This document shows, one piece after another, positions 1 through 33,448 of a DNA stretch of 33,448 nucleotides. The first letter of the stretch is position 1; every line of letters starts with the position of its first letter. This stretch comes from a virus, in IMG/VR virus record IMGVR_UViG_3300020000_000048, positions 1-33,448 of that record; one strand, given 5' to 3'. A model generated the notes under the pieces. That model ran no database searches, was not told the origin of the DNA, and worked only from the letters and a program-made list of their open reading frames with translations. Both the position numbers and the translations under genes were made by a program.

Positions 1-16
1 TTCTGGGAGGAAGAAC

Positions 17-340
17 ATGCCGTTCGACGTTGAATCCGCTCGGGAAGCCGGGAGAAAGTCCGGAGAGTCCCGCCGCCGCGCTAAAGACCCAGATGCGGCC
101 GCCCGGGATGCCCTTTTACGGGGCGTCTCGGACTCTGTAGATGTCATCGTTCGCATCGCCCGCGGCACCAGCGGCTTCGATGATGTGAAGCCTGAGCTTC
201 GTTTCAAGGCCGCCCTGACCGTCCTCGAGTACGCCTGGGGCAAGCCGAAGGGAAATCTGGCTCCTGACGAGTCCGAAGATGAACCCGAAGACGCCTTTGC
301 GGCCCTGCTCGGAGGCGACGATGGTGAACCTGCTTCCTAA
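17..340 (+). CDS. Putative terminase small subunit
   Basis: Predicted 107-residue protein directly upstream of the large terminase gene, the usual place of the DNA-recognition (small) subunit of the packaging motor. The N-terminus is basic and helical (GRKSGESRRRAK, residues 12-23). The middle segment RFKAALTVLEYAWGKPKG (about 62-79) resembles the 'R.KAA..LL.RAWGKP' pattern common in phage small terminases and related helix-turn-helix proteins. The C-terminal third is strongly acidic (ESEDEPEDAF), as often seen where the small subunit contacts the large one. The ATG has a good ribosome binding site (GGGAGGAA, about 5-12). The gene overlaps the next one by 20 bases. The call rests on position and one weak motif; it could be another small DNA-binding packaging protein. 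Confidence 0.6.
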   Translation: MPFDVESAREAGRKSGESRRRAKDPDAAARDALLRGVSDSVDVIVRIARGTSGFDDVKPELRFKAALTVLEYAWGKPKGNLAPDESEDEPEDAFAALLGGDDGEPAS

Positions 341-668
341 CGACACGAAGCCTGTCATGTCCTACTCCGGCTATGACCTCATCGATACGACGCCGCTACC
401 CTGGGACAACGCCAGCAGGATGGAGTTGCGCGAGGAGTTCTTCCTCAAGCCCGCCCCGGACGAGGAGTTCGGCGGCATCAACATCTGGGAGCCCGGCGTG
501 GACGACCTCCACACCGTCGAAGTCTCGGACCTGATGGTGCAGGAGGCTGGCAGCATCGAGAAGCTGGCCCAGGCTCTCCACATCCGCCCTGAGGAAATCA
601 TCGGCGCCGTGCAAAATCACTCGCGCAGGACCAGGTTCTACACCGTGCGCGTCCCGGACGGGATGTAG
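321..668 (+). CDS. Small protein with capsid-like N-terminal peptide and HTH-like C-terminus
   Basis: Predicted 115-residue protein between the small and large terminase genes. I chose the ATG at 321 because GGAGG at 311-315 is correctly spaced; an upstream in-frame ATG at 279 lies deeper inside the previous gene with no such site. Residues 7-25 contain NDT and then YSGYDLIDTTP, which nearly repeats residues 60-76 of this phage's major capsid protein (NDT, YSGYDIIDTTP). The similarity continues as E-x-R-[EQ]-[EQ] at the same spacing further on. The rest is acidic, then a helix-turn-helix-like stretch (SIEKLAQALHIRPEEIIGAV, about 82-101) and a basic end. I do not recognise the family. Its place suggests a role in packaging or prohead interaction, which is inference. 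Its stop TAG overlaps the GTG of the next gene by one base. Confidence 0.75.
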   Translation: MVNLLPNDTKPVMSYSGYDLIDTTPLPWDNASRMELREEFFLKPAPDEEFGGINIWEPGVDDLHTVEVSDLMVQEAGSIEKLAQALHIRPEEIIGAVQNHSRRTRFYTVRVPDGM

Positions 669-2185
669 TGAACCTCGGCAGCCTCAAGCTCAACCCCGGC
701 GCCCAGACGGAGTTCGTCCTGGGTGACGAGAAGTTCTCCGCCTTCATCGGCGGTCTTGGCTCTGGCAAGACTTACGCGGGAATCCTCCGCGGTCTCAAGT
801 TCGCCCTGCAGCCCAAGCCACACGGAATCTACCATCCCCCACACGGCTTGATTGCCGCGGCATCGTACCGCGCGTTGGATGACGTCATCGTCACCAAGCT
901 GCAGGAGATTTGCGCCGTCACCGGCGTCGCTGACTTCGAGAAGGATTTCAAGAAGTCAACGAACACATTGACTTTGCGGAACGGCGCCATCATCAGGCTA
1001 CGGTCGTTGGACAAGCCCGACAATATCATCCGTGGGCCGGAGTACTCGTGGGCCTTCATCGACGAAGGGCGCAACGTTTCTCTCCAGGACTGGAAGCTCG
1101 TAACGGGGCGTCTACGGCAGCCCGGTTATAAGCGCGGTGCCTGGGTGGCGTCCACACCCAATGGGTACGACTGGATGCACCGCGTCTTCCACGACGAAGG
1201 CGACCTGCACTCCACGGAGTACAAGGACTCGCACTGGTACAACGCGCCGATGCGCGAGAACATCCACCTCGACAGTGACTACCTGGACGAGATGGACGTG
1301 TCGTACAGCGGCCGCTGGCACGAGCAGGAAGTGTTGGGTCACTTCATCGGCCTCGTGGAGGGCGGCGTCTTCCCTGAATGGGACGACAAGCGATTCTGCG
1401 TTCCCCTCCAGTACCGCCGCGAACTGCCCGTGTACACCTGCTGGGACTTCGGCATCGGTGACCCCGGCGTCTGCGTCTTCTTCCAGCTCGACTGGAAGGT
1501 AGTCGATTTGAAGGAACGTAGCATCCTTCTTCCGAGCATCTCTGTCATCGACATGATTGAGGGCAAGGACATGTCCTCGAAGGAGTGGGCCGACGCCTAC
1601 CACGCTTGGGTCGAGGCCGAACTCCCCGAAGGCGTTGTCCCTCGCGGAAACTACGGTGACCCTGCCGGTGAGCAGCGTCGGGTCGGAATGAAGACCTCTG
1701 TCATCGAGGACTTGCGCGCCGCTGGCGTCAACATCATGGCCGCCCCGCGGAAGCCCCAGGACTACGCAATCCGCATCCTGAGCAACATGATGGCAGACGG
1801 CCGGGTCCTCGTTGACAGCCAGCGCACCAAGCGCGTCTCGAATGCCCTCGGCACCCACAAGTGGAAGCTGGACAAAGACGGCATCCGTACCGGAGACACC
1901 CCAGTCCACGACTGGACTAGTCACATCGTAGACGCCCTGCGGTACGGCGTCTCTATGATTCCCCTGCGGCCCAGAGAAGGCGACGAACCGCCCAAAGAGA
2001 CCCCCGGGCCGCGCACCTATGGACACGTTATCGAGCAGCTGATGGCGCCTGCGGACCCCCGTCGGGGCAGGCGGCGCCCGACCTTCGAGCCGGGACCAAT
2101 CGGCGGGGGCCAGCTCGTTTCTAGAAGGCCCCGCGACGACCTGCACCGCGGCAGGGACGCCCGCTTCCGGCCCCAGGAGAGTTAG
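668..2185 (+). CDS. terL: Terminase large subunit (packaging ATPase/nuclease)
   Basis: Predicted 505-residue packaging motor protein that cuts concatemeric phage DNA and pumps it into the prohead through the portal. Walker A is GGLGSGKT at residues 28-35. Walker B is WAFIDE at 128-133 (D132, catalytic E133). The coupling motif STPNG is at 162-166. The RNase H-like nuclease domain shows D260 (CWDFG), D331 (YGDPAG) and an HDWTSHIVDALRYG segment (414-427) with further acidic residues, as expected for two-metal catalysis. Length is normal for the family. Translation starts at a GTG overlapping the previous stop by one base, suggesting coupling. The C-terminal ~50 residues are Arg/Pro-rich, a plausible portal-docking tail. 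Confidence 0.96.
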   Translation: MNLGSLKLNPGAQTEFVLGDEKFSAFIGGLGSGKTYAGILRGLKFALQPKPHGIYHPPHGLIAAASYRALDDVIVTKLQEICAVTGVADFEKDFKKSTNTLTLRNGAIIRLRSLDKPDNIIRGPEYSWAFIDEGRNVSLQDWKLVTGRLRQPGYKRGAWVASTPNGYDWMHRVFHDEGDLHSTEYKDSHWYNAPMRENIHLDSDYLDEMDVSYSGRWHEQEVLGHFIGLVEGGVFPEWDDKRFCVPLQYRRELPVYTCWDFGIGDPGVCVFFQLDWKVVDLKERSILLPSISVIDMIEGKDMSSKEWADAYHAWVEAELPEGVVPRGNYGDPAGEQRRVGMKTSVIEDLRAAGVNIMAAPRKPQDYAIRILSNMMADGRVLVDSQRTKRVSNALGTHKWKLDKDGIRTGDTPVHDWTSHIVDALRYGVSMIPLRPREGDEPPKETPGPRTYGHVIEQLMAPADPRRGRRRPTFEPGPIGGGQLVSRRPRDDLHRGRDARFRPQES

Positions 2186-4030
2186 TTGCCGCTCGAAACC
2201 ATCTACAACCCCGCCCTGGACGAGGACGAGGGCCTGCTGAAGGTCTACGGCAGGCGCCTCATAGTCGCCGACAACAAGTTCAGGAAGTCGGAGCCCCTCC
2301 GGAAGCGGTTCGTCTCTCGCTACGAGAACAACCTGCAGGAAGACCAGGTAACCGACGAGGGCCACGTCGTCTCGGTGACCTCTGGCATTGGCGTCATCGA
2401 CACGATGTACGCCAGCATGACGGCGGTGGATGTAGAGTTCATCTGCCGCAACGCCGCCCACGGCACGCAGCTCCAGGCGCTCGCGAGCACCGCCGGTCTC
2501 AACCAGGCGTGGCGCGACTCGAAGGGGCAGAAGCACGCGAAGGACGCGGTGAAGGATTCTCTCCTGGTCGATATCGGCTGGGTTAAGGTGTACTACGACT
2601 ACAAGGAAGCGCAGGGGACGATGGATGTCCCGGCGGAAGCCTTGCGGAAGCAGATTGAGGAGATTGCGGTCAAGCGCAACATCTCCTATGACGACGTGCC
2701 GGACGAGGAGCTGAACCTTACCCAGAACGTCGATATCGTCATCCGGGACCGGGTGTGCGTGGACTACGTTCCCTGGCAGCTCATCCGCCCGGACCCGACC
2801 GCGAAGCGCATCGAGGACGTCCGCTGGGTCGCCCAGTACACGTTCATGTCCCCCTACGAAGTGAAGAACCATCCCGTCTGGAAGGACTTCGTTCACGAGC
2901 GGTACGGCGAGGAGAAGGGCGACAAGCTCTTGAAGGACCTCGGCGGGGACACCAGGGTCGCCGACTACGGCGACGCCGACCTCTACCGCGAGGTAGAGGA
3001 GGATGAGTTCTCGGACGACCTGCGCTGCACCGTAGTCGAGTTCTGGGACTTCGAGACCGGCCTGGTGACCACCTTCCCGAAGGGCAACTCGGAGCTTGTG
3101 CTGTTCCAGCGCGAGAACCCCCTGATGTTCAACTCCGACTTGGAGGACCGCAACCCCTTCAAGCCCCTCATCATCCGCAAGGACAACTCGCAGCTGGAGG
3201 GTCTCGGGGACATGCGGGTCATCTGGCCCGCGCTGGAGGAGCTGGACCAGTACCGGAACAACCTCGCGACGCACATCGAGCGGACCATTCCGAAGGTCAT
3301 CGGCCCTGAGGACGCGCTGACGCAAGCGGGCAAGGAAGCCCTGAAGTCGGCGGAGTGGGGCGCGTTCGTTGGCACCAACGGCGTCTCCGGCGACGCCATT
3401 CAGCCCCTCGTCCCGCCGCCCCTCCCGCAGGAGGCGTTCGACGTTCCCGAGAAGATTCAGGCTGAGATGCGCGAAGGCACGGGGGCGAACGAGGTCATGC
3501 GCGGCCTGTTCCCCGGCGGCCGCCATACGGCGACTGAGGTGCAGCAGGTCACGGACCGCGGCGACATGCGCCAGTCCGAGCGCCGGAGCGCGATGGAGGA
3601 GTGGTATCTCGCCATCTCCAAGACGATGCTCCAGCTGATGATGCTGTACTACGACCAGGACCGAATCCTGAGGTACACCGACGACCTCGGCAAGGACTTC
3701 GAATGGGCGTGGAGCGCCCAGGATATCGCGCTCGACAGCGACATCGAAATCGCCATCACCCCGCGCGAGAACCTCACTCGCGACCAGCGCGTCCAGAGGT
3801 TCCTGCTGCTGATGAACCTCGCCCTGCCGCTCCAGGAGACCGACAGGTACGAGTTCCTGAAGATGGCCGCCCTCGAGATGGGCTACCGGATGGACGACGT
3901 GAACCGGCTGGTGAAGAACCCGGCCGAGGTCCAGGCCGAGAACCAACTTGCTCAGGCGCAAGCGATGGGAGCCGCCCCGCAACCGGGCGCCCCGGGCCTG
4001 AGGCTGACCCCCGCCGCAGGTGGCGGATAA
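2186..4030 (+). CDS. Portal protein (head-tail connector)
   Basis: Predicted 614-residue portal protein, the dodecameric ring at one capsid vertex through which DNA enters and leaves and to which tail proteins attach. It starts at TTG immediately after the terminase stop, with AGGAGA at 2175-2180 as ribosome binding site. The order terL-portal-scaffold-capsid supports the call. So do the length, the acidic/amphipathic alpha-rich composition and portal-like segments: LLKVYGRRLIVADNKFRKSE near the N-terminus, GLGDMRVIWPALEELDQYRN at about 339-358, and an EVMRG-x8-TATEVQQ segment followed by long helices. A Gln/Ala/Pro-rich tail closes the protein. No catalytic motif is expected. Confidence 0.92.
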   Translation: MPLETIYNPALDEDEGLLKVYGRRLIVADNKFRKSEPLRKRFVSRYENNLQEDQVTDEGHVVSVTSGIGVIDTMYASMTAVDVEFICRNAAHGTQLQALASTAGLNQAWRDSKGQKHAKDAVKDSLLVDIGWVKVYYDYKEAQGTMDVPAEALRKQIEEIAVKRNISYDDVPDEELNLTQNVDIVIRDRVCVDYVPWQLIRPDPTAKRIEDVRWVAQYTFMSPYEVKNHPVWKDFVHERYGEEKGDKLLKDLGGDTRVADYGDADLYREVEEDEFSDDLRCTVVEFWDFETGLVTTFPKGNSELVLFQRENPLMFNSDLEDRNPFKPLIIRKDNSQLEGLGDMRVIWPALEELDQYRNNLATHIERTIPKVIGPEDALTQAGKEALKSAEWGAFVGTNGVSGDAIQPLVPPPLPQEAFDVPEKIQAEMREGTGANEVMRGLFPGGRHTATEVQQVTDRGDMRQSERRSAMEEWYLAISKTMLQLMMLYYDQDRILRYTDDLGKDFEWAWSAQDIALDSDIEIAITPRENLTRDQRVQRFLLLMNLALPLQETDRYEFLKMAALEMGYRMDDVNRLVKNPAEVQAENQLAQAQAMGAAPQPGAPGLRLTPAAGGG

Positions 4031-4100
4031 CACACCGAAGACCGAGGCACTAGGTACAGGCGAGAGCCCGAGGCCGAAGTGTACAGCCAGGAGGTGAACC
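4031..4100 (+). promoter_or_regulatory. Portal-scaffold intergenic leader with hairpin
   Basis: This 70-base gap can fold: GTACA (4054-4058) pairs with TGTAC (4080-4084), enclosing GGC-GAGA-GCC (4059-4068) closed by a GNRA-type tetraloop. It ends in a strong ribosome binding site, AGGAGGTGA (4089-4097), for the scaffold gene. It may tune translation of the abundant scaffold protein or act as an mRNA processing site; that is inference. No promoter-like hexamers were convincing. Confidence 0.4.
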
Positions 4101-5039
4101 ATGCCCCACAAGGGCGAAGCAGTGCAGGTGACCAGCGAGCTGGGCGATGCGCTGCAGGAGTCGGGATTCCTCGACACGCTCGATGGCAACGACATCGACC
4201 CGTTCGAGGACCTGGCCAACGGTAGTGACGAAGGCACGGAAGTCCCGAGTGCCGACGGTACGGCTGCTAGTGGTGACGGCGCCAGCGCCGGTGAGAACGG
4301 TTCCGAGGCCGGAGACGGTACAGACGATGTTCTCCCGGACGATTACTGGGGCACGAGCCTCGAAGGCTTGTCCGACGAGCAGAAGCAGAACGTAATCTCT
4401 GCTCTGTCTCAGCGGGACAGCACTATCCGCAAGCTCCAGGCAGAGCTTGCGAAGGAACCGGAAGCGCCAGCGGCACCCGAGGAACCGGAGGATCCCGTGG
4501 AAATCACGGACGACGCCATCCTCGCTGCCATCCTGGGCGACCTCGAACAGGTCTCACCTGACGAGCTAGAGTACGCGCGCAAGACGGCGCTGCCTCTCGC
4601 AAAGCAACTGATGAACCTGGAAGAGACCGTCGAGAAGCTGAGCGAGACCGAGTCCATCCGCGAGACCTCCAGTTTCTGGAACTCCTCGCTGGACAAGTTG
4701 GAAGAGGAATACGGCAAGATTCCGGGTGCCACCCGCACCCAAGTCCTGCAGTATGCCGCGAGGGAAGGCATCGGCGACCCCGAAGTCTTGTACTCCCGAC
4801 TCGTTCTCCAGCAAAGGAAGGCCATCGACTCGGAGGTGGCGAAGGTCCGTCAGCAGTCCGCTAAGCGGGTTGCGTCCGGCGGTCTTCCCCCGCGTTCCAC
4901 CGACGGCGGCAAGAAGGTCTTGGACACCAAAGACAAGAGCCTGAAGGACGTTGTTCGGGAGGCTGCGTTCCAAGCGCAGGAAGATGCGGGTCTAAGCTGG
5001 AAGGACGTCTTTCGCAAGGGACATGCCGGGGCCAAGTAG
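4101..5039 (+). CDS. Capsid scaffolding protein
   Basis: Predicted 312-residue protein between portal and major capsid genes, where podoviruses encode the internal scaffold that shapes the prohead and is then removed. The N-terminal ~100 residues are highly acidic and rich in Gly, Ser, Asp and Glu. The middle (about 105-250) is predicted largely helical with heptad-like Leu/Glu/Lys spacing, consistent with a coiled coil. The C-terminus is basic (DGGKKVLDTKDKSLKD to FRKGHAGAK), matching the known basic helix by which scaffolds bind capsid protein. No protease motif is visible. It has the best-matched ribosome binding site in the head region, in line with high expression. Confidence 0.85.
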   Translation: MPHKGEAVQVTSELGDALQESGFLDTLDGNDIDPFEDLANGSDEGTEVPSADGTAASGDGASAGENGSEAGDGTDDVLPDDYWGTSLEGLSDEQKQNVISALSQRDSTIRKLQAELAKEPEAPAAPEEPEDPVEITDDAILAAILGDLEQVSPDELEYARKTALPLAKQLMNLEETVEKLSETESIRETSSFWNSSLDKLEEEYGKIPGATRTQVLQYAAREGIGDPEVLYSRLVLQQRKAIDSEVAKVRQQSAKRVASGGLPPRSTDGGKKVLDTKDKSLKDVVREAAFQAQEDAGLSWKDVFRKGHAGAK

Positions 5040-5062
5040 CCAACAGCTAAGGAACCCCTGAC

Positions 5063-6010
5063 ATGAGCATCTACAGCGACCAGTTCGATGTTCTGGTCTC
5101 CACCACGCTCGACAAGGTGCGCCCGAAGCTGGCCGACCAAATCACGACCGACAACGCCCTCACGGCTTGGTTGAACTCCAAGTCCCGTGTGACGCTCGAC
5201 GGTGGTTCCGTGATTCGGCGCCCGCTTCTGTTCGCCTTCAACGACACGGTGACGACCTACTCGGGCTACGACATCATCGACACCACGCCCCAGGAGGGCC
5301 TGGGTTGGGCGGAGTACGAGTGGCGCCAGCAAGCTGGCTCCGTCGTCATCTCCGGCGAGGAAGTTCGGAAGAACTCCGGTGCGGCCCAGCTCATCAACCT
5401 CTTGCAGGCGAAGGTGGACCAGCTCCGCATCTCGGTTGCGGACGACATGAACGCGATGCTGTGGGCCTCGTCCGTCGGTAACGGCGGCAAGGACTTCAAC
5501 AGCGTCCCGGTCCTGGTGAAGGACTCGGGCACCATCGCGGGCATCGACCCCAACACGTACACCTGGTGGAAGTCCACCAAGGCCGGTACCATCGACCTCA
5601 CGACCTTCGACGGCGTGTCGGCGATGGTGAACCTCGCGAACACCATCCGGGTCAACAAGAGCCGGGCGGACGTTGCGTTCGCGTCGCAGGCCGTGTACGA
5701 GGCGTACCAGGCCCTCGCGGTCCCGAACATGCGGTTCAACGACAACGGCATGGCGGACCTCGGGTTCGAGAACATCGCCTTCCAGGGCGTGCCGCTCATC
5801 TTCGAGCCGGACGTCCCGTCGGGCACCATCTACATGCTGAACAGCGACCGCTTGGAGTTCGTGCAGCACTCGGCCGCATGGCTGAGCCTGACCGAGTTCC
5901 AGCGTCCGTACAACCAGGACGCCAAGGTCGCCCTCATCCTGTCGATGGGGCAGCTCCTGACCGACTCGCGCCGGAGCCACGGCTTCGCAACGGCGGTCAC
6001 CACCTCGTAA
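5063..6010 (+). CDS. Major capsid protein (HK97-fold)
   Basis: Predicted 315-residue shell protein directly after the scaffold gene. The segment from about residue 50 to 110 (IRRPLLFAF, YSGYDIIDTTPQEG, EYEWRQQAGSVVISGEE, NSGAAQLINLL) follows the pattern of many HK97-fold capsid proteins: E-loop, then the start of the long spine helix. The later segment ADVAFASQAVYEAYQAL followed by FQGVPLIFEPDVPSGTIYMLNSDRLEFV is the characteristic P/A-domain region. There is no N-terminal delta domain or protease gene, consistent with a separate scaffold. Codons are strongly biased to C/G endings, as expected for a highly expressed protein. Confidence 0.93.
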   Translation: MSIYSDQFDVLVSTTLDKVRPKLADQITTDNALTAWLNSKSRVTLDGGSVIRRPLLFAFNDTVTTYSGYDIIDTTPQEGLGWAEYEWRQQAGSVVISGEEVRKNSGAAQLINLLQAKVDQLRISVADDMNAMLWASSVGNGGKDFNSVPVLVKDSGTIAGIDPNTYTWWKSTKAGTIDLTTFDGVSAMVNLANTIRVNKSRADVAFASQAVYEAYQALAVPNMRFNDNGMADLGFENIAFQGVPLIFEPDVPSGTIYMLNSDRLEFVQHSAAWLSLTEFQRPYNQDAKVALILSMGQLLTDSRRSHGFATAVTTS

Positions 6011-6261
6011 CAGAGGTACCCGAACCTGTACTAGCGCAGGGTAAGGGGACCACCCCCGAAGGTGTAAGCAGGAGTCCAAGGGTGAAACCGAGGACAGAGA
6101 GCCCAGGCCTGAATGAGCGTCGCGGATGGCTAGACCATCGGACGTTGTAGGGGGTAGAGGACCGGGGCCAACGGACGGAAATCAAGAAGGAATCCTGCTG
6201 AGCGGGAGACCGGAAAGATGAAAGTCCTGAGGCCCCGGGACCTCTGAACTAGGAGGATTGC
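6011..6261 (+). ncRNA. Structured non-coding region after capsid gene
   Basis: No credible reading frame exists in these 251 bases, unusual in a tightly packed arm. The plus strand can form several helices. GTCC (6074-6077)/GGAC (6092-6095) encloses GGT-GAA-ACC. AGCGTC (6116-6121)/GACGTT (6141-6146) is continued by GATGG/CCATC around a CTAGA loop. A long closing stem pairs AGAGG-A-CCGGGGCC (6156-6169) with GGCCCCGG-GA-CCTCT (6231-6245). Inside it, GGAC/GTCC (6173-6176/6224-6227) and TCCTGC-TGA-GCGGGA (6193-6207) can form. There is no T-tract, so it does not read as a simple terminator. A strong ribosome binding site for the next gene follows at 6251-6256. It could be a structured leader, processing element or separate small RNA; no known family is recognised. 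Confidence 0.55.
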
Positions 6262-6726
6262 ATGAAGATGATGGATTCCCGCTCATTCGAAGTCTTGGAT
6301 TCCAAGAAGCGAATGACTGAGCGGGAGGCCCAGAGGGCGGTCAACGCAGCCGCCAACCTGGAGTCTTCGAGGAAGCGCATCGCGGACCGCAAGTCCCGGT
6401 CGGTTGACGACCGCGTGGCTGAGGCCGTTGCTAAGACGCGCAACATGAATGCACCGGCTGTCATTGCCAAGCTCGAGAGTTTGAACGATTACGACCGGCA
6501 GGTATACCTTCTCGCGGAAGAAATCGGGCCCAACCGCCCGCAGGTTCTCCGGCAGTTTCCAAAGGCCAGCAAGAGCATTCGAGAAGCGTTCTTCGGTCAC
6601 TCCCAACCAGAGGCCCTACTAGAGGCCCAACCAGACCCCGATGAGGGGCAACCAGTGGACAAGAACGGGAAGCCGTTGAGGGGCGCAGCCCTGGCAGCCC
6701 GTCTCAAGTCCCAAACAGAGGAGTAA
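6262..6726 (+). CDS. Hypothetical helical protein downstream of capsid
   Basis: Predicted 154-residue protein, start ATG preceded by AGGAGG at 6251-6256. It is rich in Arg, Lys, Ala and Glu and predicted mostly helical: VDDRVAEAVAKTRNM and VIAKLESLNDYDRQVYLLAEEIG (about 53-90). A Pro/Gln/Glu-rich linker (HSQPEALLEAQPDPDEGQP) then leads to a basic end. There are no membrane segments, cysteines or catalytic motif. Position between the capsid gene and probable decoration proteins suggests a head-completion or assembly role, inferred from context only. The family is not recognised. Confidence 0.8.
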   Translation: MKMMDSRSFEVLDSKKRMTEREAQRAVNAAANLESSRKRIADRKSRSVDDRVAEAVAKTRNMNAPAVIAKLESLNDYDRQVYLLAEEIGPNRPQVLRQFPKASKSIREAFFGHSQPEALLEAQPDPDEGQPVDKNGKPLRGAALAARLKSQTEE

Positions 6727-6730
6727 GGAA

Positions 6731-7171
6731 ATGGCCTACAAGAAGCGTCACATCGAGGGACTGACCTCGGCCGCGCCCACCATCCTGGGCACGCTCGGTC
6801 TCGGCGCGACCTACGCCCGTCCCGTGAGCATGAAGGCGCGGCTTTGGTCCAGCTCGGCGAAGTCCGTCGCTGGTGCCGACACCGCTATCCGGGTGGAGCT
6901 GAAGGACGCGGACGGCAACATCTTCTACCTGGACGCGGCCGACGTGGACTACGCGACCTCGGCGAAGAACTACGTGTTCTCCAAGGACGACACCACGACC
7001 GGCATCACCGGCCACACGTATGTTGACCAGACCGGTGCCACGCTGGCCGGGGTCTCGAACACGTATGCGCCGCTTCCTCCGGTCAAGGGTCCGCTGACGG
7101 TGACCATCCGTAACTGCGGTACCGCCACCGACTACGTCGAACTCGACGTTATCGTGGACACCGGAAACTAA
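6731..7171 (+). CDS. Putative head decoration protein, paralogue A
   Basis: Predicted 146-residue protein, paralogous to the product of 8229-8672. Both contain VELKDADG-x-IFYLDAAD-x-DY in the middle and VKGPxTVTIRNCGTATDY, then a VDTG ending, near the C-terminus. The composition is beta-rich with many Thr, Gly and Asp and no membrane segment. Placement right after the capsid block suggests a capsid-surface (decoration or cementing) role; a tail-accessory role is not excluded. The start has GGAGTAAGGA just upstream. Function is inferred from context. Confidence 0.82.
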   Translation: MAYKKRHIEGLTSAAPTILGTLGLGATYARPVSMKARLWSSSAKSVAGADTAIRVELKDADGNIFYLDAADVDYATSAKNYVFSKDDTTTGITGHTYVDQTGATLAGVSNTYAPLPPVKGPLTVTIRNCGTATDYVELDVIVDTGN

Positions 7172-7181
7172 GGGGGCAGTC

Positions 7182-8162
7182 ATGGCAGTCACCATCACGA
7201 CCGTTACCTGGCCCCGCGACGATTCAGCTCGCGGTGGTCCTCAGAACCCCAAGAAGGGACTCCGCGGTGCTGCCGGTGCGACCTACGTCGGTCCCATCCC
7301 CGGCACCAAGGACGGCTCTTCCATCAAGGGCCCTTCGAGCCCGACGCACGCAACCGGAACTTTCGGGGCTGGTGGCGTCGAGGACTCGACCGGTTCCCGC
7401 AAGAGTGACACCTACAACGCCGACCAGAACACTGGTGGGTTGACGGGTGGTCCAAGCACGACCGTCACGCGACAGGCGGGTGGAGGCGCAGGCGCCACCA
7501 AAACCGCCTACCTCGGCGCTGGAGTTCCCGGGGGCAGCACTCCCGGTAACCCCATCGACAAGACGGGTCGTGCAGCGGACACCGGCACGGACCGCTTCGG
7601 CCGCTCCCTCACGGGTGCTGCCTATCTGAGCGGTGCGGCTGCTGGCCGGTACACGTACACCAACTTCGATGGCCGTCCGACCAACGATGGTGATGGGGCA
7701 CGGCTGGCGGGAGCCAACCGCGGGACCTCCATCTCCGGCGAGACGGTGACAAAGTACCAGGACATCCCGGTGCCCAGCACCTCGGCCGCCGCTTCCGGCG
7801 TGCCTGCGGTCATCGGCGCTGCCCTGAAGATTCAGGTGGACGTTCACACGGATGACCTGGCAGGTGGGGCGAACGGCCGACTCGGGGTCGAGGTGGCGCT
7901 GTTCAAGCGCGGCACCGACACCGATGAGGATGGTCCCCTGGTGGGCGTCATCCGCGCGACCGGCACGACCGGAGCGACGGATGCCTTCACCGGCCTGACC
8001 GCCTCCACGTCGTACGTCGCGTACGTTCGCTGGCTCGTGGACCGGCGCGTCCGGTTCTCCGGCCGCTCCAAGGCGGGGTTCTACGGGTTCAACCCGGCAA
8101 CCATCGCCAAGACGAGCAGGGGCTCGGTCCAGAGTGCCCGCACGGTGGTCACAACCTCGTAA
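7182..8162 (+). CDS. Gly/Thr-rich structural protein with C-terminal beta domain
   Basis: Predicted 326-residue protein lying between the two decoration-like paralogues. The N-terminal two thirds are low-complexity Gly, Ala, Thr, Ser and Pro (TGSRKSDTYNADQNTGGLTG and similar), compatible with an extended fibre. The last ~120 residues (from about PVPSTSAAASGVPAVIGAAL) alternate hydrophobic strands. The stretch DAFTGLTASTSYVAYVRWLV resembles the strand-turn-strand pattern of fibronectin type III or Ig-like modules. A capsid-surface fibre or adhesin is a reasonable inference; no sequence family is firmly recognised. The ribosome binding site is AAGGGGG upstream of the ATG. Confidence 0.8.
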   Translation: MAVTITTVTWPRDDSARGGPQNPKKGLRGAAGATYVGPIPGTKDGSSIKGPSSPTHATGTFGAGGVEDSTGSRKSDTYNADQNTGGLTGGPSTTVTRQAGGGAGATKTAYLGAGVPGGSTPGNPIDKTGRAADTGTDRFGRSLTGAAYLSGAAAGRYTYTNFDGRPTNDGDGARLAGANRGTSISGETVTKYQDIPVPSTSAAASGVPAVIGAALKIQVDVHTDDLAGGANGRLGVEVALFKRGTDTDEDGPLVGVIRATGTTGATDAFTGLTASTSYVAYVRWLVDRRVRFSGRSKAGFYGFNPATIAKTSRGSVQSARTVVTTS

Positions 8163-8178
8163 CACTAACTCGGCGGTG

Positions 8179-8206
8179 GGGGCGAGGGCCGCTGGCCCTT
8201 AGCCCC
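8179..8206 (+). terminator. Very strong GC hairpin between structural genes
   Basis: GGGGC-GA-GGGCC (8179-8190), loop GCT, GGCCC-TT-A-GCCCC (8194-8206) forms a 12-bp stem with one bulged A. It lies 16 bases after the Gly-rich gene and just before paralogue B. The downstream bases TTCCCGCTCC are not a T-tract, so it may be a partial terminator, an mRNA 3'-end stabiliser or a processing site that sets the ratio of head proteins to downstream tail proteins. Confidence 0.6.
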
Positions 8207-8228
8207 TTCCCGCTCCTGAGGAGTTGGC

Positions 8229-8672
8229 ATGGCTTTCAAGCAGGTTGGGCCGCTCGCTGCGGTCACGAACACGAACCCCAAGGTCCTCGGCACCGTTGAC
8301 CTCGGCTCCCGGTACTGCAAGGTCATCGGGTTCTACGCGCACAACTGGGCCTCGTCCGCGAAGGCGGGCGACGGCACCGACGCGGCCGAGATTGTCGAGC
8401 TGAAGGATGCCGATGGCGTCATCTTCTACCTCGATGCAGCGGACCGCGACTACAAGACCGCCCCCGGCAAGAAGGTCTTCTTCAAGCTGGACGACACAGT
8501 TACCGGCCTGAACGTGGTCGGAGCGGATGCCACCGGCGCCGCGGCAGGGGCAACTACTCCTCTGGACGTTGTGGTGAAGGGGCCGGTCACGGTCACCATC
8601 CGCAACTGCGGGACCGCGACGGACTACTTCGAGATTTACCTCATCGTCGATACTGGACGCAGCAACAGCTAA
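8229..8672 (+). CDS. Putative head decoration protein, paralogue B
   Basis: Predicted 147-residue protein, the second copy of the decoration-like pair. It shares the IFYLDAAD-x-DY and VTIRNCGTATDY signatures with the 6731 gene but diverges at the N-terminus and in the central loop (NVVGADATGAAAGATTPLD). Two paralogues of equal length around a Gly-rich gene suggest an old tandem duplication followed by specialisation, perhaps for different capsid positions. The start has CTGAGGAG about 9 bases upstream. A virion role is inferred from neighbours; no enzymatic motif is visible. Confidence 0.82.
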   Translation: MAFKQVGPLAAVTNTNPKVLGTVDLGSRYCKVIGFYAHNWASSAKAGDGTDAAEIVELKDADGVIFYLDAADRDYKTAPGKKVFFKLDDTVTGLNVVGADATGAAAGATTPLDVVVKGPVTVTIRNCGTATDYFEIYLIVDTGRSNS

Positions 8673-8682
8673 GGGAGGAACC

Positions 8683-9012
8683 TTGGCCACGTACGTCTTC
8701 AGATGCCCGGAATGCTCGACTAGCTATGAAGTAGCTAGCCGCAGCGTTCCGGGCTGTTACACATGCGGGGCAGAGCTGAAGCGCGACTACCGCGCCGAGG
8801 CCGTCGGCATCGCCATCGGCCAGCTGAAGGCCGAGCGCGAGCACTCGAAAGAGGAGCGCATGGCCACGATGCTCCCCACCAACGAGGGCCTGGCCGGTCC
8901 CGGAGACCCCGACGGCACCAAGGGAATCCGCAAGTGGCGGGAGCAGTTCAGCCCGGCTGACGACAACAAGAAGCCGTGGTACCCGGGGACCGTCGAGAAG
9001 AAGGTCTTCTAG
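8683..9012 (+). CDS. Small zinc-ribbon protein (FmdB-like N-terminus)
   Basis: Predicted 109-residue protein starting at TTG with a strong ribosome binding site (GGGAGGA, 8673-8679). The N-terminus, YVFRCPECSTSYEV then GCYTCG, forms two CxxC pairs (C8, C11, C25, C28), typical of a single zinc ribbon like those of FmdB-type proteins. The remainder is charged and helical (RAEAVGIAIGQLKAEREHSKEERMA) with a Trp/Pro-containing tail (KKPWYPGTVEKKVF). Zinc-ribbon proteins of this kind occur among phage structural genes with unknown roles. Its stop overlaps the next start by one base. Confidence 0.8.
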   Translation: MATYVFRCPECSTSYEVASRSVPGCYTCGAELKRDYRAEAVGIAIGQLKAEREHSKEERMATMLPTNEGLAGPGDPDGTKGIRKWREQFSPADDNKKPWYPGTVEKKVF

Positions 9013-9224
9013 TGCAACTGTACATCAAGGAAGATGACGGTTCCGTGGTCGCCACGTACATCGACGGCAACCTGTACGCGCACCCGCGTTTGAATCGCCG
9101 GATGCTGGCGTTCGAGCTGTTCAACCTGATGATTGCGATGGCGGGGGTCGGAAACGGCATGGGCTTTGAGAACAGTGTGGACAAGTCCGGCGACGCGGAG
9201 GACGTTGACGGCGGGACGCCGTAA
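9012..9224 (+). CDS. Small hypothetical protein
   Basis: Predicted 70-residue protein starting at a GTG that overlaps the previous TAG by one base; an upstream in-frame start at 8976 would lie inside the previous gene. The sequence is [18 protein letters not shown], then [19 protein letters not shown] and an acidic C-terminus. A single hydrophobic helix is possible but more likely amphipathic. It ends in TAATG, overlapping the ATG of the collagen-like fibre by one base, so the three genes 8683-10399 appear translationally coupled. Function unknown. Confidence 0.72.
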
Positions 9225-10399
9225 TGCCCCGCTTCGACGAGATTCAGGTCCGCAGGGGCACTGCAGCCCAATGGACCCTCGCGAATCCCACACTCGCTGA
9301 TGGTGAGCCCGGTCTCGAGACCGACACCGGCAAACTGAAGTTCGGAAATGGTACCGATGCGTGGTCGGCGCTTCCGTATCTCACCGGCTCCGGTGGGGGT
9401 GGTGCTGGCCCGGCTGGTCCCACAGGACCTTCGGGGCCACAAGGGTTGCCGGGCCTCGACGGCGAAGATGGCTTGGACGGATGGCCGATTGCAGGGCCTC
9501 AGGGGGTGCAGGGTCCGTCAGGGAGCGCAGGGAGCGCAGGACCGGCAGGAGCCGCAGGGCCCCAAGGCCCTCCGGGCGCTGACGGAAGCGATGGCGACGA
9601 AGGCCCGCAGGGATTCCCCGGTCCCCAAGGTCCACAAGGAACGCAAGGCAACGCCGGAAGCCCGGGCGCTACAGGCCCGCAGGGACCGATTGGACAGGCG
9701 GTATTTGGGGAAGACGGCGACGACGGATGGCCAGGACCCCCAGGAGCGCCAGGAGCAGCGGGGCAGCAAGGAAACACCGGACCGGCGGGGCCGACGGGAC
9801 CAGCCGTCCCGGGCTTCGAAGGGCCGGAAGGCGACGAAGGGCCGCAAGGAATCCCAGGGGCGGCGGGTCCGCAAGGCCCGCAGGGTACCCAGGGAAACGT
9901 AGGACCGACCGGCCCGCAAGGACCACCCGGGCAAGCCATCTTCGGTGAAGACGGAGATGACGGCTGGCCCGGGGCTCCGGGAGCGGCTGGAGCCGCGGGA
10001 GCACCCGGGACGCCGGGAGCGACTGGTCCCCAGGGACCCCCGGGGCAGGCCATCTTTGGTGAGGACGGTGACGACGGTTGGCCGGGGCCTCCCGGCCTCA
10101 CGGGACCGGCCGGTGCATCCGGCGGCTCCGGCACCATCACCGCATTCACGAAGGACCTCGGCACGGCACGGCTGAGCGGGACGTTCGACGTTACCGGACT
10201 CTCCGGTCTGACGGCCGACAGGGACTACACCGTGCGCCAGAGTGCGGCCAAGATTACCAGCAAGGGCGACGCTCGGGACGAGCCCGAGATGGACCTCATC
10301 GATTGCACCGCCTACGCACTCGACGCAACCAGCCTCCGCGTCTACTGGTGGGCGCCTAGCGTCGTCGTCGGAACATACGCCTTCGTGGCGGTCACCTAG
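9224..10399 (+). CDS. Collagen-like tail/surface fibre protein
   Basis: Predicted 391-residue fibre. Residues 1-60 ([20 protein letters not shown], then [20 protein letters not shown]) are the N-terminal attachment module seen on many phage fibres. Residues about 62-303 are Gly-X-Y collagen repeats (GPQGPPG, GPTGPQG), expected to form a trimeric triple helix. They are punctuated by [10 protein letters not shown] at about 161-170, 240-249 and 278-287, and by a related GEDGLDGWP near residue 87. The C-terminal ~90 residues form a compact beta domain ([14 protein letters not shown] to FVAVT). Likely a host-binding or virion-surface fibre. Confidence 0.9.
9704..10084 (+). repeat. Three copies of [10 protein letters not shown] collagen-interruption motif
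   Basis: The 30-base coding unit for [10 protein letters not shown] occurs at 9704-9733, 9941-9970 and 10055-10084, and a fourth time in the second fibre gene at 14617-14646. In this gene each copy follows GQA[VI] and is followed by G[PA]PG. Codons differ at third positions, so the peptide rather than the DNA appears conserved. The units may also be recombination points between the two fibre genes. Confidence 0.85.
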
Positions 10400-10407
10400 G
10401 AGAACTG

Positions 10408-11118
10408 ATGGCAGTCATCAACGACCCGAACACCGCAGCGAACGTGGCGAAGGTCGGCCCGGTGGACACCGCATCGGGAGACCAACCCCTGCATGTTGAC
10501 GTGCGCCCGCCTGGGATGGGTTCACTCGGGCAGTATATTGCGTTCGGCGAGACAGGCTCAATCGCCGCCGGAGCATTGACGAACGGCGAACTGTTCCAGC
10601 TCCGATATACAGGTACAAACATCGTCATCGTTCACAGCGTTATGCTGGAGTACGTCGTGGTCACTACCGCCTTCGTCGCCGGTGAGATGTCTTACAATGT
10701 CATCAAGGCGACAGGCTGGACGGTGGACGGAACCGGTGGCGCTCTACAGACGCCGGAGAAGTTGAGGACATCGTTCGCGGCCCCAACTGCGACCTTCCGT
10801 GTCCCCACGACTGCGGCCCTCGGCGCGGGAACCAAAACGCTCGCCACCAACCCGCTTCGCAAAGTCCGCGGCCAACCCTTGACGGGTGTCGCGGTTGCCG
10901 GTGGTGACCCCATCCTCGCGCCAGGAACGACCGCTGGTGTACCTGCGGGCATCTTCAGCGGCATCCCGCTTTACCCGAGCCCAGCTGCTCCCGACCAGGT
11001 TGTGTATCCGATTCACCTCGTGCAGAACGAGGGCATCGTCGTCCGTATCACACAACCTGGTCGGGAGGTTGCCATCCACGGTGTGACCATTCGATTCTCA
11101 GAAGTATCGGCGTACTAA
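10408..11118 (+). CDS. Putative structural protein (beta-rich)
   Basis: Predicted 236-residue protein between the collagen-like fibre and the adaptor block. It has alternating hydrophobic strands (NIVIVHSVMLEYVVVTTAF, GIVVRITQPGREVAIHGVTI) and little helix, as in jelly-roll or beta-sandwich virion proteins. No membrane segment, cysteine or catalytic motif is seen. The ribosome binding site is TAGGAGAA just upstream. Its stop overlaps the next ATG by one base (TAATG). A base-plate, tail-spike or head-fibre role is inferred from place; family not recognised. Confidence 0.78.
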   Translation: MAVINDPNTAANVAKVGPVDTASGDQPLHVDVRPPGMGSLGQYIAFGETGSIAAGALTNGELFQLRYTGTNIVIVHSVMLEYVVVTTAFVAGEMSYNVIKATGWTVDGTGGALQTPEKLRTSFAAPTATFRVPTTAALGAGTKTLATNPLRKVRGQPLTGVAVAGGDPILAPGTTAGVPAGIFSGIPLYPSPAAPDQVVYPIHLVQNEGIVVRITQPGREVAIHGVTIRFSEVSAY

Positions 11119-11309
11119 TGGACGCCCTAGACCTGAAGGCTCACCGTGACATGGAGAAGTACTTCACGGGACTACAGCACCCGTGCCCCTCTAACCTCTG
11201 CGACGGGTTCCTCTCAGAGGTGGACATCGTAACGATGGAACCCTTCAAGGCATTCCTGTTCTGCCCCGAGTGCGAGTCGCGCCTGCGGCTCTACAAGAAG
11301 GAGAAGTAA
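11118..11309 (+). CDS. Four-cysteine mini-protein (zinc-binding candidate)
   Basis: Predicted 63-residue protein with C23-x4-C28 and C49-x2-C52, a pattern compatible with one structural zinc. The N-terminus is helical and charged (LKAHRDMEKYF), the C-terminus basic (RLRLYKKEK). It overlaps the preceding stop by one base, so translation is probably coupled. Its position among structural genes resembles that of the zinc-ribbon protein at 8683. Function unknown. Confidence 0.72.
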   Translation: MDALDLKAHRDMEKYFTGLQHPCPSNLCDGFLSEVDIVTMEPFKAFLFCPECESRLRLYKKEK

Positions 11310-11310
11310 G

Positions 11311-11646
11311 ATGGCCGGTACGCTGAAGCGCACCTTCGGTCCAACCGCGCTGACGACGGTATACACGACCAACGTGTACAACAACTCGTCCGCGCTCATC
11401 TACGACGTGATTCGCCACATCCACGTCGCCAACAAGCTGGCCGCGGACACATTCCGCCTGTACCTGGGCGCCACCGGCGCCAACGCTGCGGGCACGGAAC
11501 TGTTCTTCGATTACCCGGTGGCAGCCAAGCAGTCGTACGACTACTACTGCGCGCTGAAGCTCGTCTCGACGGACTTCCTCGTGGGTGGAGCCGCTACCAC
11601 GCTGACGCTGGTCATCGAAGCCGAGGGCGAGCAGTACGTCGTCTAA
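11311..11646 (+). CDS. Small structural protein, tail/fibre-accessory type
   Basis: Predicted 111-residue beta-rich protein. TVYTTNVYNNSSALIYDVIRHIHVANKL followed by FRLYLGATGANAAGTELFF resembles a type of small phage virion protein with an 'IRHIHV-N' strand and an 'LYLGATGA' turn. The ribosome binding site AAGGAGAA overlaps the end of the previous gene. It lies just before the head-tail adaptor. Likely a minor virion protein; the exact site is unknown. Confidence 0.75.
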   Translation: MAGTLKRTFGPTALTTVYTTNVYNNSSALIYDVIRHIHVANKLAADTFRLYLGATGANAAGTELFFDYPVAAKQSYDYYCALKLVSTDFLVGGAATTLTLVIEAEGEQYVV

Positions 11647-11667
11647 CAACCGCATCGCGAGGTAGAG

Positions 11668-12432
11668 ATGGACCTGAGCGAACTCATCGTCGATACCCGT
11701 GAGCGCCTAGGAGAGGTTGGCACCGCCGACTTCTTCACGGACGACGAAATCACCCGCGCCCTCAACGAGGGCCTGCGGCGATTCAGCAACGAGGAACGAT
11801 GGCCTTGGCTGTTCACCGATTTCGAGGTGGACACCGTGGTCGATACAAACACGTTCGAGTTCCCCTCGGATGTCTCCATCAACCGCGTGTTCCAGCTTGC
11901 AGTCCTGGACGACCAGACCCTCGCGGGCGGGCAGAAGCTGGAGAGGGTCACGCCGATGGAGGGCGTCAACCTGAAGCGCACCTACCGCCAGAGCTTCGGC
12001 GGGTGCCCCCGGTGGTACTACATCTCCAGCACCAACTTGGACGCGGACGGCGAGCCGCCCTTGCGATACACCGCGACGATGATTCCGACGCCGGATAGGG
12101 AATACACCATCAGCGGCATCTACATGTTCGTTCCGAACGCGCTGAGCGGCGACAGCGACGAGCCGCAGCTTCCGCGCGAGTACCAGGACGCGCTCCCGGC
12201 CTACGCCGCCGGGAAGCTGTTCCTGAACGAACTCCAGATTTCCCAGAAGGCGAGCGAACAGTTCGGCCTCTACAACGCGGTCCTCACGAGCGCGACTCGA
12301 GAGACCAAGCAGTTCAACGTCGATGAGGTTGTGGCGTGGGCGCGGAGCAAGCCGAGCGGCCAGGGCAGGAAGGGTTTCTACGACGCCCCCGGCTCGTTCT
12401 GGTCCCGCATCGGTGGCCCGATAGGACAGTAG
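11668..12432 (+). CDS. Head-tail adaptor protein (gp11-like)
   Basis: Predicted 254-residue protein with the N-terminal helical pattern LSELIVDTRERLGEV, FFTDDEITRALNEGLRRF typical of adaptor or connector proteins that dock under the portal ring of podoviruses (equivalent of the T7 tail-tubular A/gp11 group). A beta-rich centre follows (ETYPRWYYIS-type strands, PLRYTATMIPTP). The C-terminal helices LPREYQDALPAYAAGKLFLNEL and EQFGLYNAVLTSATRETKQF complete the usual arrangement. A nozzle-like protein encoded at 16947 fits as its partner. The call rests on pattern and context. Confidence 0.8.
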   Translation: MDLSELIVDTRERLGEVGTADFFTDDEITRALNEGLRRFSNEERWPWLFTDFEVDTVVDTNTFEFPSDVSINRVFQLAVLDDQTLAGGQKLERVTPMEGVNLKRTYRQSFGGCPRWYYISSTNLDADGEPPLRYTATMIPTPDREYTISGIYMFVPNALSGDSDEPQLPREYQDALPAYAAGKLFLNELQISQKASEQFGLYNAVLTSATRETKQFNVDEVVAWARSKPSGQGRKGFYDAPGSFWSRIGGPIGQ

Positions 12433-12433
12433 C

Positions 12434-13390
12434 ATGGCGCTGAGCAAGGTCGGCGCCGCGCCAAACGCCGCATCGAGGAACATTCCCGTCGGGGGTACCT
12501 TGGACATAGTATTCACGCCGGATACGACATGGGTCGCAGGCGACGTGCTCGTGGGCCTCGTTGCATGGGGCGCAGTAGATAACAACCAGCTCTTCACTGC
12601 CCAGCTGTCTGATTCTGCCCTCACCTGGGAGGCCGACACACAGTTCATCCTGGACGCGACAGCGCCTAATGGAGTAGGGTGGCAGTTCAGTTTCCACCCG
12701 GCTTGGGCTCCGTTCTACCACACGGTCACGTCCGGCGAGGCAGGTGCCGGAGCGATTACGCTGACTGCGACGCTGGCCTCGGTTAGTTCGGTAGATGGCT
12801 CCGCCGGTGTTGACCCGGGATTCATCCTCTGCGCCGGGGGTGTGGCAGTGCGCGGCGGAAACATGCCGACCACGGGAGTTCACCTCTGGGTCCCGTACGA
12901 CAGCAGTGACACTGACAACGCCGTCCAGATGTTCGGGGCCTCGCCTCAAACAGCGACGTTCAACGGCCCACTCGACGGCTACTCGGACGGAGAGGTGGGA
13001 CAACTCCTCCTCCACGTTTACGGTCTAAACATGGGTGCCAAGGACAAGACGGGGGGCTCGGCCGTCTGGACCGGACCGACAGAACTCACGGATTATTTCC
13101 TGCAGAACGGCATCGAAACTGGTGCAACAGACGTTGACCTCAACTACGGAATGGCTTACGAGCTGCTCGGAGCGACCGACGACTGGCCCGCTAGCGAGAC
13201 GTGCCAGTGGACCTGGGCCGGGGGAGGCAACTCGTCCGCCTGGGCAATCCGGATGGGATTCGGATTCCTGTCCAGTGCTCCGGTCGAGCCCACAAACCCC
13301 GGCGAACCGTTTCACTTCGACTACAGGCGCCGGAGGTTCGTCGCCTCCGAACTGCCGTACGACGTGAGCGCGCCGAGGATGTTTCCGTGA
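12434..13390 (+). CDS. Putative virion surface protein, beta-sandwich type
   Basis: Predicted 318-residue protein. The first ~270 residues alternate beta strands with Gly/Asp/Thr turns (GDVLVGLVAWGAV, DSALTWEADTQF, GAITLTATLASVSSVDG), resembling modules found in phage and bacterial surface proteins. A short arginine-rich C-terminal segment (FHFDYRRRRFVAS) ends the chain. The protein from 16189 has a similar strand order, suggesting related folds. It starts one base after the adaptor stop. It overlaps the next fibre gene by GTGA, so the two are coupled. A tail-fibre or adhesin role is inferred. Confidence 0.75.
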   Translation: MALSKVGAAPNAASRNIPVGGTLDIVFTPDTTWVAGDVLVGLVAWGAVDNNQLFTAQLSDSALTWEADTQFILDATAPNGVGWQFSFHPAWAPFYHTVTSGEAGAGAITLTATLASVSSVDGSAGVDPGFILCAGGVAVRGGNMPTTGVHLWVPYDSSDTDNAVQMFGASPQTATFNGPLDGYSDGEVGQLLLHVYGLNMGAKDKTGGSAVWTGPTELTDYFLQNGIETGATDVDLNYGMAYELLGATDDWPASETCQWTWAGGGNSSAWAIRMGFGFLSSAPVEPTNPGEPFHFDYRRRRFVASELPYDVSAPRMFP

Positions 13391-15456
13391 ATGACGAAGA
13401 ACAGGTAAGGAAAGAAGACTTCGACCGCCACCGCCAAGCGGTTCAGCAGAACTTCGACAGCATCCAAGGTACCAACCGCCGCAACGTCAAAGAACTGAAC
13501 AAGCTCGCGGCTGATGTCGAGAAAATCATGGAGTTCCTCGGCGTCCAGGTTGAGGGTGACGAAGTGGAAGCGGTCGGCACTTCCGGGAATGCCACCAACG
13601 ACCACGATGAGCTGGAAGGCGTTTCCGAGGACGACCACCACAACCGTCACCACAACGTCCTCTCGACCGACCACAGCGACTCAGACTCGACAGATACGCC
13701 CGTCACCGACGACGTGCTGAAGTGGGATGGCACGAAGTGGATTGCGGACGCAGTGCCGGAAGCCACCAGGACCGGCGGCGTCGGCAAGCGCCGCGGCCCC
13801 CTCGGCGACACCATCATGCCGGAGCACGACCACTTCGAGTGGACCATCCCCGGTCCTCCCGGTCCGCAGGGTCCCACAGGTCCGACGGGTCCGGCTGGCT
13901 CCGGAGGCGGCACCGGTACCGCCGGGCTCGTGCCTCATGACCACGACGAGGAGTACGTCTGGCCCAACCCCGGAGTCCCCGGTCCTGCGGGCGGCACGGG
14001 TCCCACCGGCCCCCAGGGACCGGCAGGCCAGCAGGGAGTCCCCGGATACGACGGCGAAGACGCCTTCGATTGGCCTCTTCCAGGACCCCAAGGACCGGCT
14101 GGTGCGACGGGTTCCGTAGATGCGGGCGTCCGCGTCACCAAGTCCGCTGGGCAGAACATCAGCGGTGCGGGGACCACCGTCGAAATCACCTGGGACCAAG
14201 AGGACTACGACACCGACGGGTACCACGACAACGCGACGAACAACACGCGCTTCACCATCCCCACGGGCAAGGCCGGGTACTACATCATCGAGGGCAACAT
14301 CAACTACGATGCGGACCCCACGGGAGAACGCCGGGCAAGCGTACAGCTGAACGGCAGTACGTTCCTCGTGAACACGCGAATCCGGCCCCCAGGCACGGGC
14401 GAGAACGCGGGCGTAAACGTCGGCACCATGTACTACTTGAACAACGGCGACTACGTCGAGCTATGCGGGGCGCAGACCTCGGGCGGGACCATTCAAGCAC
14501 GCACGACGAGCTTCTTCGCCATTCACCGGCTCGCCGGTCAAGGAGCCGCTGGAGCTGCCGGAGCCGCGGGTACGAACGGCGCTGTCGGCCCTCAGGGTCC
14601 TCCCGGACTCGTGGTCTTCGGGGAAGACGGCGACGATGGCTGGCCCATCCCCGGTCCTCAGGGGCCTAAGGGAGACACCGGCGCTACCGGACCCCCCGGC
14701 GCGGGCGGTGGTGGGACCGGGACGGCCGGGCTGGTTCCTCACGACCATGACGACGATTACCCGTTCCCGGTGTCCTCGCCCGACGCCCGAAAGAAGGGCG
14801 ATATCCTCTGGACCTCCAAGAGGCGGGTGCCTCTGGGCCTTGGGAAGCGCATCTATCCGCGCGTGAGGGGCTCCATCACCGGCATCCGGTTGAACGCGAC
14901 CGTCACCCCGCTGTCGGCCGTCACCGTGGACGTACTGAAGAACGGGACGAGCATCTTCCCCTCGGCCACGAAGCCCTCGCTCTCGGCGGGCAGCTTCCTC
15001 GGAACCGAGCGGGTGCCCGATACGCTCACGTTCACCGAGACCGACTACTTCCAGTTCACATCGCCTTCACCTACCAGACCTAGGGAGCGAAATGGCACTC
15101 ACGACCGCAAGCATCAACAGTGCGACCCCGGCGACGGACCTGTACAACGCCTGGGCGACGCTGTTCACCGCCGCCGGATGGACGAACCTCTCGGATATAT
15201 CGGCCGCGACGGCCGGTACCACCGCCGCCAACAAGGTGTGGGTGACCGCTGCGACGACCGTTGCGTCGAGCGTCTACACCGGCTGCATCGTGTTCATCGA
15301 GGTGGACGACACCAACAACCGCCTGCGCATCCGTTGCGCCGAGAAGTACGACTCCAGCTCCGCCGGAGCGCCCGCGACCGGAACGGTCAAGTGGGCGGTG
15401 CTCGGGTGCAACGCCGCATCGAACAAGACCCCGACGGCGAACTATGCGCTGGATGA
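13387..15456 (+). CDS. Collagen-like fibre with C1q-like domain; apparent frameshift near 15057
   Basis: As written this encodes 689 residues from a GTG overlapping the previous stop (GTGA). Residues 1-50 are a coiled coil. About 70-130 is a His/Asp-rich attachment region (DDHHNRHHN, VLKWDGTKW). Two collagen tracts flank a C1q/TNF-like beta domain at about 245-385 (DTDGYHDNATNNTRF, GKAGYYIIEGNINYD, NNGDYVELCG). [10 protein letters not shown] recurs at 411-420 and GTGTAGLVPHDHD occurs twice. A C-terminal beta domain begins at about 467. After residue 557 the frame becomes Arg/His-rich and runs over the next gene for 365 bases. One missing base near 15057 would restore I-A-F-T-Y-Q-T-stop at 15083 and a 565-residue product. 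Confidence 0.85.
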   Translation: MNDEEQVRKEDFDRHRQAVQQNFDSIQGTNRRNVKELNKLAADVEKIMEFLGVQVEGDEVEAVGTSGNATNDHDELEGVSEDDHHNRHHNVLSTDHSDSDSTDTPVTDDVLKWDGTKWIADAVPEATRTGGVGKRRGPLGDTIMPEHDHFEWTIPGPPGPQGPTGPTGPAGSGGGTGTAGLVPHDHDEEYVWPNPGVPGPAGGTGPTGPQGPAGQQGVPGYDGEDAFDWPLPGPQGPAGATGSVDAGVRVTKSAGQNISGAGTTVEITWDQEDYDTDGYHDNATNNTRFTIPTGKAGYYIIEGNINYDADPTGERRASVQLNGSTFLVNTRIRPPGTGENAGVNVGTMYYLNNGDYVELCGAQTSGGTIQARTTSFFAIHRLAGQGAAGAAGAAGTNGAVGPQGPPGLVVFGEDGDDGWPIPGPQGPKGDTGATGPPGAGGGGTGTAGLVPHDHDDDYPFPVSSPDARKKGDILWTSKRRVPLGLGKRIYPRVRGSITGIRLNATVTPLSAVTVDVLKNGTSIFPSATKPSLSAGSFLGTERVPDTLTFTETDYFQFTSPSPTRPRERNGTHDRKHQQCDPGDGPVQRLGDAVHRRRMDEPLGYIGRDGRYHRRQQGVGDRCDDRCVERLHRLHRVHRGGRHQQPPAHPLRREVRLQLRRSARDRNGQVGGARVQRRIEQDPDGELCAG

Positions 15457-16189
15457 CACCTTCTTGACGTTGTTCCAGTCTACCGGCACCACGCAGAAGG
15501 TCGGCTGGATTGAGGTTACGACCGTGACGAGCGGTGCTTTCCAATACTGGATGGGCGTGAACGCCAGCAGGTTCGTCATCGCGACACACGCGGGCGGCAT
15601 CCCGTACGTGTGCCATGGCGGAGTGCTTTCGTACCAAGGCGACATCAACACCGGCACAACCAACGTATTTCTCATGGCAGGCCTCACTACTTCGAACGCT
15701 GTCACCAACGGGTCGTGGGGCGTGAGCGCGGCGACCGCGACCCCCACCTGCAATGTACGAACGTCGCGCGAACCCGGCGCGCTGCAGGCCGCGCGCCTTA
15801 CTTGGTGGTGCTTCGACGTTGACGGTCCGTCCGGTTCGAACAACCAAGCGAACCAGAGCCGTTTTGGCCGCCCAGGCCAAGGCAACAGCCTGTACTACGC
15901 GGAGCCGTACATCGTGTTCCCCGCTTGGTTGCACGGCGGCTCATACCCGACCGACAGCGTGAATGGCGTCGCCCGCGCCAACTTCGCCACGCTCCCCGAG
16001 GCAGTCGTGTTCCTGCCGGGCGGAGACAACACCCTCACTCGCACCATCGGCCCGCCACTCGGAGAGGTTGTCACCATCTCGGGAACCTCGTACACGTCGT
16101 TGGGCGTCATCGCAGTCCCGGCCACCACCACGAACAGCGCATACCTGCAGGGCACCCCGCACATCCTCATCGACGGGAGCCAGTTCTAG
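15092..16189 (+). CDS. Putative tail/surface structural protein
   Basis: Predicted 365-residue protein starting at an ATG preceded by GGGAG (15084-15088), directly after the expected end of the fibre gene. The N-terminus MALTTASINSATPATDLYNAWATLFTAAGW is helical; the rest is beta-rich with many Thr, Ser and Gly (SSVYTGCIVFIEVDDTNNRLRI, KVGWIEVTTVTSGAFQYWMGV). It has no signal peptide or membrane segment. Its position between a receptor-type fibre and other beta-rich proteins suggests a virion surface or tail-spike component. Family not recognised. The TAG stop overlaps the next GTG by one base. Confidence 0.78.
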   Translation: MALTTASINSATPATDLYNAWATLFTAAGWTNLSDISAATAGTTAANKVWVTAATTVASSVYTGCIVFIEVDDTNNRLRIRCAEKYDSSSAGAPATGTVKWAVLGCNAASNKTPTANYALDDTFLTLFQSTGTTQKVGWIEVTTVTSGAFQYWMGVNASRFVIATHAGGIPYVCHGGVLSYQGDINTGTTNVFLMAGLTTSNAVTNGSWGVSAATATPTCNVRTSREPGALQAARLTWWCFDVDGPSGSNNQANQSRFGRPGQGNSLYYAEPYIVFPAWLHGGSYPTDSVNGVARANFATLPEAVVFLPGGDNTLTRTIGPPLGEVVTISGTSYTSLGVIAVPATTTNSAYLQGTPHILIDGSQF

Positions 16190-16938
16190 TGCTGGTCATC
16201 CCCGTCGTCGAACAGGCACCTACCGGCGTCAGCACGGCCGGGGCCACGACGACCCTAAGCACGGTCACGCCCCAGAACTACACCACGTATCTGCTCTGGG
16301 CCTCGGTCTCCTCGGGCGCTGCATTCACCGACACTGCTACCGTGACCGCCTACGGAATGACATGGACGAAGATTGCCGGGTTCATCAACGGCAACGACTA
16401 CCACGTAGCGTTCTACGCCTACGGAGCGCCGACGAACCCGGGCATCGCGGCCACCGGCAGCTTGACGTTCAGCCGCACCCCGACCTCCGGCCGGTACGGA
16501 ATCTTGAGCGTCCCCTTCTCCCAGAAGAACGACGGTACGGACCCCATCTACGCGAGCGGGAGCACCAACGGGACGAACACCGGAGGCTCTATCAGCTGGT
16601 CCCCAAGCGCCGACTGGTCCGTGGCCGAGCAGCTCTCGGTCAGTATGTGGGCCCACGCCGCCGCGGAGGCGACCACGCACGACACTACCGGCGCAACGTG
16701 GACCGAACTGGTGGACACGTCCACCGTCAAGAGCATGGAGGTCCAGTACCTCCAGTTCACCGCAGACGGTACGCACACCGCGACGTGGACCAGCAGCGTC
16801 TTCTACTCCGGGTGGGTCGTGCAGTTCAAGAACCCCGCCCTCACCGCGGCGAAGAAGAACGACACCAGAATCCTTGCGACCAAAACGGCAGTAGTCCCTG
16901 AGTTGGACGACCAAGACGTTTGGGCGATGGTAACGTAG
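16189..16938 (+). CDS. Putative beta-sandwich virion protein
   Basis: Predicted 249-residue protein starting at a GTG that overlaps the previous stop; a longer in-frame extension upstream is Arg/His-rich shadow sequence and was rejected. Strand-rich segments include TTYLLWASVSSGAAFTD, GMTWTKIAGFING and HTATWTSSVFYSGWVVQFKN. The order resembles the 12434 gene product and beta-sandwich surface modules of other phage proteins. It ends with a short charged tail (KKNDTRILATKTAV). Role inferred as surface or adhesion; family uncertain. Confidence 0.75.
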   Translation: MLVIPVVEQAPTGVSTAGATTTLSTVTPQNYTTYLLWASVSSGAAFTDTATVTAYGMTWTKIAGFINGNDYHVAFYAYGAPTNPGIAATGSLTFSRTPTSGRYGILSVPFSQKNDGTDPIYASGSTNGTNTGGSISWSPSADWSVAEQLSVSMWAHAAAEATTHDTTGATWTELVDTSTVKSMEVQYLQFTADGTHTATWTSSVFYSGWVVQFKNPALTAAKKNDTRILATKTAVVPELDDQDVWAMVT

Positions 16939-16946
16939 GAGGCACC

Positions 16947-18998
16947 GTGCCGATAGAGGTCGCGCCCAACCGCATCGAGCTGTCCGACCTGTCGGCCGGG
17001 TGGAACCCCGACGCCGCCGAGGCGGCGGTGCCGATGAACGGTACCCCAGAGGTGCTCAACCTCCTGCCGATGCCGTTCGGAAGCGAACTGCGGCTGCGGA
17101 ACGGATTCACTCGGCTGAACAGCGGCCGCATCTCCTCGCTGTCGGCCAGCCACTACATTCGGCAGGTGTCGTATTACGAGACGGTGGTGTCCGGCGACCG
17201 GAAGCACTATGTCATGTGCATCCTCTCGAACGGCACCAACGCCTCTGCGAACAACATCCAAATCTGGGTATATGACCTGGGAGCCTCGAGCTTCACCCGG
17301 ATCGATACGGTTGGAGTCTCGTGGACTCGGGCCGACCGCGACTGGTGGTTCGCCATCGTGGAAGGCACTTGGTACGCCGGAACCCGTGGGCACGCACCGG
17401 TGTCCTGGCACCCAACGACCGGCTACAATGCGAGCCCGATGACCCCCAACGTCGATACGTGGGTTGACAGCACCAGCCCCGGCGCCAACGAGAAGGCCCG
17501 TAACTACGCTTTCAAGAAGGGTCAGACGGTCAAGAAGGGAACGAAGTACTACGTCGCCTCCCGCGGTATCCGATACAAACAGTGGGAGTCCGGCCAGCGG
17601 TACTCCAAGGGGGAGAAGGTCTCTCGCAAAGCGGCCGAGGGCGGCGACACGTACTGGCGCTCGTTCGAGTGCATCAAGTCCCACACCGCTGGTTCCGATG
17701 CGGACCAGCCGGGGACCGGCGCCAACACGGCGACGTACTGGAAGCGCGTCCGGCTGCCGAACATACTCGACGACGACGGCGACATCACGGCCGACTGGTT
17801 CGAGAACCCTATCCCCCGCAAGACCGGTGTCGGCGCCTACTGGGGCGGCCGCCTGTTCGTCCGCTCCGACGACGACGACAACCTCTCCCGGGTCCAGTAC
17901 AGTGCGCCCGCCAAGCCCGAGAAGGACGCGGACATCGCGGACCTGGACTGGGACCCGACAGACTGGGCGCCGAGAGACGACTTCGACGGCGACGGCGGTG
18001 GCTGGTTCGACCTCCCCTTCACCGGCGGAGACGGCCTGCGGGGCATGGCCGCGCTCGGCAACTACCTCATCTTCTACGGTCGCTGGCAGTCCTTCGTTCT
18101 CAGCGGGACGAACGAAGCCAGCTGGACTCTGCGGAAGCTCGGCAACTTCGGCTCTCTCTCGGTCGGTTGCTCGGTCGAGCAGGACGGCCTGGTGTACTCG
18201 GTAGACCGCAGGGGAGTCTTCAACGTCACCGACGGAACCCAAATCAAGCCGACGCCCGGCGCGGAGAACGTCCGCAAATGGTTGAAGGCCCGCATTGACA
18301 CCGTGCTCGACACCGGCGGCGACGAGACGGATGGCGACCAGAACTGGTTCGCAAATCTCCGCGCTCATGACGGCTTCCTCTGGCTCTCTCTCCCCGTGCC
18401 AGAGGGAACCTGCGAGACGCTGGTGTACGACCCACGCACCGGGAGCTTCTGGCTCACCGACCTCCCCATCCTGGATATGGCCGTGGGCACGACGAAGGGT
18501 ACAGAGAAGCTGTTCTTCTCGACGGCTATCACCGGCGCCGCGGGGCAGACTCCGACCCTGTTCAAGTACGTGGATGACCCTGGGAACGAGGTCTTCACGG
18601 ACGATGACTGGGAGGCGCTCGACGGTTCCGCTGACACCGACGACATCGCCTTCGTGTACCGCTCGGCGTGGTTCCAGTTCGGCACCACTAGGAACGAGCG
18701 GCGAATCCGGAGGGTGTGGGCGCTCCTGGGCGGGGAGGCGGCCTCCCAGGTCACCATCCGCATGTACAAGAACTTCGTGGACGCCGCCAGCAGCTACGTG
18801 ACGACGGTCACCAGGACCCTGACCGGCCAGGCCACCCGTCAGGCCGAGTACGTCGAGGGTGCCGTCGGCCCCTCCGGCCACGTCTCCTACGCCGAGGGCG
18901 TCAAGGTCTCCGGCAACGCCAATGCCATCGTGTCGCTCCACGGGTTCGGCATGGATACCGAGGTGGTCAGGACCCGGTACCACAGGCGCTCGACTTGA
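16947..18998 (+). CDS. Tail nozzle protein (gp12-like tubular protein B)
   Basis: Predicted 683-residue protein. GTG start at 16947 with AGGAGG at 16937-16942. The N-terminus LSDLSAGWNPDAAEAAVPMN, PEVLNLLPMPFGSELRLRNGF matches the entry pattern of podovirus nozzle proteins that cap the adaptor ring (equivalent of T7 gp12). A long beta-propeller-like region follows with repeated Trp/Tyr strand motifs (WWFAIVEGTWYAG, LRGMAALGNYLIFYGRWQSFVLSG, LVYSVDRRGVFNVTDG, LWLSLPVPEGTCETLVYDPRTGSFW). Size and position after the adaptor and before internal proteins support the call. It probably closes the tail channel and opens on adsorption. Confidence 0.86.
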   Translation: MPIEVAPNRIELSDLSAGWNPDAAEAAVPMNGTPEVLNLLPMPFGSELRLRNGFTRLNSGRISSLSASHYIRQVSYYETVVSGDRKHYVMCILSNGTNASANNIQIWVYDLGASSFTRIDTVGVSWTRADRDWWFAIVEGTWYAGTRGHAPVSWHPTTGYNASPMTPNVDTWVDSTSPGANEKARNYAFKKGQTVKKGTKYYVASRGIRYKQWESGQRYSKGEKVSRKAAEGGDTYWRSFECIKSHTAGSDADQPGTGANTATYWKRVRLPNILDDDGDITADWFENPIPRKTGVGAYWGGRLFVRSDDDDNLSRVQYSAPAKPEKDADIADLDWDPTDWAPRDDFDGDGGGWFDLPFTGGDGLRGMAALGNYLIFYGRWQSFVLSGTNEASWTLRKLGNFGSLSVGCSVEQDGLVYSVDRRGVFNVTDGTQIKPTPGAENVRKWLKARIDTVLDTGGDETDGDQNWFANLRAHDGFLWLSLPVPEGTCETLVYDPRTGSFWLTDLPILDMAVGTTKGTEKLFFSTAITGAAGQTPTLFKYVDDPGNEVFTDDDWEALDGSADTDDIAFVYRSAWFQFGTTRNERRIRRVWALLGGEAASQVTIRMYKNFVDAASSYVTTVTRTLTGQATRQAEYVEGAVGPSGHVSYAEGVKVSGNANAIVSLHGFGMDTEVVRTRYHRRST

Positions 18999-19066
18999 TA
19001 TCAACCTTTGACACCTCTGAGCCCCTCTGCATCCCGGGCTCCGAACTTGGTACGAGGTACTAGCGA

Positions 19067-19885
19067 ATGGTCATGCCCAAGGGACAGCTCGGCCAGGGCA
19101 ACGCGCCCGGCCGCAAGAGGAACACGATGAACAACATGTCGTCCAAGCAGAACATCCCACTCATCAAGCCCGAGGGCATCAGCGGCGGGAACCTGCCCAC
19201 GCTAGACCCGGCCGCGACCGCCAACTACTACGGCCAGCTCCAGACTCTCCAGTCGCAGCTGTACAACACTCTCGCCGGGCTCCGGCAGCAGAGGGTAGGA
19301 CTGCGCGGGGACGCTAAGGTGATGCGCCAAGACCTCCGGCAGCAGGGCATCGGGCAGATGTCCGAGAGCGTCAACGCCTCCCTGGAGCGTGGGATGCTCG
19401 GCTCCAGCTCGGACCTCTCCAGCCGCGCCGGAATCAAGGCCGATGTCGTCTCCGGCGTAACGGACGTCAACCGGCAGCTGTACGACCAGCTCGCCGAGAA
19501 CAGGCTCGAGGGCTCGGCCGCCTCACTCCAGTACGAGCAGGGCGTCCAGGGCGTCGAGTCGCAGGCAATCGCGCAGCGGATGACGCTCCAACAGCAGGAG
19601 GAGCAGAACCAGCTCCAGATGAAGATTGCCCGCATGCAGGCCCACGCCAGCGAAATCTCCAACGACGCGCAGATGGAGATGGCCCTGAAGCAGCTCCGCG
19701 CGCAGCGGCAGCAAAACAAGGCGCTGCGGCAGATGGCGAACCACCCCGTCAACCCGTATGCGACGCCGGGCAATGGCCGCAACCAGCCTGGTTCCACTGA
19801 CGGCAACTATACCAGGACCGACAGGCGGGCCGACAGGCGTTTGAACGGCCCCGGCGCCCGCTATGGCCCCCACATGTACAGGTAG
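19067..19885 (+). CDS. Internal virion protein 1 (coiled-coil, Gln-rich)
   Basis: Predicted 272-residue protein at the start of the internal-protein block. Residues about 50-225 are helical and very rich in Gln, Met, Arg and Leu (QLQTLQSQLYNTLAGLRQQR, RMTLQQQEEQNQLQMKIARM, MALKQLRAQRQQNKALRQM), a composition typical of ejected core proteins and coiled coils. The C-terminus is disordered, rich in Arg, Asn, Gly and Pro (PNGRNQPGS-like, TDRRADRRLNGPGARYGPHMYR). By analogy with podovirus internal proteins it may line the ejection channel. A second ATG six bases downstream is an alternative start. Confidence 0.78.
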   Translation: MVMPKGQLGQGNAPGRKRNTMNNMSSKQNIPLIKPEGISGGNLPTLDPAATANYYGQLQTLQSQLYNTLAGLRQQRVGLRGDAKVMRQDLRQQGIGQMSESVNASLERGMLGSSSDLSSRAGIKADVVSGVTDVNRQLYDQLAENRLEGSAASLQYEQGVQGVESQAIAQRMTLQQQEEQNQLQMKIARMQAHASEISNDAQMEMALKQLRAQRQQNKALRQMANHPVNPYATPGNGRNQPGSTDGNYTRTDRRADRRLNGPGARYGPHMYR

Positions 19886-19894
19886 AGGAGAACG

Positions 19895-21025
19895 ATGGCC
19901 CGCGCAGGAGACTACAGCACCCTCGTAGCCCACAAGACGGTGGGACAGGTCCAATCGTTGAAGGCCAAGGCCAAGCAGCAGCAGCGCAAGGTCGAACGGT
20001 CCCGACAGCAGACGGTCAACCAGTACGGCACTGCGATGAGCGGCGAGGTGAACCGTGTATTCGGGCCCGCCGCCGCACGCGCCGCCGTCGGCGTCAAAAC
20101 GGCTGCGAGCCGCACTGGCCAGGCCAGGACACTCTCGGCCGCCGCGGCTCAGAGCGAGCAGACGTACCGCAAGGAGCGCCAGGCACTCCCGGTGGCGCAG
20201 CGAGCGGCCCTGAAGCGCGTGGACCAGGAGGCGATGCCCGGCATCGTCACGGCCCGTACCGCCATCAAGGACGCGGAAGCCTACGCCGCCCGAATCGGCA
20301 TCGACATGAAGCAGATGGACGCGACCGCGAGGGGAGCCATCCTCCAGAGCATCATCGACCAGAACAACCAAGTCTTCATGATGCAAGCGCAGGCTCAGCT
20401 CGAACTCCAGCAGCAAAAGAAGATGTTCCAGCTCCAGACCAGGATGCAGGACAAGGCAGATGCGGACGCCGCGTTGAAGGCCGCCCCTCAAGTGGTCAAC
20501 TCAGTCTCGGCCGCAATGGGAGCCTTGGTGGACCAGGCCAGCAACCTGTCGGATGCGGACAAGGAGAACCTCGCCAAGGCCGCGACCGACTTCGCGACGG
20601 CGAACGCGGTTGACCCCACGGCTCAGGGCGTCCTCTCGACTATCGCGCTCCAGGTGTTCCAGGGCGCCGACGCCCACATGGGCGACAACGGCATCGTGGA
20701 CCTTGGCTGGGTCAGGAACACGACCGTCTCCCAAGTCCACTCAATGTTCCCAACCTACTCCAGCGAACCCGCCATCGCTAGCTCCCTCTCAGACGGCGTG
20801 ATGCTCGGCGGCCTGCAAACCGTCACCACCAACCCCGGGCAAGCATACGGCGGCCAGACAATCGAAGAAGGCATCAACCGAATCCTTTCGCCGCTCGACC
20901 AGATATTCGGCGGAGACCCGCTCGGAGGCGCCGTGTCGCTGTTCTCCGGCGCGTCCGGTGCGTACACCGGACCTCCGAAGGGCTGGACGCGAGACTCTAG
21001 CGGAAACCTCGTACCACAAACGTAG
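19895..21025 (+). CDS. Internal virion protein 2 (helical)
   Basis: Predicted 376-residue protein. The N-terminal ~190 residues are basic and helical (QSLKAKAKQQQRKVERSRQQ, QAQLELQQQKKMFQLQTRMQ). Residues about 200-330 are a more globular mixed segment (NSVSAAMGALVDQASNLSDA, VLSTIALQVFQGADAH). A Gly/Pro-rich tail ends in GWTRDSSGNLVPQT. It sits between internal protein 1 and the giant internal protein, as in the three-gene core cassettes of podoviruses. No lytic transglycosylase motif is visible. RBS AGAGGAGAA precedes the ATG. Function inferred from context. Confidence 0.78.
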   Translation: MARAGDYSTLVAHKTVGQVQSLKAKAKQQQRKVERSRQQTVNQYGTAMSGEVNRVFGPAAARAAVGVKTAASRTGQARTLSAAAAQSEQTYRKERQALPVAQRAALKRVDQEAMPGIVTARTAIKDAEAYAARIGIDMKQMDATARGAILQSIIDQNNQVFMMQAQAQLELQQQKKMFQLQTRMQDKADADAALKAAPQVVNSVSAAMGALVDQASNLSDADKENLAKAATDFATANAVDPTAQGVLSTIALQVFQGADAHMGDNGIVDLGWVRNTTVSQVHSMFPTYSSEPAIASSLSDGVMLGGLQTVTTNPGQAYGGQTIEEGINRILSPLDQIFGGDPLGGAVSLFSGASGAYTGPPKGWTRDSSGNLVPQT

Positions 21026-21039
21026 GGAGGAAGTAGCAC

Positions 21040-24000
21040 ATGGTAATGGCCCCGCAGGCATTCCCTGCACCACAGCCGTTCCCAACACCGCAACCGGACC
21101 CGCAGACGTACGGGCTTAGCCCGACCGAGCGGGGGCCGTTCATGCAGCCGTACCTGCCGCCGCCGACGCAGTTCATGTCACCGGCGACTCCTCCGGCGGG
21201 CGGGTCCCTGCTCGACCGGATGACGGCGGTGATGGGCTCCTCGGCGGCGCCTGACAACACGCTCACGCTCGACGACGCGATGGCACAGACCGACAAGGCC
21301 ATCGCCCGGCTCCAACAGGTCAACCCGGAGCTGGCCCAGCAGCTTCAATCGCAGCGGACGAACGTTGACCAGACCCAGGACGACGGTCCCGGCTTCTGGG
21401 GTAGCGTCCTCCAGACGGTGGCGTCGAGCCCGCTTGGCAAGGCGCTCGAGTTCATCAGTCGTCCGGCGCATATCATCCCCGAAATCCTGACGGACTCGGA
21501 GGATGGCGTCTGGAAGAACATTGGGGACGCCCTCTCCGGCCACTCTGACGCGTCCATGATTGATGTCATGGACAAGTACGGCATCCTGTCCGGCCACGAC
21601 ATGTTCTCCTCCATCGCGCAGAGCATCGTCTCGTTCGGGCTCGACATGGCGGTGGACCCCACCACGTACATCACAATGGGCCTCGGTTCTGTTGGCCGCG
21701 CCGCGGCCACCAGGGTCGGGGCCGAAGCTGTATTCAAGAGCACGATGCTCACCAAGGGCGCCACCGCCCTAGACGACCTCGCCGCCCGGGCAGGGGAGTC
21801 CCTCGGTATTGACCTCGCGACGGCCACCGCCGAGGAGTCCCGAGGCGCCGCGCTGAACCTCTTGCTGCACAACGTCACCGAGCAGAGTGCCAGCATGAGC
21901 CGCCTCGGACGGTGGGGCGCCCTCACGAAGGACCTCAGCGTCGTTGACAGGGACTTCGTCGGCGGCCCGTTGAGCCTCGCGCTCAAAGAGGGTGACCGCG
22001 AAATCGTCAACGGCGCCATCAGGTCGATGGACAACGCCCACAAGCTCATCGGGAAGTTCGGGCTGCAGCGCATCGGTCCTGAGATGGCAGAGGCCGCGGG
22101 GATAGACCTGGAGGCGACCAAGGGCGTCCTGCAGGGCATGAAGTCCACGGGCATGTTCGGCTCCCGCGCGGAGTACATGGCCGGTCGCTACGCCTCCGCT
22201 CTCGAAGGCGGGGTGAGGTTCTCCTTCCCAGGCATCCGCATCATCACACCGGCCCTCTGGGGTACCAGCAAGCTCGACTTCAGTCTAGGGCGCCGATTCT
22301 TCTCCGGCTTGTCCGGCCAGCTGCGCATCATGAAGGCCGTTGAGTCCGGCGCGCTCGAAGGGAGCGTGGGGCTCGAGGCTCTCCAGGCCGCGACGGAAGG
22401 CGGGTGGAGCAAGCTCGCCAGCGTCACCCCGCAGGTCGCACAGATGTTCGGCGACGGCGTGAGCGGCCGCGTTGGCACGGCATTCGCCCAGGCTTCGTGG
22501 CAAATCGGCGGCATCACCAGGAACCTGGGCTCGTTCGCTCTCGTGCGTGGCGGCGGCTTCGGGGGCCAGTTGGCCACGGACGCCCGTAAGACGGTGAACA
22601 CGATGAAGAAGGCCCTTCAGGGAGAGGCCATCTCCATCGAGACCCAGAACAGGTTCGCCCCGAGCATCCTTCAGGATGGGGCCGACCAGGGACTCCTACT
22701 GAATGAAGTTGGGGACCCCATCAAGAAGTGGAACGGCGGTACGCTGTCTCAGCCCGCCGTCCAGAGGACGCTGCATGCCAACGAGCGCAAGGTCCTCGCC
22801 GACACCGGCGACGACATGCTGGTCATCAAGCTCCTGGAGGGCCTGCCCTCTGAGGAGGCGCAGGCGATGGGCGCCGACAAGTGGTACGACATGCTCGCGG
22901 ACAACATCCGCCAGCAGGGCCTGCCCGAAGACCAGATGACCTCGATGCTCCAGAAGAACGAGGCGCGCCGCGCACTGGTCAAAGAGGCCGAGGACAAGGC
23001 GACCCCCGAGGCGCTGTACGCCGCCCGCCTGTACCGCGTCATCAGCAACCAGACGCGCACGATGCGCAACGAGCTGACCGGCCACGTCGCCGACTCCACC
23101 ATCCGAACGGCCGACCGGGCAGTCATCAACCCGGCCAACCGGCAGGTGGTCGAGACAGGCCACGCGGCCCAGCACGGCAGAACCTTCGAACTGGAACAGA
23201 GACTGGAGAGCGCCGCCGACACGCCGGGCTTTGGGCTCGAGCACATCACGGACTCGGAGTTCGGGCGCGGCTATGCCGTGCGCGAGGCCGAGGAGGCGTC
23301 GCCTTTCCCCGAGAACCCGAAGGGAGGTGGTCCTCTATCTCCCGAGCCTGACGGGCCTTCAGGCATGTTGCCACCCAAGCTAGAGCCGCCAACACTGCCG
23401 ACTTTGGACCGGGCCGCGCAGCCCGCTGACGAACTGAAGTTCACCCCCGAGCTTGACAAGGTAAAGCAAGACCTCCGCGACTCTATCGGCCTCACGCCGA
23501 AGAAGGATGTCCGTTGGGACCAGCCCGACACCATGACGGCCGAGGAGCTTCAGGACGCCTGGGACCCGCTGGAGCGCATCGCCCCCAAGGAGTACGACGA
23601 GACGCACGGCGGAAGCGCCGCCGCCTTCCGAGATATGCTGGAGAAGGAAGGCCAGAAGGAGCGAGTCCGCATCGTCTACGACCCGGACACGGGCGAGTAC
23701 ATGATGATTGACGGCCACCACAGAGTGGACGTGATGAAAGGCACCGGCAAGCGGCTGCACGTCGAGTGGGTCCCGGACCCCGAGACCATCGCCGACGCCC
23801 GTGCAGGCGGCCTCCCCGTGATGAAGCCCGCCGGTGGCACCCGGCTGACTCACGCCGAGGAGCAGGCCGCCCAGACTGACTTCGTCCAGAACCTCTTGGA
23901 CGCGATGGAAAACGGCGACACCGCCAAACTCGTTGACCTCACGGACGAGGGACCGATGAAGGTCGGGAACTTCACCGAGGCGCGGGACGTGGAGCTGAGC

Positions 24001-27000
24001 GCCGACGTGAGGCAGCTGGCCGCCGCGTTCGGGGTTCCCGAGGACCACCTGGACGCCATCGACAGCTTCGCGCAAATCGAGGCGCTCGACCCAAAGTGGC
24101 AGGAAATGCTCGGTCCGTACGCGAAGCTGGACGAGCTTCCTTCCGAGGTGGACAGCGAATACTGGGCCGCGAAGCTGGACAGCATCGACGCCTGGCACAT
24201 GTCTCGGCATAGCGATGACCCGCGCGTGAAAGAATGGCTCCGCCGCTCGCAGGGCTTGGACTGGGCCGAGAAAGATGAGCTGGCCGGGCACATCTTCGGA
24301 GACCCGCTCTCCGAGGACAGCGCATGGGGTTTGATGCCTCCCAGCGACTACCTGGAAATCATGGGTCCCGGCGCCTTGGACGCCGAGATGTCCTCGATGG
24401 ACGAAATCCTCGGCGAGGCGCTCGGCAAGCGGGCGGCCAACGAGCCCCGGTTCAGGGATATCGTTGGCAAGACGTTCGTCCAGAACCCGGAGCCGGAGAC
24501 CACCGTCGCGAAGTTCAAGGAACCGCTCGGGCGTCCCCGCAAGCGCGCGGTCGTGGCGATGGACAACCCGGTGTACATCAACAAGGACGCCGAGAAGCTC
24601 ATCGCGCAGGGCAAGCGGCCGGTCGCCGACATGAGCGACGTGTACGCCGACGCCGACAAGTTCGCGACCGAGACCATGAAGGCCACTAGCGAGGTATGGG
24701 ACGAGAAGATTCCCGCTCTGCTGGCCGACTCTAAGAAGTGGGCGAAGGTAGACCCGGGCGTGCAGGAGGTCCTGCGCGGCATGGGACTCGACCCCGAGGG
24801 CATGACGCAAGAGATGAAGCGCGTCACCCTGGAGGCCCAGGCCTCCCTCCACGCGCGACTCAAGACCCAGTTCATGCGCGAGATGGGGCACGACGGGGTA
24901 CTCATTCAGGAAGAGGGCAAGCTCCGCGGCGTGGTCTTCGACGGTGGCCTGACCACCGGGCAGAAGGCGCCCATCTGGGAGCTGAGCCAGGACGCCCCGG
25001 TGGACATGCCCGACCTCGGCTTCTATCATCGGCGCATGACGCCGGAGGTCCACGAGCTGATGCGGGGCAAGCCGGGCTTCATCGAGCGCCGGACGCCGGA
25101 GGAGTGGGACGCGGCGATGAGCCGCGAGACCAAGGACATGACGTATTCGGAGGCCGAGGCGCACATTCGGCAGAGTCTCCGTGAGCGCGGCTTCGCCATC
25201 GGTGACGACTACCAGGTCCTCGACCGAGACATCTCCCGGAATATCAACGCCTACGTGGATGGCATGGCGAACGACGCCGGTAGCGTCTTCCTCGGGCGCG
25301 AGGCCAAGCGCCTGGAGCGTCTGGGCCTGACCCGCTCGCCGTACGTCTCGAAGTTCGTCGGCCCGAGGTACGAGGGCACGCCGTCCAAGGCATTCATGAA
25401 CCAGGGCGGCTGGCTCTCGAAGCAGTCGGAGAAGCTCTGGGGCATCTCCCAGAAGGTCGCCCGCATCGAGCAGAGAGACGCGAAGGCGGGGCAGCGCGAG
25501 GTCGAGCACCTCCAGACGACCGTCGCCCAGTTGCACGAGCGCCTCCAGAACAGTCTGGACAAGCAGTCCGAAATGACCGCCCGCGCGCTCGCCGGTTCGT
25601 ACAACCCCGAGAGCGACCTGGGCAGTATGACGCGCGAGGAAGTAGAGCGGTACATGGCGAGGGTCAACAAGAGCCTAGCCAAGGTGGATGCCGAGGACCT
25701 CGGAGACGGTCTGTTCAAGTTCTCGAACAGCAAGCGCGACTACTACTTCACGAAGACCGAAGACGGCCGGGTGGCCGCCTATCGCTGGCGCGACAAGAAC
25801 ACCGGGAACGTTGAGACGATGCGCCTCCCGGACCCGGAGTACAAGGGCCAAGGCTACACGCTGATGAAGCAGGACTTCCAGGACCACGGCATCACGACGC
25901 TCGAGGCCCTGAGGAAGGACATCCGCAACCAGAACCTCTCCCCGCAGGCGACCGAGCTTCGCCGCCGGTACGCGCAGGAGCTACTGGAGAACCTGAAACC
26001 GGGTCTGCGGAAGCAGCTCGACAACCGGAACGACGAGCTGGCTCATGCCGCGATGCGGATGGACTGGCAGACACAGACGATGCGGGACGTGATGGAGGAG
26101 TGGAACCGAATCCGCTTCGGCACCGAGGCCCGAGTCGCCGAGCCGAAGGTCGCGCTGCACATCGGAGACCCGAACCAGGTCGGCATGAGCAAGGTGATGC
26201 TGCCCGGCCTGGACGGCATGTACATGCCCGCCTCGATGGCCGACGAGATGAACTTCGCCGCCCGTGGGTACAAGCACCTCAACGAGTTCCAGAAGACGTG
26301 GCGCCGATTCCTGTCTTTCTGGAAGGAGTGGGCGACCTGGGCTTGGCCCGGCTTCCATGTCCGGAACGCGATGGGCGGCTGGTTCAATAACTGGCTGGGC
26401 GGCGTGCAGTACGAGGACTACGTCGAGACCTTCCGCATGATGCGCGCCCGCCGGGAGATTGAGACCGGCGCCGAGGGCGAGGCCGCCAAGTGGTCCACCC
26501 GGAAGCTCTCCAAGGAGTTCCTCAGCAAGCACGGACTGAAGCAGTACTACTTCGGGTTCGAGCCGACGTACGGAGACCTCTCCGACCTGATGGTGAAGAA
26601 CGGAATCAACGCCGCCAACTCTCGCTCGTTCGGCGAGGCCCGAATCGGGGCCGAGCTTCTCGACAAGGAGATGGAGCGCCCGGCGAACAGCCCGTGGACG
26701 GTGCTCGATACCGCGATGGGCCGCAGTACAACGGTTGGGAAGCCCGGCCGCTTCATAGCTGGCAAGCTGCGCGGCACCGGGGAAATGACCGAGAACATGC
26801 TCCGCGGCGCGAGCTTCCTGCAGGGCATGAAGCAGATGGACGGGGACTTCATGGGTGCCCACCTGTTCACGATGATGAGGCACGGCGACTACGGCGACCT
26901 CTCGGACTGGGAGTACGGCGCCGTCCGAGACGTCCTCCCGTTCTACAAGTGGATGCGGACCAACACCCCGCTCCAGATTCACACGCTGTTCGAGAAGCCT

Positions 27001-27702
27001 GGGAAGCTGATGGCCGTGCTCCACGCGCGCGAGGCGGCGTGGCAGGCAGTCGGCCTGGACGACGAGGACCAGAAGAAGCTCCCGGCATGGATGCAGGAGG
27101 GACTGGTAGTCCCGACACCCGGCAGCACGTCGGAGGCAATGAACCTCGTGACCGCCGACCTGCCGATGAACGACCTGTACCAGGGCGCGGGCGAGTTCTT
27201 CTCACAGGCGCTCCCGCTGCTCCGGCCGTTCCTGGAGAGCTACGTCACCGAGAAATCTCTGTTCACCGGCAAGCCCATCGAGGGCGCCCCAGTGGCGGTG
27301 CCTTGGGTCCCGACCTTCATGGGAAAGATGCTGCAGCACATCGGCATCGGTAAAGTCGGCGCCACCGGCCAGTACTTCATCGACGACAAGCTCCAGAATG
27401 TCCTCGGGGTTGTGCCGGTGTTTAGCCGGTTCCGCAACTGGATTTACGAGGAGCCCACCCGCTCGCACCTTCGCGCGGGCACCATTGTCTCTACGATGGC
27501 GGGCATCGGCCTCCGCCCCTTCGGGGAGACCGACATGAGAAACGAGGAGTTGCGGTTCTACTACGGGCAGGTCCTTCCCCAGATTGAATACCTGAAGGAC
27601 ATGGGGTACCCGGTGCCTACCACCGAGGACCTTAACAACATGTACGGAGCCAGCAACAACGTGCTGCTGGCCGCGGGCGTGAACCCGCAGGGAGGTCTGT
27701 AA
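21040..27702 (+). CDS. Giant polyvalent internal virion protein (2220 residues)
   Basis: One uninterrupted frame. A Pro/Gln-rich start is followed by FGLDMAVDPTTYITMGLGS (about 198-217), a segment typical of large phage internal or polyvalent proteins. D891-G-H-H-R with a preceding strand (VRIVYDPDTGEYMMIDGHHRV in part) resembles the ParB/sulfiredoxin-type nuclease fold. About 1168-1305 has DNPVYIN, then GHDGV (1283-1287) and RGVVFDGG, like ADP-ribosyltransferase-type domains in polyvalent proteins. The C-terminal third has FHVRNAMGGW (1772-1781) and PFYKWMRTNTP (1967-1977), recurrent in this class. It is probably ejected with the DNA and may act on host targets early. Domain assignments are by pattern only. 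Confidence 0.88.
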   Translation: MVMAPQAFPAPQPFPTPQPDPQTYGLSPTERGPFMQPYLPPPTQFMSPATPPAGGSLLDRMTAVMGSSAAPDNTLTLDDAMAQTDKAIARLQQVNPELAQQLQSQRTNVDQTQDDGPGFWGSVLQTVASSPLGKALEFISRPAHIIPEILTDSEDGVWKNIGDALSGHSDASMIDVMDKYGILSGHDMFSSIAQSIVSFGLDMAVDPTTYITMGLGSVGRAAATRVGAEAVFKSTMLTKGATALDDLAARAGESLGIDLATATAEESRGAALNLLLHNVTEQSASMSRLGRWGALTKDLSVVDRDFVGGPLSLALKEGDREIVNGAIRSMDNAHKLIGKFGLQRIGPEMAEAAGIDLEATKGVLQGMKSTGMFGSRAEYMAGRYASALEGGVRFSFPGIRIITPALWGTSKLDFSLGRRFFSGLSGQLRIMKAVESGALEGSVGLEALQAATEGGWSKLASVTPQVAQMFGDGVSGRVGTAFAQASWQIGGITRNLGSFALVRGGGFGGQLATDARKTVNTMKKALQGEAISIETQNRFAPSILQDGADQGLLLNEVGDPIKKWNGGTLSQPAVQRTLHANERKVLADTGDDMLVIKLLEGLPSEEAQAMGADKWYDMLADNIRQQGLPEDQMTSMLQKNEARRALVKEAEDKATPEALYAARLYRVISNQTRTMRNELTGHVADSTIRTADRAVINPANRQVVETGHAAQHGRTFELEQRLESAADTPGFGLEHITDSEFGRGYAVREAEEASPFPENPKGGGPLSPEPDGPSGMLPPKLEPPTLPTLDRAAQPADELKFTPELDKVKQDLRDSIGLTPKKDVRWDQPDTMTAEELQDAWDPLERIAPKEYDETHGGSAAAFRDMLEKEGQKERVRIVYDPDTGEYMMIDGHHRVDVMKGTGKRLHVEWVPDPETIADARAGGLPVMKPAGGTRLTHAEEQAAQTDFVQNLLDAMENGDTAKLVDLTDEGPMKVGNFTEARDVELSADVRQLAAAFGVPEDHLDAIDSFAQIEALDPKWQEMLGPYAKLDELPSEVDSEYWAAKLDSIDAWHMSRHSDDPRVKEWLRRSQGLDWAEKDELAGHIFGDPLSEDSAWGLMPPSDYLEIMGPGALDAEMSSMDEILGEALGKRAANEPRFRDIVGKTFVQNPEPETTVAKFKEPLGRPRKRAVVAMDNPVYINKDAEKLIAQGKRPVADMSDVYADADKFATETMKATSEVWDEKIPALLADSKKWAKVDPGVQEVLRGMGLDPEGMTQEMKRVTLEAQASLHARLKTQFMREMGHDGVLIQEEGKLRGVVFDGGLTTGQKAPIWELSQDAPVDMPDLGFYHRRMTPEVHELMRGKPGFIERRTPEEWDAAMSRETKDMTYSEAEAHIRQSLRERGFAIGDDYQVLDRDISRNINAYVDGMANDAGSVFLGREAKRLERLGLTRSPYVSKFVGPRYEGTPSKAFMNQGGWLSKQSEKLWGISQKVARIEQRDAKAGQREVEHLQTTVAQLHERLQNSLDKQSEMTARALAGSYNPESDLGSMTREEVERYMARVNKSLAKVDAEDLGDGLFKFSNSKRDYYFTKTEDGRVAAYRWRDKNTGNVETMRLPDPEYKGQGYTLMKQDFQDHGITTLEALRKDIRNQNLSPQATELRRRYAQELLENLKPGLRKQLDNRNDELAHAAMRMDWQTQTMRDVMEEWNRIRFGTEARVAEPKVALHIGDPNQVGMSKVMLPGLDGMYMPASMADEMNFAARGYKHLNEFQKTWRRFLSFWKEWATWAWPGFHVRNAMGGWFNNWLGGVQYEDYVETFRMMRARREIETGAEGEAAKWSTRKLSKEFLSKHGLKQYYFGFEPTYGDLSDLMVKNGINAANSRSFGEARIGAELLDKEMERPANSPWTVLDTAMGRSTTVGKPGRFIAGKLRGTGEMTENMLRGASFLQGMKQMDGDFMGAHLFTMMRHGDYGDLSDWEYGAVRDVLPFYKWMRTNTPLQIHTLFEKPGKLMAVLHAREAAWQAVGLDDEDQKKLPAWMQEGLVVPTPGSTSEAMNLVTADLPMNDLYQGAGEFFSQALPLLRPFLESYVTEKSLFTGKPIEGAPVAVPWVPTFMGKMLQHIGIGKVGATGQYFIDDKLQNVLGVVPVFSRFRNWIYEEPTRSHLRAGTIVSTMAGIGLRPFGETDMRNEELRFYYGQVLPQIEYLKDMGYPVPTTEDLNNMYGASNNVLLAAGVNPQGGL

Positions 27703-28157
27703 TGGCACTCGAGACTAAGGACACCAAGTTCGGCAAGGTCTTCCGGCTGGCCGGAGGCTGCAAGGACGACTTCGAGAACATCGTGACGAGCCGGTTCTAC
27801 CGGAAGCCGTCGGGGGTCATCCCTCATCGGCTCCGGCACATTTCCATCACGATGCAGCGCCCGGCCATCGAGGCTCTGCGCGTTGTCGAGGCCCATCTCG
27901 GTCAGGAAGTGAAGGTCACCGGCAGCGCGCGCACCTGCGAGTTGCAGGCGCAGCTGTACGCGAAAGACCCGAAGCGGTACGCGCCACCGAGCGTCGGCCT
28001 GCACTGCCAGGCCCTCGCCATCGACGTGGATACCGTCTGGCGGGACAGCCTCTCCAACAAGGACGAGGAGGAGTTCGTGAAGCTGATGAAGCAGGTCGGC
28101 TTTACCCAGGCCCGGCCCGATGAGCCGTGGCACTGGAGCTTCGGCTGGACGGCGTAG
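27702..28157 (+). CDS. M15-type peptidase, probable endolysin
   Basis: Predicted 151-residue zinc peptidase of the D-Ala-D-Ala carboxypeptidase/L-alanyl-D-Glu endopeptidase type that cuts peptidoglycan cross-links. GSARTCELQAQLY, then SVGLHCQALAIDVD supplies H101 and D108; PWHWSFGW supplies H144, the third zinc ligand. D141-xx-W-H-W fits the usual acidic residue before the last His. Length matches a single catalytic domain with no cell-wall-binding module. The start overlaps the stop of the giant protein by one base (TAATG). Three small membrane proteins follow, so lysis is the likeliest role; a virion-associated wall-opening role is also possible. Confidence 0.88.
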   Translation: MALETKDTKFGKVFRLAGGCKDDFENIVTSRFYRKPSGVIPHRLRHISITMQRPAIEALRVVEAHLGQEVKVTGSARTCELQAQLYAKDPKRYAPPSVGLHCQALAIDVDTVWRDSLSNKDEEEFVKLMKQVGFTQARPDEPWHWSFGWTA

Positions 28158-28158
28158 C

Positions 28159-28422
28159 ATGACGACCGACAACGGCGACCAGGGCTTCAGGATTACCACC
28201 GGGGTACTCTACACCAAGATAGAGGGCCTTGAGAAAGAGGTGGCCAGCCTGAAGACGGCGCAGGAGGTGGCGAACGCCACGATGCTCGCGGCCATAGCGG
28301 GCATGACCGACAACCGCACCAGACTAGAGAAGCTCGAAGGACGTATGAATGGGGTCTTCGTCGGTATTGGTGCCGGTGTCTTGACTGCCCTCGTTGCCGT
28401 CTTCCGGGGGGTGATTGGATAA
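28159..28422 (+). CDS. Small coiled-coil protein with C-terminal membrane segment (holin/XhlA-like)
   Basis: Predicted 87-residue protein starting one base after the peptidase stop. Residues about 15-63 form a coiled coil (YTKIEGLEKEVASLKTAQEV, TRLEKLEGRM). A C-terminal transmembrane helix follows (VFVGIGAGVLTALVAVF). This layout is that of XhlA-like haemolysin/holin partners in Gram-positive phages. An upstream ATG at 28120 inside the peptidase gene was rejected. TAATG overlaps the next gene. Likely lysis accessory; which gene is the true holin cannot be told from sequence alone. Confidence 0.8.
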   Translation: MTTDNGDQGFRITTGVLYTKIEGLEKEVASLKTAQEVANATMLAAIAGMTDNRTRLEKLEGRMNGVFVGIGAGVLTALVAVFRGVIG

Positions 28423-28790
28423 TGACAGAGCACGAGCAAGAACTCAACGGCGTGGGTCACGGGCAGCATGAGCACGCGACGGTGGAAGTCCCTATTGCCA
28501 ACTTCCTCGGAGCCCGGACAAAACCGACCTTCAAGGACCAAGCACTTGCGACGCTACGGACCATTGTCTCCGGCGCCGTCATCGCCCTCATCATCGTCGT
28601 GGGGGTGACCGTCGCTTTCCATGGCCAGACGGCCGAGCAGAAGCAGGTTCAGGACGACACCCTGCACGCCAACCTCGCGCAGGCTTGCGTACTCGCCCTG
28701 CCGGTCACCGACACCGGCCGGGACCCCCAGGACGTAGAGGAGTGCTTCACCCAGTACGGGCTCGAGGCTCCCCTGCTCCACAAACCATAG
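28422..28790 (+). CDS. Single-pass membrane protein of lysis region
   Basis: Predicted 122-residue protein. A charged His/Glu-rich N-terminus (MTEHEQELNGVGHGQHEHAT) precedes one strong membrane helix at about 49-67 (GAVIALIIVVGVTVAF). The C-terminal ~55 residues are probably extracytoplasmic and contain two Cys (ACVLALP, EECFTQY) that could form a disulphide. Coupled to the previous gene by TAATG. It may be a holin regulator or a wall-side lysis factor. Family not recognised. Confidence 0.78.
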   Translation: MTEHEQELNGVGHGQHEHATVEVPIANFLGARTKPTFKDQALATLRTIVSGAVIALIIVVGVTVAFHGQTAEQKQVQDDTLHANLAQACVLALPVTDTGRDPQDVEECFTQYGLEAPLLHKP

Positions 28791-28798
28791 GAGGCGTC

Positions 28799-29029
28799 AT
28801 GTTCACGAATCTACCACCGCTTGTCAAGAACTCCGCGCTGGCTTTCGCCGCCGCGTTCCTCACTTCGTTCGCGGGCTTCCTCGCGTTTACGGACACGACT
28901 GACCTCCCTGGCTTGAAGGCCGCGGGGCTAGCCGCCGTCTACGCTGGGGGCCGCGCACTCGTGGGTTACCTCAAGGAGCAGACCACCGGCGTTCCCTTCG
29001 CTGTGGACACGGAGGCGCCGGTAGAATAA
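28799..29029 (+). CDS. Putative two-pass holin
   Basis: Predicted 76-residue protein, ATG at 28799 with AGGAGGCG just upstream; a longer in-frame start inside the previous gene was rejected. There are two hydrophobic segments, SALAFAAAFLTSFAGFLAF (about 12-30) and LKAAGLAAVYAGGRALVGYL (about 39-58), separated by a short acidic turn. The C-terminus is polar and acidic. Size, topology and place after the endolysin fit a small class II-type holin. Membrane pore function is inferred from the arrangement. Confidence 0.75.
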   Translation: MFTNLPPLVKNSALAFAAAFLTSFAGFLAFTDTTDLPGLKAAGLAAVYAGGRALVGYLKEQTTGVPFAVDTEAPVE

Positions 29030-29032
29030 CAA

Positions 29033-29140
29033 AGTATGATTTAGTATGATTGCGGATTTATTGTCATAAAAAACTCCTCGTGTGACCTGGGCAAACGGGT
29101 TTATATGACTGAATCTAACTGAATCATACTGAATCATACT
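29033..29140. repeat. AT-rich inverted array of period-10 repeats
   Basis: AGTATGATT occurs at 29033-29041 and 29043-29051, exactly 10 bases apart. Its reverse complement AATCATACT occurs at 29122-29130 and 29132-29140, also 10 apart. ACTGAA further repeats every 10 bases at 29108, 29118, 29128 and 29138. The two 19-base arms are complementary at 18 of 19 positions (the exception is a G-U wobble in RNA) with a 70-base spacer. The island is clearly AT-rich against its GC-rich surroundings. Candidates are an operator or promoter control site, a replication-origin iteron array, or a long RNA stem. TGTGAC and TATGAC, 17 bases apart around 29081-29108, are a weak promoter candidate. Confidence 0.8.
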
Positions 29141-29181
29141 GAAGCCTTCCCCTGACAAGGAAGGAGTTAGGAGGTGAACCC

Positions 29182-29271
29182 ATGACCATTGGTTATTGGG
29201 CCGCGCTTATGTCCGCGGTTGCTGTCGGCGTTATCGTCGCTGAGCTGTTGACAAAGGCCTTCATCCACTAA
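29182..29271 (+). CDS. 29-residue single-pass membrane mini-protein
   Basis: A short gene missed by length cut-offs: ATG at 29182 to TAA at 29271. Upstream TTAGGAGGTGA (29167-29177) is close to a perfect complement of the 16S rRNA 3' end, the best ribosome binding site in the window. The peptide is M-T-I-G-Y-W, then a hydrophobic stretch AALMSAVAVGVIVAELL and the basic/polar end TKAFIH, giving one membrane helix. It is the last plus-strand gene before the convergent terminator. Function unknown; possibly a lysis modulator or membrane-acting toxin-like peptide. Expression is strongly suggested by the ribosome binding site, not proven. Confidence 0.75.
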   Translation: MTIGYWAALMSAVAVGVIVAELLTKAFIH

Positions 29272-29280
29272 CGAACCCGT

Positions 29281-29338
29281 CGGGAAGCTTCCTCCCCTTC
29301 CCGGCAAAGCAAAGGACCCCCCAACCGGGGGGTCCTTT
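29281..29338. terminator. Bidirectional terminator between convergent arms
   Basis: Two hairpins lie in tandem. The first pairs CGGGAAG (29281-29287) with CTTCCCG (29297-29303). The main one is AAAGGACCCCCC (29311-29322), loop AACC, GGGGGGTCCTTT (29327-29338), a perfect 12-bp stem. It ends in TTTT on the plus strand and has the matching A-run for the minus strand. It sits between the last plus-strand gene and the end of the minus-strand operon, so it can stop both transcripts. Confidence 0.93.
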
Positions 29339-29359
29339 TGCATGTAAGGTGCTGTCAGC

Positions 29360-29974
29360 TTAGCCGATGCTACGCTTTCTTGCGGCGTAGAGCGAGGCCA
29401 ATCCGAGCAGCAAGAGACCGCCACCCGCGACGTACAACCAGGGGTTGATGCCGGTGAAGGCTGTCTTCTTTGGCGGCACGACGCCCTTCTTCGGCCCATT
29501 CGGCGAAGGCGGAGTAATCGTGACGGTGGGGGGCGGGGTGGAACTCGTGCTCGTGCTCGACGGTGATGGCGTCGGACTGTCCGATGGGGACGATGTGGGT
29601 GTGGGTGTAGGACTTTCGTCCGTCGTCAGCACACATCCTGCCTCCAGGACCTCCGCTCCGGTCTCACCGTTCGGGAACACGAAGTCGAGGTTCTTCCCGG
29701 GGTAGCTGAACACACCGCCGTACTTGTCGGTGTACTCGTACGCCGGGATGATGTCCCCGCCCAGGCCGTTGCCGACCTGCTCGTGGTCATTGTGTCCCCC
29801 TTTGACATAGCCGTCCGACGCGATGTCCGTCGTGATGACCACATAGGGGTTGGTCGCCGAGCCGGTTCGGTGGCACAGGGTCACCTTGTGCTCGGGTGGC
29901 TTGGTGGCATTCGCGGCGGTCATCAGACCGAGCGAGGCCACCACGGCCACGAGTGGTGCCAGGAACTTCTTCAT
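29360..29974 (-). CDS. Secreted, sortase-type wall-anchored surface protein
   Basis: Predicted 204-residue protein starting at 29974 (RBS GGGAGGAC upstream). Signal peptide MKKFLAPLVAVVASLGLMTAANA, cleavage after about residue 23. Residues 28-115 contain HKVTLCHRTGSATNPYVVIT, GHNDHEQ, GGDIIPAYEY and a second Cys (C114), a pattern familiar from actinobacterial secreted proteins. A Ser/Thr/Pro stalk follows (about 120-170). The C-terminus is TAFTG (171-175), a hydrophobic helix to about 196 and basic ARKRS, a variant sorting signal of the LAxTG/LPxTG class lacking the leading Leu. It would put a phage protein on the host wall; superinfection exclusion is a possible role, as inference. Last gene of the minus operon, ATGA-coupled to the mini-ORF upstream. 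Confidence 0.85.
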   Translation of the reverse strand: MKKFLAPLVAVVASLGLMTAANATKPPEHKVTLCHRTGSATNPYVVITTDIASDGYVKGGHNDHEQVGNGLGGDIIPAYEYTDKYGGVFSYPGKNLDFVFPNGETGAEVLEAGCVLTTDESPTPTPTSSPSDSPTPSPSSTSTSSTPPPTVTITPPSPNGPKKGVVPPKKTAFTGINPWLYVAGGGLLLLGLASLYAARKRSIG

Positions 29975-30060
29975 CCTTCGTCCTCCCAGATGGCTACGGG
30001 GTCGATGGTCTCGATGTCCCGAGGGTCCACCCCGTAGTAGTTCGTGAGCATGTCGGTCAT
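29971..30060 (-). CDS. 29-residue coupled mini-ORF
   Basis: A 30-codon frame from ATG at 30060 to TGA at 29971. Both ends overlap neighbours by ATGA: its start overlaps the stop of the 30332-30057 gene and its stop overlaps the ATG of the wall-protein gene. The peptide is acidic, with YYGVDPRDIETIDPVAIWED. Its GAGGAC codons supply the ribosome binding site for the wall-protein gene, so it may be a real small protein or a translational coupler. Nothing else is recognised. Confidence 0.6.
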   Translation of the reverse strand: MTDMLTNYYGVDPRDIETIDPVAIWEDEG

Positions 30061-30332
30061 CCAATCTTGATGCCCTTCCACCACTCACGCTCCTCTCTCA
30101 GCAGCTCGCGCGTTATCTTGCGGCGCATGCTGCGGTTTACGGGCTGCCCCTCACGGGTCGGGATGCGAAACACTTCATCGGCGAGTAGGGCAGCTGCCCG
30201 CTTCCTCGCACCCCTAGGCGCCGACCAGATGAGCAGCGCCTCCGGCTGAGTCCTCAGCCAGTTCTGCATGTGGTCGAGCAGGCGCTCGACTGCAAGCTCT
30301 ACCTCCGCGGGGGAGGTGATTTCACTTTCCAT
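30057..30332 (-). CDS. Small basic helical protein, unknown
   Basis: Predicted 91-residue protein. Helices rich in Glu and Leu at the start (SPAEVELAVERLLDHMQNWL) are followed by a basic region (RGARKRAAALLADEVFRIP; RSMRRKITRELLREEREWW). The charge pattern suggests nucleic-acid binding or a host-takeover protein, but no family is recognised. The start overlaps the previous gene by 11 bases and lacks a strong ribosome binding site, implying coupling. Its stop forms an ATGA overlap with the mini-ORF. Confidence 0.75.
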   Translation of the reverse strand: MESEITSPAEVELAVERLLDHMQNWLRTQPEALLIWSAPRGARKRAAALLADEVFRIPTREGQPVNRSMRRKITRELLREEREWWKGIKIG

Positions 30333-30540
30333 GATACACGCTCGCGTTCTTGTAGCCGTCGAGCGCCAGAGCCTCGAAGCGGTCGGGGTCGATTCCGGCG
30401 AGCATGGCCCGCATGGACTTGTCCTGCCGACGCCAGCGGGGCTTCCGGAGGACCCCGGCCAGGTCGAGCGGCTGGTTCTCAGCCACCTTCTCCGACCGAA
30501 GGACTTCGCGGACCCTCCGGAGCTTCTTCGTGGTGTTCAT
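30322..30540 (-). CDS. Small basic protein, unknown
   Basis: Predicted 72-residue protein from ATG at 30540, preceded by AGGGAAAGGGA. An alternative ATG at 30573 overlaps the upstream stop (ATGA) and would add 11 residues, but its GAGGA abuts the codon. The sequence is basic (TTKKLRRVREVLRSEKVAEN, RKPRWRRQDKSMRAMLAG) with a mixed end (DPDRFEALALDGYKNASVY). It may bind nucleic acid; family not recognised. Confidence 0.7.
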   Translation of the reverse strand: MNTTKKLRRVREVLRSEKVAENQPLDLAGVLRKPRWRRQDKSMRAMLAGIDPDRFEALALDGYKNASVYHGK

Positions 30541-30569
30541 GCCGTCCCTTTCCCTAGAGGTTAGTACTA

Positions 30570-30701
30570 TCATTCCTCATCATCGGGCCAATGCGAGAAC
30601 AAGGACCACGCCAGCAGCACGGTTACCACCGCCGCGGCTGTCATCAACAGCAGCAGCAAGTACGAGTGGTAGAACGGCTGGAAGTCGAAGTGCCAGTTCA
30701 T
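30570..30701 (-). CDS. 43-residue single-pass membrane protein
   Basis: ATG at 30701 with GGAGGGA about 9 bases upstream. The peptide begins MNWHFDFQPFYHS, then has one membrane helix YLLLLLMTAAAVVTVLLAWSL and an acidic end HWPDDEE. The long in-frame extension upstream is Arg/Ser-rich shadow and was rejected. Its start overlaps the stop of the zinc-finger-like gene by ATGA. Function unknown; small membrane proteins in early phage operons are often host-takeover factors (inference). Confidence 0.72.
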   Translation of the reverse strand: MNWHFDFQPFYHSYLLLLLMTAAAVVTVLLAWSLFSHWPDDEE

Positions 30702-30877
30702 CCCCGGAAATCCCTCCTGTAGTCCTCCAGCGCGGGGCAGCTGCGCATGTGCGTGACTGGCATTCGGCCCGACACCTCCCCGCCGCAGGACGGACACAGG
30801 AAGCCCCCGTTCAAGAGGTCCTCGATGGCGTTTAGCCAGGCAAGGGTCAGGTCCCAACCGTACAGCTCTTTCACCAT
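30698..30877 (-). CDS. 59-residue zinc-finger-like protein
   Basis: ATG at 30877 overlaps the TGA of the Cas4-like gene (TGATG). The sequence MVKELYGWDLTLAWLNAIED is helical; it is followed by C28-PS-C31 and later H43-xxx-C47, a possible CCHC zinc site. It ends in DYRRDFRG. Direct coupling to the nuclease gene suggests a partner role, which is inference. Family not recognised. Confidence 0.72.
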   Translation of the reverse strand: MVKELYGWDLTLAWLNAIEDLLNGGFLCPSCGGEVSGRMPVTHMRSCPALEDYRRDFRG

Positions 30878-31815
30878 CACCAGACGTAGCTTCCCGGCTT
30901 CCGCTTCGCGAGGCACGTCTGGAAGTAGCATACCGGCGGGCCAGGGCATGTCCAGTCCCCGGACTCCCCTCCCCACACTTCGTCGGTGTCGTACGTGTGG
31001 TTGTTGTCCGGGTTGGTCCAGGGCTCCGGCCACTCCGGGTAGGACTCGAGCGCCCGCCGGAGCAGGTGCAGCCGCGGCCGGATGGTGTCCAGGACTTCCG
31101 CATCGTTCCAGACGTACGGGAGCCTCGGCTGGCGCTTCATCACCTTGCCGTTGACTCCGCGGATGCCCTCGGCCTGCCGCTTGTACACCATCACCTTCGG
31201 CCGCTTCGGGCCGACAAACACGATGCCGACCATCTCCGGCAGCTCGTCCCGCGGGTCGAACGCCAGCTCGGCGTCCTCGGGGTCCCACCTCTCGGCGTGG
31301 CGGCAGATGAAGGCGTTTATCATCAGCTGCTCCGTCTGGTTGTGGAACAGGTTCTGCATCGGGATACTGTTCTGGTCAGTCGGGAACTTGTAGTCGAGCA
31401 GGTGCTCCGCCGTCAGGAGGTCGGGCTGCCCCGAAATCTCCTCACCGTCAATGGTCGTGAAGAATCGGACCTCGGCGATGGCGCGACTGCTCTGGGCGAA
31501 CTCGAGCATCCCGTGGCCCGCCGTCCCCCGGAGCCGGGAGTACAGCTCGTTCAAGTCCTCCACGTAATCCTCGCGGCGCTTGATGACCTCGTTCCGGAAG
31601 CATGACGTCACGAGGGCGGTCGTGCTAATCATGTCGCCCCGGCTCTGGACCTGCGACAGGGCGGCGTTCGCCATCTCGAACGTCCAATGGCTGTCCAGCA
31701 GGTTCGCCTCGGCCAGCTCTTCCAGCAATGCCTCGGGGGTCACCCACTCCGGCTTGGTACCGGCGTGGGGGATGGCCTCCCGCGCGTTGGGCTTGACAAC
31801 CCCTACGAGAGGCAC
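30877..31815 (-). CDS. Cas4-like PD-(D/E)XK exonuclease with iron-sulphur cysteines
   Basis: Predicted 312-residue nuclease from GTG at 31815. RecB/Cas4-type core: H101 (AGHGMLE), E115 region, D132 in GQPDLL, D141-Y-K143 and Q160/E163 (NQTEQLMINAF), matching the H-D-[DE]xK-Q order of the family. C72 in the N-terminal part and C290, C296, C301 near the C-terminus are placed as in Cas4/AddB-type 4Fe-4S clusters. There are no CRISPR genes in the window. Such phage enzymes probably act in replication, recombination or DNA-end processing. It overlaps the upstream gene by 13 bases and is coupled to the 59-residue gene downstream. Confidence 0.86.
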   Translation of the reverse strand: MPLVGVVKPNAREAIPHAGTKPEWVTPEALLEELAEANLLDSHWTFEMANAALSQVQSRGDMISTTALVTSCFRNEVIKRREDYVEDLNELYSRLRGTAGHGMLEFAQSSRAIAEVRFFTTIDGEEISGQPDLLTAEHLLDYKFPTDQNSIPMQNLFHNQTEQLMINAFICRHAERWDPEDAELAFDPRDELPEMVGIVFVGPKRPKVMVYKRQAEGIRGVNGKVMKRQPRLPYVWNDAEVLDTIRPRLHLLRRALESYPEWPEPWTNPDNNHTYDTDEVWGGESGDWTCPGPPVCYFQTCLAKRKPGSYVW

Positions 31816-32030
31816 AGGTCTCCCCTCGGGGGAACGTTGTCGTCCTTGCGGTTCCGCCGGTTCCGCTCATTCTCCGGGGACAGGACCCAGGAGTCGAAGC
31901 GGTAGGACTGCCACCATGCGACGGCGGTCAGCACCAGGCAGAAGATGATGATGGGCCAGGACCCGACCAGGATGCCGGTCACGATGCCCATACCGGCGAT
32001 GGTCGCGACCACGGTGTTCAGCGTGCTCAC
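31803..32030 (-). CDS. Small two-segment membrane protein
   Basis: Predicted 75-residue protein from GTG at 32030, preceded by GGGAG and overlapping the previous stop as GTGA. Hydrophobic segments VVATIAGMGIVTGILVGSW and IIIFCLVLTAVAWW are separated by one Pro, giving a hairpin or one long helix. The C-terminus is charged (ENERNRRNRKDD). It has no known motif. It lies between a second small membrane protein and the nuclease. Confidence 0.75.
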   Translation of the reverse strand: MSTLNTVVATIAGMGIVTGILVGSWPIIIFCLVLTAVAWWQSYRFDSWVLSPENERNRRNRKDDNVPPRGDLCLS

Positions 32031-32203
32031 AGCTCCCGCCCCCCGGCCTTGATGCGCTCGACGATGGCGTCCACCTGCTCGTCCATCCCCTTCTTGTACC
32101 GGCGCATGCGCAGTTTGCTCAGCAGAAGCATGCTCCCGCCGAGCGTCAGGCTCGCCGCCGACGTGCCGACCCAGACCGCAGTTGCAACCTCGAACCAGTT
32201 CAT
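32027..32203 (-). CDS. 58-residue single-pass membrane protein
   Basis: A short gene from ATG at 32203 to TGA at 32027. The membrane helix (VATAVWVGTSAASLTLGGSM) is followed by a basic cytoplasmic stretch (KLRMRRYKKGMDEQ) and a helix ending GGREL. It overlaps both neighbours (ATGA upstream, GTGA downstream). It is paired with the 75-residue membrane protein, so the two may act together. Family not recognised. Confidence 0.72.
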   Translation of the reverse strand: MNWFEVATAVWVGTSAASLTLGGSMLLLSKLRMRRYKKGMDEQVDAIVERIKAGGREL

Positions 32204-32472
32204 AGGTACTGTCCTCCCGTGTACTCGTTGGTGTTGCCCCGGCCCGCCTGCGCCCGGGGGTCGCCCTCCGCGAGCGTCGGCATCTGACGCACGACGCTCT
32301 CGAACGGCACGGACCGGAAGGTGCAGCGGCTATCCTTCGTCAGCTGCTTTGCCACCTTGTCGGCCAGCTCTTGACCGAGCATGGGACCCATGCTCTGGTG
32401 GAAGTCGGTGCAGACCACGATGTAGAGGTTATCGAAGTCCCCGGGCTGGCCCTGCTCGATTCGTTGGCTCAC
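32200..32472 (-). CDS. 90-residue hypothetical protein
   Basis: GTG start at 32472 overlaps the polymerase stop as GTGA, with AAGGAAG just upstream. FDNLYIVVCTDFHQSMGPML, then ELADKVAKQLTKDSRCTFRS has a beta-alpha-beta look. Two cysteines are present (VVCTD, SRCTF). The C-terminus is polar (GRGNTNEYTGGQYL). The frame extends further upstream inside the polymerase gene, but that part is Arg/Pro-rich shadow. Function unknown. Confidence 0.75.
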   Translation of the reverse strand: MSQRIEQGQPGDFDNLYIVVCTDFHQSMGPMLGQELADKVAKQLTKDSRCTFRSVPFESVVRQMPTLAEGDPRAQAGRGNTNEYTGGQYL

Positions 32473-33448
32473 TTGGCTTCCTTCCAGCTCCGCACCATCT
32501 TCGGTTCGAAGACGATGGGCACTCGTAGCTTGTACTTCTCGGACATTCCCTCTGCGATGTGGCGGAACTGCATCAGCTCGGAGTGCGGGAAGCCCTCCTC
32601 CCGGACGAGGTACAAGCCCTCGTCGTGGACGGCTGCGCACGCCTTCCAGTGCGGGAGCTGGCGGGCCACTTCTACCAGGGTGTCCTGGCAGATGTCTGCC
32701 GCGCTCCCCTGAATCTTACTGTTCACCGCCTGCCGCTCCGCCTTCCAGCTCTCTGAGAAGTCGATGTGCCTGCGGTGACCGGCGATGGTAGTAACATACC
32801 CCAGCGACCGGCCTTCCGAGATTGCCGCGTCCTTCCACTCCCAGAACACGGAGTAGAGGTTGATGATGCCGTCGTACGCCTCCTCGACCTTCTTCAGCGG
32901 GAACCGGAATCCCTCCTCCGCGAGATTGTTCCGAATCTTCGGCGGCTGCGCGCCGTACGCCAGCGCGAGGAAGCAGGTACGTACGAGCTGCCGCTCCGGT
33001 GTACCCTTCGGATAGCGCTTTCCAAGTACACCCACAGTAGCTTGCTCATAGATGTCCACCTTGTCCCAGAACGCCTCCAGCATCTTCGGGTCGCCGGAGA
33101 AGTGCGCCATTAGCCGTGGCTCGATTTGGTTGAAGTCGCCATCCACGAACATGTACCCGGGCGGCGCCACGAACAGGCCCCGGATGAGCGAGCCGTAGTG
33201 GCCTCGGCTCGGGACGTTCTGGAGGTTCACCGGGTCGCTGCTGCTAAGCCTGCCCGTGGCCGTACCCGTCTGGTTGAAGTGCGTGTACAGCCTGCCGTTC
33301 CTCTGCTCTTTCAACCACACCGAGAGGAACTGGTCCACCTTCTCCAGCTGCTTGAACTCGCAGAACGATTCGACCCACGGGTCATCGGCGTGGTGGACCT
33401 TCAATACCTTGGCCGCCACGGACGGGAGGCACTGCGAGCCGTCTCTCG
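32469..33448 (-). CDS. Family A DNA polymerase, C-terminal part (truncated by window edge)
   Basis: The frame is open to the window end, so the N-terminal part lies outside; the GTG at 33419 is probably internal. Residues here are numbered from that GTG. TGTATGRLSSSDPVNLQNVP is the typical thumb/palm entry. Motif A is D95-FNQIEPR. Motif B is R143-QLV-R147-TCF-L151-ALA-Y155-G. Motif C is V264-H-D-E267. The catalytic acids D95, D266 and E267 are present. In E. coli Pol I numbering the motif B residues correspond to 754, 758, 762 and 766, so the usual Lys758 is Arg and Phe762 is Leu. This is the replicative polymerase candidate and the most upstream gene visible in the minus operon. Confidence 0.93.
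   Translation of the reverse strand, partial: RDGSQCLPSVAAKVLKVHHADDPWVESFCEFKQLEKVDQFLSVWLKEQRNGRLYTHFNQTGTATGRLSSSDPVNLQNVPSRGHYGSLIRGLFVAPPGYMFVDGDFNQIEPRLMAHFSGDPKMLEAFWDKVDIYEQATVGVLGKRYPKGTPERQLVRTCFLALAYGAQPPKIRNNLAEEGFRFPLKKVEEAYDGIINLYSVFWEWKDAAISEGRSLGYVTTIAGHRRHIDFSESWKAERQAVNSKIQGSAADICQDTLVEVARQLPHWKACAAVHDEGLYLVREEGFPHSELMQFRHIAEGMSEKYKLRVPIVFEPKMVRSWKEAK

Follow-up and report, generated by a model that had tools for sequence, protein, structure and literature searches.

A short peptide matching the predicted capsid E-loop tip in a small packaging-region protein of a virus record

The 33,448 bases of the window, meaning the whole stretch of DNA that was analysed, make up one virus record. 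From position 17 its genes run on the plus strand in the order terS-like gene, small gene, terL, portal, probable scaffold and major capsid gene. The first of these resembles genes for the terminase small subunit (terS, 17–340; phrog_15261, E 3.3e-05, with a weak match to the small terminase family phrog_10899, E 0.22), and a terS-like gene is also found upstream of terL in relatives. It is followed by a small packaging-region gene of 115 aa (321–668), the terminase large subunit gene (terL, 668–2185; phrog_2, E 6.3e-37, and Terminase_6N) and the portal protein gene (2186–4030; SU10_portal, E 2.4e-13, and P22_portal). A probable scaffold gene, conserved in relatives and named by its position between the portal and capsid genes only, lies at 4101–5039, and the major capsid protein of 315 aa is encoded at 5063–6010 (phrog_9953, E 1.6e-60, over residues 9–310).

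The operon is otherwise tight, and about 250 bases without a clear gene lie immediately 3′ of the capsid gene (6011–6261), with no Rfam match and no significant similarity to the gap at 4031–4100. Further downstream a 326-aa gene is flanked by a pair of genes for paralogous proteins (6731–7171 and 8229–8672; 48.6 % identity, E 3.6e-38), the products of which are probable duplicated cement or decoration proteins. Collagen-like repeats (GPQGPxG) mark 9224–10399 and 13201–15456 as probable fibre genes.

The coding status of the small gene was assessed from codon usage and from its context. The ORF at 321–668 had a per-codon log-likelihood of 0.354 in frame, the other five frames being negative, and a GC3 of 0.89, and its codon signature matches that of the neighbouring genes. 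A GGAGG ribosome site at 311–315 precedes the ATG (321) by 5 nt. At its 5′ end the gene shares 20 nt with terS, and at its 3′ end the final G of the TAG stop also opens the GTG start of terL. Based on the codon signature, the GGAGG site and the overlaps with terS and terL, it is almost certain that the small gene and the terminase genes are translated together.

AlphaFold gave a poor model of the small protein (mean pLDDT 49.8), with residues 1–62, including the motif described below, unstructured and a small alpha/beta domain at about residues 63–110. Helices were predicted at 70–76 and 79–85 in a block of pLDDT 69–75. A possible but unproven helix-turn-helix covers residues 77–97 (549–611, plus strand); its match to Pfam HTH_26, at 11.9 bits (E 0.27) against a cut-off of 22, does not place the protein in the HTH DNA-binding class. 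No PHROG match was found for the small protein, and Foldseek returned no fold match for the models at E < 1. The predicted architecture is an E-loop-like N-terminal tail followed by a C-terminal domain with a weak HTH match.

The sequence-only reading had pointed to YSGYDLIDTTP in the small protein (363–395) and YSGYDIIDTTP in the capsid protein (5258–5290), and both positions proved exact. In 12-mer form, the peptide reads SYSGYDLIDTTP in the small protein and TYSGYDIIDTTP in the capsid protein; the wider copy in the small protein, NDTKPVMSYSGYDLIDTTP, spans 339–395 on the plus strand. Likewise, the count of 27 identical bases in the 33-base core was reproduced, with five of the six changes synonymous and a single replacement (CTC/ATC). 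The flanking resemblances that had been reported around this core fared less well. NDT does precede it in both proteins, but the small protein has 5 intervening residues against 3 for the capsid protein, which leaves a gap of 2 residues. Downstream, an E-x-R-[EQ]-[EQ] pattern does follow at equal spacing, but it is weak because similarity stops sharply after the core (2 of 15 residues and 14 of 45 bases identical), and the score of the 15-residue downstream flank is reached by 7 % of windows drawn from the phage’s other proteins and is not significant. A longer capsid homology around the core was rejected, the downstream flank being unrelated.

The best ungapped score between the small protein and the capsid protein was 63, compared with an average of 27 and never more than 50 among 1000 shuffles of the small protein, and a Gumbel fit to this null gave P of about 3e-6 for the pair. 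When the whole window was compared with the capsid protein, every other frame scored 47 or less. In a 12-mer motif PSSM the small-protein copy scored 46.0, the maximum, and in the loci compared matches outside capsid genes reached at most 13, except for one further protein (25.0) discussed below. The match is short, as a chance resemblance would be, but given the P value and the distance from the next best frame (47 against 63) we consider chance a negligible explanation. It is also very improbable that the bases themselves are what is shared, as a common DNA or RNA site, for example for translational control, that falls in frame in both genes by coincidence. The 82 % identity of the 33-base core would suit such an element, but the window has no Rfam match and, because five of the six changes are silent, it is the protein rather than the bases that appears to have been kept.

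The position of the motif within the capsid protein was examined next to an alignment of 19 diverse capsid proteins, all of which, like the window’s own, match phrog_9953. Thirteen columns were invariant, seven of them in the motif stretch (NDTVTTYSGYDIIDTTP, 5240–5290, plus strand), where T62, G68, Y69, D70, D73, T75 and P76 are the invariant residues. Across these aligned sequences, the motif stretch is an invariant signature of the capsid superfamily. The full set of these E-loop-tip residues, T, G-Y-D, D and T-P, is present in the small protein (NDT...GYDLIDTTP), and its 12-mer SYSGYDLIDTTP is the common form among relatives, from which the window’s own capsid protein differs by T and I at two positions. 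The resemblance extends no further into the capsid fold. Only profile positions 60–76 of the capsid HMM align to the small protein (14.3 bits), and by profile it is not an HK97-fold major capsid protein with N-arm, E-loop, P and A domains. Of the suggestion that the small protein is a capsid-derived fragment, a similarity that is not due to chance and looks capsid-derived was retained, and the shared part was narrowed to a short peptide that contains no capsid domain.

The relatives’ capsid profile matches solved capsid proteins (6j3q_A, E 3.6e-08; 7f38_A, E 8.1e-06). The alignment to 6j3q_A begins at profile position 108, so that the motif lies upstream, outside the alignments to solved structures, and directly ahead of a predicted spine helix at 105–134. 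AlphaFold models of the capsid alignment (mean pLDDT 30.7, low confidence) and of the small protein (49.8) were set aside as too poor for structural placement of the motif. In the capsid protein of GP4, the E-loop comprises residues 48–91 and the P-domain starts at 92 (PMC9698820). This order, with the motif followed by the spine helix and by the alignment to solved structures, agrees with the earlier expectation that the motif lies in the E-loop zone and places it, by topology rather than from a model of the capsid protein itself, at the predicted E-loop tip. E-loops of known capsids make subunit–subunit contacts (PMC8569155; PMC6813328).

To describe the origin of the copy, its bases were compared with capsid genes of relatives. 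The capsid motifs of other phages are at least as close to it as that of the window’s own capsid gene, with up to 31 of 36 bases identical; it differs from sampled capsid genes at 5 or more of 36 bases and from its own capsid gene at 6 of 33. Two of its codons, TAT and GAT, are missing at those positions from the relatives’ capsid motifs (26 distinct sequences); both are silent, both are present in the wider superfamily, and there is no replacement relative to the consensus. On these base comparisons, the copy would be either an old one preserved by constraint on the protein or a patch whose donor was a more distant capsid gene. The protein-level constraint proposed earlier is consistent with the silent changes, and so is the more distant donor.

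Conservation of the pair, which the sequence-only reading had named as a source of support, was absent in relatives. Searches with the whole small protein in viral contigs and phages, and with its tail in viral contigs and plasmids, returned no homologue; Klebsiella phage topoisomerase matches (E 0.3–0.4 at 31 % identity) were dismissed as chance. In 48 related records the small protein gave only short matches, confined to the motif stretch. Among relatives with terL, the slot between terS and terL had no small-protein homologue and instead held unrelated small genes, often for a short membrane protein. The motif pattern occurred exactly once per record in 20 of 20 relatives, each time inside the capsid gene, and whole records of ten described phages with related capsid proteins gave two motif-pattern matches, each falling by coordinates within the capsid match of its record and none elsewhere. 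Among the records searched, the small gene is lineage-specific. The prohead-binding or packaging-checkpoint role proposed earlier for the small protein is a hypothesis that this conservation pattern does not back. A small ORF between terL and portal at another locus (L224, 2786–3445) was rejected as a further case; its RYLGFEIIDIVP loosely resembles the L224 capsid motif SYSGYDVIDITP, with the invariant residues broken, no phage relatives and a score near chance level. Motif-like matches in L127/L083/L021 and in L233, which lie near chance and on the locus’s minus strand, were also discarded.

A second carrier was found on L040, the contig of a distant relative with a capsid protein 42 % identical to that of the window. 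Here RESPGYDVIDTTP, with GYDVIDTTP, occurs independently in an unrelated 178-aa head-module protein, encoded between portal and scaffold and having a Zn-ribbon-like start, MPIYELECQKCG. Its motif DNA agrees with the contig’s own capsid gene at 22 of 26 bases. In bacterial and archaeal genomes totalling 257 Gb, the nonamer pattern occurs at only 12 places, of which about 9 are not in capsid genes; given this rate, fewer than 1e-4 occurrences would be expected across the capsid-bearing loci, which total about 1.6 Mb (redundant, many overlapping), and a chance nonamer is unlikely. The window itself encodes a Zn-ribbon-like protein (8683–9012; MATYVFRCPEC...CYTCG, TTG start) of the same general kind as this carrier but without the motif. 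L040 also has a palindrome-like TTCAAACAGTTTGAA 11 times (two copies being TTCAAACTGTTTGAA), for example at 8873–8887 and 10945–10959, spaced about 0.6–1.7 kb apart and in some cases just before gene starts; these repeats are possibly dispersed operators or stoperators.

The two carriers bear on whether the peptide was inherited or arose separately. Independent binding peptides for a common partner, converging on one short linear motif without common descent, could explain why the match covers only about 12–19 residues, why the downstream flank is unrelated and why the two carrier proteins are unrelated to each other. The base-level agreement, 27 of 33 including codon choice in the window and 22 of 26 with the own capsid gene in L040, is a better fit to descent, and we regard convergence as unlikely.

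L040 also contains capsid-gene fragments at 1707–1832 (52 % identity, E 8e-10) and 1505–1624 (45 %, E 3e-5), pieces of a second capsid gene in swapped order and apparently decayed. Together with the carrier, these indicate that within the superfamily capsid sequence does get copied into other genes, and the decayed pieces indicate that capsid debris can spread without function. The small-gene peptide may itself be such debris, captured from a capsid gene by illegitimate recombination and inert, with the remainder of the protein having its own role. This is a serious possibility, nearly as likely as a functional peptide, and would be consistent with the absence of conservation among relatives as well as with the L040 fragments. 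Less easily accommodated are the invariant residues, all intact with mostly silent differences in a copy that is not recent from any sampled capsid gene, and the presence of the same peptide in a second head-module protein.

The reading that we tentatively favour, on sequence evidence, is that an E-loop-tip patch of a capsid gene was captured by a lineage-specific small gene and probably serves as a peptide for docking on the prohead or on an E-loop partner. The non-chance match, the retention of all superfamily-invariant residues, the sharp downstream edge, the signs of translation, the location in a head/packaging operon and the second case in L040 are in its favour; against it stand the failure of the searches to find a homologue, relatives that do without the small protein, the poor model, the non-significant flank pattern and the debris in L040. 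The capture would have involved a patch of about 36–57 bp, from the phage’s own capsid gene or from that of another superfamily phage, introduced by short recombination into an otherwise unrelated gene. The flexible N-terminal tail would then dock where E-loop tips normally dock, that is, on the neighbouring capsid subunit at the prohead surface or beside the portal, or alternatively on whatever reads the E-loop, such as a scaffold or cement protein. With its tail docked in this way and its C-terminal domain perhaps touching terminase or DNA, the small protein could act as a minor head or packaging accessory. A broader proposal, that phages of this superfamily repeatedly give unrelated small head-module proteins the E-loop-tip peptide as a plug-in docking tag for prohead acceptor sites, is rather doubtful.

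A different use of a free peptide would be as a decoy that occupies a sensor of capsid-sensing host immunity. Such immunity exists, as outlined for Thoeris (PMC12578639), and no other part of the capsid protein is as invariant as the peptide, but no known sensor reads the E-loop tip of this capsid family and the small gene sits in the head operon; a decoy role is quite improbable. If the peptide does dock, it would be a natural E-loop mimic marking the E-loop acceptor site on proheads, and capsid assembly interfaces would be copyable between genes as short peptides. If it is debris, the gene would be a clean example of very short-patch gene fusion within a phage head operon.

The literature covered, most of it outside subscription journals, yielded no account of an accessory protein bearing an E-loop peptide, and the nearest comparisons are with two SaPI proteins and with the capsid families themselves. 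Among the major head proteins of phrog_9953 / phrog_14242, the window’s capsid protein matches phrog_9953, whereas the small protein matches the capsid profile by the motif stretch only. SaPIbov5 Ccm, a homologue of the capsid protein through which phi12 capsid assembly is redirected (PMC8569155), is similarly the product of a separate gene and related to the major capsid protein. Ccm, however, has the complete HK97 fold of a capsid protein, including an E-loop of its own, and its effect on assembly has been demonstrated, whereas the small protein has the E-loop-tip peptide only, is phage-encoded and is known from sequence. In SaPI1, CpmB and the 80alpha scaffold compete for one capsid-protein site (PMC5644958), a precedent for a small protein that takes up a place on the capsid where an assembly partner would normally bind. 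CpmB rivals the scaffold, whereas the peptide of the small protein, for which docking is a prediction, is copied from the capsid protein itself. Neither CpmB nor Ccm copies the E-loop tip alone.

Follow-up and report, generated by a model that had tools for sequence, protein, structure and literature searches.

A structured 251-nt region behind the major capsid gene of an uncultured soil phage, plausibly an enlarged form of a hairpin conserved in position among its relatives

Phages need far more of their capsid protein than of the proteins encoded beside it, and the late mRNA of phage T7 carries RNase III sites in the form of intercistronic hairpins. In T7 and LUZ100 a strong terminator, or boundary element, immediately follows the capsid gene (PMC10134795), and in phage L an intra-operon terminator is suspected after the procapsid module (PMC8022706). 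GC-rich intergenic stem-loops direct processing of the cip-cel operon and set its stoichiometry (PMC10311766). Phage PAK_P3 produces two abundant intergenic RNAs of ~100 nt, sRNA1 and sRNA2 (PMC4933390).

Here we analyse a 33,448-nt stretch of viral DNA (IMG/VR virus record IMGVR_UViG_3300020000_000048, positions 1 to 33,448), hereafter the window. An earlier note had reported a gap of 251 nt after the capsid gene, and this length is exact: the capsid stop ends at 6010, and 6262 is the first position of the next gene (Table 1). The capsids of relatives L001–L003 are 82% identical to that of the window. The product of the next gene, gp6262, has orthologues in relatives according to alignment A2 and to tblastn, which gives 31–50% identity, and searches of PHROG and Pfam found no match to it; in most relatives compared, the gene 3′ of the gap is the gp6262 orthologue. 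Beyond gp6262, two paralogous genes (6731–7171 and 8229–8672, 49% identical), probably for virion decoration proteins, lie on either side of a gene at 7182–8162.

Table 1 Features at the post-capsid junction of the window
Feature	Coordinates	Strand	Basis
Major capsid gene, 315 aa	5063–6010	+	phrog_9953 major head protein, E 1.6e-60
Non-coding structured intercistronic region, 251 nt	6011–6261	+	Fold energy; no conserved frame; no Rfam match
Domain 1, small interrupted hairpin	6015–6051	+	Predicted fold; z −2.3 alone (6011–6051 tested)
Domain 2, branched, two inner helical arms	6052–6155	+	Predicted fold; z −2.0 alone (6052–6154 tested)
Domain 3, unbranched rod hairpin with 5+8-pair base	6156–6245	+	Predicted fold; z −6.7
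Shine–Dalgarno AGGAGG of next gene	6251–6256	+	Sequence; unpaired in predicted fold
Next gene, gp6262, 154 aa	6262–6726	+	Orthologous in relatives

That the gap folds into a strong RNA structure, as the note had observed, is borne out by its predicted energy. The minimum free energy of 6011–6261 is −104 kcal/mol against a mean of −81 kcal/mol for shuffled sequences (z −4.6 to −4.7), and none of 200 dinucleotide shuffles was equally stable. The region ranks second among 266 sliding 251-nt segments of the plus strand (20 shuffles each) and stays in the top three among the segments re-scored with 100–200 shuffles. At that depth the segments starting at 8511 and 8636 match its z, so the region is strong yet not unique by energy alone. 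Its mean pair probability is 0.93 and its composition is purine-rich (G 91, A 70, C 59, T 31).

The predicted RNA consists of three domains, and its excess stability comes nearly all from 6155–6246, the 92 nt within which the rod was tested (0/500 shuffles equally stable); domains 1 and 2 are weak singly. The closing stem of 5 + 8 pairs is as the note had described it (6156–6160/6241–6245 and 6162–6169/6231–6238). It does not surround two further helices, as had been claimed, but continues as one rod without branches in which four short helices are stacked (6173–6176/6224–6227, 6181–6183/6217–6219, 6189–6190/6210–6211 and 6193–6198/6202–6207), with symmetric, almost purely purine internal loops between them; the inner pair probabilities are about 1.0. 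One of the two hairpins placed before this stem is indeed simple, and the other proved to be the branched domain 2, which is closed by a helix of ACCCCC with GGGGGT (6052–6057/6150–6155) and has pair probabilities mostly above 0.9.

For comparison we collected relatives through IMG/VR searches with the capsid, terminase and portal; 30 distinct loci had a readable junction and reached at least 45% capsid identity. At the post-capsid junction every one of these 30 carries a strong GC hairpin. In these relatives the 60 nt that follow the capsid gene fold at −30 kcal/mol on average; the corresponding value ahead of their capsid, portal and gp6731 genes is −16 to −19 kcal/mol, and no such hairpin occurs there. 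From the end of the hairpin to the next start the median distance in relatives is 17 nt; in the window 16 nt separate the rod from the next ATG, which leaves the Shine–Dalgarno sequence free. The window thus shares with the group a hairpin at the orthologous site, flanked by the capsid gene and the gp6262 orthologue, and domain 3 is the counterpart of the hairpin of the relatives. The gap of the window departs from the one typical of the group, which spans 36–109 nt with essentially one hairpin (a usual rather than strictly defining form), in being 251 nt long with two extra domains. The median is 63 nt over 31 loci including the window, and the two closest relatives (82% capsid identity) have gaps of 44 and 67 nt, about 190 nt shorter than that of the window.

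It is the helix, rather than its sequence, that recurs in these relatives. For the 21 hairpins whose stems are clean, the arms average 50% identity across the seven pairs next to the loop, and several different pair types occur at every stem position tested. Within a locus the two arms pair along their whole length, a result that is complete by construction because the stems were selected as helices, and arms from different loci pair at 58%. These comparisons indicate that arm sequence was rewritten while the helix persisted at each locus. The covariation analysis that the note had proposed yields paired changes, and these concern the short hairpins of the relatives rather than the 251-nt form or its extra 144 nt. 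The relatives' stems have a median of 15.5 pairs and a mean z of only −2.7, as GC-rich arms let shuffled sequences fold well too. The longest relative gap, the 109 nt of L004/L005, is no more stable than its shuffles (z −0.1), and the idea of a series of growing forms is therefore weakly supported. No relative that carries the 251-nt form emerged when IMG/VR was scanned with motifs or with capsid, terminase, portal and gp6262 as queries, although very near records possibly lie outside these scans. A scan of IMG/VR for the rod with exact and degenerate motifs returned three contigs (L018, L198 and L199), and the L018 match was rejected as unrelated coding sequence. Among the contigs compared, the ATP-binding motif in the terminase frame of L028 (82–1524) is interrupted by a stop and lengthened by one residue (GGL*LGSGKT), which may reflect a sequencing error, an insertion or recoding.

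Because a hairpin is kept in 30/30 relatives, we read 6011–6261 as an enlarged version of this position-conserved element rather than as an isolated novel RNA. We consider it moderately probable that the region is a cis-acting element of the polycistronic late mRNA through which the capsid message is protected or processed. We infer this role, and an effect on capsid dosage, from the arrangement of the locus. The very stable rod would block 3′-to-5′ exonucleases, mark a cleavage point, or both; the upstream capsid message would then outlive the downstream message and capsid protein would be made in excess. The Shine–Dalgarno sequence exposed after the rod would let the next gene begin translation independently, and some attenuation may add to the boundary role. 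The fact that the two closest relatives manage with 44–67 nt speaks against this reading of a 251-nt region. Of the interpretations that the earlier note had offered, a structured control element or processing site fits best, given the junction hairpins with rewritten arms, and a discrete non-coding RNA fits poorly. A group of uncultured soil phages thus keeps an RNA structure, not a sequence, right behind its capsid gene, almost always without the T-tail of an ordinary terminator. If the cis-acting reading is right, this would be a simple explanation, open to test, of how one phage operon yields far more capsid than neighbouring proteins, and the 251-nt case would show the extent to which such an element can be elaborated.

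Alternatively, the hairpin could be an attenuator at which transcription partly terminates after the capsid gene without a U-tract, reducing transcription of the downstream late genes. The position agrees with the terminators of T7, LUZ100 and, by suspicion, phage L cited above, and the rod has the GC-rich hairpin of an intrinsic (rho-independent) terminator. However, the T-tract of such terminators is lacking, as the note had stated for the gap; GAACTAGG follows directly after the rod. At least four T within the 8 nt after the stem occur at just 1 of 31 clade loci, the window counted among them, and 30/31 have fewer. The window does have a normal T-tailed terminator of its own elsewhere (29312–29340), in which the GC hairpin GGACCCCCCAACCGGGGGGTCC is followed by TTTT; this one is of the ordinary type, sits between convergent genes and is predicted on both strands. 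Since T-tails are almost absent from the clade, we favour protection or processing over classical termination and regard attenuation as possible but unlikely. On either side of the terminator at 29312–29340 are two further features. A segment at 29033–29140 in this GC-rich genome holds AT-rich inverted and direct repeats (TGAATCATAC / GTATGATTTAGTATGATT) that form a long hairpin, and is possibly an origin or regulator-binding site. The minus-strand gene at 29360–29974 encodes a protein that looks secreted, with a stretch rich in Ser, Thr and Pro and a membrane anchor at its C terminus; a Pfam search found no match to it, and its style suggests that the host may be actinobacterial.

More distant relatives bear on the same question. 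T-tailed hairpins stand at the post-capsid site in L089, L196 and phage ct52p938, and therefore favour a transcriptional role, a point against the protective one. A strong hairpin is absent from this site in the distant relatives Mx8, Mx9, ppBjS10J-1 and Mwe-JY13. In the distant contig L046, the post-capsid gap is 162 nt long (5964–6125) and is predicted to fold (z −3.9) into a long closing stem that encloses an inner arm, and so represents a second large RNA at a post-capsid junction.

Less well supported is a discrete phage non-coding RNA of ~250 nt, excised or transcribed from the late region, that would act in trans or form a component of the particle. The purine-rich composition, the high pair probability and the ordered symmetric internal loops suit such an RNA, and the abundant intergenic RNAs of PAK_P3 provide a precedent (PMC4933390). 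The short gaps of the relatives (36–109 nt overall, 44–67 nt in the closest two) do not, nor does the weakness of domains 1 and 2 taken singly. Searches for a promoter-like site near the gap, or for a promoter and terminator of its own, found none. Neither the IMG/VR relatives, nor phage, plasmid and E. coli records, nor roughly 300 bacterial genomes yielded a sequence homologue; the only BLASTN matches of the gap in the phage, plasmid, E. coli and bacterial genome sets were short ones that we judged to be chance. The Rfam search that the note had suggested was null at gathering scores, with two chance matches at E up to 10. We therefore consider the discrete RNA put forward in that note improbable. 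We give similarly little credence to the broader proposal that the whole 251 nt is a new structured RNA that replaced the post-capsid hairpin in this lineage (a trans-acting non-coding RNA, a virion or packaging RNA, or a ribozyme) in which the three domains cooperate.

A mobile or catalytic RNA (an intron, a ribozyme or a remnant) inserted at the hairpin site would account for the roughly 190 nt that the window has in excess of its closest relatives and for the branching of domain 2. It is very improbable, because the capsid gene is intact, the gap contains no endonuclease or reverse-transcriptase gene, and the permissive Rfam search returned only the two chance matches just mentioned. A group II intron, to which a few motifs had pointed, was rejected: domain V (RF00029) had no match in the window at E ≤ 10. 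A search for tRNAs and tmRNAs found none.

Least credible of all is a coding feature, either a small gene or a capsid extension by −1 frameshift of the kind known from T7 gene 10: beyond the capsid stop the −1 frame continues for 46 codons, against 2 and 5 in the two closest relatives and a variable number elsewhere, and open frames are expected by chance because the stretch is T-poor. The note's description of the gap as lacking a reading frame accordingly holds for conserved frames and not for this unshared one; a small conserved protein frame, which the note had said would count against a structural RNA, was looked for across the relatives and did not occur.

Set beside the systems described at the outset, the region resembles sRNA1 and sRNA2 of PAK_P3 in being non-coding and intergenic in a phage genome; those RNAs were seen as discrete late transcripts of ~100 nt, whereas the region of the window is a predicted RNA. 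Like the RNase III sites of T7 late mRNA, it lies between the cistrons of a phage late transcript as a hairpin interrupted by internal loops, although the stems of most relatives (median 15.5 pairs) are short for RNase III and cleavage here is hypothetical. As in T7 and LUZ100 (PMC10134795), an RNA structure lies immediately 3′ of the major capsid gene in a late operon; here, by contrast, nearly all members have no T-tract, the structure spans 251 nt in the window, the capsid belongs to another lineage and termination is a possibility only. Processing has been shown experimentally in the cip-cel operon and we infer it for the post-capsid hairpin, but the two arrangements are alike in placing GC-rich stem-loops between the genes of one operon, beside a gene whose product is needed in excess.

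What the first reader, a model, noticed from the sequence alone, without database searches (positions are those of the whole stretch)
21040..27702. 2220-residue internal protein with possible ParB-like and ADP-ribosyltransferase-like modules
Besides the podovirus core-protein signatures, a DGHHR motif (residues 891-895) resembles ParB/sulfiredoxin-fold enzymes. A DNPVYIN to GHDGV to RGVVFDGG stretch (about 1168-1305) resembles the end of ADP-ribosyltransferase-type domains in polyvalent proteins. If ejected with the DNA, these would be enzymes delivered before any phage gene is expressed, perhaps to modify host RNA polymerase or block defence.
Basis: partly seen in the sequence, partly recalled or inferred. 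Interest (0 to 1): 0.7.

Follow-up and report, generated by a model that had tools for sequence, protein, structure and literature searches.

The report
Phage ejection protein carrying ParB-like cargo
This giant protein of a short-tailed phage looks like one of the proteins a phage pushes into its host together with its DNA, and it carries a ParB-like nucleotide-binding domain in a slot where relatives carry other enzymes, while the suspected ADP-ribosyltransferase is only a fragment of a match.

Summary
The ORF (21040-27702, 2220 aa) and the quoted motifs are real; DGHHR is at 891-895. By sequence and gene order the protein belongs to a family of large "hypothetical" proteins of actinobacterial podoviruses (ctEqG8, Shocker, DS1, Casserole) and 22 IMG/VR loci. 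It is the third of three consecutive genes (272, 376, 2220 aa) between tail and lysis genes, as in P22 7-20-16 and T7 14-15-16. New here: it has no cysteine, and 22 non-redundant members have 1 in 35,435 aa (about 167 expected), like T7 gp15/16, P22 gp7/20/16 and N4-type vRNAP. That supports ejection into the host.

ParB-like: supported. Profile match E 1.5e-7 (next best other window 0.014); AlphaFold model (pLDDT 76) whose leading PDB matches are all ParB/sulfiredoxin fold.

ADP-ribosyltransferase (ART)-like: only the C-terminal end (1255-1301) resembles phage ARTs (E 5e-4; shuffles 0.01-0.11). The catalytic His and Tyr motifs were not found and fold prediction failed.

Relatives swap modules in the middle region: GNAT+ParB+ART-end (L006), ART-like+ParB (L022), ParB only (L023, L015), none (ctEqG8). 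Verdict: a Cys-free, polyvalent-type podoviral ejection protein.

The parts
21040..27702 (+). Large internal/ejection protein, 2220 aa, no cysteine
   Evidence: homologs
21388..21681 (+). N-terminal family anchor, residues 117-214 (SSPLGKALEFISRP ... FGLDMAVDPTTY)
   Evidence: blastp to ctEqG8 UOF81946 E 6.6e-4 and to other members; L006 about 68% identical in this block
23503..23844 (+). ParB/sulfiredoxin-fold domain, residues about 822-935 (core 845-928), with DGHHR at 891-895
24802..24942 (+). ART-end-like segment, residues 1255-1301 (LKTQFMREMGHDGVLIQEEGKLRGVVFD); N-terminal half of an ART not found
24097..24369 (+). Helical bundle, residues about 1020-1110, the only confident part of the 800-1345 model; contains conserved IDAWHxSR inside a helix
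25567..25899 (+). Lineage-specific insert, residues about 1510-1620, absent from L006; no Pfam match
26197..27309 (+). C-terminal family anchor, residues 1720-2090 (WPGFHVRN ... EMT ... PFYKWMRTNTP)
   Evidence: tblastn/blastp to ctEqG8, Shocker, DS1 and 22 IMG/VR loci
19067..19885 (+). 272-aa Cys-free protein, first of the three-gene ejection-type module (position of P22 gp7 / T7 gp14)
   Evidence: 55% identical in L006
19895..21025 (+). 376-aa Cys-free protein, second of the module (position of P22 gp20 / T7 gp15)
   Evidence: 37% identical in L006
2186..4030 (+). Portal protein of SU10/P22 type (podovirus marker)
   Evidence: PF23899 49.8 bits and PF16510 36.6 bits, both over cut-off
27702..28157 (+). 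Probable cell-wall peptidase/endolysin gene directly downstream, as in Shocker, DS1 and Casserole
   Evidence: weak endolysin hit phrog_465 E 0.049; synteny; M15-like motifs read by eye

Best explanation
The 2220-aa protein is the largest of three internal virion proteins of a P22/SU10-type podovirus, ejected into the host cell with the DNA. Its conserved N- and C-terminal parts serve the virion and the DNA-entry conduit. Between them lies a variable region that carries a ParB/sulfiredoxin-fold nucleotide-binding domain (about 822-935) and, further on, a segment resembling the end of an ART (1255-1301). Relatives hold other modules (GNAT, a fuller ART-like domain, ParB alone, or none) in the corresponding stretch, so the region acts as an interchangeable cargo bay, as in polyvalent proteins. 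Most likely mechanism: the Cys-free chain unfolds, passes the portal and tail and refolds, and the ParB-like domain then acts in the host before phage gene expression as a nucleotide-binding, DNA-acting module (nicking nuclease or NTP-dependent clamp). Shown here by computation: family, gene order, lack of cysteine, ParB/Srx fold, module exchange among relatives. Inferred: ejection, nucleotide binding, action on DNA, any role in takeover or counter-defence. The confidence given is for 'ejection-type protein with a ParB/Srx-fold domain in a variable cargo region'; the specific enzymatic action is much less certain (about 0.4).
For: Homologs at matching positions in ctEqG8, Shocker, DS1 and Casserole; Jasminevirus (Casserole's genus) has podoviral virions by EM (PMC5794937, PMC5513430). 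Portal of SU10/P22 type. Ejection-type gene module followed by a lysin. No cysteine in 2220 aa, and 1 in 35,435 aa of 22 non-redundant members against about 167 expected. T7 gp15/gp16, P22 gp7/gp20/gp16 and an N4-like vRNAP also have none, and lack of cysteine in vRNAPs has been linked to injection (PMC2784036, PMC3915230). ParB: hhalign E 1.5e-7 against ParB domains of L015/L022/L023, next unrelated window 0.014. L022/L023/L015 match PF02195 at E 2e-6 to 2e-5 per genome; L006's domain matches ParB PHROGs at 2.3e-4. Marginal PDB profile hit to the SerK/SbnI group. AF2 pLDDT 76, leading Foldseek hits all ParB/Srx, VIA Z 7.1 to sulfiredoxin and 6.0 to ParB. Module exchange: L006 GNAT, PF00583 24.7 bits over cut-off; L022 against L023/L015.
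Against: No virion proteomics. P0001's own ParB domain has no ParB match in Pfam, and the AF2 alignment included the ParB rows of L015/L022/L023, so that model is not independent of the sequence match. Sequence homology to T7 gp16 was not detected among PDB chains. No transmembrane-like stretch reaches the usual threshold (best 19-residue Kyte-Doolittle mean 1.06), although T7-type gp16 proteins are expected to cross the inner membrane.
Confidence: 0.78

Rival explanations
1. As best explanation, but the protein also carries a complete, active HYD-type ART around 1050-1305 whose first half is too divergent to be recognised, ejected to ADP-ribosylate a host target as T4 Alt does.
For: In-register match of 1255-1301 to the end of an independent 11-sequence phage ART profile, E 5e-4 against 0.078 for other windows and 0.01-0.11 for shuffles; conserved D1285 in GHDG plausibly corresponds to the strand-5 Asp of polyvalent ARTs (PMC5512222); L006 combines GNAT and this segment, and GNAT-ART neighbours are described as typical of polyvalent proteins; an ART-like insert exists in relative L022.
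Against: No His (strand 1) or Tyr (strand 2) motif found: the N-half profile gives nothing at 940-1250; the one WHxSR candidate lies in a confident helix; PF18760 no match at E up to 10; fold prediction failed.
Confidence: 0.2
2. The ART-end-like segment is a decayed remnant of an ART or a chance beta-hairpin, structural only; the ParB-like domain is likewise a structural or DNA-binding part of the ejection machine rather than an enzyme aimed at the host.
For: Missing catalytic half; the stretch 960-1310 is well conserved between P0001 and L006 (about 50%), as a structural part might be; T7 gp16-C binds DNA without a known enzyme (PMC8954989).
Against: Gain and loss of ParB, GNAT and ART-like modules in the middle region of relatives looks like cargo, not obligatory structure; DGHHR is kept in both sequences.
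Confidence: 0.35
3. Not an ejected protein but a non-ejected structural, tail or scaffold protein of the virion.
For: No proteomic data; annotated as hypothetical in all relatives.
Against: Gene order, three consecutive Cys-free proteins, and Cys absence across the family where several other proteins of the same phages do have cysteine. Some other structural proteins of the window also lack cysteine, so the sign is strong for the 2220-aa chain and the family, weaker for small proteins.
Confidence: 0.12

Closest known systems
Large Cys-free protein of actinobacterial podoviruses (ctEqG8 UOF81946, Shocker gp37, DS1 QSJ04773, Casserole gp27)
   Same: Conserved N- and C-terminal anchors, position before the lysin gene (Shocker, DS1, Casserole), no cysteine
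   Different: ctEqG8 is only 1106 aa and lacks the middle modules; the others hold unrelated, unassigned middles; all annotated 'hypothetical'
Podoviral ejection proteins P22 gp16 / T7 gp16
   Same: Third of three consecutive genes, largest member, no cysteine; modular enzyme domains are known there (T7 transglycosylase; PMC8954989)
   Different: No detectable sequence similarity in PDB chains; cargo is ParB-like instead of transglycosylase; size 2220 against 609-1318 aa
Polyvalent proteins (Iyer et al. 2017, PMC5512222), including N4-like vRNAP with an ART and DdrB-like ParB
   Same: Very large ejected-type protein with interchangeable, unrelated enzyme domains (ParB, GNAT, ART)
   Different: Set in a P22/SU10-type podoviral ejection protein family; in the window itself only the ParB-like domain is secure
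Sulfiredoxin / ParB N-domain / free serine kinase SerK / SbnI
   Same: Fold and the G-x-x-R pocket motif (DGHHR)
   Different: No helix-turn-helix or C-terminal ParB domains recognised; no Srx cysteine; activity unknown
T4 Alt (virion ART)
   Same: Only the idea: an enzyme delivered with the DNA
   Different: Alt is an R-S-E ART (PMC5512222); the window segment lacks a recognisable ART first half

Membership tests
ParB/sulfiredoxin superfamily | ParB/Srx alpha+beta fold | tested here: met
   AF2 pLDDT 76, leading Foldseek hits all ParB/Srx; VIA Z 7.1 Srx (rmsd 3.6, 88 aligned), 6.0 ParB (rmsd 3.4, 78 aligned); alignment included ParB rows of relatives
ParB/sulfiredoxin superfamily | Conserved Arg of the nucleotide pocket (GxxR/GHxR) | tested here: met
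   DGHHR in P0001 and L006, NGHNR/DGHNR in L022, L023, L015; G, H and R invariant
ParB/sulfiredoxin superfamily | Score over the Pfam ParB_N (PF02195) curated cut-off | tested here: not met
   No match in the window; L022/L023/L015 at E 2e-6 to 2e-5 but below cut-off. This is a cut-off, not a defining trait of the superfamily
Canonical ParB partition protein | HTH and dimerisation domains after the N-domain | tested here: not met
   No Pfam or PHROG match for these in P0001
DdrB-like ParB DNase | Lineage-specific helix and strand-2 Asp/Asn; nuclease activity | not tested
   Described in PMC5512222; family alignment not compared here
Polyvalent ART (HYD clade, PF18760) | His in strand 1 | tested here: not met
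   No site at 940-1250 by N-half profile; WHxSR sits in a predicted helix
Polyvalent ART (HYD clade, PF18760) | Tyr in strand 2 | tested here: not met
   No G-x-Y/F-F-[ST] element found
Polyvalent ART (HYD clade, PF18760) | Asp in strand 5 (GxDG) with following hairpin | tested here: met
   GHDGV...VVFD, in-register profile match E 5e-4; that the GxDG Asp is the strand-5 Asp is my reading
Polyvalent ART (HYD clade, PF18760) | ART fold | tested here: inconclusive
   Model of 800-1345 has mean pLDDT 42 with two sequences
Podoviral ejection protein (gp16-like) | Third of three consecutive internal-protein genes between tail and lysis genes | tested here: met
Podoviral ejection protein (gp16-like) | Absence of cysteine, as in known ejected proteins | tested here: met
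Podoviral ejection protein (gp16-like) | Sequence or fold homology to T7/P22 gp16 | tested here: inconclusive
   A5 profile finds no such PDB chain; folds not compared
Podoviral ejection protein (gp16-like) | Presence in virion and ejection into host | not testable with these tools
   needs virion proteomics and infection assays
Polyvalent protein | Two or more unrelated enzyme domains in one phage-delivered chain | tested here: inconclusive
   Window: one secure domain plus an ART end; L006 has GNAT plus ParB; L022 ParB plus ART-like (ART by motif)

The most novel reading that the evidence does not exclude
The podoviral ejection protein contains an interchangeable cargo bay through which (actinobacterial) podoviruses deliver, before any gene expression, sets of enzymes (ParB-like nuclease/NTPase, acetyltransferase, ART) that act together on the host, with this window carrying an active ParB-like enzyme and a highly diverged but active ART.
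Probability: 0.15. Interest if true: 0.75.

Novelty: new variant of a known kind. Interest (0 to 1): 0.52.

Why it matters
Sequenced actinobacterial podoviruses are few and their largest virion-type protein is annotated as hypothetical. The data here give that protein a likely ejection role and show that enzyme-like domains come and go in its middle region, including a closely related pair (L022 with, L023 without an ART-like domain) that would make the effect of one delivered domain directly testable. The family-wide loss of cysteine is also a simple sequence test for ejected proteins.

Tried and rejected
Whole-protein Pfam, PHROG and PDB searches of P0001 gave nothing useful. More relatives of the middle region: scans with A3, A4, A7 and A8 returned only L006's contig or the query contigs; genome contigs gave none. 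AF2 of 800-1345 with two rows was poor and its Foldseek matches are meaningless. WHxSR (around 1054) was considered as an ART/PARP-like first motif and rejected because it is predicted helical. PF18760 does not detect L022 or L010 either, so the ART label of L022 (FHGS ... LYTSTDKTVAETY ... GIDGL) rests on motifs and register, not on a significant score. L010's YHAT segment is by eye only. A possible relation of the C-terminal anchor to N4-like vRNAP C-termini was tested and not supported. An AAA_16 hit in one unnamed relative (E 1.1e-4) did not reappear when the middles or other members were scanned singly and was dropped. Small slip: the L022 ParB queries had a few stray residues typed in front of the domain, outside the aligned stretch; searches do not contain them.
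Full report
OBSERVATION. The ORF 21040-27702 is open, 2220 aa, with the quoted motifs at the stated places. The record is a 33,448-base IMG/VR virus contig. Its genes include terminase, portal and major head protein, a portal of SU10/P22 type and an SU10-type adaptor, both over Pfam cut-offs, tail fibres, and a DNA polymerase on the minus strand at the right end.

FAMILY. tblastn gives one annotated relative directly (ctEqG8, 1106 aa) and through it Shocker, DS1 and Casserole. Pairwise comparison shows two conserved anchors, residues 117-214 and about 1720-2090, and a middle without similarity. A profile of the C-terminal anchor brought 22 IMG/VR loci, with open frames of 1104 to 2252 aa. Jasmine and Adat, of Casserole's genus, are podoviruses by electron microscopy.

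EJECTION. In the window the large gene follows two Cys-free genes of 272 and 376 aa and precedes a probable lysin gene; Shocker, DS1 and Casserole are arranged alike, and P22 (7, 20, 16) and T7 (14, 15, 16) have the same kind of order. P0001 has no cysteine in 2220 residues; about 10 are expected from neighbouring genes and about 26 from its own codon-position composition. Over 22 non-redundant members read from the first Met there is one cysteine in 35,435 residues, against about 167 expected. T7 gp15 and gp16, P22 gp7, gp20 and gp16 and the Roseovarius podovirus vRNAP have none, while DNA polymerases, a capsid protein and several other proteins of the same phages do. Lack of cysteine in N4-like vRNAPs has been reported and connected with injection (PMC2784036, PMC3915230). 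I take this as good indirect evidence for ejection; it is not proof.

PARB-LIKE DOMAIN. The segment around 829-920 alone gives no ParB hit in Pfam, but L006's counterpart has a weak ParBc_2 match and ParB PHROG matches down to 2.3e-4. Relatives L022, L023 and L015 carry a clearer ParB domain (PF02195 E 2e-6 to 2e-5 per genome; PHROG 6e-11 for L022). hhalign of P0001/L006 windows against these finds only the region from about 857 on, E 1.5e-7, the best other window 0.014. A PDB profile search puts ParB/Srx-fold kinases first, at marginal E. The AF2 model of 822-935 with five rows has pLDDT 76 (core 85-90); the leading Foldseek matches are ParB, KorB, Noc, sulfiredoxin or SerK, and VIA gives Z 7.1 for sulfiredoxin. 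Z under 8 is modest, but no unrelated fold is mixed among the listed rows. The Gly, His and Arg of DGHHR are invariant in the five rows.

ART-LIKE SEGMENT. An ART profile was built from 11 phage sequences, starting from the Roseovarius podovirus vRNAP ART, which PF18760 recognises. Against P0001/L006 its best match is 1255-1301, aligned to the profile's end, E 5e-4; other windows 0.078, reversed 0.23, six shuffles 0.01 to 0.11. The profile's first half finds nothing in the expected stretch. Polyvalent ARTs use His, Tyr and Asp (PMC5512222); only the Asp has a likely counterpart (D1285). The 800-1345 model is poor.

DOMAIN EXCHANGE. L006, about 46-68% identical over long stretches, has an extra GNAT domain just before the ParB-like one (PF00583 over cut-off as a fragment). 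L022 and L023, alike along most of their length, differ by a clean insert of about 225 aa in L022 holding FHGS, LYTSTDKTVAETY and GIDGL, the H, Y and D motifs of polyvalent ARTs in the right order, directly before the shared ParB domain; L015 also lacks it. ctEqG8, L007 and L008 (1104-1120 aa) have only a short middle. The window protein has its own 110-aa insert (1510-1620) not in L006.

COMPARISON AND NOVELTY. Polyvalent proteins with ParB, GNAT and ART domains are known (PMC5512222), ARTs are found in only about 3% of podoviruses (PMC9503650), and enzyme domains in podoviral ejection proteins are known for cell-wall cleavage (PMC8954989). I found no description in the searched papers of this actinophage family as polyvalent ejection proteins, with the limit that most subscription papers are not held. 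I file it as a new variant of a known kind.

Noticed in passing
L006 protein residues about 800-900 (about L006:7120-7420): GNAT acetyltransferase domain inserted just before the ParB-like domain in the closest relative, absent from the window protein.
   Followed up: partly
L022 residues about 798-1027 against L023 and L015: Clean ART-like domain insertion between closely related ejection-type proteins; H, Y, D motifs by eye, no significant profile score.
   Followed up: partly
window 25567-25899: 110-aa insert in the large protein, absent from L006, no Pfam match.
   Followed up: partly
L010 residues about 477-620: YHAT ... GLYV segment that may be another ART-like domain in the same variable region.
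   Followed up: partly
window 27702-28790: Probable M15-like peptidase (endolysin) followed by two small proteins with hydrophobic stretches, perhaps holins.
   Followed up: no
window 32469-33446 (-): DNA polymerase running off the end of the contig (phrog_17, E 2e-70), so the record is a fragment of a larger genome; no tRNA found.
   Followed up: no

Follow-up and report, generated by a model that had tools for sequence, protein, structure and literature searches.

An AT-rich site with phased repeats and an attP-like layout

Between the convergent gene arms of the uncultured phage genome fragment analyzed here (a 33,448-base IMG/VR record, hereafter the window, whose contig ends are not mapped termini), we find an AT-rich island in which exact, helically phased repeats surround a motif that recurs at the genome ends and in the attP regions of actinophages. 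Our best explanation, to which we assign a probability of roughly 0.38, is that the island is a cis-acting site for an attP-like multi-protein–DNA complex, built as in the tyrosine-integrase actinophages. We do not claim that it is an attP, because no integrase, tRNA core, or conserved attB was found.

The left arm of the window, on the plus strand, carries terminase (668-2185), portal, and other late genes followed by small lysis-type genes, the last of which (28799-29029, plus strand) encodes a 76-aa protein of the small membrane-protein type. The right arm, on the minus strand, contains an exonuclease-like gene and a DNA polymerase A gene, the latter interrupted by the contig end; the last gene of this arm (29360-29968, minus strand) encodes a secreted Pro/Ser/Thr-rich protein with a C-terminal membrane anchor. 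The island (29030-29150) contains the whole repeat element and lies between the last lysis-type gene and a 29-aa hydrophobic open reading frame with a strong ribosome-binding site (29182-29271, plus strand), beyond which a terminator-like hairpin (29311-29338) marks the closing of the convergent arms. Its GC content of about 0.34 is the minimum of the window, the next lowest value being 0.52; the first-pass annotation had described it as the only strongly AT-rich stretch, placed just before the junction of the arms, and both points are borne out.

Within the island, two copies of AGTATGATT with a 10-bp period (29033-29041 and 29043-29051, together forming the left arm at 29033-29051, plus strand) face two reverse-complement copies (29122-29130 and 29132-29140) across a 70-base spacer. 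The resulting 19-nt arms are 95% complementary, with 18 of 19 positions pairing between the left arm and the inverted portion of the right arm (29122-29140, minus strand). The full right-arm array (29108-29143, plus strand) reads ACTGAATCTA, ACTGAATCAT, ACTGAATCAT, ACTGAA at the same 10-bp period, with ACTGAA starting at 29108, 29118, 29128, and 29138. An inner inverted repeat is formed by GTCATAAAAA (29063-29072, plus strand) and TTTATATGAC (29100-29109, plus strand).

The repeats are real, exact, and far above chance, and the initial description of facing pairs and of a fourfold ACTGAA is thus confirmed. When as many as 3 mismatches are allowed, the double unit still occurs at a single locus in the window and in none of 100 dinucleotide shuffles. 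Across 400 shuffles of the island, 19-mer inverted repeats reached at most 16 matches and 10-bp tandem repeats at most 13, against observed best values of 18 and 17. The 10-base period had also been taken to place the sites on one face of the DNA. This holds within each arm, where the phase is exact, but not between the arms: a distance of 79 bp, or about 7.5 turns at 10.5 bp/turn, separates the inner units of opposite arms, which in straight B-DNA would leave the two arms on different faces.

Several other identities for the island were considered and set aside. A terminator scan made calls at 29317-29332 and 30300 and none at the island, which lacks the short G+C-rich stem and U tract of an intrinsic terminator, and the target-site duplication of an inverted transposon or MITE was not seen by eye. 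No matches were returned by Rfam and tRNA searches of the window, a direct search with the island DNA against phages and plasmids gave nothing useful, and no close cultured relative of the window phage was found. A search of public collections for 10-mer arrays returned tandem ACTRAATCNN arrays in an AT-rich phage and at 39 genome loci. The phage array (L008:7790-8260 and L009) is long and non-coding, has a 10-bp period with units in both orientations, and lies near a terminase gene; these arrays look like independent 10-bp minisatellites, and we claim no link between them and the island.

Position and period persist in a relative while the repeat unit changes

We compared the window with three relatives from IMG/VR: G001 (IMGVR_UViG_3300037070_001864, 49.6 kb; terminase identity 62%), G004 (3300018063_000023, an incomplete contig of 43 kb; identities of 72% for terminase, 61% for the exonuclease, and 56% for the polymerase), and G005 (3300044976_000013, 31.7 kb). 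G004 has an island of its own (L076:13840-14035, minus strand), which at a GC content of 0.35 is the minimum of that genome and occupies the same place as in the window, between the last lysis gene and the convergent terminator. Its repeats keep the 10-bp period and the inverted layout with a different unit, GTCTTATCAT rather than ACTGAATCAT: GTCTTATCAT recurs at period 10 and appears once more, inverted, at a distance of 150 bp, and a core of 19-22 bp is present as two inverted copies. When the window and G004 islands were aligned and compared with 1000 shuffles, the same-strand score was reached by 3 and the opposite-strand score by none, the latter because the core is flipped between the two phages. 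In the more distant G001 and G005 the island is absent, and the arm junction holds the terminator alone.

A layout retained with a different unit would be expected if the arms co-evolve with the protein that binds them, and the pattern seen in this one relative supports the earlier suggestion of an array whose helical phasing serves cooperative binding by proteins. Concerted slippage is a possible alternative source of the changed unit.

The relatives also differ from the window in other respects. G004 lacks the 29-aa open reading frame, has no visible counterpart of the secreted-protein gene at the corresponding place, and carries an additional, incomplete copy of the exonuclease-like gene (L076:4409-4741), whose 110 aa have 47% identity to the beginning of the gene in the window. 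G001 carries 21 tRNA genes between its portal and capsid genes (L055:4613-6633); the window has none. The ends of the G001 contig (L055:9-83 and the end of L057) have about 75 bases in common, and the final bases resemble sequencing adapter.

The central motif recurs at actinophage genome ends and beside integrases

At the center of the island lies CCGTTTGCCCAGGTCACACGA (29078-29098, minus strand), which contains the dyad CGTGTG-ACCTGGG-CAAACG (29079-29097) and is related to a motif, GCGTTTGCGCAGGTCAGAGGC, of actinophage ends and att regions; the islands of both the window and G004 contain the core TTTGCCCAGGTCA without mismatch. In a blastn search, the G004 island matched the final 70 bases of the Rhodococcus phages Yogi and Bonanza. 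The form GC[GA]TTTG-NN-CAGGTCAGAGG lies 49-141 bp from the right end, in 1-2 copies, in RedRock, Yogi, Sbash, Snenia, Milly, and AnnaL29. A consensus search matched hundreds of actinophage records, and in an evenly spaced listing that contains many related records, the motif fell within 150 bp of a genome end in 38 of 51 actinophage rows. Instances of the 21-bp GCGTTTGCGCAGGTCAGAGGC and its variants include L085:2312-2379 (the Yogi end), L087, L088, L089, L090, and L103:1501. To our knowledge, this recurrent motif at actinophage ends and beside some integrases has not been described. In terms of motif score, G004 (24.0) is strong and falls among the end copies (21-29), while the 17.3 of the window lies inside the range of shuffled genomes (12-18, up to 18.1).

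Some internal copies adjoin integrases. In Tachez, the motif lies 127 bp upstream of the tyrosine integrase gene int, in a region where 11-bp repeat pairs and two motif copies surround what appears, from our reading of the sequence, to be a tmRNA-like core; tRNA or tmRNA cores in such integrase regions are assigned here on that same basis. JoshKayV has several motif copies beside a tyrosine integrase, with 11-bp repeat pairs; Phaded has a copy beside a tyrosine integrase; and in Joe the motif is 44 bp from the annotated attP. Genome ends are nevertheless its commonest location, so the motif by itself does not mean attP. The occurrence of the motif both at cos ends and in attP regions is at least as suggestive of a site of attP or cos type as of the regulator or initiator site first proposed; that proposal is supported as regards the array and overlooked the shared central motif.

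Two candidates for a partner of the motif were discarded: an HNH endonuclease is missing from the relatives, and mIHF, a published candidate factor, is reported to bind attP with no intrinsic preference for particular sequences (PMC3724605).

The island resembles the attP sites of tyrosine-integrase phages

In mycobacteriophages, the attP sites of tyrosine integrases are organized as a central core flanked by repeat pairs of 10-11 bp, and the integration cassettes usually lie right of the lysis genes, at the genome center; the CrimD attP has two 11-bp repeat pairs, inverted, around its core, and the Omega group has 10-bp pairs (PMC3203893, PMC3706429). The island has the same layout, with paired arm-type repeats flanking a core, and the same position, to the right of the lysis genes where the arms meet. 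The likeness extends across CrimD and Tachez (cluster K), Omega and BAKA (cluster J), and JoshKayV, and the motif occurs in or beside the attP regions of Tachez, JoshKayV, and Phaded as it does in the island. Unlike those sites, the island has the motif itself at its center, a spacer of 70 bp between the arms (about 175 bp in Tachez), and no tRNA- or tmRNA-like core in that spacer.

Integrases normally adjoin attP, and the missing integrase is a serious difficulty, the main objection to an attP-like reading. Neither PF00589 nor PF00239 had a match in the window or G001, and for PF00589 a threshold as loose as E <= 1 still gave no hit in G004 or G005. The window covers both flanks of the island, with an integrase in neither, and none was found adjoining the site or elsewhere in the window or G004, both of which are incomplete contigs. 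A comparison of the 19-mer core, as a candidate host attB, with 396 genomes of the Dactylosporangium phylum showed no conserved match; the 2 one-mismatch hits are approximately the chance level.

If the attP-like reading is correct, a multi-protein–DNA complex would assemble on the island, with the paired 10-bp repeats acting as arm-type sites for a phage-specific protein and the central motif read by a factor common to many actinophages, which would shape or mark the DNA between the arms. Site-specific recombination may take place there now or may have done so in the past; the integrase would then have gone unseen, be supplied in trans, or have been lost. Protein binding, the resemblance to an intasome, and the role in recombination are all things that we infer from the arrangement of the DNA.

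Alternative roles for the island

Among the alternatives, the one that survives best, though we consider it unlikely, is an operator or other regulatory site, at which a phage or host protein on the phased repeats and central dyad would control transcription around the junction, for example by silencing read-through or driving a short transcript. The window and G004 share the dyad CGTNTG-N7-CANACG, and the motif lies between divergently oriented genes in Joe, Tachez, JoshKayV, and FlyingTortilla, in the last case without an integrase. However, the island sits between convergent operons, with just the terminator downstream in G004, and a consensus scan found no sigma-70-type promoter.

We would give even less credence to a replication origin, in which the repeats would be initiator iterons and the AT-rich spacer the unwinding element. 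The coincidence of the GC minimum with the island in both phages and the iteron-like repeats with inverted symmetry are consistent with this idea, and in cluster A prophages the origins are found in a broadly similar region of the genome (PMC7157519). Short phased repeats and an AT-rich stretch are likewise features of lambda-type iteron origins. Those arrays are direct, however, whereas that of the island is inverted; no initiator gene was recognized nearby, the island is absent from two relatives, and cumulative GC skew at the junction, a measure confounded by gene orientation, has a local maximum rather than a minimum.

A packaging site (cos or cosB-like), with the motif marking terminase action and the repeats binding the small terminase subunit, seems a little more doubtful again. 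It would fit the prevalence of the motif near genome ends and its position upstream of terminase in G001, G005, L063, and L064. The island shares its motif sequence with the non-coding right (cos) ends of Rhodococcus phage Yogi and Mycobacterium phages RedRock, Sbash, and Milly, but those copies lie about 50-140 bp from the physical end and have no 10-bp phased arms. A cos site would be close to terminase, as the motif is in the relatives, whereas 28 kb separate the island from that gene; next to the island's copy we saw no cohesive-end sequence and no sign of the G-rich element that accompanies the motif where genome ends are known.

A role at the RNA level, as a hairpin in the plus-strand transcript for RNase III-type processing or 3' end protection, is very unlikely. 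The RNA stem noted in the first-pass annotation is strong in the window: plus-strand RNA forms an extended hairpin (-40.6 kcal/mol, z -6.7) that is more stable than that of the minus strand (-31.2, z -4.2) and has 5 G-U pairs to the latter's 1. The prediction does not carry over to G004, where folding is unremarkable on both strands (z -2.0 and -1.7) and the minus strand is the more stable, and a hairpin has no need of 10-bp tandem repeats. The fold may simply follow from the inversion of the arms.

Finally, although in about 20% of cluster A phages parABS replaces the integration cassette (PMC7157519) and the RedRock parS also has short phased repeats, a centromere-like parS array of an extrachromosomal prophage is highly improbable, because ParA and ParB have no match in the window, G001, G004, or G005, and the RedRock array is laid out differently, as eight direct copies of an 8-bp motif.

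Implications for actinophage DNA-handling sites

The attP sites and packaging ends of actinophages have so far been studied separately. We tentatively raise the prospect, which we hold to be speculative, that GCGTTTGCGCAGGTCAGAGGC is the site of an actinobacterial factor (from the host or widely shared among phages) acting at both cos ends and attP, and that the island, with its phased arms and no recognizable integrase, is a third kind of place where it acts; such a putative factor would be comparable to IHF in its role at lambda attP and cosB. That one motif is common to attP, to packaging ends, and to an attP-like island in a group with no detected integrase suggests a shared DNA-binding factor, and the island itself has the appearance of a place where a complex that handles DNA would dock.

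Follow-up and report, generated by a model that had tools for sequence, protein, structure and literature searches.

A predicted phage-encoded surface protein whose uncatalogued domain occurs in both phages and bacteria and is linked to sortases

Class E sortases accept proteins with an LAXTG sorting signal, and their S4 pocket has been modelled as non-polar (PMC5148588). Surface proteins have also been connected with phage resistance. Llp of phage T5 is described as a lipoprotein of the envelope that acts in superinfection exclusion (PMC9586334), and phage resistance is attributed to CwpV, a wall protein of C. difficile (PMC4737114). The envelope superinfection-exclusion proteins that we found in the literature act mostly in diderm hosts. 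Literature searches returned no paper describing the domain reported below, nor any on a phage-encoded sortase.

The locus described here lies in a 33,448 bp virus contig from IMG/VR (GC content 64%), termed the window. Its main point is an uncatalogued domain that is common to phages and bacteria and is linked to sortases.

Anatomy of the predicted surface-protein gene and its operon

The gene is encoded on the minus strand from 29974 to 29360, with an ATG start codon at 29974–29972 and a TAA stop codon at 29362–29360. The first-pass annotation had placed it correctly, leaving the strand unstated. Its parts are as follows.

29360–29974, minus strand: coding sequence of the predicted surface-display protein, 204 residues (reading frame and homologues)
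29906–29974, minus strand: signal peptide, residues 1–23 (MKKFLAPLVAVVASLGLMTAANA), likely cut after ANA (hydropathy; similar N-termini in relatives)
29624–29911, minus strand: conserved C/H domain, approximately residues 24–116, CHxTG...H..H...GDIIP...YPGKN...GC (alignments A3–A6, our own HMM searches, AlphaFold model)
29465–29629, minus strand: S/T/P-rich stalk, residues 116–170 (composition)
29450–29464, minus strand: TAFTG, a sorting-signal-like pentapeptide, residues 171–175 (TIGR01167 score; family survey)
29360–29449, minus strand: transmembrane helix and basic tail (INPWLYVAGGGLLLLGLASLYAARKRSIG), with the stop codon (hydropathy; family survey)

The N-terminus consists of KK followed by a hydrophobic core (residues 4–22; best 19-residue Kyte-Doolittle mean 1.82) that ends in AANA; this hydropathy and AxA-type end fit the N-terminal signal peptide expected of a canonical sortase substrate. 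The domain contains, in order, CHRTG (within HKVTLCHRTG, residues 29–38), GGH..DH, GGDIIP (residues 72–77), YPGKN, and a closing Cys114. In the stalk, Ser, Thr, and Pro account for 73% of residues 116–171. The C-terminal helix has a 19-residue hydropathy mean of 1.74 from residue 180 (1.79 over 17 residues) and is followed by the basic tail ARKRSIG, the order found in sortase substrates. The signal peptide, Cys-bearing domain, stalk, and sorting-like C-terminus named in the first-pass annotation are thus all present; Cys114, which is conserved in the family, had escaped it. A chance open reading frame was ruled out by the architecture and the homology.

The surface gene is the last of a leftward operon. 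From an exonuclease-like gene (31815–30877) down, neighbours in a run of seven successive minus-strand genes adjoin or overlap each other by 1–11 bases, and the last two junctions are ATGA overlaps (30057/30060 and 29971/29974). The surface gene ends at a bidirectional terminator. Its surroundings comprise the following features.

29312–29340, no strand assigned: bidirectional intrinsic terminator between convergent operons (GC-rich stem-loop; minus strand −29.8 kcal/mol, z −4.0)
29971–30060, minus strand: 29-residue ORF (MTDMLTNYYGVDPRDIETIDPVAIWEDEG), joined by ATGA overlaps to the surface gene on one side and the preceding gene on the other
30057–30332, minus strand: 91-residue ORF of the same operon, without Pfam match
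30322–30573, minus strand: 83-residue ORF of the same operon, without Pfam match
30570–30701, minus strand: small membrane-protein ORF (MNWHFDFQPFYHSYLLLLLMTAAAVVTVLLAWSLFSHWPDDEE), start at 30701 read by eye
30698–30877, minus strand: 59-residue ORF with a CPSC motif, touching the exonuclease-like gene
30877–31815, minus strand: exonuclease-like gene (weak match to phrog_2139, 0.00043)
31803–32030, minus strand: membrane-protein ORF, 75 residues
32469–33419, minus strand: C-terminal part of a family A DNA polymerase, close to the end of the contig (PF00476, 3.3e-58; phrog_17, 2e-70)

With the DNA polymerase A gene and the exonuclease-like gene upstream on the same strand and the genes overlapping or abutting, the proposed grouping with replication genes holds, and we infer early expression of the surface gene from this operon content. 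The late genes (terminase, portal, head, and tail fibre) run in the opposite direction from the left end of the window. They include a 2220-residue ORF without PHROG or Pfam match (21040–27702, plus strand). Just before the terminator, a tiny membrane ORF (MTIGYWAALMSAVAVGVIVAELLTKAFIH; 29182–29271, plus strand) lies behind a strong GGAGG. An AT-rich stretch within this high-GC genome (29030–29145) carries repeated ACTGAATCATACTGAA-like units and is possibly regulatory.

The terminase, portal, and major head protein genes in the record, together with the anchor architecture of the relatives described below, support the earlier claim of surface display by a phage-encoded protein. It is extremely improbable that the protein is instead virion-associated or non-functional: it has a signal peptide, a membrane helix, and an anchor motif, and its gene is separate from the late structural operon, being encoded on the other strand and past the terminator, although a homologue in phage Racecar (gp190) comes after a minor tail gene, and expression timing may therefore vary.

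The window contig is probably incomplete. Its head protein has distant matches, among them proteins of Myxococcus phages Mx8 and Mx9, Stenotrophomonas phage BUCT555, and a TM7 phage. Since the terminase, portal, head, and polymerase matches are distant and scattered, no specific host is claimed; the host is probably a high-GC bacterium of the Gram-positive type, plausibly an actinobacterium.

A domain shared by unrelated phages and bacteria

The domain of the window protein belongs to no Pfam, NCBIfam, or PHROG family, and four of its relatives likewise have no Pfam or NCBIfam family over the domain. The PADLOC families gave no match over it, hitting the low-complexity stalk at 0.0098, and a sequence search of the PDB also matched the stalk only. 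A plasmid search gave chance hits only. Scans of viral and genome contigs with the single protein found nothing, whereas patterns built on CHxTG and GDIIP recovered relatives in proteins of Arthrobacter, Pseudarthrobacter, Thermoleophilia, Chloroflexi, and Saccharimonadia. A profile search detected the domain in 12 of the 396 Actinomycetota genomes and 9 of the 192 Patescibacteria genomes covered, each count taking in one genome previously known as a carrier.

The C, H, D, I, and final C of the domain are invariant across dozens of independent proteins, and its recurrence is therefore more than chance. The window protein has the C-H, second H, D-I-I-P, and final C that form invariant or nearly invariant columns in alignments A3–A6. 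Two forms were distinguished: a short one (GDIIPAPxxGCP) that is often repeated, and one lengthened by a G-x-N-W/L-D...G...GC extension. The window protein is of the longer form. A first AlphaFold model was poor (pLDDT 71.6); the better one (pLDDT 76, pTM 0.68, moderate) predicts a small, β-rich fold with one helix. Comparison of the two predicted models with the PDB revealed nothing significant, a missing match being no proof of a new fold. The conserved pair of Cys residues suggests a disulfide; the His and Asp, also conserved, may form a ligand site.

Homologues in named phages are gp82 of Arthrobacter phages Qui and Paella and gp190 of Racecar and Talia1610. In IMG/VR, a profile-guided scan gave seven carrier contigs and two HMM-filtered pattern scans gave 16 more, some of these being near-copies. 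A terminase is present in seven carrier records (G001, G002, G003, G006, G007, G609, and G616), and endolysin and ribonucleotide reductase neighbours support the viral nature of another (L026). The other carriers, including G005 and the lake contigs, have no terminase match, and their viral status is the IMG/VR classification. An integrase lies near one homologue (L029:9588–10529), so some carriers may be temperate. The neighbourhood of another (L024:11928–13463) includes an ATPase with an additional match to a phage auxiliary-gene family for porphyrin biosynthesis.

The closest relative (L107, in the 40.1 kb record 3300048080_000413, G609, which also contains a terminase) shares 44.6% identity over 112 residues (7e-20). 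Searched by tblastn without any profile, the window protein alone matched L107, L084, L143, L148, L009, L017, and others at 7e-20 to 2e-8, E-values that apply to a small, pattern-chosen set of loci. When 37 reading frames of the window were compared with nearly the whole of G609, the surface gene was the only match; against nearly the whole record of L143 (G615), it was accompanied by weak polymerase and tail-fibre matches only. For the remaining carriers, the comparison covered the stretch around the gene. Apart from this gene, the window phage has almost nothing in common with the nearly complete records that contain L107 and L143, while many carrier records hold a terminase. This is the pattern expected of a mobile accessory gene, and the gene therefore appears to be cargo that passes among phages unrelated in other respects.

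The distribution of the domain also bears on a different origin and role, namely a captured host surface gene serving adhesion, aggregation, nutrient or metal capture, or shielding rather than phage exclusion. Actinomycetota, Patescibacteria, and Chloroflexi have the domain in wall and secreted proteins, phage and cellular rows intermix on the mostly unresolved tree of the longer form, and the invariant His and Cys residues offer a possible binding site for a ligand or metal. Yet an operon shared with replication genes leaves little time for effects on cell fitness, and no integrase was seen in the window, a possibly incomplete contig. We regard this alternative as rather doubtful.

Candidate sorting signal, possible anchoring, and joined sortases

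TAFTG scored 14.8 bits against the NCBIfam LPXTG model TIGR01167, below its cut-off of 15.9, and fell far under the cut-offs of the GVDTG and LAVTG models. It departs from the L[P/A]xTG pentapeptide in having Thr rather than Leu at P4. The first-pass annotation was right to doubt it for the missing leucine: because the S4 pocket of class E sortases is modelled as non-polar, Thr at P4 is a real weakness.

Its position, however, is that of the family's sorting signal. A survey by a simple regular expression and a hydropathy window found [x][P/A]x[T/M]G directly before the helix in 10 of the 11 phage proteins with a C-terminal helix, the window protein included (TAFTG, MPDTG, LPEMG, LPETG, LAETG, LAYTG, LAHTG, LPATG, LPLTG, and LPVTG; L107 is the exception), and TAFTG thus occupies the place of this signal. 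Thirteen cellular relatives combine [LM][PA]xTG with a helix and a basic tail. The full series, from a signal peptide through an S/T/P- or P-rich stalk and [LM][PA]xTG to the helix and basic tail, recurs in phage and bacterial relatives alike. Among siblings in virus contigs, the class E form is represented by LAYTG, LAHTG, and LAETG. From its position and these siblings, TAFTG can be argued to be a degenerate class-E-like signal. Four phage versions (L095, L025, L023, and L029) have no anchor.

The protein is likely exported and displayed on the surface of the infected cell, by wall or membrane, and covalent wall attachment appears distinctly the more probable of these options. Permanent retention in the membrane, with TAFTG left uncleaved and the protein acting there, e.g., on DNA entry or with the small membrane proteins of its operon, seems unlikely. 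It would agree with the score of TAFTG below the LPXTG cut-off, with the helix and basic tail lacking a directly preceding xTG in L107 and in three Arthrobacter proteins (L009, L012, and L016), and with the two further membrane ORFs in the operon. Conversely, an xAxTG lies exactly at the family's sorting-signal position, and the long S/T/P stalk fits the crossing of a wall.

A further link to sortases was found in lake-phage contigs. In L097, L115, and L133, the frame encoding domain and stalk ends at TTTAAAA-TAA while the −1 frame continues into a sortase domain; L083 is a shortened variant of L097. In L091, the frame passes TTTTTTA shortly before its stop codon, and the −1 frame again enters a sortase domain. 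Pfam PF04203 is above its cut-off in L097, L091, and L133, and in the record of L115. A domain-stalk-sortase fusion also exists as a single open frame (L119:4746–5984). The joining in the lake-phage contigs is apparently by −1 frameshifting; it is unlikely that several contigs contain an assembly error at one and the same site. Read by eye, the catalytic Arg of these sortases seems to be replaced, which makes their activity uncertain. In G005, a sortase with His, Cys, and Arg is encoded just downstream of an LPETG homologue (L159:1381–1890 and 574–1293); the viral origin of this contig, which has no terminase match, is unsure.

These arrangements could also indicate a wall-remodelling or sortase-associated factor, the domain binding the wall and working with sortases or lytic enzymes before lysis. 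The sortase fusions, the sortase gene beside the homologue in G005, and the transglycosylase and endolysin adjoining the homologue in L026 are in line with such a role, but no sortase was found in the window and no wall enzyme was recognised in the surface-gene operon; we consider it quite improbable.

Proposed function and comparison with known systems

Our preferred reading, held tentatively and at somewhat below even confidence, is that the gene is mobile phage cargo whose product, displayed on the infected cell, would alter the surface against further phages. The protein would be exported by the Sec pathway and held by its C-terminal helix. A host sortase of the class E kind would then link it to the wall if TAFTG is accepted; otherwise it would stay in the membrane, and in either case the C/H domain would project outward on the stalk. 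Being made alongside replication proteins, it would change the surface before lysis. With a wall receptor covered or occupied, further phages might adsorb or inject poorly, an outcome that our analysis favours with comparable reserve. Superinfection exclusion, for which T5 Llp and CwpV are precedents, is plausible as one of several options, and it best suits a mobile accessory gene so placed; against it, the same domain occurs in bacterial surface proteins without a known anti-phage role.

More broadly, and speculatively, the C/H domain may define an unrecognised class of wall-display proteins borne by many unrelated phages of monoderm hosts. Host sortases would anchor them, or else a sortase that the phage itself supplies as a programmed −1 frameshift fusion, and they would determine which phages gain entry to the infected cell; we hold this generalisation to be doubtful. 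If true, a recurrent domain placed by unrelated phages on the monoderm surface, in some cases together with a sortase, would offer a general approach to phage remodelling of that surface. Since two groups of isolated phages on Arthrobacter globiformis (Qui and Racecar) have homologues, this reading is directly testable.

Among known systems, substrates of class E and class A sortases (LAXTG and LPXTG; e.g., Streptomyces chaplins via SrtE1/SrtE2) resemble the window protein in the signal peptide, the xAxTG before the helix, and the basic tail. The window protein differs in having Thr instead of Leu at P4, in being phage-encoded, and in its uncatalogued domain. CwpV is a wall surface protein with a reported anti-phage effect, but it is a cellular gene product with other domains and another anchoring. 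T5 Llp and other envelope exclusion proteins are likewise phage-encoded and lie in the envelope of the infected host, a location that we infer for the window protein; Llp is an outer-membrane lipoprotein of a diderm host, and no sequence relation is expected. L107, the best match, also has a helix and basic tail but lacks the xTG motif, and its record has no other match to a window protein. Gp82 of Qui and Paella and gp190 of Racecar and Talia1610, annotated only as membrane or hypothetical proteins, have the same domain, signal peptide, and C-terminal helix, with LPEMG in Qui and MPDTG in Racecar; they differ from the window protein in the region between domain and helix, which lacks this S/T/P stalk, and belong to much larger phages.
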